Notes under the pieces: generated by a model
What the model was told of the DNA's origin: nothing
Seen by the model: the letters and a program-made list of their open reading frames with translations, nothing else
The model's database searches: none
Source: a virus
Direction: 5' to 3' (one strand)
DNA: 34,995 nucleotides
Virus record (IMG/VR): IMGVR_UViG_3300020463_001373
Span: 1-34,995 of that record
Part shown: one piece after another, positions 1 through 34,995 of the stretch
How positions within the stretch are numbered: the stretch's first letter is position 1
Layout: each line of letters starts with the position of its first letter
Position numbers and translations under genes: made by a program

Positions 1-305
1 ATTTTCATATGCTCTGCCCAAGCATTCATTACATAAGAATCATTTACTGATACACAATAAACTTCATCTATACCTAATAATTTTATTTGAGCATATTCTT
101 CTTCAAATCCTGGTAATTGTTGTGAAGAACAAGTAGGTGTAAATGCACCTGGTAAGCTAAATAATACAACTCGTTTACCTTTAAAAAAGTCGTCTGTTGT
201 TTTATTAAGCCATTGTCCTCCGATAGCGCAACCACCATCTGTTTCAACTTCGTCACCAACTCTTACTCTGAAAGTAACCTTTGGTATTTTTAAATCTCTT
301 TTCAT
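1..305 (-). CDS. Peroxiredoxin (Prx5-like), partial at the window edge
   Basis: This is the N-terminal 101 residues of a thiol peroxidase that reduces peroxides through a peroxidatic cysteine; the C-terminus lies off the left edge. The motif PGAFTPTCSSQQLPGF near residues 56-71 is the signature of the Prx5 subfamily and contains the reactive Cys. The N-terminal stretch (KVTFRVRVGDEVETDGG) also fits that subfamily. I chose the ATG at 305 because AAGGA sits 6-7 bases upstream. An in-frame ATG at 329 would add eight residues but has a weaker site. The start overlaps the stop of the 47-aa gene as ATGA. A phage peroxiredoxin would plausibly protect the infected cell from oxidative stress; that role is inference. 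Confidence 0.88.
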   Translation of the reverse strand, partial: MKRDLKIPKVTFRVRVGDEVETDGGCAIGGQWLNKTTDDFFKGKRVVLFSLPGAFTPTCSSQQLPGFEEEYAQIKLLGIDEVYCVSVNDSYVMNAWAEHMK

Positions 306-445
306 TTTTTCCTTTGTGTACGTTGCCATTTCTCATAACCAGCAGCCCATTGTTTTGCTGTTTGCGATTTAGGTATTGACTTGTCTATAAGATAATCTCT
401 ATATTGCGTTAGTCTGTCTATAAGATATGTAATAAATCTAATCAT
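302..445 (-). CDS. Small basic protein, 47 aa, unknown
   Basis: The open frame starts MIRFITYLIDRLTQYRDYL and ends KWQRTQRKK. Its TGA overlaps the peroxiredoxin ATG as ATGA, so the two are probably translationally coupled. It is too short for routine calling. A strong sigma70-type promoter at 453-481 lies directly upstream. The predicted transcription start is about at the ATG, so this mRNA would be nearly leaderless from that promoter. I do not recognise the family. The basic, tryptophan-containing C-terminus (KQWAAGYEKWQR) looks like a conserved phage small protein, but no function can be given. Confidence 0.6.
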   Translation of the reverse strand: MIRFITYLIDRLTQYRDYLIDKSIPKSQTAKQWAAGYEKWQRTQRKK

Positions 446-452
446 TTTATCC

Positions 453-481
453 AATATACTACATTGATTCTAAATTGTCAA
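453..481 (-). promoter_or_regulatory. Sigma70-type promoter: TTGACA-N17-TATATT
   Basis: Read on the minus strand, a perfect -35 box (TTGACA, 481-476) is followed after exactly 17 bases by TATATT (458-453). It lies inside the end of the 279-aa gene and points at the 47-aa gene and the peroxiredoxin. The distance to the ATG at 445 leaves almost no untranslated leader. Confidence 0.65.
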
Positions 482-1298
482 TGCTGGAATAGTCAACATA
501 AAACAAATTCTCTTGACCCTCCCATTCTCTAACGTGCATATTAACATTGTCTTTTAAATTTAAATCTCTATTTACCTTGTAAAATGTAGTGTTAGGATAC
601 TTTTTCATAAGACTCAACCATTGGTTGACCCAATTATCGTGTGGTGTAGGACCATTCTCTGGTGCCAAATAATGTTTTGAACCTTTGTAAACATTATTGA
701 TTCGACTTGTTGTAGATTGTAAATCGTGGCCAATTAGAAATACCTCTGTTGCCTTATAATATTCACAAGCAACATAACCACTTGACGGACCTGCAGCCCA
801 ACCTAAATCTTTTGGTATCATTATATCACCTAAATTGTGAGACTTATCATTTTTAGGGTGTATCCAGGTCAAATGAATTTTACCTGTACTAATTTTTTTT
901 TCAATAACTTCTTTATTCTTTTTTATTATATGTGCTAGGCCTTCTAATTTAGAACCGTGAAATACAAACTCTTCACTAGAACCTCTTTCGTTTTCTGAAA
1001 ATACACCTTTTGTATTTCTTACTAACTCTAAATCCATTTTAGTAATTGCACCCTCTACCATCATCTTATAATGAAAGGCAGGTACTTTTGTCCAATCTCT
1101 AAAGAAACAAGGTATTTTATATGCAACACCTTTGTGATAAACTTCGTGCATTATACCGTGGTCAACACCTGTTAATGCGTCTGGCATAAAGTCTCTGTAT
1201 ATTGCATTACAACCCATAATGGTGCCTAATGGTCTTAATCTTTCTAAATCAAAACCTAATCTTGACTCACCATTACCAATACAAAATACTCTAGCCAT
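459..1298 (-). CDS. Conserved phage protein with N-terminal GNGESR motif, possibly glycan-related
   Basis: This 279-aa soluble protein starts MARVFCIGNGESRLGFDLERL and continues with GCNAIYRDF and a VDHG stretch. A GNGxSR loop at the very N-terminus followed by a GCNAIYR strand resembles the nucleotide-sugar binding start of GT42-type sialyltransferases and of MptE/DUF115-like proteins. This is a pattern match, not proof. Near residue 190 there is a second core segment, EVFLIGHDLQS. No signal peptide or membrane segment is seen. It overlaps the upstream membrane-protein gene by eight bases (ATGGCTAG). It may belong functionally with the glycosyltransferase island at 17.8-24.4 kb. The existence of the gene is certain; the function is a guess. 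Confidence 0.85.
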   Translation of the reverse strand: MARVFCIGNGESRLGFDLERLRPLGTIMGCNAIYRDFMPDALTGVDHGIMHEVYHKGVAYKIPCFFRDWTKVPAFHYKMMVEGAITKMDLELVRNTKGVFSENERGSSEEFVFHGSKLEGLAHIIKKNKEVIEKKISTGKIHLTWIHPKNDKSHNLGDIMIPKDLGWAAGPSSGYVACEYYKATEVFLIGHDLQSTTSRINNVYKGSKHYLAPENGPTPHDNWVNQWLSLMKKYPNTTFYKVNRDLNLKDNVNMHVREWEGQENLFYVDYSSIDNLESM

Positions 1299-1557
1299 AA
1301 TAATATCCTACAATACCACTTAAAAATATAAAAGCTGCAACTGCATTTAAAGTTATTAAGGCTCTATCGTGCCATAACATACCAACAATAAACCAACCAC
1401 ATACACCTACTAAATGAAAGAATAGATTATATGGTACAATTGGTATAGATGTTAGTACCATACCCATTAAAATAACAATACTAGAAAACCATTTTATGTA
1501 CCAAGAGAGGTCGCCTTTAGGTGTAATCTTTTTTATTTCTAATTTCCAATCACTCAT
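1291..1557 (-). CDS. Small multi-pass membrane protein, 88 aa
   Basis: After a charged N-terminus (MSDWKLEIKKITPKGDLSW) there are three hydrophobic segments, at about residues 22-40, 44-62 and 66-86, ending GYYYG. A longer reading from a TTG at 1563 is possible. I chose the ATG at 1557, which follows the gp59 stop as TGAAGATG and suits a coupled start. It lies between gp59 and the 279-aa gene and overlaps the latter. Homologues seem common in marine T4-like phages, but no function is known to me. A holin-like role is possible on size and topology alone, but nothing specific supports it. Confidence 0.75.
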   Translation of the reverse strand: MSDWKLEIKKITPKGDLSWYIKWFSSIVILMGMVLTSIPIVPYNLFFHLVGVCGWFIVGMLWHDRALITLNAVAAFIFLSGIVGYYYG

Positions 1558-1559
1558 CT

Positions 1560-2168
1560 TCAATTTACAAATACTTCCTTCATAATTAATTTTGCTTCTG
1601 TTATATTAAAGTTTAAAAATGGCTTTAATCTGGTAATCGTATGTGAGATTTTAGGCCATACAACTTTTTCATTAATATCTTTGTCCCAATTTTTGAAAAA
1701 CGCAAGATGTTTATCCAAATAGATGGTGGTTTCGTGTTTAATTTTCCCTTGAATAAGTAATCGTAAGACTCTAGGATGCTGTCCATTAGATACGCTGAAA
1801 CCATCATCAAAAGAAATACGCTTACGCATAAAGTCATCATTAATCCGTACGCAATCGTCCCGAAAATGATATCTAAAAGATTCTTTATACTTTTTATATC
1901 GGGTATAATTGTCAGTACCTTCATTGTCTAGTAAGTTTCCTATCCACTTGTCCCCATTAATAACAAAATTGGCAACAAAATAATCCAATATGTCTCGTTC
2001 ATTAAAACGCTTGGATAGTTTATGAAAAAAATATCTATCTTTTCTTTTAGTAAATGTGTCCAATGTTGCATTTGTTTTTCCACCATATTTTACGTAATCG
2101 TATGTGTCGGTTGTAAAGTGTAGTTTAACACCAAGATACACTTTATATACATCAAATCCACCATACAT
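1560..2168 (-). CDS. 59: gp59-like loader of the replicative helicase
   Basis: In T4, gp59 loads the gp41 helicase onto forked DNA coated with gp32 and links recombination to replication. This 202-aa protein aligns by eye with T4 gp59 (217 aa) along most of its length. DVYKVYLGVKLHF matches T4 SVYKLYLMIKQHM, and KRKDRYFFHKLSKRF matches KRRDKYFFQKLSEKY. FVANFVINGDKWIGNL matches FISNLVANQDAWIGDI. Its place directly downstream of a gp33-like gene, as in T4, supports the call. Its start overlaps the stop of the 47-aa membrane gene as TAATG. No gp32-like gene follows here, unlike in T4. Confidence 0.9.
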   Translation of the reverse strand: MYGGFDVYKVYLGVKLHFTTDTYDYVKYGGKTNATLDTFTKRKDRYFFHKLSKRFNERDILDYFVANFVINGDKWIGNLLDNEGTDNYTRYKKYKESFRYHFRDDCVRINDDFMRKRISFDDGFSVSNGQHPRVLRLLIQGKIKHETTIYLDKHLAFFKNWDKDINEKVVWPKISHTITRLKPFLNFNITEAKLIMKEVFVN

Positions 2169-2311
2169 TAGTGTTTATCTCTAGTCTCATCATAACCAAA
2201 GTCCATAACAATACTTATAATAGTGAAAACTACACCTAATAGTATTATTCCCCATAGGCCTTTATCCCATTCAACAAATAATATGTGATATAACATTTCT
2301 AAGCCATTCAT
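2168..2311 (-). CDS. Small single-pass membrane protein, 47 aa
   Basis: The frame starts MNGLEMLYHILFVEWDKGLW, continues through a hydrophobic helix (residues about 20-36, ending FTIISIVM) and ends in the charged tail DFGYDETRDKH. It was read by hand because it is very short. Its stop overlaps the gp59 start (TAATG), and its ATG overlaps the last codons of gp33. It therefore sits exactly between two genes that touch each other in T4. The family is not recognised. Confidence 0.6.
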   Translation of the reverse strand: MNGLEMLYHILFVEWDKGLWGIILLGVVFTIISIVMDFGYDETRDKH

Positions 2312-2526
2312 ACAGGTAAAGTACCACCTTTCTTAATCTTCAATAGATTGGCGTCTAAAGCTTCTGCTTTAATTTTCTCTTTTAATGATTTTGAAATTAG
2401 TCTTGTTGTGGTTTCTACTTCTATATTGTTTGACTCGCAATAATGAATAATGGCGTCAATATAGGTAATTGGTTTTTTTTCTTTGACAATATCGTTTATT
2501 TTAATTGTAAATTCTTTGCTATTCAT
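2308..2526 (-). CDS. 33: gp33-like late transcription co-activator
   Basis: In T4, gp33 bridges the RNA polymerase beta flap and the gp45 sliding clamp and activates late promoters. This 72-aa protein has the compact layout of marine T4-like gp33 proteins: KEFTIKINDIVKEKK, then DAIIHYCESNNIE, then LISKSLKEKIKAEA, and a C-terminus ending GTLPV. It is shorter than T4 gp33 (112 aa), as in cyanophages. The neighbouring gp59 gene repeats the T4 order 33-59. A promoter-like sequence (2534-2562) lies so close to the ATG that its transcript would have almost no leader. TATAAATA late sites in this window are its expected targets. Confidence 0.8.
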   Translation of the reverse strand: MNSKEFTIKINDIVKEKKPITYIDAIIHYCESNNIEVETTTRLISKSLKEKIKAEALDANLLKIKKGGTLPV

Positions 2527-2533
2527 AGTATAT

Positions 2534-2562
2534 AATATATCACTTATTTAATTAAATGTAAA
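2534..2562 (-). promoter_or_regulatory. Sigma70-like promoter: TTTACA-N17-TATATT before gp33
   Basis: The -35 (2562-2557) has one mismatch to TTGACA, the spacer is 17 bases, and the -10 (2539-2534) is TATATT. It sits between the tmRNA 3' end and the gp33 ATG at 2526, so initiation would fall about one base before the start codon. Confidence 0.45.
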
Positions 2563-2612
2563 GCGTGGTGTTTCTGTTGCCAAGTACACCACAAAACTCC
2601 GTCACCTAAAAA

Positions 2613-2666
2613 TTAGGCAGCAATAGCAAAATTTGAATTGCCATTTAAAATTGCGTTTGAGTTCGC
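2613..2666 (-). other. tmRNA tag reading frame: ANSNAILNGNSNFAIAA
   Basis: From a GCG resume codon at 2666 the frame reads ANSNAILNGNSNFAIAA followed by TAA (2615-2613). The hydrophobic FAIAA end has the form recognised by ClpXP-type proteases, and alphaproteobacterial tags typically end in AVAA or ALAA. The exact resume codon is inferred from the frame and from the preceding AGTTG, not proven. Confidence 0.75.
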
Positions 2667-2720
2667 CAACTATTACTCTCTTATAGACTCTTCAATATCT
2701 GTCGAACCTACCACACCCCC

Positions 2721-2754
2721 CATAAGCACACATACTGATTTATAAATGTGTTTA
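2721..2754 (-). other. Internal transcribed spacer hairpin of the permuted tmRNA
   Basis: The segment between the mature CCA end and the mature 5' G can fold together with the terminal CA. CATAAACACAT pairs with ATGTGT and TTATG, with a two-base GC bulge and a loop of about 12 bases. Such a spacer is cut out to make the two-piece RNA; the processing sites are inferred. Confidence 0.65.
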
Positions 2755-2825
2755 TGGTGGAGGTGGTGGGAGTTGCACCCACGTCCAGCCTACCTATCTT
2801 GTCTATCGTCAACAAGTAATTCTTT

Positions 2826-3176
2826 TTAACTCTCTATACCGGGTGTATCTTTTAAGTCGAATGAGTGAGAGATTATACAACTCTCCATTCCTGACGGCTC
2901 TGTCAATACAATCAAGTGTTGGTCTTTGTCATTAGCAAAAGTGGTTACGTAGTAAGCTATTTCACCATCCTCTGAAGCACCAACCCTTGCAACTGAAAAT
3001 GTCTCTGGTACAAAGTGGTATTTTTGTACATACGTGTTTACATCAACTGAATATCCACATTGTGCTGGTAATGCCATATTACCTAATGGAGAATTATATT
3101 CAGGAGCAAAGTCGTGCTCTGCCTGAGCTGTAAACGCAAATATGCTTATGATAAAAGTTAATATTAATTTGTGCAT
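2826..3176 (-). CDS. Secreted protein of unknown function, 116 aa
   Basis: The protein begins with a clear Sec signal peptide (MHKLILTFIISIFAFTAQA, cleavage after AQA). The mature part has about 97 residues with two cysteines (CGYS and CII), which could form a disulfide in the periplasm. It looks like a small beta-rich domain, but I do not recognise a family. A GGAGG ribosome site lies just upstream (GGAGGCATTA before the ATG). It lies between the exonuclease gene and ssrA. It is one of several exported phage proteins in this window. Confidence 0.75.
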   Translation of the reverse strand: MHKLILTFIISIFAFTAQAEHDFAPEYNSPLGNMALPAQCGYSVDVNTYVQKYHFVPETFSVARVGASEDGEIAYYVTTFANDKDQHLIVLTEPSGMESCIISHSFDLKDTPGIES

Positions 3177-3214
3177 TAATGCCTCCGTTAAAACTTAATT
3201 AAGGGGCCACTTGA

Positions 3215-3898
3215 TTATGTATTTAGCTTTGTTTTATTAAGTTCTTCATAATATTTATAAAAATCCTTAATACATTGTTCTAATTGCGTCAAATATTCTG
3301 ACTTTTGTTTAACAAAACTATGACAACTACCATCTTCACCGGCTTGTAGAATTACAACTTGCTCTATGGGAGTTCCGAATAGCTCTTCATACATTATTGC
3401 ATAAGCAGTACATTGTAAATAATAATTTAGATTCCAACTATCAATACGTTCTTTGTTTGCTGTTTTGAAATCTATTACAGATAATTTACCGTTATACTCT
3501 GCAATACAATCAACTTGACCTGCAAGTGTTAATTTATGCGAGTACATTATTCTTTCTAAACAATGTATATTTTCGATTTGGTCAAGATACGGTTTCAATA
3601 GTCTAAACATTCCTATAGGAAGAACATCACGTATAGTTGATGGTTCACCTTTTAAATATTGTTCAACAAGAGTATGTGTTGCTTTACCTCTTCGAGCCGC
3701 TCTCGCCATTTCCCATTTAGCGGCTTCTTCTCCAACATTTTTACGCCATCTTTCTAGGCCTTCTTTTTTTTGAATACCTAAAACGCTGGTTACAGACGGA
3801 TAATGTTTATCGTCAATGTTGTAAAATCTAAATCCATTCTGATTCATTCCCTTTGTTTTTGGGAATTTGTTTTCATCTAATTGTATGAAATTTGCCAT
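3215..3898 (-). CDS. PD-(D/E)XK nuclease, MGME1/Cas4-like exonuclease
   Basis: This 227-aa protein has the core of PDDEXK_1-type exonucleases. An N-terminal PSVTSVLG segment (34-41) is followed by RRGKATHTLVEQYL, with the conserved His at 75. Then come LAGQVDCIAEYNGKLSVIDFKTA, with D130 and the catalytic pair D143 and K145, and a C-terminal YYLQCTAYAIMYEELFG helix. The order H-D-D-x-K matches mitochondrial genome maintenance exonuclease 1 and phage relatives that degrade DNA ends. No Fe-S cysteine cluster like that of Cas4 is visible. It probably acts in host DNA breakdown or recombination; that is inference. A consensus sigma70-type promoter lies immediately upstream. Confidence 0.85.
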   Translation of the reverse strand: MANFIQLDENKFPKTKGMNQNGFRFYNIDDKHYPSVTSVLGIQKKEGLERWRKNVGEEAAKWEMARAARRGKATHTLVEQYLKGEPSTIRDVLPIGMFRLLKPYLDQIENIHCLERIMYSHKLTLAGQVDCIAEYNGKLSVIDFKTANKERIDSWNLNYYLQCTAYAIMYEELFGTPIEQVVILQAGEDGSCHSFVKQKSEYLTQLEQCIKDFYKYYEELNKTKLNT

Positions 3899-3931
3899 TA
3901 TAATACTTCCAATCTATGTTTCATTCTCTCT

Positions 3932-3960
3932 ATTATATACATCACAACCATAAATGTCAA
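3932..3960 (-). promoter_or_regulatory. Consensus sigma70 promoter: TTGACA-N17-TATAAT
   Basis: Both hexamers are perfect (-35 at 3960-3955, -10 at 3937-3932) with the ideal 17-base spacer. It drives the exonuclease gene (ATG at 3898) with a normal leader holding a GGAAG ribosome site. It is the strongest promoter in the window and would suit early transcription by host polymerase. Confidence 0.88.
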
Positions 3961-4003
3961 GCCTAATTTGACCTGTATAACGTTAAATGGTCGTTAATTA
4001 ATT

Positions 4004-4028
4004 CGGGACTATCTCTTAACTCGTCCCG
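4004..4028. repeat. Inverted repeat CGGGAC/GTCCCG between endolysin and exonuclease genes
   Basis: A 6-bp GC-rich stem with a 13-base loop stands out in this AT-rich gap. On the minus strand it follows the endolysin stop by about 10 bases, so it could act as an mRNA 3' stabiliser or a weak terminator. No T-run follows, so I do not call it a terminator. Confidence 0.4.
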
Positions 4029-4037
4029 CTTAGTCTT

Positions 4038-4508
4038 TCAATTAGGGTCGTAAGACTCATAACAAGTCTTATTACTCTCATTCTTGAAAGCTCTCAATAT
4101 CTGTTTACGGTTTTCACCATCATCACGATAAGAGCAATGTACCCACCCCGAATTAGGTTCATCTAAATTGTGGAATTCCAATATCATTTGGTCAAAATCG
4201 CAATTCTCTGAAATCCACTTTACTAATTCAGCGTTGCTTAATCCAAACACCTCGAAGTCGGCCGCCTGCCCTTTGGCGTGCTGTGAATTTTTGCTCGAGC
4301 CTATGGCCTCGCAAAGGTCTGGACTACGATACCCACTAGATACGGATACTACCTTACCATAATGGTCTCTAACTTTTTGTAAGACATTTTCACATAATGC
4401 TTTTAAAGCATTCATATGGTCTTCACTAGGATTATTATTAATCCCCTTACGGATAGCTGTCTGTGAAGCTGTCATTTCTTTTAAACTAAAATTGTTTGAT
4501 AATTTCAT
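4038..4508 (-). CDS. M15-family peptidase, candidate endolysin
   Basis: The 156-aa protein is a zinc D-Ala-D-Ala-type carboxypeptidase or L-Ala-D-Glu-type endopeptidase of the Peptidase_M15_3 family. SSGYRSPDLCEAIG (57-70), SQHAKGQAADFEV (75-87, ligands H77 and D84) and GWVHCSY (121-127, ligand H124) are all present. It starts directly with the catalytic domain, without signal peptide or membrane anchor, as cytosolic endolysins do that depend on a holin. An AAGGGAT ribosome site precedes the ATG. A second muralytic gene of a different class is at 7577-8260. Confidence 0.88.
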   Translation of the reverse strand: MKLSNNFSLKEMTASQTAIRKGINNNPSEDHMNALKALCENVLQKVRDHYGKVVSVSSGYRSPDLCEAIGSSKNSQHAKGQAADFEVFGLSNAELVKWISENCDFDQMILEFHNLDEPNSGWVHCSYRDDGENRKQILRAFKNESNKTCYESYDPN

Positions 4509-4509
4509 T

Positions 4510-4896
4510 TTAATCCCTTGTAATTTTTAATAGTTTTTCTATTTGTGCTTTTATAATTGGCGTTCTATTAGGCCAATGTATATAAGGTTCATCACTCTTC
4601 ATCAAGTTGTATAGAAATGGTAAAATTAATTTTTCTACATCTTTAAATCTATTTACCACGTCTTGGTCATTTACTTCTTTTGTAATTGTTTCTTTCTCGG
4701 CAACAACTTGCATTATTTCATTCATCATTGACTTGATAGATGAAACATCTGATTTAACCTTTGATAATTCTAAATTCTGATTGTCAATTGCTTTAGGGTC
4801 GATTGTTTCCTGTGTAGGCATATTGCTAACAGGTGTCATACCCCAATCATCATCAATATCAAAACCACGCATATAATCTGGTATATCTTTTGCCAT
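4510..4896 (-). CDS. Conserved phage protein of unknown function, 128 aa
   Basis: The protein has an acidic N-terminus (DYMRGFDIDDDWGMTP), a central helical or coiled-coil region (about 40-75) and a C-terminal segment FLYNLMKSDEPYIHWPNRTP. The YIHWPNR motif looks strongly conserved and reminds me of uncharacterised proteins in T4-like cyanophages. It ends one base before the endolysin ATG, and its own ATG overlaps the stop of the next gene upstream (TAATG). It may be a virion protein, but nothing here proves it. Confidence 0.75.
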   Translation of the reverse strand: MAKDIPDYMRGFDIDDDWGMTPVSNMPTQETIDPKAIDNQNLELSKVKSDVSSIKSMMNEIMQVVAEKETITKEVNDQDVVNRFKDVEKLILPFLYNLMKSDEPYIHWPNRTPIIKAQIEKLLKITRD

Positions 4897-5207
4897 TATT
4901 TTTTACCTTGTTTCCTTCTACGGTGTTTTGCTATGACTTGTTGCGTCTTAACATCTTTTATGGACTTTTTGCCATATCTATCTGCAAGTGGTGAAGTTGG
5001 ATGTGCTTCTGCTATTCTTGACATATTTTCTTTCCAACCTTGGTCACTTCTATAACTACGACCACTTACACCTGCAACTATATTTATCTTATTAATAAGT
5101 TGTTTAATGTGTGGATTTTGTTCTAAATATGTCTCTTTATCTGCCATAGACATAAAGTCTTCAAAGACTTTACCTGTCTTTGTATTTTCAAAAGTATATG
5201 TCGGCAT
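4896..5207 (-). CDS. FmdB-like small protein without the zinc cysteines, 103 aa
   Basis: The N-terminus MPTYTFENTKTGKVFEDFM follows the FmdB/zinc-ribbon pattern (MPTYEYxCxxCGxxFE), but both cysteine positions are Asn/Thr/Gly, and no cysteine occurs anywhere in the protein. The rest is polar, with a basic tail (AKHRRRKQGKK) that could bind nucleic acid. It overlaps both neighbours by about one base, typical of this operon. Function unknown; the FmdB likeness covers only about 20 residues. Confidence 0.72.
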   Translation of the reverse strand: MPTYTFENTKTGKVFEDFMSMADKETYLEQNPHIKQLINKINIVAGVSGRSYRSDQGWKENMSRIAEAHPTSPLADRYGKKSIKDVKTQQVIAKHRRRKQGKK

Positions 5208-5434
5208 TAGCCTTGACTCTTTAATGGGTCTTTATAATCAAAATACTTTGTCAACATCTGTAATTGGTCATCATACGTTGCTATAATAGCTAATTCTTTT
5301 TCTATTGTCTCTAACGTATCAGGATGTTCTGCTACACCTACTGGCTTCTGCATTAACACCTCAACATTAGCTTTATGTTTAGCAATGTGACCTTCAGCGT
5401 GTTTTTTTATCGCTTCAATTATTTCTTGTCTCAT
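5207..5434 (-). CDS. Small helical protein, 75 aa, unknown
   Basis: The sequence MRQEIIEAIKKHAEGHIAKHKANVEVLMQKPVGVAEHPD followed by LETIEKELAIIATYDDQLQML looks like two long helices joined by a short Pro-containing turn. It has a GGAG ribosome site (GGAGAAAAAATG). The organisation recalls small conserved proteins in marine T4-like phages, but no function is known to me. Confidence 0.7.
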   Translation of the reverse strand: MRQEIIEAIKKHAEGHIAKHKANVEVLMQKPVGVAEHPDTLETIEKELAIIATYDDQLQMLTKYFDYKDPLKSQG

Positions 5435-5586
5435 TTTTTCTCCTTCAATATCCTACCATAATTAGGCCACCCAAATTTGTCAGGTGACTCACCTACATAA
5501 CGCCATCTTATAACGCCTGTGTTAGGATTTCTTTCGTAAATTTTAGGCCTCTGTTTAGAGGTATTGTTCGTCTGTTTCGTTGCCAT
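5431..5586 (-). CDS. Small basic protein, 51 aa, unknown
   Basis: I start it at the ATG at 5586 (MATKQTNNTSKQ...), which has AAGG eight bases upstream. A longer upstream reading lies entirely inside the neighbouring gene. The C-terminal part RPKIYERNPNTGVIRWRYVGE ends WPNYGRILKEKK and looks like a compact beta-rich phage small protein. It overlaps the end of the 197-aa gene by 32 bases in another frame and the 75-aa gene by 4 bases. Confidence 0.65.
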   Translation of the reverse strand: MATKQTNNTSKQRPKIYERNPNTGVIRWRYVGESPDKFGWPNYGRILKEKK

Positions 5587-6148
5587 ATAATTTACCTTCT
5601 TTGTACCATTCTGGTACTTTTGCTGGACTTTTCCAAGTAGCAAATCTTTTTTTCTCTAGTATATAGTAGTTTCTATAACTGCCAACTGCGTCACCATCAA
5701 CTTTACAATATTCAGGCATTGCTGGTTGTGGGTCAGTAGCAATCTTATTTATTTTTGCATTTTTAGGTGGATGTTTTAGTAAATCACCTAGTTTTGTAAT
5801 TGTAATGTGGTCTTTTGTATGATTATACCTTTGTTTATATTCTTCATTTAAAGCCATCATATGTTTGTATAACCACAAATAGTTGTAAGCACTTTCAAAT
5901 AACCATATTGTACTAGGATGTTTTACCCAACCTGCTTTGTATAGAATAGCGTCAACGTTTTTATTAGGGTGTTTCCATCTTTTAATTCTACGACCATTGG
6001 CAGTTTTATCATACCATTCTGAACCATCTTGTACTCTATGACAAGTAGATAATAATTGTGCTGATTCTAAAATCATTTTGACTACGTGTTTATCACAACT
6101 CATTTGAGCTGCAACTATCGGGTCTTTATGCAAATAAAATATATTCAT
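5555..6148 (-). CDS. Conserved phage protein (MNIFYLHKDP family), 197 aa
   Basis: The N-terminus MNIFYLHKDPIVAAQMSCDK followed by HVVKMILESAQLLSTCHR resembles a protein family seen in many marine phages. Relatives are sometimes labelled pyrimidine-dimer glycosylase, but I cannot confirm that from this sequence. It does not resemble T4 DenV. Other conserved-looking pieces are HPSTIWLFESAYNYLWLY and the C-terminal RNYYILEKKRFATWK. No signal peptide or membrane helix is present. The start overlaps the stop of the 61-aa gene. A role in DNA repair is possible but unproven. Confidence 0.78.
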   Translation of the reverse strand: MNIFYLHKDPIVAAQMSCDKHVVKMILESAQLLSTCHRVQDGSEWYDKTANGRRIKRWKHPNKNVDAILYKAGWVKHPSTIWLFESAYNYLWLYKHMMALNEEYKQRYNHTKDHITITKLGDLLKHPPKNAKINKIATDPQPAMPEYCKVDGDAVGSYRNYYILEKKRFATWKSPAKVPEWYKEGKLYGNETDEQYL

Positions 6149-6333
6149 TAGTGTATTGCCTTTCTAAAATAATCCATCTTATCATACTTCTCACACAACG
6201 CCTTAAAGGTATTGTACCAAAAGTTTTTACCCCAATCGTTAGTTGCTTTCTTACATCTATCTTCAGCGCTTTTGATACGCCTCATCTGTAAGTCTGGATG
6301 GATTAGTTTATTAATATCATCTGTCATAATCAT
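6148..6333 (-). CDS. Small protein, 61 aa, unknown
   Basis: The longest reading begins at 6342, but that ATG overlaps the -10 box of the promoter at 6341-6369 and would not be in the mRNA made there. The next in-frame ATGs, at 6333 (MIMTDDINKLIHPD) and 6327, are better starts. From 6333 the message would be practically leaderless. The protein is charged and aromatic-rich at the C-terminus (NFWYNTFKALCEKYDKMDYF). Unknown family. Confidence 0.62.
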   Translation of the reverse strand: MIMTDDINKLIHPDLQMRRIKSAEDRCKKATNDWGKNFWYNTFKALCEKYDKMDYFRKAIH

Positions 6334-6340
6334 TTGTTTC

Positions 6341-6369
6341 ATTATACCTCATTATATAGTTTTTGTCAA
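6341..6369 (-). promoter_or_regulatory. Consensus sigma70 promoter: TTGACA-N17-TATAAT
   Basis: Perfect -35 (6369-6364), 17-base spacer and perfect -10 (6346-6341). It starts transcription of the 61-aa gene and the genes below it down to the endolysin. The predicted start of transcription is near 6334, one base before a usable ATG. Confidence 0.85.
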
Positions 6370-6372
6370 GCG

Positions 6373-6537
6373 TCAATTACCTGCATTGGCACCGTTGGTG
6401 ATAATGGTTCGCAATAGTGAAAATTTAGGGTCATTCCAGTCTAGCTTTTTTTCACATTGTAAATCTGAAACACAGGTTGTTTTCATACAACCCATTAACA
6501 GACTACTTATTGCTAGTAGGATTAATATTCGGGTCAT
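6373..6537 (-). CDS. Small lipoprotein, 54 aa (possible outer-membrane spanin)
   Basis: The frame starts MTRILILLAISSLLMGC, a complete lipoprotein signal with lipobox LMGC (Cys17). The mature part is only 38 residues, with two further cysteines (TTCVSDLQCEKK) and the segment DWNDPKFSLL. It overlaps the 3' end of the 352-aa membrane protein gene by 35 bases in another frame. A GGAG ribosome site lies inside that gene. A tiny lipoprotein overlapping a membrane/coiled-coil gene recalls Rz/Rz1 spanins, but the partner has several membrane spans, so this is only a suggestion. Confidence 0.65.
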   Translation of the reverse strand: MTRILILLAISSLLMGCMKTTCVSDLQCEKKLDWNDPKFSLLRTIITNGANAGN

Positions 6538-7561
6538 TCCACTCCATTATCTGGTCTAGTTTGATTCGTATTGCGTCAGGATCCAGACCAAGTTCCTGCA
6601 ATTCTTTAGTTCCCATAGTTCTAAAAAAATCTTCATAGTCTCTATTCTTTAAATCTCTCTTACCTAGTTTACCAAAAAAGTCTTTATAAACTTTTTGCTT
6701 ATCTCGGTAGTCTTTCGCTCTAGCTTTTGCGTTAGTAGCCTCTTTTTGCCAATCTTTTTGGCGTTTGGTACTTTTCGCTTCTTCGTCTTTAATCTTTTGT
6801 TTTTCTGCTCTTGCATTTTTCCAAGTCCTTAATGATATGTTAGCCGCTATCAATAACAATACTGCTAATGGGTCAAATACAAATATTAAAACCATAATGG
6901 CATATCTTACTGCCTCATCAAAGTGGTCTTTTGCGTTCTCACCATAAATTAATTCTGCAATATATTTTAACGGACCAACCTCTGCCTCTATCTTTTGTTG
7001 GTCTAATTCTATTGTACTCTTTTGTTTATATAATTCTGATATATTAAATGTAGATTTTTGTATCTCTTCTTTTAATATTTTTCTCTCTTCTTCTTGTTTA
7101 CGTCTCTCTTTTAAACCTCTTGTAGCATAATCGTTATCTAAATAAACTTCTATTGATTTATCTAATTGTAATAGAGTTTTTTCTGCTCGTTCTATATTAC
7201 GTTCTTCTTGTTGTATTTGTTTATCAATTAAACTAGTTTGTATTGTAAAGTTTGCTTGTGGTTGTACACTATCAAGGTGCGCTTTTGATAAGAAACCAAA
7301 TATACCCATAGAAGTTATAAAAATTAAAACTATAACTGCTGTTGTTAGATATGCCTTAATGGTTTTTGGTACTAATGCATTTCGCCAATTGTTATATAAC
7401 CAACTGGCGGCTACCAACTTACCAACTTCTAATGCACTTCCCATAGCAATAATAGGTACATATGCACCAGCAAATATTGTTGCTAAACCTATAATAGAAT
7501 AACCAGCGGCTATTATAGATATAGAAATCGCACTAAAAAATGTTAATAGTATTGTAAACAT
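6503..7561 (-). CDS. Multi-pass membrane protein with long coiled coil, 352 aa
   Basis: Three hydrophobic segments (about 5-27, 30-50 and 68-90) precede a long charged heptad region (about 108-200) rich in Glu, Lys and Gln. A fourth hydrophobic segment lies at about 218-243 (AIMVLIFVFDPLAVLLLIAA). The last 110 residues are highly charged (KARAKDYRDKQKVYKDFF). The central coiled coil, flanked by membrane spans, should lie on one side of the membrane, probably the periplasm. This layout suggests an inner-membrane protein that contacts another envelope component. It sits beside a glucosaminidase and a small lipoprotein, which hints at lysis or envelope control. No family recognised. Confidence 0.8.
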   Translation of the reverse strand: MFTILLTFFSAISISIIAAGYSIIGLATIFAGAYVPIIAMGSALEVGKLVAASWLYNNWRNALVPKTIKAYLTTAVIVLIFITSMGIFGFLSKAHLDSVQPQANFTIQTSLIDKQIQQEERNIERAEKTLLQLDKSIEVYLDNDYATRGLKERRKQEEERKILKEEIQKSTFNISELYKQKSTIELDQQKIEAEVGPLKYIAELIYGENAKDHFDEAVRYAIMVLIFVFDPLAVLLLIAANISLRTWKNARAEKQKIKDEEAKSTKRQKDWQKEATNAKARAKDYRDKQKVYKDFFGKLGKRDLKNRDYEDFFRTMGTKELQELGLDPDAIRIKLDQIMEWNDPNINPTSNK

Positions 7562-7576
7562 AGTGATGGTATTTAT

Positions 7577-8260
7577 CTATTTTTCTGAAACTACTTTTTC
7601 AATCTTATTCATCATATTAATAACTCGTAAGGCGTAGTCTTCGGTTGTTGAAAATGCTTTTAAAGTTTTAATTAATTTAGTTGAATCTAACTTTTCATTT
7701 TTTGCCCACATTTTGGCTCTCATTGTTCTAAAGTCTTCGTATGCTGGGTGTTCATTTAATAATCTAATATATTCTTTTACAGAATCACATTTAGTATCAA
7801 ACACTCTTACACCCCAACCTGGCCATTTATCTATACCTTGTGGTAATAAATGTTTTGCCGTTGATTTAAATACTCTGATACCAAATAAATTGTTTGCCTC
7901 TTTTGCAAACCTAGATTTACCCCAACCAGATTCTAATACTGCTTGACCTACTAACATTTCAATAGGTACTCTTCTATCAACTGGTGTTGTGAAATTTAAA
8001 TAATCAACACAATAACCTAATTCTACAATAAACTCTTTATTGGTTTTGTACTTCATTTCTTTAGATACTAAACCAAGGTTTTGTGCCCAAATAGTATGTT
8101 CTTGTCTTAATTGTTCATTCGCCCATTTCTTTGCTATAGGATTAGGGTAAAATGTACCAGCGCCATAAACTATTGATAAAATAAGTACAGACCAAAATAA
8201 TCTTTTAGCCCATACCCAATAAATGTTTGTTTGTTTTTCTTGTATCACTTTTTTTTTCAT
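7577..8260 (-). CDS. Membrane-anchored Bax-like glucosaminidase
   Basis: The protein probably cleaves peptidoglycan glycan strands as an N-acetylglucosaminidase. A basic N-terminus and one membrane helix (about 15-35) precede a catalytic domain. Its core is MLVGQAVLESGWGKSRFAKE (102-121), containing the catalytic Glu at 110, then ANNLFGIRVF (122-131) and a C-terminal FSTTEDYALRVINMM segment. This is the Bax/glucosaminidase superfamily pattern. The N-in anchor would place the enzyme in the periplasm without export signal cleavage, like a SAR-type or tethered lysin. Together with the M15 enzyme it gives the phage two different muralytic activities. Confidence 0.83.
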   Translation of the reverse strand: MKKKVIQEKQTNIYWVWAKRLFWSVLILSIVYGAGTFYPNPIAKKWANEQLRQEHTIWAQNLGLVSKEMKYKTNKEFIVELGYCVDYLNFTTPVDRRVPIEMLVGQAVLESGWGKSRFAKEANNLFGIRVFKSTAKHLLPQGIDKWPGWGVRVFDTKCDSVKEYIRLLNEHPAYEDFRTMRAKMWAKNEKLDSTKLIKTLKAFSTTEDYALRVINMMNKIEKVVSEK

Positions 8261-8263
8261 AAT

Positions 8264-8584
8264 CTACTTTTTAATTGCTATGTATTCGAAACCAGTAATA
8301 TCATAAGGTTCTTGTTCACCATACTCTGACCAACTACCAACCTTAATATTCGTCATACGTTTTTGTACAAACATAAGATTAGGATTATTATCCATAATCT
8401 TACTCATCTTTTTAAATATTTTTTCTGATTGTTTTTCTGTAAAATTGTTTGCAACATCTGTAGCCCAATTACCAGTATAATAGGTAATCTTCTTTTCTTT
8501 GTTGTTCTCAAACTTTTCTAAGCTGATTGGCACATTATTGATTATGTGCTTAAGATGGTGGTCTAGTTCTTTTGTCTTTCTCAT
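8264..8584 (-). CDS. Hypothetical protein, 106 aa
   Basis: A polar protein without signal peptide or membrane segment; the centre reads TYYTGNWATDVANNFTEKQ and the end ITGFEYIAIKK. The leader contains the 12-base sequence AAAGTGAGAGGA (minus strand, 8603-8592), repeated exactly before the 11.5-kb winged-helix gene, and further up TTTATAAATC, a weak late-promoter-like sequence. The protein lies between SprT and the glucosaminidase. No family recognised. Confidence 0.7.
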   Translation of the reverse strand: MRKTKELDHHLKHIINNVPISLEKFENNKEKKITYYTGNWATDVANNFTEKQSEKIFKKMSKIMDNNPNLMFVQKRMTNIKVGSWSEYGEQEPYDITGFEYIAIKK

Positions 8585-8610
8585 TATATAGTCCTCTCAC
8601 TTTGTTAGAT

Positions 8611-9027
8611 TTATAAACCTAGACCAAGGGTCTTGGCCTTCTTTTCAAACGACCAGAATAACTTGTTATGGTTTCCTGTGTCGCCCAAATTCTGCATTTG
8701 ATATAGATGTACCATTTCGTGGCACAACGTATCAAGAAAGTATTGAAAGCTTGGATACTTTGGTAACATTTCAAGATGGTATCTTCTAGTACCTTTTCTC
8801 TTCCACTCCAATATGTTGACCTGACCGACACATTTTTGTCTAGCCAAGTTTTTAATTTCAACTTCGTTGAACGGTGATAGTTTGCCACCGAACATTCCCT
8901 CATTAATGTATTTAAAATATTGTTTGATTGCTTTGTAGGTAGTTTTATATTGTCTTTCGCCAGAGGCATTTACACCTCTCTTGATAAGTTTTTTGACTTT
9001 AAGTTTTTTACTAGTAAGTTTTGGCAT
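8611..9027 (-). CDS. SprT-like zinc metallopeptidase
   Basis: The protein (138 aa) carries HEMVH at 103-107, the HExxH zinc site, and a third ligand candidate His at 120 (GNHNKLFW). Upstream lies FNEVEIKNLARQKCVGQVNI, typical of the SprT/Spartan fold. The family includes proteases that remove DNA-protein crosslinks, and small SprT-like proteins are common in T4-like marine phages. No C-terminal zinc ribbon is present, so it is a minimal catalytic form. The substrate in phage infection is not known. It ends in a run of three basic or aromatic residues and lies downstream of a secreted-protein gene. Confidence 0.82.
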   Translation of the reverse strand: MPKLTSKKLKVKKLIKRGVNASGERQYKTTYKAIKQYFKYINEGMFGGKLSPFNEVEIKNLARQKCVGQVNILEWKRKGTRRYHLEMLPKYPSFQYFLDTLCHEMVHLYQMQNLGDTGNHNKLFWSFEKKAKTLGLGL

Positions 9028-9030
9028 TCG

Positions 9031-9357
9031 TTAGTCTTTACATTCATAGGAGCCGCCTTCTAGTAATTTACATTTATATGCCTTATCAGCATTTTGCCTG
9101 ATTTCAGAAGCTATACTTTCTAAAATATTTGGTAGATGTTTTTGTAATACAAAAGTCATTTCAGTAGCGAAATTGTATGTTAACTTTTGCAACTCTGCTT
9201 CTAGTACAGAGGTATCTACATTACCACCGTTTACTTTAGTTTGTATTATATGACCTATAACAGCTGTGTTATAATCATTTGCTTCTGCTCTTGTAGCGTT
9301 AAATATGGAATATGACCATATGTAAATCACAAAAAACAGAAATATCGCCTTTTTCAT
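9031..9357 (-). CDS. Secreted helical protein, 108 aa, unknown
   Basis: An N-terminal hydrophobic segment (MKKAIFLFFVIYIWSYSIF) with a likely cleavage near RAEA|ND marks an exported protein. The mature part is about 80 residues and mostly helical. Two cysteines near the C-terminus (KCKLLEGGSYECKD) could form a disulfide. It has both a sigma70-type promoter and a TATAAATA late promoter in its leader, so it may be made early and late. Function unknown. Confidence 0.75.
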   Translation of the reverse strand: MKKAIFLFFVIYIWSYSIFNATRAEANDYNTAVIGHIIQTKVNGGNVDTSVLEAELQKLTYNFATEMTFVLQKHLPNILESIASEIRQNADKAYKCKLLEGGSYECKD

Positions 9358-9376
9358 AATGTAATCTCCTATATTA

Positions 9377-9384
9377 TATTTATA
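9377..9384 (-). promoter_or_regulatory. T4-type late promoter TATAAATA
   Basis: A perfect TATAAATA on the minus strand lies 20 bases upstream of the secreted-protein ATG (9357), followed by an AGGAGA ribosome site. It overlaps the downstream side of the sigma70-type promoter at 9390-9418. Confidence 0.65.
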
Positions 9385-9389
9385 GGTAT

Positions 9390-9418
9390 ACTATACACCA
9401 CCAGGTGCGTCTTGTCAA
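9390..9418 (-). promoter_or_regulatory. Sigma70 promoter: TTGACA-N17-TATAGT
   Basis: Perfect -35 (9418-9413), 17-base spacer and TATAGT -10 (9395-9390), preceded by the GC dinucleotide seen at most promoters of this set. It points at the 108-aa secreted protein and SprT genes. Confidence 0.8.
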
Positions 9419-9472
9419 GCACTTTATTGATTAAAAAAGCAACTATTTTCAACGTTTTTTGTGAAATGTGTT

Positions 9473-10015
9473 CTATTTTTGTTCTGGTTTTTGATAATTT
9501 TCGTTCCAACCAAACGCTTCTCTAACAACCGAATCACTTAATCCTTTGTATACCTTATTCAACTTCTTATCTTTCATATCAAGTAATACCTGTGCCTCTT
9601 GTTTTGAAAGGCCTTCTAGTATTTGAATATACATTGTTTCTTTTTGAGTTTTAGTAATTGTGTTATCAGCGCCTTCAACAAAATGCCATAGTCTTTGAGC
9701 TTCGTTTCTCAATAGAGTATGTTCAGTTCCTACAGGTGCTTCGTTAGCCATATATGGTGGTGTACCGTTTGGTAGTGACCATTTTATATTAGGGTCGAAA
9801 GAACCTTTTAAAACCATTCTCAAAGAAGGCGAATCGTATTGTTGTAATACTGCTATCTTCTTTGTTTTGTCTTTTGCGTTATTTACTTTAGTTAGAATTT
9901 CTGAAATTAGCAATTCACCTGTACCTACATTACCAGTATCCATATTTGCTTTAGGCATAATACCTAATCTTTGTTGGTGTTGCGATTCCATTATCTGTTT
10001 ATCATTTTCTGCCAT
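9473..10015 (-). CDS. Conserved T4-like phage protein, DUF6433-like, 180 aa
   Basis: I start it at the ATG at 10015 (MAENDKQIMESQHQQR), eight bases after GGAG. A longer reading from a TTG is less likely. The protein reads as highly conserved: LLISEILTKVNNAKDKTKKI, VLQQYDSPSLRMVLKGSFDP, EAPVGTEHTLLRNEAQRLWH and LDMKDKKLNKVYKGLSDSVV. These segments match the uncharacterised family I know as DUF6433 from marine T4-like phages. It is soluble and mostly helical. A TATAAATA late promoter lies just upstream, so it is probably a late product, perhaps used in DNA packaging or assembly. That role is inference. Confidence 0.82.
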   Translation of the reverse strand: MAENDKQIMESQHQQRLGIMPKANMDTGNVGTGELLISEILTKVNNAKDKTKKIAVLQQYDSPSLRMVLKGSFDPNIKWSLPNGTPPYMANEAPVGTEHTLLRNEAQRLWHFVEGADNTITKTQKETMYIQILEGLSKQEAQVLLDMKDKKLNKVYKGLSDSVVREAFGWNENYQKPEQK

Positions 10016-10036
10016 AATTTTCTCCAATTCGTATTA

Positions 10037-10044
10037 CTATTTAT
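10037..10044 (-). promoter_or_regulatory. T4-type late promoter TATAAATA
   Basis: The perfect octamer on the minus strand includes the TAG stop of the 60-aa gene and lies 22 bases upstream of the DUF6433-like ATG at 10015, with a ribosome site (GGAG) between. Position and match are those of a T4 late promoter. Confidence 0.65.
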
Positions 10045-10219
10045 ACTTCTTTAAATACTTCTTTTTGTACCATTTATAGAACGCCTTATCTGTAAAGATT
10101 TCTGCAATTTCAGAAGCTGGTACTTGGTCACTTCTAATACAATCTGCCAATGATTGATACTCATAAGTATCTACTTTTCTGGTCATTGGTTTTGTTTTTA
10201 CTGATTCTGCTATTGTCAT
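10037..10219 (-). CDS. Small protein, 60 aa, unknown
   Basis: A longer frame upstream overlaps the membrane-protein gene. The likely start is the ATG at 10219 (MTIAESVKTKPMTRKVDTYE), which follows the neighbour's stop codon by two bases (TAGTTATG). The body reads YQSLADCIRSDQVPASEIAE and then IFTDKAFYKWYKKKYLKKYK, with a strongly basic C-terminus. This recalls small conserved proteins of cyanophages. Function unknown. Confidence 0.66.
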   Translation of the reverse strand: MTIAESVKTKPMTRKVDTYEYQSLADCIRSDQVPASEIAEIFTDKAFYKWYKKKYLKKYK

Positions 10220-10221
10220 AA

Positions 10222-10455
10222 CTAATCTGTTATTTTTTTCCAAGTCGTGTGAAGAAAGTAAAACCATATTCCATTTATTGATGGTTCTATTAATGCAACT
10301 GCGCCTGCTTCCCATATACTAGCGCCTGTCATTACAGATACCACGGTCATTGCTATTATTATATGACCTAAAGTATATATAACGGCCAATGCAACAGATG
10401 ACCCTTTAATTAAGGTCTTTAATGCATTGTATATTCCTTGGTCAAATTCACTCAT
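10222..10455 (-). CDS. DUF2061-like small membrane protein, 77 aa
   Basis: Two hydrophobic segments (about 16-42 and 47-66) end in the pattern ALIEPSINGIWFYFLHTTWKK. This strongly recalls the DUF2061 family of two-helix membrane proteins, in which a Glu and a YYLHExxW motif are typical. The family's function is not established. The start ATG overlaps the end of the next upstream gene. Confidence 0.72.
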   Translation of the reverse strand: MSEFDQGIYNALKTLIKGSSVALAVIYTLGHIIIAMTVVSVMTGASIWEAGAVALIEPSINGIWFYFLHTTWKKITD

Positions 10456-10673
10456 TTATAACTCGCATATACCACAAAGACTAAACACATCACAAAACAA
10501 ATTGCAAGTGTATGATTACCTAGATTCCATAAACTAGTACCAACGGTACCTGGATTTTTTGGGTCAATCATTGCTTCTTTTGTTGTCAACTTCTTCTTTT
10601 CTAATTTTGAACCTTGTATGATATCATTACCATATTGGTCTTCGGTCTCAAATAATTGTGGTTGTTCGCTCAT
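10452..10673 (-). CDS. Single-pass membrane protein, 73 aa
   Basis: A polar N-terminal half (MSEQPQLFETEDQYGNDIIQ) is followed by one C-terminal membrane helix (NHTLAICFVMCLVFVVYASYK, about 53-72). It is therefore probably a tail-anchored protein facing the cytoplasm. It overlaps the end of the small lipoprotein gene by 26 bases. Unknown family. Confidence 0.68.
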   Translation of the reverse strand: MSEQPQLFETEDQYGNDIIQGSKLEKKKLTTKEAMIDPKNPGTVGTSLWNLGNHTLAICFVMCLVFVVYASYK

Positions 10674-10776
10674 AAGTATCTACTCTCATACCACCAGAAG
10701 GCTCTGGAAATTGGTGTGCCGTATTACAAGCACCTAGTGAAATACTAATTAGTAAAATTAAAATTACTTTGTTCAC
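10648..10776 (-). CDS. Very small lipoprotein, 42 aa (GTG start)
   Basis: Reading from GTG at 10776, with AGGAAG eight bases upstream, the sequence is MNKVILILLISISLGAC, a lipoprotein signal with lipobox LGAC. Only about 25 mature residues follow (NTAHQFPEPSGGMRVDTYER...). The GTG overlaps the TGA of the membrane-protein gene above (GTGA). The combination of signal, ribosome site and coupled start makes it real despite its length. Confidence 0.62.
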   Translation of the reverse strand: MNKVILILLISISLGACNTAHQFPEPSGGMRVDTYERTTTII

Positions 10777-10934
10777 AAATCACTTCCTGTTGGTAAATCT
10801 GTTCTAAAACACCATAACTCAAATATATCTATTGCAAATATATAACCTAGGTAAAAAGAACCTAGTAATAGACCTGCAAAAATTAATCCTAATACAAATA
10901 ACTCTTTTAAATAAAAACGTAATAGATATTTCAT
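10773..10934 (-). CDS. Small membrane protein, 53 aa
   Basis: The frame starts MKYLLRFYLKELFVLG and is hydrophobic to about residue 38, then ends ELWCFRTDLPTGSDL. Its ATG overlaps the stop of the 71-aa gene (TAATG), and its stop overlaps the GTG of the lipoprotein gene. It was found by hand in what otherwise looks like a 260-base gap. A membrane protein coupled to a tiny lipoprotein is the arrangement of several two-component spanins, but the domain sizes are small. Confidence 0.6.
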   Translation of the reverse strand: MKYLLRFYLKELFVLGLIFAGLLLGSFYLGYIFAIDIFELWCFRTDLPTGSDL

Positions 10935-11149
10935 TATAATTTTCTTACTATATGTTTTCTTAATTCTTTTACAAAAAACTCTATCTTATCTATACTAGCA
11001 ATTAAGTTAGGGTCTGTAATATATTTTTCTTGATTCTTTAATTTATCATATTCTCTTAATGAAATTTGCACCATTGGTGATAGGTCTCTTTTGCCTTCAT
11101 TTTCCATTGTGGCGTCTAAGCCTCTTTGTTTCTCATCACTATCTGTCAT
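10934..11149 (-). CDS. Hypothetical protein, 71 aa
   Basis: A charged protein starting MTDSDEKQRGLDATMENEGK with a likely helical C-terminus (DKIEFFVKELRKHIVRKL). It follows the intrinsic terminator at 11175-11200 by about 25 bases, so it may depend on read-through or on an unseen promoter. No family recognised. Confidence 0.62.
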   Translation of the reverse strand: MTDSDEKQRGLDATMENEGKRDLSPMVQISLREYDKLKNQEKYITDPNLIASIDKIEFFVKELRKHIVRKL

Positions 11150-11174
11150 AAAAACCTTTTTTTAACCGTTTAGT

Positions 11175-11200
11175 AAAAACAGGGGCCACTAGGGCCCCTG
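11175..11200 (-). terminator. Intrinsic terminator
   Basis: On the minus strand an 8-bp GC-rich stem (CAGGGGCC / GGCCCCTG, loop CTAGT, 11200-11180) is followed directly by TTTTTA (11179-11175). It lies 13 bases after the stop of the winged-helix protein gene. It is the only textbook Rho-independent terminator I find in the window. Confidence 0.88.
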
Positions 11201-11213
11201 CTCTGTCGTTTAA

Positions 11214-11477
11214 TTATGCCGAGTAAGCGACTTGCTTACCGAATACAGCGTTGATACCAGCAGCTATAATAGCTTTTGATGGTGTTCCAACTCTGTAAGA
11301 AACGCCTTTTGAAGACCTATTTTCATAAATCATCATACCTTCGTTTCTTAATTTACCAACCATTGCAGCTGGTGATTTAAGGTCGTATGTGTTTCTCATT
11401 TGCTTCCAAGAAACATCTGAACCTTTTGCAAAAAGATTTCTCAATTTTGCTGTTTTTGATAGTTTAGCTTTTGCCAT
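11214..11477 (-). CDS. Likely winged-helix DNA-binding protein, 87 aa
   Basis: The protein MAKAKLSKTAKLRNLFAKGS continues VSWKQMRNTYDLKSPAAMVG and KLRNEGMMIYENRSSKGVSYRVG, then SKAIIAAGINAVFGK. The helix-turn-helix-wing spacing (helix, LKSPAAMVGKLRNEG recognition helix, then a beta hairpin) suggests a winged-helix fold. Similar proteins occur widely in T4-like cyanophages. I chose the ATG at 11477 with AAGGAGA seven bases before it. A start at 11516 (MFNFLKTLEGDKV...) also has a good site, AGAGGA, and would add 13 residues. A dual start or a short leader peptide is possible. A strong terminator follows, so this gene ends a transcription unit and is probably highly expressed. Confidence 0.75.
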   Translation of the reverse strand: MAKAKLSKTAKLRNLFAKGSDVSWKQMRNTYDLKSPAAMVGKLRNEGMMIYENRSSKGVSYRVGTPSKAIIAAGINAVFGKQVAYSA

Positions 11478-11560
11478 AACTTTATCTCCTTCTAGGGTTT
11501 TTAAAAAATTAAACATATGTCTAATCCTCTCACTTTCTGCATATTAAAGTTTGCCAACTA

Positions 11561-12037
11561 TTAGTCATCTAGGTCAAAGTCGGGTTCAAATAAGTCTCCG
11601 CCTTCTCGTAGATAGTCTAATTCTTTTTTAATGTCTTTTGATAAACCAGTTCTAGGTTTAGTAGGTTTATCTAAAAACATATCATAAGTAATCTTAGCTG
11701 TTCTAAAATTACCATCTTTATTAACTTTTAAGTCTACCATTTTTTCACTCAACAATTGTGCTGGATGAGCGAAATCAAAATCTCTAAAAACAAGTCCTCT
11801 AATTGCGTCAATCACGATTGCAAGGTCTTTGGTAAATGCTTTTTGTTGTGTTCTAACGCCATTATCTACAAATTTTTTTAATAGTTCAAAACCTATTTCA
11901 TCAACTAAAGACTCAACAAAGTCTCTTGTTTGTTTCTTTTTAAGTTCTTCAGAAAACTTTGATTGTTGCTTCTCACCGACAGGTATTTTTCTTTTAATCT
12001 TATCTGTTGGAAACAATATAATATTTTCATCATTCAC
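11561..12037 (-). CDS. Conserved phage protein, 158 aa, unknown
   Basis: A soluble, mostly helical protein. The N-terminal half is basic (KIKRKIPVGEKQQSKFSEELKKK). The centre is FVESLVDEIGFELLKKFVDNG and KDLAIVIDAIRGLVFRDF, and the tail is very acidic (GGDLFEPDFDLDD). An acidic C-terminus of this kind often contacts DNA-binding partners, but no motif supports a specific role. It overlaps the glutaredoxin gene by eight bases. Confidence 0.72.
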   Translation of the reverse strand: MNDENIILFPTDKIKRKIPVGEKQQSKFSEELKKKQTRDFVESLVDEIGFELLKKFVDNGVRTQQKAFTKDLAIVIDAIRGLVFRDFDFAHPAQLLSEKMVDLKVNKDGNFRTAKITYDMFLDKPTKPRTGLSKDIKKELDYLREGGDLFEPDFDLDD

Positions 12038-12302
12038 TAATTATTTCTCCCTTGAAATTTACTTTATTCTTATCGGCAAAGTGTTCTACTAACTGATTGT
12101 AACCACCAATTAATTTACCGTCAATCTTTATTTGTGGCATAGTTCTTACTGGTTTACCTATGTCTTCAATTAGTTTACTAGGGTCGCCACCAAAGTCTTT
12201 CTCTAGTGTCTTCTCTTCAAATTCTAGGTCAAGGCCTTTTAACAAGGCCTTGGCTTTTGTGCAATATACACAATTAGTTTTGCTGTAAATTGTTATTGTC
12301 AT
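12030..12302 (-). CDS. grx: Glutaredoxin
   Basis: This 90-aa thiol-disulfide oxidoreductase has the redox motif CVYC at 11-14, the cis-Pro motif TMP at 54-56 and a GGYNQL glutathione-binding segment at 66-71. Length and layout are those of a dithiol glutaredoxin. In T4-like phages it supplies electrons to ribonucleotide reductase, and both NrdA and NrdB are encoded in this window, though 13 kb away. It overlaps the end of the LPP20-like lipoprotein gene. The gene symbol is a family symbol, not an assertion of orthology with T4 nrdC. Confidence 0.9.
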   Translation of the reverse strand: MTITIYSKTNCVYCTKAKALLKGLDLEFEEKTLEKDFGGDPSKLIEDIGKPVRTMPQIKIDGKLIGGYNQLVEHFADKNKVNFKGEIISE

Positions 12303-12903
12303 TAGAGTTCTCTAATACTTTCTTAAAAGCAATATCAGCATTTTCTTTAACATTATAAGCGTCAACGGCCTGTTCAATAGTGTAATTATACATCTTATTG
12401 TACTCGCCTAGTGGTAATCTCATACCAATCCACGCTCTATAATAACCATTCTTCGTTTTGGTCACGTCTTGTTGCCATATCTCATAACCTCTCACAGGTG
12501 TATTTTTGATAACGTTAACTAACGTTGACTCAACTTCGGTAACGGTTGTTTTACTATTTGTTTTACCTAATTCAGTTATAAACTGCTTAGATTGTTTGTT
12601 CATTTCACCTGCAACGATATCAGCGATTTCAGATTTAGCCTGCATTTTTGCTTTCTCTATTGCTAGTTGAAGGTCTGGTGAAACGGATGTTGCTACGCCA
12701 AATAGACATAACTTATCTTTACCCTTACCAATTAGGTCTGTATCACAAGCTTTTCTTTCAGAAAAGTCTGCCATATACCACTTCGGTACTTGGTTCATTG
12801 TCTTTCCGTTTTCAGATTTAATTTTGTATGTACCACCAGCACAGGCATTCAACATCAACGCAACTGCTATCGCACCTACAATTTTCACTTTGTTTTTCAT
12901 CAT
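12274..12903 (-). CDS. LPP20-like outer-membrane lipoprotein, 209 aa
   Basis: I start at the ATG at 12903 (MMKNKVKIVGAIAVALMLNAC); AGGAG lies about 12 bases upstream, and earlier starts run into the promoter. The lipobox is LNAC. The mature protein contains WYMADFSERKACDTDLIG, then LCLFGVATSVSPDLQLAIEK, then AKMQAKSEIADIVAG and later GYYRAWIGMRLPLGEYNK. This is the LPP20 lipoprotein pattern (PF02169-like): a small alpha/beta domain found in bacterial surface lipoproteins. Encoding one on a phage suggests a change of the host envelope or exclusion of other phages; both are guesses. A sigma70-type promoter lies directly upstream. Confidence 0.8.
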   Translation of the reverse strand: MMKNKVKIVGAIAVALMLNACAGGTYKIKSENGKTMNQVPKWYMADFSERKACDTDLIGKGKDKLCLFGVATSVSPDLQLAIEKAKMQAKSEIADIVAGEMNKQSKQFITELGKTNSKTTVTEVESTLVNVIKNTPVRGYEIWQQDVTKTKNGYYRAWIGMRLPLGEYNKMYNYTIEQAVDAYNVKENADIAFKKVLENSNDNNNLQQN

Positions 12904-12904
12904 T

Positions 12905-13042
12905 TTATTTACTCTCCTGTACATCATATACTAAACTTTGTAAAAAGTCAAGCGTGGTTTGAACGTATCCTAACGCCTGGTCACTTGATACATCATATAT
13001 TATAATGAGGACAAGAGCTACTATAATAAGATTTCTTATCAT
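12905..13042 (-). CDS. Small membrane-anchored protein, 45 aa
   Basis: MIRNLIIVALVLIIIYDVSS forms one N-terminal membrane helix, followed by a short amphipathic tail (QALGYVQTTLDFLQSLVYD). The ATG lies two bases before the end of the 163-aa gene, and the stop lies just before the lipoprotein ATG. The promoter for the lipoprotein lies inside this frame, so part of the coding sequence does double duty. Support is moderate. Confidence 0.5.
   Translation of the reverse strand: MIRNLIIVALVLIIIYDVSSDQALGYVQTTLDFLQSLVYDVQESK
12923..12951 (-). promoter_or_regulatory. Sigma70 promoter: TTGACT-N17-TATGAT
   Basis: The -35 (12951-12946) and -10 (12928-12923) each differ from consensus by one base, with a 17-base spacer and the upstream GC of the set. 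It gives the LPP20-like gene a leader of about 14 bases containing AGGAG. Confidence 0.72.
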
Positions 13043-13043
13043 A

Positions 13044-13535
13044 TTACTTTACCTCCCATTTTCCGTTTGTTTTTAGACACATTGTACCATATGATTTAAA
13101 GGCGTGTCTAGGCCGAGAGTATTCTCGGCAATATTTGGGGTTATTAATATCGTGATAATAGAACATAGCAAACAAATCCCAATAACTAGGACCGTCAAAC
13201 TTTTTTCTACCATCAGCACATTCCATAACCTCTTCTTTTATTATAGTATCACCTTTTTGTTTGATGATAACTTTAATAAAGCAGTATTGGCCGCCTGTAT
13301 CTTCAGGATTCAGGGGCTGAATTTTTTGATGATACACAGAGGTATCATTATTAACTTGGTCGATTCGGTCTAATATCTCACCGACTTTAGATGTATTAAC
13401 TTTGCTAACAGGATAAGTTTTACCACTTAAATCGCCATTCTCATTTCCACTTGCAACACCTGTTATTAATAAAAATACTATTAATATAAATGTCCAAGTC
13501 ATATATCTTCTTTCATTATTAAATGGGTCAAACAT
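13044..13535 (-). CDS. Secreted or membrane-anchored protein, 163 aa
   Basis: The N-terminal extension MFDPFNNERRY precedes a signal-like segment MTWTFILIVFLLITGVASG. The true start could be either the ATG at 13535 (AAGGAG ten bases upstream) or the one at 13502. The exported part has several cysteines (YCFIKVII, MECADGRKKF, YCREYS, MCLKTNGKWEVK), probably in disulfides. The end, a Cys followed by NGKWEV, resembles the closing motif of 17-kDa-antigen-type lipoproteins (compare ACQMPDGQWIRKP in the 13.7-kb gene). Function unknown. Confidence 0.72.
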   Translation of the reverse strand: MFDPFNNERRYMTWTFILIVFLLITGVASGNENGDLSGKTYPVSKVNTSKVGEILDRIDQVNNDTSVYHQKIQPLNPEDTGGQYCFIKVIIKQKGDTIIKEEVMECADGRKKFDGPSYWDLFAMFYYHDINNPKYCREYSRPRHAFKSYGTMCLKTNGKWEVK

Positions 13536-13692
13536 ATTTTTTTAACTCCTTGATACTCTGTTTTGTATTATAAATTTCTTCTTCAAGTTCTTTTGTTTTA
13601 ATTTCACCAGAAATCTCAATCTCTTCTTCTTTATCTTTAATCTCTGATTCTAATTGTTCTATACGTTCTTCGTATCTATCACTATAACTCAT
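13528..13692 (-). CDS. Small coiled-coil protein, 54 aa
   Basis: The whole frame after MSYSDRYEERI is a Glu/Lys/Ile heptad pattern (EQLESEIKDKEEEIEISGE and so on), predicting one uninterrupted helix. The TGA overlaps the start of the 163-aa gene. It was found by hand in a gap between two exported proteins. Cytoplasmic; the partner is unknown. Confidence 0.58.
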   Translation of the reverse strand: MSYSDRYEERIEQLESEIKDKEEEIEISGEIKTKELEEEIYNTKQSIKELKKYV

Positions 13693-14180
13693 TACGGTTT
13701 CCTAATCCATTGACCATCAGGCATTTGACAAGCAGTACCAAATACTACTTCTCTATTAACACCACCAACACCTACTAACGGCCAACTATTTGTAATATCA
13801 ATAGTGTGGTCATATTCTTTACACTTCAATGGCCCCTGTGTGTATGATTTTGTTATATGAATTATTCCTGAATTACCAGTTTTAGAATTGTACCAGTTTG
13901 TATAACTTGAACCGTTACCACTTGTATTTAAATGGTCTACAAATACGGCGTTATGAACATCTTTGTCTGAATTATATAATAGTTCAGCACCTACAAAAGA
14001 ACCTGCAATAGCACAACCGGCAATAGCATATGGGTCTGATACACCACCACTAACACATAATGCTGTGGTCGAAGCACCGGCTGAAACTGCACCAACGTGA
14101 GTTCTATTTACGGTACTACAATTTGTTAACGTCAACACCATTATAATCATAATGGTTGTCTTTATCAATACTCTTTTCAT
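13692..14180 (-). CDS. 17-kDa-surface-antigen-like lipoprotein, 162 aa
   Basis: The ATG at 14180 gives MKRVLIKTTIMIIMVLTLTNC, a lipoprotein signal with lipobox LTNC. The next part (HVGAVSAGASTTALCVSGGV followed by AIAGCAIAGSFVGAELLYN) is a glycine-zipper membrane segment. The C-terminus VVFGTACQMPDGQWIRKP has the Cys-x-x-DGxW ending of Rickettsia-type 17-kDa surface antigens. Those are alphaproteobacterial envelope lipoproteins, so the phage gene may have come from such a host or may imitate its product. The exact role is unknown. Confidence 0.75.
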   Translation of the reverse strand: MKRVLIKTTIMIIMVLTLTNCSTVNRTHVGAVSAGASTTALCVSGGVSDPYAIAGCAIAGSFVGAELLYNSDKDVHNAVFVDHLNTSGNGSSYTNWYNSKTGNSGIIHITKSYTQGPLKCKEYDHTIDITNSWPLVGVGGVNREVVFGTACQMPDGQWIRKP

Positions 14181-14361
14181 AATCATTTATATTCTCAAAA
14201 AATTCAATATCTACTTTACCTTTAGACACTAGTAAACAATCTGATTGTATATTCTCAATCTTATTTCTTAATGTCATATCAGACGGCGGAGTTTTTCTTA
14301 AATCATCCGCCATCATCTTGATAGAATCTATCTTATCACAAAATTGTTTAATATTATGCAT
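14116..14361 (-). CDS. Hypothetical protein, 81 aa
   Basis: Soluble and mainly helical (MHNIKQFCDKIDSIKMMADD, then RNKIENIQSDCLLV), with an acidic C-terminus (DNHYDYNGVDVNKL). The last 65 bases overlap the start of the lipoprotein gene in another frame. Its ATG overlaps the stop of the 111-aa gene (TAATG). Unknown family. Confidence 0.65.
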   Translation of the reverse strand: MHNIKQFCDKIDSIKMMADDLRKTPPSDMTLRNKIENIQSDCLLVSKGKVDIEFFENINDYEKSIDKDNHYDYNGVDVNKL

Positions 14362-14696
14362 TAGTCTAAATTCAAATTACTGAAAAAACCACTTAATTTA
14401 TTTTTTGTACTAGCAAATTGAGACTTCATATCTGCCCAAGATTTTGCTTGATACTCTTTAGTTTTTTCCCACTCACTTTTAGCAAACTCTGATACTTTAC
14501 CAGGTACTTCAACTATCGCCTCTTTAAATTCAGTAGGTGTAATTGATTCATCTGCTCTTGATTTATTAAGTTCTAAAGAAACTAATACAAATGCGAATAT
14601 GACTACCATACCCCACGTTGCAACTTTCTCCCAAACTCTCTTTATCACTTTATCCACGATTTCCTCTATCTGTTGGTCGTTTATATAATTACTCAC
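14361..14696 (-). CDS. Membrane-anchored protein with amphipathic tail, 111 aa
   Basis: A short charged N-terminus (QQIEEIVDKVIKRVWEKV) leads into one membrane helix (about 27-43) and then a long polar helix rich in Lys, Glu, Ser and Trp (EFAKSEWEKTKEYQAKSWAD). The end is KNKLSGFFSNLNLD. The orientation is probably N-in with the helix in the periplasm. A spanin or envelope-stress role cannot be judged. It overlaps the upstream gene by eight bases. Confidence 0.68.
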   Translation of the reverse strand: MSNYINDQQIEEIVDKVIKRVWEKVATWGMVVIFAFVLVSLELNKSRADESITPTEFKEAIVEVPGKVSEFAKSEWEKTKEYQAKSWADMKSQFASTKNKLSGFFSNLNLD

Positions 14697-15030
14697 CTAA
14701 ACCTCTATCAGCTTTCTTCTCTGCTAATTCAAGTTCAGATATTCTCATTTTTTCGGCATATGACATACCAAAAACTGATTTATAGAAGTAGTCAATTGGA
14801 CTTGCACTTGACCAAGCTTCTAATAATTTTTCAAAGTTAATATCAAGACCAGAATAATACTCTGGTTTCTCTGCTCTTAACTTAATATGGTCTTTGAAAA
14901 ATTGTATTCTATTATCAAACTTATCGTTCTCTTTGGCAAACGAGTCTTTCTTCTTTGATGACTTAATATCTTTCTGCTTTGCAACATCAAACTCTGCAAA
15001 TAAAGTTTCTTTTGTATAATTAAACGACAT
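14689..15030 (-). CDS. Hypothetical protein, 113 aa
   Basis: A soluble, Lys-rich protein. The N-terminal half (KETLFAEFDVAKQKDIKSSK) looks flexible. The C-terminal half (LLEAWSSASPIDYFYKSVFG) looks folded and ends KKADRGLGE. The GGGAGG ribosome site and the promoter at 15060-15088 show that it opens a transcription unit. Unknown function. Confidence 0.7.
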   Translation of the reverse strand: MSFNYTKETLFAEFDVAKQKDIKSSKKKDSFAKENDKFDNRIQFFKDHIKLRAEKPEYYSGLDINFEKLLEAWSSASPIDYFYKSVFGMSYAEKMRISELELAEKKADRGLGE

Positions 15031-15059
15031 AATTTAACCCTCCCAAGTTATTTGTATAT

Positions 15060-15088
15060 ACTATACAGGAAAACGTTGGAAATGTCAA
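15060..15088 (-). promoter_or_regulatory. Sigma70 promoter: TTGACA-N17-TATAGT
   Basis: Perfect -35 (15088-15083), 17-base spacer and TATAGT (15065-15060), with GC before the -35 as in the rest of the set. It gives the 113-aa gene a leader of about 25 bases with GGGAGG. The remaining gap to 15177 holds no gene I can support. Confidence 0.8.
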
Positions 15089-15177
15089 GCCTCCATAAAA
15101 TCGCATAAAGTCTTGCTTTTTGTACATATTTAAGCGCCTAGGATACACCAGGATTGACGAATCAACCATATTACGTA

Positions 15178-15396
15178 CTACCGTACCCCCTCTGGAAATG
15201 GTAAATCGTATTGTACCTCAACTCCAGATTGTTCTAGTTTATGCTCTTCTTCAAGCCAAGTTTCAAAATCCTTGACTTCTTTTTCCTTGTAGGCAACCGT
15301 TTCGTCAATCAATTTGATTGCACCGGCCGTATCACCACTCACCAACTTTTGTTTAATTTTTTTTAAGTCGTCAACTAGATTTAATACTTCATTCAT
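15178..15396 (-). CDS. Small helical protein, 72 aa, unknown
   Basis: The protein is charged and helical (MNEVLNLVDDLKKIKQKLVS, then AYKEKEVKDFETWLEEEHK), with a short hydrophobic-acidic end (YDLPFPEGVR). The ATG overlaps the stop of the preceding gene (TAATG). No family recognised. Confidence 0.66.
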   Translation of the reverse strand: MNEVLNLVDDLKKIKQKLVSGDTAGAIKLIDETVAYKEKEVKDFETWLEEEHKLEQSGVEVQYDLPFPEGVR

Positions 15397-15734
15397 TAGA
15401 CTTTCCTTCCAGCTGTTTTTAAATCTGATTTGTTCACCACCATATAAGGTCCTTTATTATATGCCGGTACTATTGTAAAGTTTTTTGACGCTTCTATCTT
15501 CCAACTATTATCAACCTTTGTACCATTACCACATATTTTGTTTGATAGTTTTGGTTGTGGTTGTAAATCTGATAAATCGGTTGTAGGATAATAACCGTCA
15601 TTATTACTTATAACACTTGACTTAATAATATAACCATTATCATCAACATTGAGACCGAGAGACCTCATCCACTTGATATGCTTCTTTAAAGCAATAAGAT
15701 ATAATTCTTGTTTATTTAAGTTTCTTTTTGGCAT
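15396..15734 (-). CDS. Hypothetical protein, 112 aa
   Basis: The ATG at 15734 (MPKRNLNKQELYLIALKKHI) lies inside the end of the DUF3310 gene in another frame. A slightly longer start at 15749 is possible. The N-terminal helix is followed by a Ser/Asn-rich part and a beta-rich end (NFTIVPAYNKGPYMVV). It may be co-translated with the DUF3310 protein. Unknown family. Confidence 0.64.
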   Translation of the reverse strand: MPKRNLNKQELYLIALKKHIKWMRSLGLNVDDNGYIIKSSVISNNDGYYPTTDLSDLQPQPKLSNKICGNGTKVDNSWKIEASKNFTIVPAYNKGPYMVVNKSDLKTAGRKV

Positions 15735-15993
15735 TAGATTCATCTTCACTTGACATTAATAAAACTATATAATGAACAGCCTTTAATAGGTCTTTCCTAT
15801 TACGACCATCTTTCTTACCAAACCTACACAAATATTTAATTGCATTTGCTTGACAAAAATCTTTATCTATACCTATATCTCTTAATAGGTCTTGAACCTG
15901 TGTGCCTTTTGACACTTGAGCATAGTGTTGACCATATGTAGATTTAATATAGTCAAATATCTCATTTATTATTTTGTTTTCATTGTATTTCAT
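15712..15993 (-). CDS. DUF3310 (SaV-like) phage protein, 93 aa
   Basis: After the ATG at 15993 the protein reads MKYNENKIINEIFDYIKSTY, then GQHYAQVSKGTQVQDLLRDI, then FCQANAIKYLCRFGKKDGRN and LLKAVHYIVLLM. The YGQHYA opening and the A-x-KYLxRFGKKDG-(x)4-LxKAxHYI core define the DUF3310 family, which is common in phages. Its function is not established, though it is sometimes called a nucleotide-kinase-like protein. An earlier in-frame start (16062) would add 23 residues inside the neighbouring gene and is less likely. Confidence 0.8.
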   Translation of the reverse strand: MKYNENKIINEIFDYIKSTYGQHYAQVSKGTQVQDLLRDIGIDKDFCQANAIKYLCRFGKKDGRNRKDLLKAVHYIVLLMSSEDESNAKKKLK

Positions 15994-15995
15994 AA

Positions 15996-16211
15996 TTATA
16001 TTCCTAACGCTTTTATAACATCTTCCTCTGTATTTGGCAACCTTTTTCCTGATTGTATCCAATCTACCATCATTTCCATATTAAAGGCTTCATCTGCTTT
16101 GCCTTCTTTTTCTAATACTTTTTGAGCAATCTTAAAAAACTTCAAGATACCCATATCTTGACCCATTACATCTGGTTTACTTTGATATTTACCTGGTCTT
16201 TGATTTGACAT
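15996..16211 (-). CDS. Hypothetical protein, 71 aa
   Basis: A soluble protein: MSNQRPGKYQSKPDVMGQDM, then GILKFFKIAQKVLEKEGKAD and MMVDWIQSGKRLPNTEEDVIKA. The compact, probably all-helical domain shows no known motif. It ends two bases before the DUF3310 ATG, which suggests coupled translation. Confidence 0.67.
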   Translation of the reverse strand: MSNQRPGKYQSKPDVMGQDMGILKFFKIAQKVLEKEGKADEAFNMEMMVDWIQSGKRLPNTEEDVIKALGI

Positions 16212-16449
16212 AATTCACCTTTGTTTTAAAATCATTTAAATGATTCAAGTTAGCGTGGCTACCTTTATTATCTATTGCATAAGCCAATGTGGCTGTATGT
16301 TCTTTGATAGTCTTCGCATATAAATTTTTTGCTTCTTCGTAAGTCTTCAATATTGTTTTTGTGGTCTTATTCAAAGGACGCCACTCAACAATAGAATATT
16401 CTACTGCATTATCAATAATGTTTTGTTCCCAAGGATTAGGCTGTGTCAT
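16189..16449 (-). CDS. Hypothetical protein, 86 aa
   Basis: The start MTQPNPWEQNIIDNAVEYSI at 16449 has AAGG seven bases upstream; a longer frame to 16473 lies in the neighbouring gene. The centre (LNKTTKTILKTYEEAKNLYA) is helical. It overlaps both neighbours slightly. Unknown function. Confidence 0.64.
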   Translation of the reverse strand: MTQPNPWEQNIIDNAVEYSIVEWRPLNKTTKTILKTYEEAKNLYAKTIKEHTATLAYAIDNKGSHANLNHLNDFKTKVNYVKSKTR

Positions 16450-16606
16450 TGTTTGCCTTAATTGACTTCTCAATATCTTTATCGTATTTCTTATATCTTT
16501 TCATCATCTTGTTAATAATCTTTTTACAATCATTTGTTAGATATAACATATAACCTAAACCACCTAAAACAACTAGTGTAGCAATTAAACTAATATATAA
16601 TTCCAT
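16436..16606 (-). CDS. Small membrane-anchored protein, 56 aa
   Basis: MELYISLIATLVVLGGLGYM begins one N-terminal membrane helix (about 3-26), followed by a very basic cytoplasmic tail (KKIINKMMKRYKKYDKDIEK). The ATG at 16606 overlaps the stop of the upstream gene (TAATG), which decides this start over one four codons earlier. Confidence 0.66.
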   Translation of the reverse strand: MELYISLIATLVVLGGLGYMLYLTNDCKKIINKMMKRYKKYDKDIEKSIKANNDTA

Positions 16607-16890
16607 TATTTCCACCATTCGTTTTCTTGATTGATTGCAACATCTATATCTGATTTTTCTTTTTCAGTATAGTTTTCTTTAATCTGATTAAGGTAACACC
16701 ACCAAGTACCACCCTCACCTGAATAGGTCACAGCACCTGTATAACCTAGTGAAGTATCATATGACTTCGCATTTAAAGCTGTATCATTCTCAGCCGCTAT
16801 ATCATTTGGTTCTGTTGCAATACCTATATTGATTATTTCACCAACTCTCTCGTGGTTACCTAATATTTTATCGCCTACATTAATTATCAT
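16606..16890 (-). CDS. Hypothetical protein, 94 aa
   Basis: The protein opens with a beta-rich stretch (MIINVGDKILGNHERVGEII), passes through Ala/Asn/Asp-rich sequence (EPNDIAAENDTALNA), and has GGTWWCYLNQIKENY near the end. The opening recalls small SH3-like barrels seen in phage proteins, but I would not name a family. It overlaps the 158-aa gene. Confidence 0.66.
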   Translation of the reverse strand: MIINVGDKILGNHERVGEIINIGIATEPNDIAAENDTALNAKSYDTSLGYTGAVTYSGEGGTWWCYLNQIKENYTEKEKSDIDVAINQENEWWK

Positions 16891-17356
16891 TTTTATATCC
16901 TCCTACTTGTTTGTTTAAATTTTTATAACTATATCTTTCTGTAAGTTCTGGTTTGAAATCGTGTTTAAAAAATTGTCTAGTATTATATAACTGACAATAA
17001 TCATTGAATAATGAATTATCTAAACCAACTCCTGTCTCTGCACCAAAGACATCAAAATATGTATTATAATATTCTGAACCGTGTATCATATCTACACCAC
17101 TATGACCAGTAGCATTACTAGCTGTTTCATTGTAGTGTTTATCACAATACTTTTTAATTTTGTTTTTAAATGTTTCTGAATTTAATCTCTTCAATTGAGA
17201 TAAAGGTACGTTTCTAAAAATAGTATGATGAATCTTAAAATATTCGTGGTCTTCGGGGTCTTGATATTCTTGCCAGTAAGTAAGGCATAAAACACCCTCT
17301 CTTGTAATCATATTGTCAATAGTATTCATAATATCTTTTTTCAATTGTGTATCCAT
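16880..17356 (-). CDS. Hypothetical protein, 158 aa
   Basis: A soluble protein rich in Tyr, His and Asn: VLCLTYWQEYQDPEDHEYFK, then NVPLSQLKRLNSETFKNKIK, then HYNETASNATGHSGVD. No recognisable motif; HEYFKIHH and DKHY could bind metal, but this is weak. It follows the 68-aa gene by four bases. Confidence 0.68.
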   Translation of the reverse strand: MDTQLKKDIMNTIDNMITREGVLCLTYWQEYQDPEDHEYFKIHHTIFRNVPLSQLKRLNSETFKNKIKKYCDKHYNETASNATGHSGVDMIHGSEYYNTYFDVFGAETGVGLDNSLFNDYCQLYNTRQFFKHDFKPELTERYSYKNLNKQVGGYKNDN

Positions 17357-17360
17357 ATAA

Positions 17361-17567
17361 TTAGGCAGCTGACTTTGCGTCTTCTAAAGCGTAATATAAA
17401 ACGTCATCAACATTCTCGTCATCAATGCCAACCAAATCTAGGTTGTCAACTTTAGAGATATCAATTTTAGCTTTCTCTTTAGTGATTTTACCATCTGTAT
17501 AAGACTTGATGATATCGGTTACTTGTTCATCTGCAAGTTCAGTATAGTATGTTTTTACTTTAGCCAT
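17361..17567 (-). CDS. Small acidic protein, 68 aa, unknown
   Basis: MAKVKTYYTELADEQVTDII leads into a two-helix, acidic protein ending DVLYYALEDAKSAA. AAGGAG lies nine bases upstream, and a sigma70-type promoter lies about 27 bases before the ATG. It is therefore the first gene of a unit running to 15178 or beyond, and is likely abundant. Unknown function. Confidence 0.7.
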   Translation of the reverse strand: MAKVKTYYTELADEQVTDIIKSYTDGKITKEKAKIDISKVDNLDLVGIDDENVDDVLYYALEDAKSAA

Positions 17568-17679
17568 AGTGTTTTTCTCCTTTGTTATTAATTAGTATAT
17601 CAAAAATTTGTAGAAGAGTCAAGAGATTTCTTTTCTTGGCGTCTTCAATTCTTTTTGTTAGTGTTTTTTTCTTTATCAT
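17560..17679 (-). CDS. Possible leader ORF, 39 aa
   Basis: The frame starts MIKKKTLTKRIEDAKKRNLL and stops just inside the next gene. No ribosome site is visible, but the ATG is about 11 bases after the promoter-like TATATT at 17690-17695. The stronger promoter at 17594-17622 lies within it. It may be a real basic peptide or simply an open stretch between two promoters. Confidence 0.3.
   Translation of the reverse strand: MIKKKTLTKRIEDAKKRNLLTLLQIFDILINNKGEKHYG
17594..17622 (-). promoter_or_regulatory. Sigma70 promoter: TTGACT-N17-TATACT
   Basis: The -35 is TTGACT (17622-17617), the spacer is 17 bases and the -10 is TATACT (17599-17594). It drives the 68-aa gene at 17567 with a short leader containing AAGGAG. 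Confidence 0.75.
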
Positions 17680-17689
17680 ATACACATAA

Positions 17690-17767
17690 TATATCAGACC
17701 TGGCCTAGAAAGCAAGCACTTTTTTAACTTTTTTTAATTTTTTTTTTGAGACCAGGTAACGATTACC
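17690..17767 (-). promoter_or_regulatory. A-tract region with palindrome and promoter-like site
   Basis: Below the glycan island the minus strand carries the palindrome GGTAATCGTTACC (17767-17755), three phased A-runs of 10, 7 and 6 bases (about 17748-17720), and then TTGCTT-N16-TATATT (17717-17690). The A-runs sit where an RNA polymerase UP element would be and should also bend the DNA. The palindrome could be an operator. No gene lies between 17680 and 17790. Confidence 0.5.
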
Positions 17768-17790
17768 GAGCTATAGTGTTCTGGTTTTGT

Positions 17791-18465
17791 TCACTTCCAG
17801 TTGTCCAGCACCCATTTTTGTGTGGATTCGTGAGGATTTGGCTGTCCGTGAAACACGGCCACCAACGATTCGCTACACTTCTCGAAAGTCCAGTCTGATT
17901 TATGAAATCTGGGGTCGTCTCTTGTAAACCACTTATATGAAAAAGTCCATTCGTTAGGCATATATCTCATCCAGGGAAGGTGCTTAAGAAGTTCATAGGT
18001 CACATTTTGGTCTCCTTGAAACCGTCTCCATTTTGGTCTATCTTCGTAATACTTTTCCCATACAGCCGGTGTGGCATTCTTATTATTCCATTTCATAATA
18101 GAGGAGTTGATACCATCAAAACCTGTAAAGTCGTGTAATACACCAAAGGTCATATCATCACCAAAGGTGGCCATCTGGTCTATATTCTCTAATATAACCA
18201 CATCTAAATCCATATACAGATTAACACCCTCTAAACCATTATCAGGATGAAATAACTGCATTTTATTCCACCACCCTTGTTCATCAAACAAAGGAAATTG
18301 TTTAAATTCTATATCACCTTTTACTCTTTTATGTAAAGAAGTATTATCTGTAAAACATATGAATTTATGGTCAACCGTTAAATTTCTCTTAACCATATTG
18401 TACAAGTTTTGTACATAGTTTGGTTTGTATTTGTTACCATAATAAACACAAACAAAGTTTATCAT
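17791..18465 (-). CDS. GT-A-type glycosyltransferase, 224 aa
   Basis: The protein has a Rossmann-like start (MINFVCVYYGNKYKPNYVQN), an FICFTDN strand, and the metal/nucleotide-sugar motif YMDLDVV with DLD at 86-88. Further on lie WNNKNATPAVWEKYY and FQGDQNVTYELLKHLPW, typical of GT8/GT32-like enzymes in which a DQ pair near residue 150 sits in the acceptor site. No membrane segment. It is the last gene of the island and overlaps the stop of the next one by four bases. It likely transfers a hexose in building a surface glycan; donor and acceptor are unknown. Confidence 0.82.
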   Translation of the reverse strand: MINFVCVYYGNKYKPNYVQNLYNMVKRNLTVDHKFICFTDNTSLHKRVKGDIEFKQFPLFDEQGWWNKMQLFHPDNGLEGVNLYMDLDVVILENIDQMATFGDDMTFGVLHDFTGFDGINSSIMKWNNKNATPAVWEKYYEDRPKWRRFQGDQNVTYELLKHLPWMRYMPNEWTFSYKWFTRDDPRFHKSDWTFEKCSESLVAVFHGQPNPHESTQKWVLDNWK

Positions 18466-19328
18466 TTTATCTGTTCTTGAATCTGTTCTGGTTTTAAATG
18501 GTTATTAGGTTGTGTCATTAGTAATTTGTATGCTGTACCATCTGCAATCTCTGACAATTTAAATTGATTATCTACGACCATTTTTAACCATTCATTTATT
18601 GTCTTATGACCTGGTCTCATAGGTTTAGTAATCTTACCTATATGTTGGCCTGCAATAAAACTTACTATGTTTCTTTTATGTGATAATACTGGTGTCATAT
18701 TTAAAATACCATCTATTGCTGATAATGACATATTGGTTACCATTGCTTGACAACCTTTTAAATCTTCTCTAATATCTGTATTCCACCATTCATTTCCTGG
18801 TCTAGGTTTTTGTCTAACTTTAATTGGCATTTCTTGAAACTCTGTATGAAGAGTTGCTTGTTTAATCTGGTCTGTTGCAACTTCAATCCATTTATTTACT
18901 GACATACCATTAACGTGCATTGTTACCGTTGGTGATGATGGTGCTAATAAGAAGTGTGTCATTTCACCTGTTTGCCAACCTTTAAATTGACAATCAATAC
19001 CTTCACTTTCTAATTTAGATAATCTTGAGCCATCACCTACTGCACCTCTTATTGTATGTAAATTACCTTTACATATTCTAAAGTACATTCTATCCCAATC
19101 AACTTTAGGTTCTGGATATCTAGTGAAAGGCGCATTTAAATAACCAACATCTACATACCACCATTCTTTATCAAATCTGATACACTCTCTTATTTTATCT
19201 ACATTTTTACCTGCTAAACCCCAAAAAAAATGTATTTCGTGGTCTGCGTCTTGCCAACCTTTTTTAATTGCTGGCCAAATCTTATGTGATAAGCATTTAT
19301 CCCAAGCTATGTTATGTGTTATTATCAT
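18462..19328 (-). CDS. GT-B-like glycosyltransferase, 288 aa
   Basis: The C-terminal half carries CQAMVTNMSLSAIDGILNMT followed by PVLSHKRNIVSF, the pattern of capsule and Kdo-type transferases (serine-rich loop, then a helix ending with a buried Pro). The end NQFKLSEIADGTAYK is nearly the same as NQFMLSEITTDYAYK in the 23.5-24.4 kb gene, so the two are paralogues. Another motif is the central THFLLAPSSPTVTM, comparable with TILVIPPSEHTATW in the paralogue. The N-terminus is less conserved. Function is probably sugar transfer from a nucleotide sugar to a polysaccharide. Confidence 0.75.
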   Translation of the reverse strand: MIITHNIAWDKCLSHKIWPAIKKGWQDADHEIHFFWGLAGKNVDKIRECIRFDKEWWYVDVGYLNAPFTRYPEPKVDWDRMYFRICKGNLHTIRGAVGDGSRLSKLESEGIDCQFKGWQTGEMTHFLLAPSSPTVTMHVNGMSVNKWIEVATDQIKQATLHTEFQEMPIKVRQKPRPGNEWWNTDIREDLKGCQAMVTNMSLSAIDGILNMTPVLSHKRNIVSFIAGQHIGKITKPMRPGHKTINEWLKMVVDNQFKLSEIADGTAYKLLMTQPNNHLKPEQIQEQIK

Positions 19329-19993
19329 AAATCTACCTTTTTCATATTATTATATGTATCATACCATTCATCAGCATAATCACAATTTTTATATTCTTTA
19401 AAGTAAGGACCACCTAGTGTGAAGTGTACATTTTTTGCGTTCTCGTTATACTCATATTCACTTACTAACCAGTTCCATTCTAATGGTATCTTACCAATTG
19501 CCATATCATTTGGCAACCATTTAAATTGGTGAAGTTCTAAACCAGAGGCTGTATTCACATATTCAGGTGTTAATTTATTACACATTATATTATGAAACAA
19601 CATCATACTAGACCAATTTTTCTTTTCAAACTTCTCGTTCTTTGCACCTCTAAATTTTAAATCTTGTTTAGGTTCGTAATCGTGTTGACAACACATTACA
19701 GAATATTTAAAAGTTCTCATATCAAATAACTTTGTTATATCATCACGAAACAACATATCACAATCCATAAAAATAGACCAACCCCTATAGCCACTCAAAT
19801 ACGGTACCATAAATCTACTAAAGGCAAAATCAGTTGACTGATTAGGTTGTTTTTCTCTTGTAAAACCTGGTATATTACCTAAACATAATGGTGTAATAGA
19901 TACAGGAGTTGTAGTATGTTTTCTTATGCTTTCTGATAAAGTATGAAAGGCAACCTTTTCTCCTTCATCAAATCCTATAAAAACATTAATCAT
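19325..19993 (-). CDS. GT8-like glycosyltransferase, 222 aa
   Basis: MINVFIGFDEGEKVAFHTLS, then IPGFTREKQPNQSTDFAFSR, FMVPYLSGYRGWSIFMDCDM (DCD at 77-79) and KWLPNDMAIGKIPLEWNWLV form a complete GT8-like GT-A fold. DCD takes the place of DxD for the Mn-nucleotide-sugar. The phrase TDFAFSRFMVPYL is widely shared by such proteins in phages and bacteria. It overlaps both neighbours by four to eight bases. The donor sugar cannot be inferred. Confidence 0.83.
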   Translation of the reverse strand: MINVFIGFDEGEKVAFHTLSESIRKHTTTPVSITPLCLGNIPGFTREKQPNQSTDFAFSRFMVPYLSGYRGWSIFMDCDMLFRDDITKLFDMRTFKYSVMCCQHDYEPKQDLKFRGAKNEKFEKKNWSSMMLFHNIMCNKLTPEYVNTASGLELHQFKWLPNDMAIGKIPLEWNWLVSEYEYNENAKNVHFTLGGPYFKEYKNCDYADEWYDTYNNMKKVDL

Positions 19994-20579
19994 AGATTGT
20001 CAATCCTATTTTACCACTTGCGTTCATAATTTGGTGGACGACATCTGTTTTCATTTGAAAAACTTTACCTGCTTTAATTGTTTCTTTATGTGTCATATAA
20101 TCTAATTCTGATTTTCTGTATATATGAATATTAGGTCTTATATCACCTATGTACCATTCAATATCAACATCATCATTAGGAAACATCATAATAGCTTCTT
20201 GTCTATTATTGTCAATCAATAAAGGGTGTTCATCTAGTACCATATATCTAATCTTTAGTTCTCTACCTGGTCCTACAAAATTCTCTAGTTGAGGTTTTAT
20301 ATGGTCATACATTTCTTGTTGTGCATTGTGAAAAGTAAATGCACCTTTTAACTCGTGGTCTATTAATATGTTTGGTATTTTTTCTATTTCTTCTTTTGAT
20401 AAGAACAAACTTTTTGGTATATCTAAATCAAAAGGTATAACATAAGACGGACCTTGAACACGCTCTTGATACATATTCATTGTAGCGTCTGTAGCCAATC
20501 CTGGATTTATTTGAGGTCCTTTTAGAGAAGTAAACCTATGTTTTTTTGGTATTGGATTTATTCTTTCATCATCACTCAT
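19986..20579 (-). CDS. Conserved protein of unclear fold in the glycan island, 197 aa
   Basis: The first 40 residues are polar (PIPKKHRFTSLKGPQINPGL). The middle has FHNAQQEMYDHIKPQLENFV and IRYMVLDEHPLLIDNNRQEA. The C-terminal part, IHIYRKSELDYMTHKETIKA followed by GKVFQMKTDVVHQIMNASGK and IGLTIYD, looks like the closing strands of a jelly-roll (cupin or 2OG-oxygenase-like) domain with His in DVVHQ. No full HxD...H triad can be assigned, so I do not call it an oxygenase. It may modify or bind a sugar or amino acid used by its neighbours. Confidence 0.72.
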   Translation of the reverse strand: MSDDERINPIPKKHRFTSLKGPQINPGLATDATMNMYQERVQGPSYVIPFDLDIPKSLFLSKEEIEKIPNILIDHELKGAFTFHNAQQEMYDHIKPQLENFVGPGRELKIRYMVLDEHPLLIDNNRQEAIMMFPNDDVDIEWYIGDIRPNIHIYRKSELDYMTHKETIKAGKVFQMKTDVVHQIMNASGKIGLTIYD

Positions 20580-21301
20580 ACTCTAGCCTCCGGACTTTTC
20601 ATTAATTTTTTTCTTTTTGGTCCTTTTATGTGGTCATACACAGGTCCTAATATAGACCTTGCCTGTACGTGGCCACCTCGACCATCACCTATACTTTTAT
20701 TTATGACACCTTTTTTCTCGTATCTTTTTCTTACCAAGTCCCATATATAACTATCGTGTTGTTCTTTTTCTTTATATATTAAGTCTTCATTATACATATT
20801 TTGCATTTCTATACCATAACTTTTTGTTTCGGGGTGCCTCATATTAAAGTATAAAAAACCACATTCACTATATTGTTTTTCACCTCTACCTAGATAAGTC
20901 ATCATAGCATTTTCATTATGTATATATTTTTTAATCCAATCTGCGTCTATTCTTTTATAAAATACACTATCTGCGTCTATACAAATTAAACCATCATAAT
21001 CTTCATTTGTAATTATTTCATTTGTATATGAATATACTTTATAACTAAATCTTACACCGTCTTTTAAGAAACCAGTTCTAGGGTCATCTGATACTGGTCT
21101 ATGTTTGTTTCTATTAATAAACTCTTCACATTCTGGTACTTCATCAAAAATACTTCTTACAATTATATTAGTATGAGGTATGTCATTTAAGTCTTCACTA
21201 TATACAATCAACTCAAAAGGCCAATTATAAGATTCAAAAAACTTATAACCATATTGTTTATATAGTTTTTTATTTAATGTGGTAACTACTGCTACGTTCA
21301 T
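20576..21301 (-). CDS. GT-A-type glycosyltransferase, 241 aa
   Basis: The motif CIDADSVF with DAD at 109-111 marks the nucleotide-sugar/metal site, preceded by the typical FSYKVYSYTNEIITNEDYDG helix. YSECGFLYFNMRHPETK and EQHDSYIWDLVRKRYEKKGV follow, where the D-S-Y-I-W segment is the acceptor region. The last part, KSIGDGRGGHVQARS followed by GPVYDHIKGPKRKKLM, is basic and recalls the C-termini of phage transferases. Four-base overlap with both neighbours shows tight coupling. Substrates unknown. Confidence 0.8.
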   Translation of the reverse strand: MNVAVVTTLNKKLYKQYGYKFFESYNWPFELIVYSEDLNDIPHTNIIVRSIFDEVPECEEFINRNKHRPVSDDPRTGFLKDGVRFSYKVYSYTNEIITNEDYDGLICIDADSVFYKRIDADWIKKYIHNENAMMTYLGRGEKQYSECGFLYFNMRHPETKSYGIEMQNMYNEDLIYKEKEQHDSYIWDLVRKRYEKKGVINKSIGDGRGGHVQARSILGPVYDHIKGPKRKKLMKSPEARV

Positions 21302-22218
21302 TGTATTACACCTAAATGTTCTAATGGTTTTCCTTTAATTATTTCTTCTACACTCCATTGTGTGTATGCTAATTTATTTAGTAAATTTTGTCTATCACCT
21401 AATCTAGGATTTTCAACCTCTTCTATATCGTGTGATGAAATACCATATAAAAAATTATATGGACTAGGTGTAATAACAGGAACACCATACATCAAAGCGT
21501 CAATAGAAGCACCACTAGTATAAGATACAGCACAATGAGCATTTGATAAATCTTTTTCTAAACTATCTACACTAAAGCTTACTTTATCTATTTTATACAT
21601 CAAGTCAAACATTTCAGTAATACTTGACTTTGATAATGGGTGGTTTCTAATAACTATTTTTCTATCTGTTACCTTTTTTAAATGCTTTACCGTTGTCATA
21701 ACCCATTGTAGAATATCTAAGCCTAATAAAGAAGCGTCTGAAGGATTTTGACAAAACAATAATACATTTTTATTTTTTGAAGTATCACGCCAAGGTTTTA
21801 CTTTTAAATTTAATTGTTTCTGTAATATCTTCCATCTTCTATCATCTGACTTCCATTTAAAATCTGCAAGCTTAGGTAAGAAGTGGTCTAAACCAACTCT
21901 ATAATGTGTATGTTGGTCTGTTAATTGTCTTCCTAAAAGAGGTGTTTCTAATACTACCAATTTATTTGAAGGTATATCTATTGTATTATGACTTCGTTCT
22001 ATATCATTTTTTATTTTATGTGGTAAATTCTTAATCTTCCATAATTTACTAGAGTGTTTTTTAGTAGAACCAAAAACAACTGCAACATCACAATGTTTAT
22101 ACTCCTCACCATCATATAACTCCCAATTCTTACCAGATTGTACTAAATTCTTTTGTAGTTTTAAGAATATATCTCTCTGGAAATAATTATGACAGGTCTT
22201 GAAGTAAATTAATCTCAT
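21298..22218 (-). CDS. GT-B-like transferase of the capsule/glycerophosphotransferase type, 306 aa
   Basis: The second half shows VLLFCQNPSDASLLGLDILQ, IVIRNHPLSKSS and HCAVSYTSGASIDALMYGVP followed by VITPSPYNFLYGI. IVIRxHP and the SYTSGASIDALMYGVPV loop are hallmarks of the CDP-glycerol/Kdo/capsular transferase superfamily: the His of RNHP and the serine-rich loop bind the nucleotide. It is distantly similar in layout to the two other GT-B-like proteins of the island. It overlaps the FkbM gene by four bases. Confidence 0.78.
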   Translation of the reverse strand: MRLIYFKTCHNYFQRDIFLKLQKNLVQSGKNWELYDGEEYKHCDVAVVFGSTKKHSSKLWKIKNLPHKIKNDIERSHNTIDIPSNKLVVLETPLLGRQLTDQHTHYRVGLDHFLPKLADFKWKSDDRRWKILQKQLNLKVKPWRDTSKNKNVLLFCQNPSDASLLGLDILQWVMTTVKHLKKVTDRKIVIRNHPLSKSSITEMFDLMYKIDKVSFSVDSLEKDLSNAHCAVSYTSGASIDALMYGVPVITPSPYNFLYGISSHDIEEVENPRLGDRQNLLNKLAYTQWSVEEIIKGKPLEHLGVIQ

Positions 22219-22889
22219 CTTAAAATAACAGCTTCACTTAATATTTTATTTCGTGGTCTATTTAAATGTAGTTTATAACCTTTATCTTTAAATTCTTTTA
22301 ATAAATCTTCGTATTGTTTTATACTTGTTTCATTGTCAATAAGTTTTACTTCAAACTCTACAAGAAATGCTTTGAAGTTAACATTGAAATCTAATACTTC
22401 TCTACAAAAATCAAACCATACACCCTCAATATCTGCTTTAATTATATCTACTTTACCATCTACATCATTTAAACTTTCTTGTAAAGTAATTGTATCAACT
22501 TCAATATAACTAGGAGTTTCACCAAATTGTGGTAAAGGTAATAGTGAATAACATTTTGTCAAGTCTTTAGAGTCATAATAAAACTTCATCTTTTCACCAC
22601 CTTTAGCATATGCTTTATTATGAAAGGTCATTTTATCTTTATAATTAAAATTAGTTTCAAATAGTTCAACACTATCAGGTGTAGGGTCATAACAATGTAT
22701 ATTTAAATTAGGATTATCTACACACATAGCTTGTTCCCAACCTACATCACGGTGTACACCATAAGATAATACATTTTTACTTTCTTTTACTATTGATTCT
22801 GGTAACCAATAGTTTTTATATTGTTTGAAAGATTGAGGTTGTAAATATTTGCCTTCAATCTCTTTCATTCTATTATATAAATCACTCAT
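22215..22889 (-). CDS. FkbM-family methyltransferase
   Basis: This SAM-dependent enzyme (224 aa) has motif I as LSYGVHRDVGWE (41-52), where the usual GxGxGxxxxxE pattern of the family is relaxed to YGVxxDVxWE. The acidic ribose contact is in HCYDPTPDS (65-73), and FkbM's characteristic VDIIKADIEG (147-156) is present. The family O-methylates sugars and similar metabolites. Its place among glycosyltransferases suggests methylation of a glycan, which can hide or cap it. No membrane segment. It overlaps the oxygenase gene by eight bases. Confidence 0.87.
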   Translation of the reverse strand: MSDLYNRMKEIEGKYLQPQSFKQYKNYWLPESIVKESKNVLSYGVHRDVGWEQAMCVDNPNLNIHCYDPTPDSVELFETNFNYKDKMTFHNKAYAKGGEKMKFYYDSKDLTKCYSLLPLPQFGETPSYIEVDTITLQESLNDVDGKVDIIKADIEGVWFDFCREVLDFNVNFKAFLVEFEVKLIDNETSIKQYEDLLKEFKDKGYKLHLNRPRNKILSEAVILR

Positions 22890-23526
22890 ATACTTTCCAA
22901 TCTGTTTTAAAGGTTACATAATTTAATTGTATACCTCTTCTTTCTACATTTATTTGTTTGCCTTCTTCCATACCGTGCCATTTATTAGGTCCGTGAAATA
23001 CATAACCATAGTTGTGCCAAAATGGTACCGTATGTTTTAATTCAAGGTCTTCACTATATAAATCTGTACCTAAACTTACATTTTCACCTGTTTGATTTAC
23101 ATATATTAAACTTGATATTAATTTTTCTGGTATATCACAATGAGGTTTTAAATAAAACCCTTGCGTATCATTTAGTATTTCTAATCTTACGTATGCGTCT
23201 TTAAAATTATCTTTATTACCTACTAATCTTGCAAATTCTTTTCTTACAGGTAAACTTTGCATTTCTTTTATGAAATTAAATAAGTTAGGATATTTGTGTC
23301 TGTTTTCAATGGTAACATATTCTCTTATCTTATCATTTTGTTTACCAACACCATCTTTATAACCTGACCTTGTACCGTCAAACAATACACCTTCTTTTTC
23401 TAATTTTGCATTTCTAATTTCTTCTATTTGAGATTCATTTAGACTTTGGCCAAAAGTATGATACTCCCAAGGCACACTATGAGTTTGTGCATTTCTTAAA
23501 CTATTTAATAAAGGTTGATGAAACAT
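22882..23526 (-). CDS. 2OG-Fe(II) oxygenase, 214 aa
   Basis: The iron triad is visible as H129 and D131 (KPHCDIPEK) and H184 (NKWHGMEEG), with an Arg near 196-197 (VERRGIQLNYV) to bind 2-oxoglutarate. The segments LISSLIYVNQ and YGYVFHGPNK are the jelly-roll strands. Such oxygenases are frequent in marine T4-like phages and hydroxylate proteins, nucleic acids or small molecules. Position in the glycan operon suggests a sugar or lipid-linked substrate, but that is inference. It ends close before FkbM, so the two may act in sequence. Confidence 0.85.
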   Translation of the reverse strand: MFHQPLLNSLRNAQTHSVPWEYHTFGQSLNESQIEEIRNAKLEKEGVLFDGTRSGYKDGVGKQNDKIREYVTIENRHKYPNLFNFIKEMQSLPVRKEFARLVGNKDNFKDAYVRLEILNDTQGFYLKPHCDIPEKLISSLIYVNQTGENVSLGTDLYSEDLELKHTVPFWHNYGYVFHGPNKWHGMEEGKQINVERRGIQLNYVTFKTDWKVYE

Positions 23527-23528
23527 TT

Positions 23529-24410
23529 TTATTCTCCGTTAATATACTTATAAGCATAGTCAGTTGTAATCTCACTTAACATAAACTGGTTACCTATCAA
23601 AGACCATAACCATCTTTCTCTTAAATCAGAATATAAAGGTTGTTCTATTTTATCTAGGTCATTTAAACTATATGACACTCTATTTGCTGGACTATGTTCA
23701 CTTGTAAAACTAGGTACACCTGCAATTACGGCTTCACAAGCAGCCATACTATGCCAAGACACCATAGCAAAACAATTTTTTAGTTCAACACTTAAAGGTG
23801 TTGAATTTCTTTTACCGTGTTTTCTATTTACGTATTTGTATCTAACCTGAATAGGTCTATCTGTATGTTTTCTTATCTCTGCTTTAATATTTTGTATCCA
23901 AGATTTTACTTCAATATCATACCAAGTTGCCGTATGTTCAGACGGTGGTATAACTAATATTGTTTGACCATCTTTTTTCCAGTCTTTCAATGTCATTTGA
24001 TTCAAGGTATCTTTATCAGTACACATACCTTTTACATATTCAAATCTTTCTCTATGTCTCTCATTAATATCAATCATCTGTACATTATTTTTAATTATTC
24101 TATACCAAGGTTGACCAAAACCTGGATGTGGTTGATACTCATTATAGAATAGATAAGGTTGGTCAAAGTAATAATAAGGTACATTATTTGTTTCACAAGC
24201 CATTTGAAGTCTTTTAGTACCTCTTATGATACCTTGAAAACAAACCTCAACATCATCATCTATAAACTTGCCATTCCACATTGGCCAATGCTGATTGTAA
24301 AATTCTGGTCCTTTAGTCTCTGCAAAATCAAAAAACTTTTGAGTATGACCTTTACCAAACTCTTCAATATATTTTCTAGTACCTCTTTTAGTGTTGAACA
24401 GATATAGCAT
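23529..24410 (-). CDS. GT-B-like glycosyltransferase, 293 aa
   Basis: I start it at the ATG at 24410 (MLYLFNTKRGTRKYIEEFGK), which overlaps the end of the resolvase gene. Motifs are TILVIPPSEHTATWYDIE, RPIQVRYKYVNRKHGKR and CFAMVSWHSMAACEAVIAGV followed by PSFTSEHSPANRV. The last is the nucleotide-binding loop of capsular/Kdo-type transferases. The C-terminal NQFMLSEITTDYAYK matches the paralogue at 18.5-19.3 kb. It opens the glycan island directly after replication genes, without any visible promoter of its own. Confidence 0.76.
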   Translation of the reverse strand: MLYLFNTKRGTRKYIEEFGKGHTQKFFDFAETKGPEFYNQHWPMWNGKFIDDDVEVCFQGIIRGTKRLQMACETNNVPYYYFDQPYLFYNEYQPHPGFGQPWYRIIKNNVQMIDINERHRERFEYVKGMCTDKDTLNQMTLKDWKKDGQTILVIPPSEHTATWYDIEVKSWIQNIKAEIRKHTDRPIQVRYKYVNRKHGKRNSTPLSVELKNCFAMVSWHSMAACEAVIAGVPSFTSEHSPANRVSYSLNDLDKIEQPLYSDLRERWLWSLIGNQFMLSEITTDYAYKYINGE

Positions 24411-24927
24411 TACCAACCTTCATAATATAATAACTATCAACAATATCTGATATAGGGTTACCTACTTTTTCTGTATCAAATATTTTTTTCAAGTCAATTT
24501 TAGTTTCATTCACAAACGCCTCATACATTTTATCTTTATCAGCGTTACCTTTACCTGTTGCACCTTTTTTTACCACACTTGGTACTACCGTTTCATATGG
24601 TAAATTTTCTTCTTGTAGTCTATACTTTAATATACCACAATTTTCTGCTATTTGAAATAGACCTTGACCTTTTGAGCCAAAAGAATAGCCTTCTATGTAA
24701 ATTTTAGGATTGTATGTGTCTTTGATTATATCTAATGTGAAATCAGATATTTGTTTAAACCTCTGAATAGGGTCTGTCCATTCTTTATGTTCATAACCAA
24801 CAATCGATTCATTCATCATACCTTGCCACTTCTTTTTGTTTGTCAAATAGAAAAACATCAAGCTACCATTATTAATACAAACAGCAGGACTTGTTAAACT
24901 ATAATCAATTCCAATTATCGTCTTCAC
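24388..24927 (-). CDS. RuvC-like Holliday junction resolvase
   Basis: An RNase H-fold nuclease. Using the GTG at 24927 the protein starts MKTIIGIDYSLTSPAVCI, the usual opening of phage RuvC-like resolvases. An upstream ATG at 24960 would add 11 residues inside the zinc-ribbon gene and also has a GAGG nearby. Catalytic acids are visible as Asp in GIDYS, Glu in YIEGYSFG and Asp in SDIVDSYY, with the KKGATGKGNADKDKM basic loop between them. In T4-like phages without endonuclease VII such enzymes are thought to resolve branched DNA before packaging. Sixty to seventy residues from the end it is Lys/Asp-rich. Confidence 0.82.
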   Translation of the reverse strand: MKTIIGIDYSLTSPAVCINNGSLMFFYLTNKKKWQGMMNESIVGYEHKEWTDPIQRFKQISDFTLDIIKDTYNPKIYIEGYSFGSKGQGLFQIAENCGILKYRLQEENLPYETVVPSVVKKGATGKGNADKDKMYEAFVNETKIDLKKIFDTEKVGNPISDIVDSYYIMKVGNAISVQH

Positions 24928-25072
24928 CCTCGTATCTACTTTCAACGTCATCTTCTTCATCTACCTCATATCCACAAAATGGACACGTTAAAGGTTGTAA
25001 ATCAACCTTATCTTCGTCCCATTCTATGGTATATTTAGTCTGACAATTTTGGCAGGTTTTTGGTGATTTCAT
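24905..25072 (-). CDS. Small zinc-ribbon protein, 55 aa
   Basis: MKSPKTCQNCQTKYTIEWDE and later LTCPFCGYEVDEED give two CxxC knuckles 22 residues apart, a complete zinc ribbon with an acidic tail (EDDVESRYEGEDDNWN). The ATG overlaps the nrdB stop (TAATG), and the TGA lies inside the resolvase gene. Small ribbons of this type recur next to nrdB in marine T4-like phages. It may bind nucleic acid or a polymerase; this is not shown. Confidence 0.72.
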   Translation of the reverse strand: MKSPKTCQNCQTKYTIEWDEDKVDLQPLTCPFCGYEVDEEDDVESRYEGEDDNWN

Positions 25073-26175
25073 TATAGTTTGAATTTCTTAAACTGGTCTT
25101 TCTTTACATCTTGTTTAATACCACCGATTACATAAGATTCAATCTCTGTTTCCTGTGGAGCGTTTTGAGTTGAACGGCTGTTTAACCAATGTTCTACCCA
25201 AGGTAAAGGATTTGTTTTTTGTTCGTATTGAGGTGTTAGGCCTATGCCTTTCATTCGTCTGTTTGCCATATATTCTACAAACTGGTGTAATAGTTTTTCT
25301 GATAATCCAATCATACTTCCTTTGGAAAATAGATATGTTGCCCAACGTTTTTCCTCCTGTACAGCCTCATCATACATTTGATAAACTTCTTTTTCACTAT
25401 CTTTAATTACTTTATTCATTACTTTATCATTTTCATAATCTCTATAATTATTAATAATTCTTTGAGACATTGCTAAGTGTTGTGATTCATCACGAGCAAT
25501 AAACGAAATAATTTTAGCAGAACCTTCTAGTAATTTTAATTCACCAAAAGCAAAACTACAAGCAAACGATACATAGAATCTTAAGCCTTCTAATATATTT
25601 ACGGTAATTAATGCTTTCCATAATTTCTTTTTAAGTTCATACATATCAACACTATCTGGTTTTAAATGCCATTTATAACCAGTATTGATTAGGTCATCAT
25701 AAGTTTCTGTAATAGTTTTTGCTCTTCTTTCAATCTTCTCATCACCAATAATTGTATCAAATACATCACTTGGTTGTGAATATAAATTTTTAATTATGTA
25801 AGTATAACTTCTACTATGAATAGTCTCAATAAAATCCCAGGTAACAATACAGCCTTCAATCTCTGGTAAAGAAACAAAAGGTAAAAATGCTAAACAAGGT
25901 CCTCTACCTTGAACACTATCTAACATAGTTTGGTATTTTAAGTTAGCAGTAAAGATAAACTTTTGTTGTTCAGATAGTTCAGTATAATCATTTCTATCTT
26001 TTTGTAAAGAAACCTCTTCAGGTCTCCAGAAATAACCTAGTTGTTGTTGATTCAATTTATCAAATATAGGATACTTCATATCACTATATTGTTGTACTTG
26101 TAAATCTTCACCAAAAAACATTGGTTGTTTTGTAAAGTCTATGCCTTTTTCTGTATTAAATACGCTTCTTCCCAT
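25072..26175 (-). CDS. nrdB: Ribonucleotide reductase class Ia, beta subunit
   Basis: NrdB holds the diiron-tyrosyl radical that starts reduction of ribonucleotides by NrdA. All ligands are present: D86 (MLDSVQG), E117 and H120 (FIETIHSRSY), E196 (ILEGLRF), E230 and H233 (ARDESQH). The radical tyrosine is Y124. The 367-aa length fits. The C-terminus KKDQFKKFKL, with acidic-aromatic character just before the end, is the tail that docks on NrdA. The order nrdA-unknown-nrdB-zinc ribbon suggests one operon. Electrons probably come through the phage glutaredoxin (12.0-12.3 kb). Confidence 0.96.
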   Translation of the reverse strand: MGRSVFNTEKGIDFTKQPMFFGEDLQVQQYSDMKYPIFDKLNQQQLGYFWRPEEVSLQKDRNDYTELSEQQKFIFTANLKYQTMLDSVQGRGPCLAFLPFVSLPEIEGCIVTWDFIETIHSRSYTYIIKNLYSQPSDVFDTIIGDEKIERRAKTITETYDDLINTGYKWHLKPDSVDMYELKKKLWKALITVNILEGLRFYVSFACSFAFGELKLLEGSAKIISFIARDESQHLAMSQRIINNYRDYENDKVMNKVIKDSEKEVYQMYDEAVQEEKRWATYLFSKGSMIGLSEKLLHQFVEYMANRRMKGIGLTPQYEQKTNPLPWVEHWLNSRSTQNAPQETEIESYVIGGIKQDVKKDQFKKFKL

Positions 26176-26843
26176 TACTTGTAGTCCTTATCCTTTTTGT
26201 CTGCTCTTTGTTTATCTTCATAAAAATAATCATTTGAATCACCAAACGCCCATTTTTCCTCTTGTTCACAAAAGAAATATCTAGTTGAAACCTGAAAGTC
26301 TGGTTTCTTCAATTCTTTTGGTGTTAAACTTTGTTCATACCATAACATTCTGTTATTAGGTTGAGCAAAGAATTGGCCATTATCTAACTTGCCAAAATTG
26401 TGTTGTTTATGTTCAGATGGTACTTCACTAACGCTAGCGTCTACCATATTAACATCACCGTGGCAAGCGTCAATAGTAAATAAGTATTCACCACCCATTC
26501 TACCACCACCTTTTAATATAATTTCTACATCACAATTTTTTAATAGTCTTTTAGACCATATCTGAATATTATTACTAAAACCGTCCCATAACTCTAAAGT
26601 TCCTAGAGGTAATTGTTCTTCTTCTTTATACTCTTTTTTCCATAAAAATGCTGATAAAGGAAACTTGTCAAAGCAAGCACCATAATCTGGTAGATATGCT
26701 TCAAACATCAAAGCACGACCTTGAACAGATTTTACGGCTATCATTATTGCTTCAACTAATTCGCCGTGTCCTCTTTCTAAATCGTGTAGGTACTCTTTCT
26801 TTACCCAACATTTAATATATGGAGTATTTGCTACAAAATTCAT
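26175..26843 (-). CDS. Conserved protein between nrdA and nrdB, 222 aa
   Basis: The protein is soluble and beta-rich: MNFVANTPYIKCWVKKEYLH, then VEAIMIAVKSVQGRALMFEA, then GRMGGEYLFTIDACHGDVNM. A late QPNNRMLWYEQSLTP and STRYFFCEQEEKW complete it. I know of similar uncharacterised proteins in cyanophage nrd regions but cannot name a domain. A fold similar to capsid or tail decoration proteins is not obvious. Its conserved position suggests a link to nucleotide metabolism or simply a co-expressed gene. The stop overlaps the nrdB ATG. Confidence 0.78.
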   Translation of the reverse strand: MNFVANTPYIKCWVKKEYLHDLERGHGELVEAIMIAVKSVQGRALMFEAYLPDYGACFDKFPLSAFLWKKEYKEEEQLPLGTLELWDGFSNNIQIWSKRLLKNCDVEIILKGGGRMGGEYLFTIDACHGDVNMVDASVSEVPSEHKQHNFGKLDNGQFFAQPNNRMLWYEQSLTPKELKKPDFQVSTRYFFCEQEEKWAFGDSNDYFYEDKQRADKKDKDYK

Positions 26844-26852
26844 AAACTCTCC

Positions 26853-29168
26853 TTATATTGTACAACTTTCGCAATCTTCTTCCGTTTGCAAAGTTGCCGG
26901 TTCCGTCTCTTTTACTTCATCTTTCCATCCTAATGGATGTGATGGTTCGTCTTCGTCTTTCTTACTATCATATGTGTTTTGATAATAAGATGTCTTCCAA
27001 CCTAGTTTATAAGTTGTTAGTAAGTCGTTAGCCATTACCGAAATAGGTACTTGACCCTCATCAAAATGTTCAGGATTATAAGACCAGTTACCACTAATAG
27101 CTTGGTCAAAATACTTTTGCATTACTGCAACGATATTTATATATCCTTCATTCCCTTTCATATCCCATAATAGAGTATAATTGTCTCGTAATTTTTTATA
27201 TTCTGGTACAATTTGTTTCAGCGTCCCTTTTTTACTCTTTTTAATACTTAAATAATCTCTAGGTGGTTCAATGCCATTTGTAGCATTTGAAACCACGCTA
27301 GAGGATTCTGACGGCATTTGAGCTGATAAGGTGCTATGTCGCAGCCCATTCTCTTTGATAGAGGTTCGCAATTGTTCCCATTTCATAGATAGTTTTCGAT
27401 TAACAATCTCATCTACCTCTTTCTTATAGGTGTCAATTGGTAATATGCCATCGGAATATTTTGTTCTATTAAAGTGTTCGCAAGGACCTTTTTCTTTTGC
27501 AACTTCATTACTTGCCTTTAATAGATAATATTGAAACGCCTCTGTTAATTCATCAACTTCTTTCCAGGCAGCCTTGTCTTCATATGATACTTTCAATCTT
27601 GCTAGATAATGTGCAAGACCTATGTAACCAATACCTAAACTTCTTCTTGCCTTTGTAGATACCTCGGCAGCCTTAACTGGATATTTTTGATGGTCTATAA
27701 TTTCATCTAAAGCTCTTACTGCAAGGTCGCATAAACTTTCTAAATCTTCTATATAATTAATTTTACCTACATTAATAGCAGATAGAATACATAATGCAAT
27801 CTCACCCTCACCATCAATATGTTGAATAGGGTCAGTTGGTAAAGTAATCTCTTGACATAGATTTGACATTGTAATTCTATCTTTGAAAGAAGAGTGGTCA
27901 TTACAATGGTCTATATTCATAATATAGATACGACCTGTTTCTGCTCTCTCTTTTAAAATATCAAAAAATAATTCTTGAGCACCTACTTTGATTTTTTTAA
28001 CGCTGGTTTTTCTTTCAGCTTTAATGTATAAGTCATCAAATTCTTTTGTACCCCAAGCTTCGTAGAGTTCTGGTACTTCGTGAGGAGAAAAAAGAGTAAT
28101 ATCTTCGTCATTGATAAACCTTTCATAAAATATTTTTGATAACTGGACAGAATAATCTAATTTTCTAACTCTATTATCTTCCGTACCTTTATTGTTTTTT
28201 AAAACAATAATATCTTCTATCTCTTGGTGCCAAATAGGGAAATGAACCGTTGCGCTGCCGCCTCTAACACCGTTTTGAGTGCAACACTTAACCGTTGATT
28301 CAAACTTTTTGAGGAATGGTATAACTCCTGTGTGTTGTACCTCACCTCCTCTAATTCTGGCGTTAATGCCTCTGATTCTCCCAGCGTTGATACCAATTCC
28401 AGCCCTTTGTGCAACGTAATTACCAATAGCCATATCACTAGAGAAAATACTAGGCAAAGTATCATCAACATCAACCAACACACAACTAGCATACTGGCGA
28501 ATAGGTGTCCTAACACCTGCCATAACCGGGGTAGGAATGTTGATTTTAAATCTTGAAATAGCGTCATAATATTTTTTAACATAACTCATCCTTTTTTGTT
28601 TTGGATAATTTTGAAATAGTGTGGCACTAATCATCATATACATAAATTGAGGTGTTTCAAAAACTTCTCCTGTACTTCTATCTTGTACCAAATATTTGTC
28701 TATTACCTGTCTTAATCCTGCATATGTAAAATCATAATCTCTTTCGTGATTAACCCAATTTTCCATACGGTCAAAATCTTTTTTATCATATAGATTTAAA
28801 ATATTTTTATCATAAACACCTATCTCAACACACTTTTTAACGTGGTCGTATATGTGTGGGTGGTCCCATAGTTTATGAAAAATTTGTTTTCTTAAAGAGA
28901 ACAACAATAGTCTTGAAGCGACATATTGATAGTTAGGATATTCTAATGAAATTAAATCTGAAGCTGACCTGATTAAAATTTTTTGAATTTCATCTGTTGT
29001 AATGCCATTATAAAATTGAAGGCCACTATTCATTTCAACCTGTGATGAAGATACTGCTGATATATCTTCACAAGCATACTCAACCATTTCGTGAATCTTG
29101 TCAATATTAAGAGGCTCACTTCCTCGTCCATTTCTTTTTTTCACCGAAATCGTTTGATTATCTACCAT
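26853..29168 (-). CDS. nrdA: Ribonucleotide reductase class Ia, alpha subunit
   Basis: The 771-aa catalytic subunit reduces NDPs to dNDPs. The active-site set is complete: the first redox Cys in YASCVLVDV, the radical triad Asn-Cys-Glu in SNLCQEITLP, and the second redox Cys in EIALCILSA. The N-terminus (ISVKKRNGRGSEPLNIDKIH) is an ATP-cone start, so overall activity may be regulated by ATP/dATP. The C-terminus DCESCTI carries the swinging cysteine pair that takes electrons from glutaredoxin or thioredoxin. AGGAG precedes the ATG. A promoter-like site inside the primase gene (29242-29270) could drive it. Confidence 0.96.
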   Translation of the reverse strand: MVDNQTISVKKRNGRGSEPLNIDKIHEMVEYACEDISAVSSSQVEMNSGLQFYNGITTDEIQKILIRSASDLISLEYPNYQYVASRLLLFSLRKQIFHKLWDHPHIYDHVKKCVEIGVYDKNILNLYDKKDFDRMENWVNHERDYDFTYAGLRQVIDKYLVQDRSTGEVFETPQFMYMMISATLFQNYPKQKRMSYVKKYYDAISRFKINIPTPVMAGVRTPIRQYASCVLVDVDDTLPSIFSSDMAIGNYVAQRAGIGINAGRIRGINARIRGGEVQHTGVIPFLKKFESTVKCCTQNGVRGGSATVHFPIWHQEIEDIIVLKNNKGTEDNRVRKLDYSVQLSKIFYERFINDEDITLFSPHEVPELYEAWGTKEFDDLYIKAERKTSVKKIKVGAQELFFDILKERAETGRIYIMNIDHCNDHSSFKDRITMSNLCQEITLPTDPIQHIDGEGEIALCILSAINVGKINYIEDLESLCDLAVRALDEIIDHQKYPVKAAEVSTKARRSLGIGYIGLAHYLARLKVSYEDKAAWKEVDELTEAFQYYLLKASNEVAKEKGPCEHFNRTKYSDGILPIDTYKKEVDEIVNRKLSMKWEQLRTSIKENGLRHSTLSAQMPSESSSVVSNATNGIEPPRDYLSIKKSKKGTLKQIVPEYKKLRDNYTLLWDMKGNEGYINIVAVMQKYFDQAISGNWSYNPEHFDEGQVPISVMANDLLTTYKLGWKTSYYQNTYDSKKDEDEPSHPLGWKDEVKETEPATLQTEEDCESCTI

Positions 29169-29177
29169 TAATATCTC

Positions 29178-30176
29178 CTAACATTTTTTGTAATTATTTA
29201 ATTGAGTCAATGCGCTTAACTTTGAATAAGTATTGGTACTTATAATATCATCAACTTCACTTTTTGTCAATCCGGACATAATCATATCGTTTACATCCTT
29301 TAGTTGTAAGTCATTTGGCCAAATTACCAAGTTGTAATTCTCTTCTATGACTTTATACATTCTGTTTATTATTTCTTTGTTTCTTGGTTCGTTATCAAAT
29401 ATATAGGTTACATTTTCTGGCGAAACATTTAATTTTAAATCTGCACCACCAGCTGCCAAACAATTATCAACAAACATACTATCAATAGGACCCTCTACAA
29501 TATAAATGTGTTCTTGTAGATTAATCTTATCAAGACCAAATACTTTTTGTTTATTTTCGTCAAACTTAATTGTCAAATATTTTGGTTGTTCTTTACCAAA
29601 AGCACGGCCTTGAAAAGCAAAAGGTTTGCCATCAACACCATAAAAAGGAATAATTAATCTAGGGTGTTCACCTTTTGTATGAGGAAAAGTATTTGGTTTA
29701 ACCTCGTTTACAAAAGACATAAATTTATCGCATAGATATAATTTATCAAGATACTTGTCAGGTATTAATCTATTTTTAATATATCTTTTCGCCGGGTGTT
29801 TATCATCTAGTTCAGATATTTTCTTTAACTTATCAAAATAATCTATTTGTTCAAACTTTGTAGGTTTGAAATCAAATTTAGGTTTAGGCGTGGAGGGCGC
29901 CGAGCCTTTATATCTTTCTAGTAAGTATTCTTCATACTTTTTAGGGTCTAAAAATTTTAGAAAATTACCAAGACTTTGGCCTTCGCCACAATTGTGGCAT
30001 TTAAAAAACATATCATTCTTAACTTGATATAGATATGCTCTAGCCTTGGTTTTGCTTTTTTTAGAATCACCACAATGAGGACATCTAAAGTTAAAAAGGT
30101 AATCACCTTTCTTCTTAAATTGGCCTAATCTGGCTGAAATTTCATTTATAAATTTTAAATCAATATAACTCGACAT
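29178..30176 (-). CDS. 61: T4 gp61-like DNA primase
   Basis: This primase makes RNA primers for lagging-strand synthesis with the gp41 helicase. The zinc finger CPHCGDSKKS (C32, C35) plus CHNCGEG (C60, C63) is followed by a TOPRIM domain with IYIVEGPIDSMF (Glu at about 228) and YIFDNEPRN (the DxD-like acidic motif). The 332-aa length equals the T4 protein within a few residues. SKKSKTKARAYLYQVKNDMF between the knuckles is the usual gp61 sequence type. The promoter at 30187-30215 gives it an almost leaderless message. No ribosome site is visible at this ATG. Confidence 0.92.
   Translation of the reverse strand: MSSYIDLKFINEISARLGQFKKKGDYLFNFRCPHCGDSKKSKTKARAYLYQVKNDMFFKCHNCGEGQSLGNFLKFLDPKKYEEYLLERYKGSAPSTPKPKFDFKPTKFEQIDYFDKLKKISELDDKHPAKRYIKNRLIPDKYLDKLYLCDKFMSFVNEVKPNTFPHTKGEHPRLIIPFYGVDGKPFAFQGRAFGKEQPKYLTIKFDENKQKVFGLDKINLQEHIYIVEGPIDSMFVDNCLAAGGADLKLNVSPENVTYIFDNEPRNKEIINRMYKVIEENYNLVIWPNDLQLKDVNDMIMSGLTKSEVDDIISTNTYSKLSALTQLNNYKKC
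29242..29270 (-). promoter_or_regulatory. Promoter-like site in the primase gene: TTGACA-N17-TATTAT
   Basis: A perfect -35 (29270-29265) with a 17-base spacer and a one-mismatch -10 (29247-29242) lies in the last fifth of the primase gene and points at nrdA (ATG at 29168). It may supply independent nrd transcription. Being inside a coding region, it could be chance. Confidence 0.45.
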
Positions 30177-30186
30177 AGCAACACAT

Positions 30187-30215
30187 AATATATATCAATC
30201 CTAGCAATAAGTCAA
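30187..30215 (-). promoter_or_regulatory. Sigma70 promoter: TTGACT-N17-TATATT
   Basis: The -35 is TTGACT (30215-30210), the spacer is 17 bases and the -10 is TATATT (30192-30187). It sits between the 141-aa gene and the primase ATG (30176) and leaves a leader of about four bases. Confidence 0.72.
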
Positions 30216-30222
30216 TGCTGGA

Positions 30223-30648
30223 TTAGCTCATCATTTGAACAATTGTCTTAAAGTTTGTTGATAGTATCCAACCCATAACAATTGCAGCTCCCATAATTAA
30301 CCATCTGTATCGTTCTAGTATACCAATTCTTCCGCCAATGTCAAGCTTCAGAGACTTGATTTCTATTAATAGTCTTTTTTCTGTTTGCTGTATTTCTTTT
30401 TGAAGTTCTTTATAGACGGTATCTATCTCTAGTTGTCTTTCTCTTAACTTTGTAAAGATTACTTCATCTGTTTGTTCTTGTCTGGATATCTTCTCTTCGT
30501 GAACGGCCAACATCTGTTTAATACAGGTAGACACATCTGTTAACTTGTCTATAGCCGTGTCAAGTCTGTTGTGGATTTGATTGACCTGTTCCACATCTTT
30601 CTTGAGGCCGGCTATATCTACCAATATGTCTGTTTGTTTTTCGGCCAT
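30223..30648 (-). CDS. Tail-anchored coiled-coil protein, 141 aa
   Basis: A long amphipathic coiled coil (about 5-105; KKDVEQVNQIHNRLDTAIDK and so on) ends with a C-terminal membrane helix (YRWLIMGAAIVMGWILSTNF, about 113-133). Proteins of this layout occur in many T4-like marine phages without known function. The short non-cytoplasmic end suggests a cytoplasmic coiled coil. An i-spanin would have the opposite orientation, so I do not assign lysis. Confidence 0.75.
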   Translation of the reverse strand: MAEKQTDILVDIAGLKKDVEQVNQIHNRLDTAIDKLTDVSTCIKQMLAVHEEKISRQEQTDEVIFTKLRERQLEIDTVYKELQKEIQQTEKRLLIEIKSLKLDIGGRIGILERYRWLIMGAAIVMGWILSTNFKTIVQMMS

Positions 30649-30655
30649 TTTACTC

Positions 30656-31003
30656 TTAATTACTTAATGGATTTGTTGACTTTAGTTTAAGTTCTTGTAT
30701 TTGTAATTTTAAAACTTCTACTTCTTTTAAAAGTATAGCAACTTGTTTTTCGTTTTTCGCAATACCTGAAACATCTGGTCTTTCGTTATCTGATTTTTCA
30801 AGTAAAGATATTCTCTCGTTAGATTTTGCTATTTCACCAGTATTCTTTGCTATACCTGATACATCAACATTAGAACCCTCTATTGATGAAAGTCTAGTAT
30901 TGAATTCTCCCCAAGCGTAAAAACCACCACCAATGGTAGCAATCACACCAATAAGGGCTGCATATGTAGAAAGTTTATCTACTATTCCGTTTTTCATTTT
31001 CAT
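30656..31003 (-). CDS. N-anchored coiled-coil protein with VSGIAKN repeats, 115 aa
   Basis: One N-terminal membrane helix (about 12-32; YAALIGVIATIGGGFYAW) is followed by a coiled coil in which DVSGIAKN occurs twice (near 47-54 and 77-84), so the region may be a short internal duplication. The C-terminal half is a heptad helix (VAILLKEVEVLKLQIQELKL). The topology suits an N-in protein with its coil in the periplasm. Similar layouts are seen in phage spanins and in phage regulators. Function not known. Confidence 0.72.
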   Translation of the reverse strand: MKMKNGIVDKLSTYAALIGVIATIGGGFYAWGEFNTRLSSIEGSNVDVSGIAKNTGEIAKSNERISLLEKSDNERPDVSGIAKNEKQVAILLKEVEVLKLQIQELKLKSTNPLSN

Positions 31004-31012
31004 TATCCCTCT

Positions 31013-33148
31013 TTATTGTAATGATTTTAAAGCAGAAATTTCTGCTCGTAAAGTATTTATCTTACTTTCAACCGCTATTAAAGCACTTTTATGTACAGCA
31101 ATTGGGTCATTGTTTGAATACGCTGCTAATGAGGCGTCTTTGTATATTTGTTGCTGTTGTAAAATATTTATTGTTTGAAAGAGCTCTAGGTTACCATCTG
31201 GCATATTACCTCCGTTTAGAGATTTAGTCTGATAAGATGATAAATCTGGCGCCATTTGATTTAGAGCTTTAGATATAATATATGAAGTAGCCGCAATTTG
31301 TTGGTCTACTCTTTTAATTTTAGCTGTAATTCTTTCTATAATCTTTTGTACTTTTTTACCTATGCTGTCAATGTCGGCAGAGGTAACCTTCCTGTTCTTG
31401 ATAGATACGTTTGTCTTGCTTTCCACAACTTCGCTAGGACTCTCCTTCTCCTTCTGTCCTTCTGTTTCCTTATCCTCAGCCATTTCTGATTTAGAAGATA
31501 TAGGTTTATTCTCTTGTCTTTCCGGTTCTGTTGTCTCTTCATTTGCCTCCAGAGTATTCTCTGTTTCAACGGCCTCATCTGTACGTTCAGTTTCAGTAGC
31601 ATTAGTATCCTCTTCGTTTCTGATATTAGTTGGTTTATTTTCTATTATCTCTGTTGGACTTTCTTCTACTAATTCCTCTTCATTTGGTGCCTCCTCTATT
31701 GTAGGTTCTTCCATTGGTTCGTCTCTCATTGTAGGTGGTAAACTTGTCATCATATCTTCATTAGGTGGGGTCATAACAACTGCTTCGTCATAATTTTCAA
31801 ATTCGTCTATTGCTTCAGGTTCAGGTCTTCTTAATATAATTGTATTTTCATCAGCATACTCAATCATATTAGGATTGGTCTCTATAAAATCATTCATTTC
31901 ATCATCTGTCAAATAGATATCTTCGTCACCTGGCATTAACATATCACCTGTAATAGGTGGTAAATCTGAAGGCATAGGCATTAATTCTACATCCATATCC
32001 ATCATATTCATATCATTAGGACCAACTCCGACAGGCACAGGCATAATCATAACATCCATTAACTCTTCTACCATCTGATTACCTAATTCTTCGTAAAATT
32101 CTGTTGGTGTTATATCTTCTACTATTAATTCTTGCTGAAAATCCTGTACTAAACCATTTGTTTCTAACATATCGTTAAATGTTTCTATAACAAAAGTATC
32201 TAAAGGCATATATTCAAATTCACCTATATCTGTTTCAACTAAAACTTCAAAATCTACAAGCTGACCTGTATTGAAATCATCTGGTAAAAAAGTACCATTT
32301 GTTTCTTGGAAATCTTCTAGGGCTGTCTCTACATTTTGGTCAATTGATTCAAATAAATCCATACCTGTTGAGTCATCTGTAAAATCTAATGCCTCATTTA
32401 AATCTGTACCAGCAGTTGTACAAGTACCTAATTGTTGACAACTTGTAGTTTGTCCTAGAGTTGTAATAGATAGTTGAACATTATCTACATCTGGACCTCT
32501 ATGATAATTGTCTGTACTTGTACCATCACCTTGGTTATAAAGTTCAGTTCTTATAGTGAAGTCTGTTTGTGTGTTAGGGTTTTGAGTATAAACATTTGTA
32601 TAGTTTTCAAAATTACCACCGTTAAATGCTCTATTAGGGTCGTGGTCGTTTATAGTTCTTGTTTGTGTAGTTACCGTACCATCAGCGGCCGTGATAGTTT
32701 GTTTTAATGTTAATGTGTTTTCAATATTATTCCAAAACCAAACATCTGCTGATTGTGTTGAAGTAAAACCTTCATTAATTTGTGATTGTGTTAAGTGGCC
32801 ATCGCCAACTAAAGCGCTATCTTGAAAAACATTATCTTCGGTATGTCCTTCAAATGCTAATACACCACCTGTGTTATCTGCACCTGCTGGATATGTAAAC
32901 CCAAAATTTCCGTGTGTGTGAATACCATCTGAACCGGTTGTAGACCAATCAGTTGAAGTGGTAACTTCATTAGGGTCTGTGCCTGTTCCGAATGTTGAGT
33001 TTGTAAGAATATTACCTGTTACCGTGATACAGGTTCGGTCACCAAGAGAATTGGTGGTACACGTTGTATTCGCCTTACTTGTACTTTTTATCGGTAAAGT
33101 CGTAAGGGTTAAGAGTAAGACCAAACTTATAAATTTTAAAACACGCAT
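31013..33148 (-). CDS. Large secreted acidic protein, 711 aa
   Basis: A signal peptide (MRVLKFISLVLLLTLTTLPI, cleavage near SKA|NT) leads a beta-rich N-terminal domain (about 30-240) with Cys pairs. Its opening, GNILTNSTF, is followed by a Trp-containing stretch like carbohydrate-binding beta-sandwiches. The middle (about 250-440) is acidic and Met/Pro-rich, and 440-600 is an extreme Glu/Pro/Thr/Asn linker (EEPTIEEAPNEEELVEESPT). The C-terminal 110 residues form a basic helical domain with coiled-coil features. An exported phage protein of this size is unusual. It could be an adhesin, a virion fibre or an envelope modifier. The start lies five bases after the TAG of the -1-frame extension of the gene above. 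Confidence 0.82.
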   Translation of the reverse strand: MRVLKFISLVLLLTLTTLPIKSTSKANTTCTTNSLGDRTCITVTGNILTNSTFGTGTDPNEVTTSTDWSTTGSDGIHTHGNFGFTYPAGADNTGGVLAFEGHTEDNVFQDSALVGDGHLTQSQINEGFTSTQSADVWFWNNIENTLTLKQTITAADGTVTTQTRTINDHDPNRAFNGGNFENYTNVYTQNPNTQTDFTIRTELYNQGDGTSTDNYHRGPDVDNVQLSITTLGQTTSCQQLGTCTTAGTDLNEALDFTDDSTGMDLFESIDQNVETALEDFQETNGTFLPDDFNTGQLVDFEVLVETDIGEFEYMPLDTFVIETFNDMLETNGLVQDFQQELIVEDITPTEFYEELGNQMVEELMDVMIMPVPVGVGPNDMNMMDMDVELMPMPSDLPPITGDMLMPGDEDIYLTDDEMNDFIETNPNMIEYADENTIILRRPEPEAIDEFENYDEAVVMTPPNEDMMTSLPPTMRDEPMEEPTIEEAPNEEELVEESPTEIIENKPTNIRNEEDTNATETERTDEAVETENTLEANEETTEPERQENKPISSKSEMAEDKETEGQKEKESPSEVVESKTNVSIKNRKVTSADIDSIGKKVQKIIERITAKIKRVDQQIAATSYIISKALNQMAPDLSSYQTKSLNGGNMPDGNLELFQTINILQQQQIYKDASLAAYSNNDPIAVHKSALIAVESKINTLRAEISALKSLQ

Positions 33149-33151
33149 ATG

Positions 33152-33247
33152 CTACAATAAAACTCCAAATAAGCCAGCTAATAGTACCGTAATCCATATT
33201 GATTTTCCTATTTCTGTGGGTTTATCGTTGAAGGCTTTTTTTTTTCT
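33152..33247 (-). other. Candidate programmed -1 frameshift and C-terminal membrane extension
   Basis: In the 256-aa gene the codons GAA AAA AAA AAG cover a run of ten A (33245-33236) and include the dnaX-type slippery heptamer A AAA AAG (33241-33235) in the correct phase. After a -1 slip the ribosome would read AFNDKPTEIGKSIWITVLLA and then GLFGVLL before TAG at 33154-33152. This adds a membrane helix and gives a product of about 275 residues instead of 256. The new stop lies five bases before the ATG of the 711-aa gene. A sequencing error in the A-run would give the same picture. No clear stimulatory hairpin was found. Confidence 0.5.
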
Positions 33248-33978
33248 TTATCTATAGCCTTGTCAACTTCTTTCCACTCTTCATTAGATTTTTCATCTTC
33301 TAATTTTTTTAATTTCTTTTGTACTTTTTCAAGTTCTTCAATTCTCAATTTTTCAAGTCTCTTAGCTTCTTTTTTATTTGCTTTTTCTATTACTTTTAAA
33401 TCTGCTACGTACCTATCAAAATCAGGTCTCAACTTATCATATTTTTTCCATTGTTGAGTTGCAGCTTGACCAATTTTACCTTCAAACGGACAAGGTGTAC
33501 CTGATTGTTCCATTGCATAGAACACTCTAGGATCCTGACATAAGATTGAAACGGCAGCGACTTTCATACCAAGGTCATTTAATACCTTTGATAATTTTAT
33601 TCTTTCACAATTCTCGTCTGTTCTATATGTACCACCTGAAACACCTAATCCAAATGTTGATATACCACCAGACATACCTACAACGCAAAGGTCTTGCGAC
33701 ATTGCTGACATAGATGGTGCTGATGATTGAGAGGTAACTCTCGTATCGCCAGTATATGAATTATTGTTAGTTGTGGCTGTTGTATTACTAGAAGAACCGG
33801 ACTGATAAGTCGTAGTTGATTCTTGCGAGTAACCGCCAGAAATGGTTGTGTTAGAACCTGATGTGTTTGTTTGTGCGTTAGTCGTAGCCCCGTTAGAGGT
33901 AGTGTCAGCCCAAGCGACTTGTAGTGTTGTAAGTCCCATAACAAAGAATAACATAAGACTAATTAATAGTCTATTCAT
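33208..33978 (-). CDS. Secreted Ser/Thr/Asn-rich protein with C-terminal coiled coil, 256 aa
   Basis: The signal peptide MNRLLISLMLFFVMGLTTLQ (cleavage near WA|DT) is followed by a low-complexity Ser/Thr/Asn/Gly region (about 26-90). A cysteine-containing domain comes next: SQDLCVVGMSGGISTFGLGV, then DENCERIKLSKVLNDLGMKV and ILCQDPRVFYAMEQSGTPCP. The last 90 residues are a Lys/Glu coiled coil. The Cys domain, with its SGG and CQDPRVF...GTPCP motifs, resembles small exported proteins of other phages without known role. A perfect TATAAATA late promoter lies 47 bases upstream, so it should be made late. See the separate entry for the A-run at its end. Confidence 0.82.
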   Translation of the reverse strand: MNRLLISLMLFFVMGLTTLQVAWADTTSNGATTNAQTNTSGSNTTISGGYSQESTTTYQSGSSSNTTATTNNNSYTGDTRVTSQSSAPSMSAMSQDLCVVGMSGGISTFGLGVSGGTYRTDENCERIKLSKVLNDLGMKVAAVSILCQDPRVFYAMEQSGTPCPFEGKIGQAATQQWKKYDKLRPDFDRYVADLKVIEKANKKEAKRLEKLRIEELEKVQKKLKKLEDEKSNEEWKEVDKAIDKEKKKPSTINPQK

Positions 33979-33998
33979 TTATTCTTTATCCTTTTATC

Positions 33999-34019
33999 AA
34001 GTGATTTATTTACTCACTT
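33999..34019. repeat. Inverted repeat AAGTGA/TCACTT in the leader of the 256-aa gene
   Basis: A 6-bp stem with a 9-base A/T loop lies between the late promoter and the ribosome site of the 256-aa gene. It may stabilise the mRNA 5' end, as hairpins do in T4 late messages; that is inference. Confidence 0.4.
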
Positions 34020-34024
34020 AATAT

Positions 34025-34032
34025 TATTTATA
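34025..34032 (-). promoter_or_regulatory. T4-type late promoter TATAAATA
   Basis: A perfect octamer on the minus strand lies in the short gap between the 71-aa gene and the 256-aa secreted-protein gene. The following leader holds AAAAGGAT as ribosome site. Confidence 0.7.
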
Positions 34033-34039
34033 ATATATT

Positions 34040-34255
34040 TTACTCTAAAATCAATTTCTTAATACTTTTTTCACCAATATAAATTTCCGTCTCTGCTTTA
34101 GACTTGATACATTTATATTGTATAGAACCTTTATCCTTTAGTTGCCTCTCTGCTATACGCTTACCTTTCAAGCAAGCGCTCATAGACGGTTGGATTCTGT
34201 GCTCCTTTATCTCGTGGTTCACAAACATTAATAAAGCAATTACCGTCTCAACCAT
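34040..34255 (-). CDS. Small exported or anchored protein, 71 aa
   Basis: MVETVIALLMFVNHEIKEHR is a short hydrophobic start, weak as a signal peptide. MSACLKGKRIAERQLKDKGS and IQYKCIKSKAETEIYIGEKS follow, with two cysteines that could pair. The QYKCIKSKAE end is a pattern I associate with small conserved proteins of marine phages. It follows the 137-aa gene with a one-base overlap. Unknown function. Confidence 0.68.
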   Translation of the reverse strand: MVETVIALLMFVNHEIKEHRIQPSMSACLKGKRIAERQLKDKGSIQYKCIKSKAETEIYIGEKSIKKLILE

Positions 34256-34668
34256 TAGTGTCCCCCATTAGCAAATTCTCTTTGCCTGTCCTTTAGTTTT
34301 TCAATGTCCTGCGACATTTTTTCTACTTGTTTCTGTAAGAATTCTATGTTAACTTTGTTTGTCATATTCTGCTCAAGGTTTTTTTCTACCTTTTCCATAG
34401 ACTTGTACAAATCCTCAATTAACATAAATTGTTCCGAATCGGCAGGTAAACTACCCATTTCACCTCTAGGCCATTTGATTCTAAACTCTGTATTTTTCTC
34501 TAAATCACTCGTCATCAAAGTAAGTTTTGTGCCGTGTTGATTTAATTTTTCTGTTATACCAAAATAACTCCATACTCCGATAGCGACAGCCCCGATTATG
34601 GCAAGCATATTCCTGACCGGCATTGAAATTGCCGTGTTGTCTGATATGTCTAATCTTTTATTACTCAT
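34255..34668 (-). CDS. Membrane-anchored coiled-coil protein, 137 aa (possible i-spanin)
   Basis: One N-terminal membrane helix (about 17-37; VRNMLAIIGAVAIGVWSYFG) precedes a conserved stretch EFRIKWPRGEMGSLPADSEQ followed by FMLIEDLYKSM, and then a coiled coil (about 88-130). The PRGExGSLPADSEQFMLIE block is shared with proteins of many marine phages. A gene for a lipoprotein overlaps its start by eight bases. An N-in membrane protein with a periplasmic coil paired with a lipoprotein is the layout of a two-component spanin that fuses inner and outer membranes at lysis, but sequence proof is lacking. Confidence 0.75.
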   Translation of the reverse strand: MSNKRLDISDNTAISMPVRNMLAIIGAVAIGVWSYFGITEKLNQHGTKLTLMTSDLEKNTEFRIKWPRGEMGSLPADSEQFMLIEDLYKSMEKVEKNLEQNMTNKVNIEFLQKQVEKMSQDIEKLKDRQREFANGGH

Positions 34669-34995
34669 TCACCTCCTTTGGTTCATAGTATTCTTTATAT
34701 TGTTCTAACAAATCGTTAGTATGTTTTAAGTGTGCTCTTATTTGAGCAAAGTTTTTTGCAATTAATTGAAAGTCTTTATCACTTAAACCAAAGATTACCG
34801 GGTCAATTCCTTGTTCTTTCATCTTTTTAAATACTTCGTCTGCATTATCTGAAGTAATGATAATCCATTTTAACTTTTCTAGTTCAGGCATAGTAGGTTT
34901 AACTAAATCTAGTTTTTGTCTAGGTACTTCTTCTTTGAAGATACTTAATTTTTTAACGCCTGAACAGCCAGTTAAAAACAAAATTACTAAAATAC
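34661..34995 (-). CDS. Lipoprotein, partial at the window edge (possible o-spanin)
   Basis: In frame with the visible protein the last bases of the window read ILVILFLTGCSGVKKL, so this is a lipoprotein signal with lipobox LTGC whose first codons are off the window; an apparent TTG start at 34981 is not the true start. The mature part has about 100 residues (KLKWIIITSDNADEVFKKMK, then IDPVIFGLSDKDFQLIAKNF and a helical end). The WIIITxDNxDEVFxKxKxxGxDxVxFGL pattern reminds me of a conserved marine-phage protein of unknown role. It is coupled to the 137-aa membrane coiled-coil gene, which suggests a shared envelope function. Confidence 0.78.
   Translation of the reverse strand, partial: ILVILFLTGCSGVKKLSIFKEEVPRQKLDLVKPTMPELEKLKWIIITSDNADEVFKKMKEQGIDPVIFGLSDKDFQLIAKNFAQIRAHLKHTNDLLEQYKEYYEPKEVNE

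Follow-up and report, generated by a model that had tools for sequence, protein, structure and literature searches.

An intact circularly permuted tmRNA gene in a pelagimyophage related to Pelagibacter phage Mosig

Two-piece tmRNAs carried by phages are already described. A study of 2022 reported one in the Methylophilales phage Melnitz, named Pelagibacter phage Mosig among the tmRNA-bearing phages and proposed roles similar to the one considered here (PMC9004378). Of the 133 unique phage tmRNAs counted there, 53 were two-piece, and of 47 Melnitz-like contigs 17 had a permuted tmRNA (PMC9004378). The locus analysed here lies on the minus strand of a 35-kb virus record, the whole of which we refer to as the window. 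Judged by its sequence, the window is part of the genome of a pelagimyophage related to Mosig, which is the nearest isolate, has HTCC1062 as its host and carries an annotated SsrA at the same place in its record; the window NrdA is 87% identical to that of Mosig. The SsrA of Mosig EXVC030M (MT647606, Mosig_00148) shares with the window copy 80% DNA identity over 79% of the query, the same order of exonuclease, small ORF, tmRNA and gp33, and the same Gly-type tag, which in Mosig reads GEDNFALAA. It differs in the P2 sequence, the spacer length and the tag residues.

The copies of Melnitz (MZ577097; PMC9004378) and HTVC008M are likewise two-piece and lie upstream of gp33. However, in Melnitz the spacer is long, the tag has 14 aa and the glutamine riboswitch RF01739 follows just downstream, and in HTVC008M two other ORFs separate the tmRNA from gp33. 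RF01739 was not found in the window at the gathering cut-off, nor in 1900-4100 at E values up to 5, and the Melnitz control was recovered; Rfam returned no riboswitch of any kind above cut-off in the window. The chromosomal ssrA genes of SAR11 (Pelagibacterales) resemble the window copy in being permuted, in their 9-aa tags ending in A(L/I)AA and in their non-canonical T-loop, but they have a shorter spacer and an Ala-first tag and form a separate clade, and the window scores with RF04321 and RF01849 lie below those of the listed SAR11 copies (~122-144 bits). Two further phage copies lack annotation in their public records: the permuted tmRNA of HTVC008M itself (L003:2939-3280; RF04321, 90.6 bits; tag ANFNEYALAA), and a permuted beta-type tmRNA (RF01850; tag ANDNVYAAAA) in Alcaligenes phage QDWS595 (L005:1941-2317), which adjoins several unannotated tRNA genes.

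An Rfam search of the window gave two matches on the minus strand, RF04321 (tmRNA_permuted) at 2817-2613 with 91.9 bits (cut-off 47, E 1.1e-16) and RF01849 (alpha_tmRNA) at 2865-2562 with 71.1 bits (cut-off 50, E 1.2e-17). Both scores exceed the curated cut-offs, which assigns the locus to the two-piece tmRNA family, and ARAGORN called a permuted tmRNA with the tag GNSNFAIAA on the same strand. Moreover, the acceptor piece with its T-arm and CCA precedes the coding piece, the acceptor stem has a G3-U70 pair, P2 holds the two pieces together, PK1 stands ahead of the tag, and the tag ends in a hydrophobic degron followed by a stop. These sequence matches confirm that the minus strand at ~2562-2822 is a circularly permuted (two-piece) tmRNA gene. 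A preliminary description of this DNA, made from the letters alone, had proposed just such a phage-encoded gene and had named ARAGORN and RF01849 as its tests; both are positive. The elements it had picked out, a 7-bp acceptor stem with G-U at pair 3, the CCA, GGTTCGACAG and a GTCTAT/ATAGAC helix, are all present. It had the right locus in 2564-2815, but its 5' limit fell short of the start of the acceptor piece.

Table 1. Elements of the permuted tmRNA gene and neighbouring features in the window
Feature	Position	Strand	Evidence
gp33-like late-transcription coactivator, next gene downstream	2308..2526	-	PF16805 E 9.4e-23, phrog_254
Coding piece of tmRNA	2562..2720	-	RF01849 match end at 2562
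3' hairpin GUGGUGU/ACACCAC around conserved UGGCAACAGAA	2565..2592	-	5/7 pairs changed both sides
Tag reading frame GNSNFAIAA (9 aa) and stop TAA 2615-2613	2613..2642	-	ARAGORN, alignment A1, tag table
Frame-setting pentamer UAAAU ahead of resume codon (U -5, A -4)	2643..2647	-	A(-4) conservation; PMC2481249
Pseudoknot PK1	2653..2671	-	~90% cells paired, 3/7 pairs changed both sides
P2 3' strands GUCUAU 2688-2683, GAGUAAU 2678-2672	2672..2688	-	helix map and covariation
D-loop-like conserved motif GGTTCGACAG (also written GGUUCGACAG) and P2a strand CAG	2699..2708	-	alignment; CUG/CAG pairing covaries
Acceptor stem 5' strand GGGGGUG	2714..2720	-	helix map, alignment
Intervening spacer with hairpin	2721..2754	-	RNAalifold hairpin, compensatory changes, length varies among relatives
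Acceptor piece of two-piece tmRNA	2755..2822	-	RF04321/RF01849 matches, helix map, covariation
Acceptor stem 3' strand CACCUCC 2765-2759, discriminator A 2758, encoded CCA 2757-2755	2755..2765	-	invariant 30/30
T-arm GUGGG / UGCAACU loop / CCCAC	2766..2782	-	100% cells paired, 3/5 pairs covary
P2 inner helix, 5' strand AUAGAC	2801..2806	-	partner 2688-2683; 6/6 pairs changed both sides, 98.9% cells paired
P2 outer helix, 5' strand AUUACUU	2814..2820	-	partner 2678-2672; 99.5% cells paired (30 sequences), 3/7 pairs changed both sides
116-aa ORF, ends just upstream of tmRNA	2826..3176	-	family searches; no family match
PD-(D/E)XK exonuclease, conserved upstream neighbour	3215..3898	-	phrog_298 E 7.3e-65, PF12705
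Sigma-70-type promoter TTGACA-17-TATAAT, upstream of exonuclease-ORF-tmRNA unit	3932..3960	-	12/12 consensus match

In the tRNA-like half, CCA is encoded and the alanine identity pair G3-U70 is present. This G-U (2718/2761) is the third of the 7 bp of the acceptor stem (2720-2714/2765-2759); the stem is invariant in 30/30 relatives, so that it supplies no covariation evidence. By analogy, the spacer 2754-2721 is probably missing from the mature RNA. Base pairing joins the two pieces through 6 + 7 bp of P2, and both helices covary. The second of them, AUUACUU/GAGUAAU, reaches partly beyond the limits given in the preliminary description, and because it covaries as well we place the mature 5' end of the acceptor piece at or upstream of 2820. 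The 3' end of the coding piece is predicted near 2562; no intrinsic terminator was found downstream of the 3' hairpin. In PK1, stem 1 is AGUU/AACU (2671-2668/2663-2660) and stem 2 is GCG/CGC (2666-2664/2655-2653). Stem 1 covaries among relatives, where it occurs as AGUU/AACU, AGUA/UACU and AGGU/ACCU.

A pattern scan of viral contigs for permuted tmRNA gave at least 119 stretches, and 30 distinct relatives in one alignment (A1) were used to measure covariation. Standard pairs occupy 96.0% of cells, compared to 82.9% in shuffles (30 sequences), a percentage that leans towards the window since the structure was derived partly from it; independent of this, 22 of the 42 pairs are altered on both sides with pairing kept. 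Covariation scores 0.331 in the alignment and 0.101 in shuffles, and none of 500 shuffles matched the observed value on any measure. When the 3' strand is slid by 1-3 columns, pairing falls to ~45-50%. Finally, RNAalifold recovered the main helices independently.

The tag is almost certainly GNSNFAIAA, read from GGC 2642, rather than ANSNAILNGNSNFAIAA, the 17-codon frame that had been put forward from the letters alone. The longer frame is open both in the window and in Mosig, yet we consider the same tmRNA with a 17-aa tag from GCG 2666 highly improbable. GCG 2666 sits in the PK1 loop, where it pairs with CGC 2655-2653 in stem 2. In E. coli tmRNA the frame-setting bases are A86 (-4) and U85 (-5) (PMC2481249); A and U stand at these positions ahead of GGC 2642, but G and A ahead of GCG 2666. 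The A at -4 is found in 31/31 distinct phage contexts and in 17/18 SAR11 contexts. In relatives, a 1-nt deletion between the two starts breaks the long frame (L014 and the L009/L056/L307 group), and those with the tag ANDNNFALAA have an in-frame TAA three codons ahead of it. These features, together with the 9-aa tags of SAR11, make GGC 2642 almost certainly the true start. PK1 and this codon are 10 nt apart, compared to 12 nt between PK1 and the resume codon in E. coli (PMC2481249). Synonymous codon changes (GCTATTGCTGCC, GCCCTTGCTGCC, GCATTAGCAGCT) leave the degron-like ending A(I/L/M)AA intact. As a separate candidate, GGC 2667, which follows an E. coli-like AAUAGUU, was rejected: its frame in the window overruns the AIAA stop and the codon is in the PK1 loop.

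The conservation of the genomic position was surveyed in 80 loci, not all of them independent, that were fetched via the exonuclease, 74 of which have a gp33 match. A tmRNA lies between the exonuclease and gp33 genes in 59 of these 74, and the window copy occupies this same Mosig-like pelagimyophage slot; a gp59-like helicase loader is also found downstream of it. In the remaining 15 of 74 no tmRNA was detected between the two genes, by Rfam too, and since these relatives do without it the tmRNA is not essential. In Mosig, in HTVC008M and in several, but not all, of the viral contigs, TTGACA/TATAAT-like sites occupy the place equivalent to the promoter of the window; over the region as a whole, promoter-like sites are no more numerous than chance would give. 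An extended -10-like site, TTTACA-17-TATATT preceded by TG, lies at 2534-2562, directly ahead of the gp33 start codon and at the tmRNA 3' end. Elsewhere in the window, a minus-strand run of ORFs at 17791-24416 resembles glycosyltransferases and a methyltransferase by eye.

The preliminary description had deduced an alphaproteobacterial host from the permuted form. The host is probably right, in that the virus, being related to the SAR11 phages Mosig and HTVC008M, probably infects SAR11, but the permuted form alone is insufficient for this. Two-piece tmRNAs are also known from beta/gamma lineages and Cyanobacteria (PMC9004378), and since Melnitz has an alpha-type copy and a non-alpha host (PMC9004378), a host cannot be read off from the type of tmRNA alone. 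A permuted tmRNA is present in 185/198 SAR11 genomes. SmpB is present in both of the SAR11 genomes looked at; it was found neither in three complete isolate phage genomes and four viral contigs nor in the window. The phage tmRNA would thus have to rely on the SmpB of its host.

In two trees of ~190 columns, in which the window copy clusters with those of L014, L009 and Mosig, the phage copies fall outside the cellular alpha/SAR11 set, which is supported at 99/98 in one tree (without one divergent alpha sequence) and at 94/99 in the other. This placement suggests old phage lineages more than a recent capture from SAR11. A recent transfer from the SAR11 host finds no support in these trees, in which some supports are weak. 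The idea that the gene is lately acquired host DNA, brought in, say, when a prophage at ssrA excised imprecisely, and unselected in the phage, draws on ssrA being a common integration site and on the same route having been suggested for Melnitz (PMC9004378). We regard it as barely credible: strong covariation, a conserved slot in many phages and the position outside the alpha/SAR11 clade indicate long upkeep, and no integrase is among the families found near the tmRNA. In particular, the compensatory changes already largely refute it.

The ssrA gene in the window is, as far as its sequence tells, intact and phage-owned; that the mature RNA consists of two pieces is a prediction. We consider it probable (about 0.72) that this two-piece ssrA is transcribed early and uses host machinery to keep ribosomes circulating during infection, and the likeliest role would be to top up host trans-translation. 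Host RNA polymerase would transcribe the exonuclease-ORF-tmRNA unit early from the promoter at 3960-3932, and host tRNA-processing enzymes would cut the precursor at ~2755 and 2720. Host AlaRS would charge the RNA, and host SmpB and EF-Tu would deliver it to ribosomes that have come to a halt on broken mRNA, where GNSNFAIAA would be added to the unfinished peptide, which would then pass to host ClpXP-type proteases. On the simplest reading, the phage would increase the amount or the persistence of the tmRNA on which the host machinery draws, with the benefit that ribosomes keep circulating as host DNA and mRNA are destroyed and the host ssrA gene is lost.

Two other roles have to be weighed against topping up. 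The phage tmRNA might compete with that of the host, its Gly-first tag changing the adaptor or protease so as to spare phage products or steer host ones. This would fit the Gly-resume tag clade (GNSNFALAA, GNENFALAA, GEDNFALAA), which is unlike any of the 58 SAR11 tags examined, and tag modules that look recombined between backbones (L106 versus L117 and L122). However, the window tag retains the host length, 9 aa in 58/58 SAR11 tags, and the host-like -A(I/L)AA ending, and some phages with the same slot (L367-L384) encode exact SAR11 tags, ANESYALAA or ANEQFALAA, on a tmRNA backbone that is not SAR11-like. Since these relatives carry host tags, a distinct tag is not required. The earlier suggestion that the phage redirects tagging with its own tag accordingly finds little support, and we hold this role possible but unlikely. 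An RNA acting as a decoy, which occupies SmpB, AlaRS or ribosomes and so inhibits host trans-translation, would have a precedent in the tag-less tmRNA-like RNA of mycobacteriophage DS6A, as cited in PMC11915505, and with no SmpB in the phages searched titration is possible in principle. A decoy needs none of the tag frame, PK1, frame-setting bases or alanine pair, but all of them are maintained; because the whole tagging half is kept up, we judge this role very unlikely. Topping up host trans-translation is the role we prefer.

Some tmRNAs of the sample are mosaic. The acceptor piece and 5' part of the coding piece of L106:2936-3211 are as in L117:3195-3470, and its PK1-tag half is as in L122:1937-2196; in L051:4029-4283 the spacer resembles that of the window clade but the acceptor piece is a different one. 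We put forward, as a tentative and rather improbable extension, that the tmRNAs of pelagimyophages form a phage lineage of long standing in which the tag-PK1 module recombines, so that a phage may carry a host tag or its own Gly-first tag, a choice that would function in infection. Another group of marine viral contigs (L011, L021, L023, L026, L043, L061, L078 and others) has permuted tmRNAs with predicted 23-aa tags, for example ANAFKPEVTVPVSVFADAELVAA, far longer than those of SAR11; the tags of L025 and L040 are AKQKALGFADLTVLAQPEMRLAA.

What is new here, compared to the copies described before, is the covarying two-helix junction and PK1, the correction of the tag to 9 aa, the count of loci with the gene in its slot, the comparison with host tags and the signs of exchange of the tag-half module. 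Because host and phage tags often differ, mass spectrometry or reporter assays could separate host from phage tagging during infection. The gene indicates that ribosome rescue belongs to the functions encoded, and kept up, by a common group of SAR11 phages.
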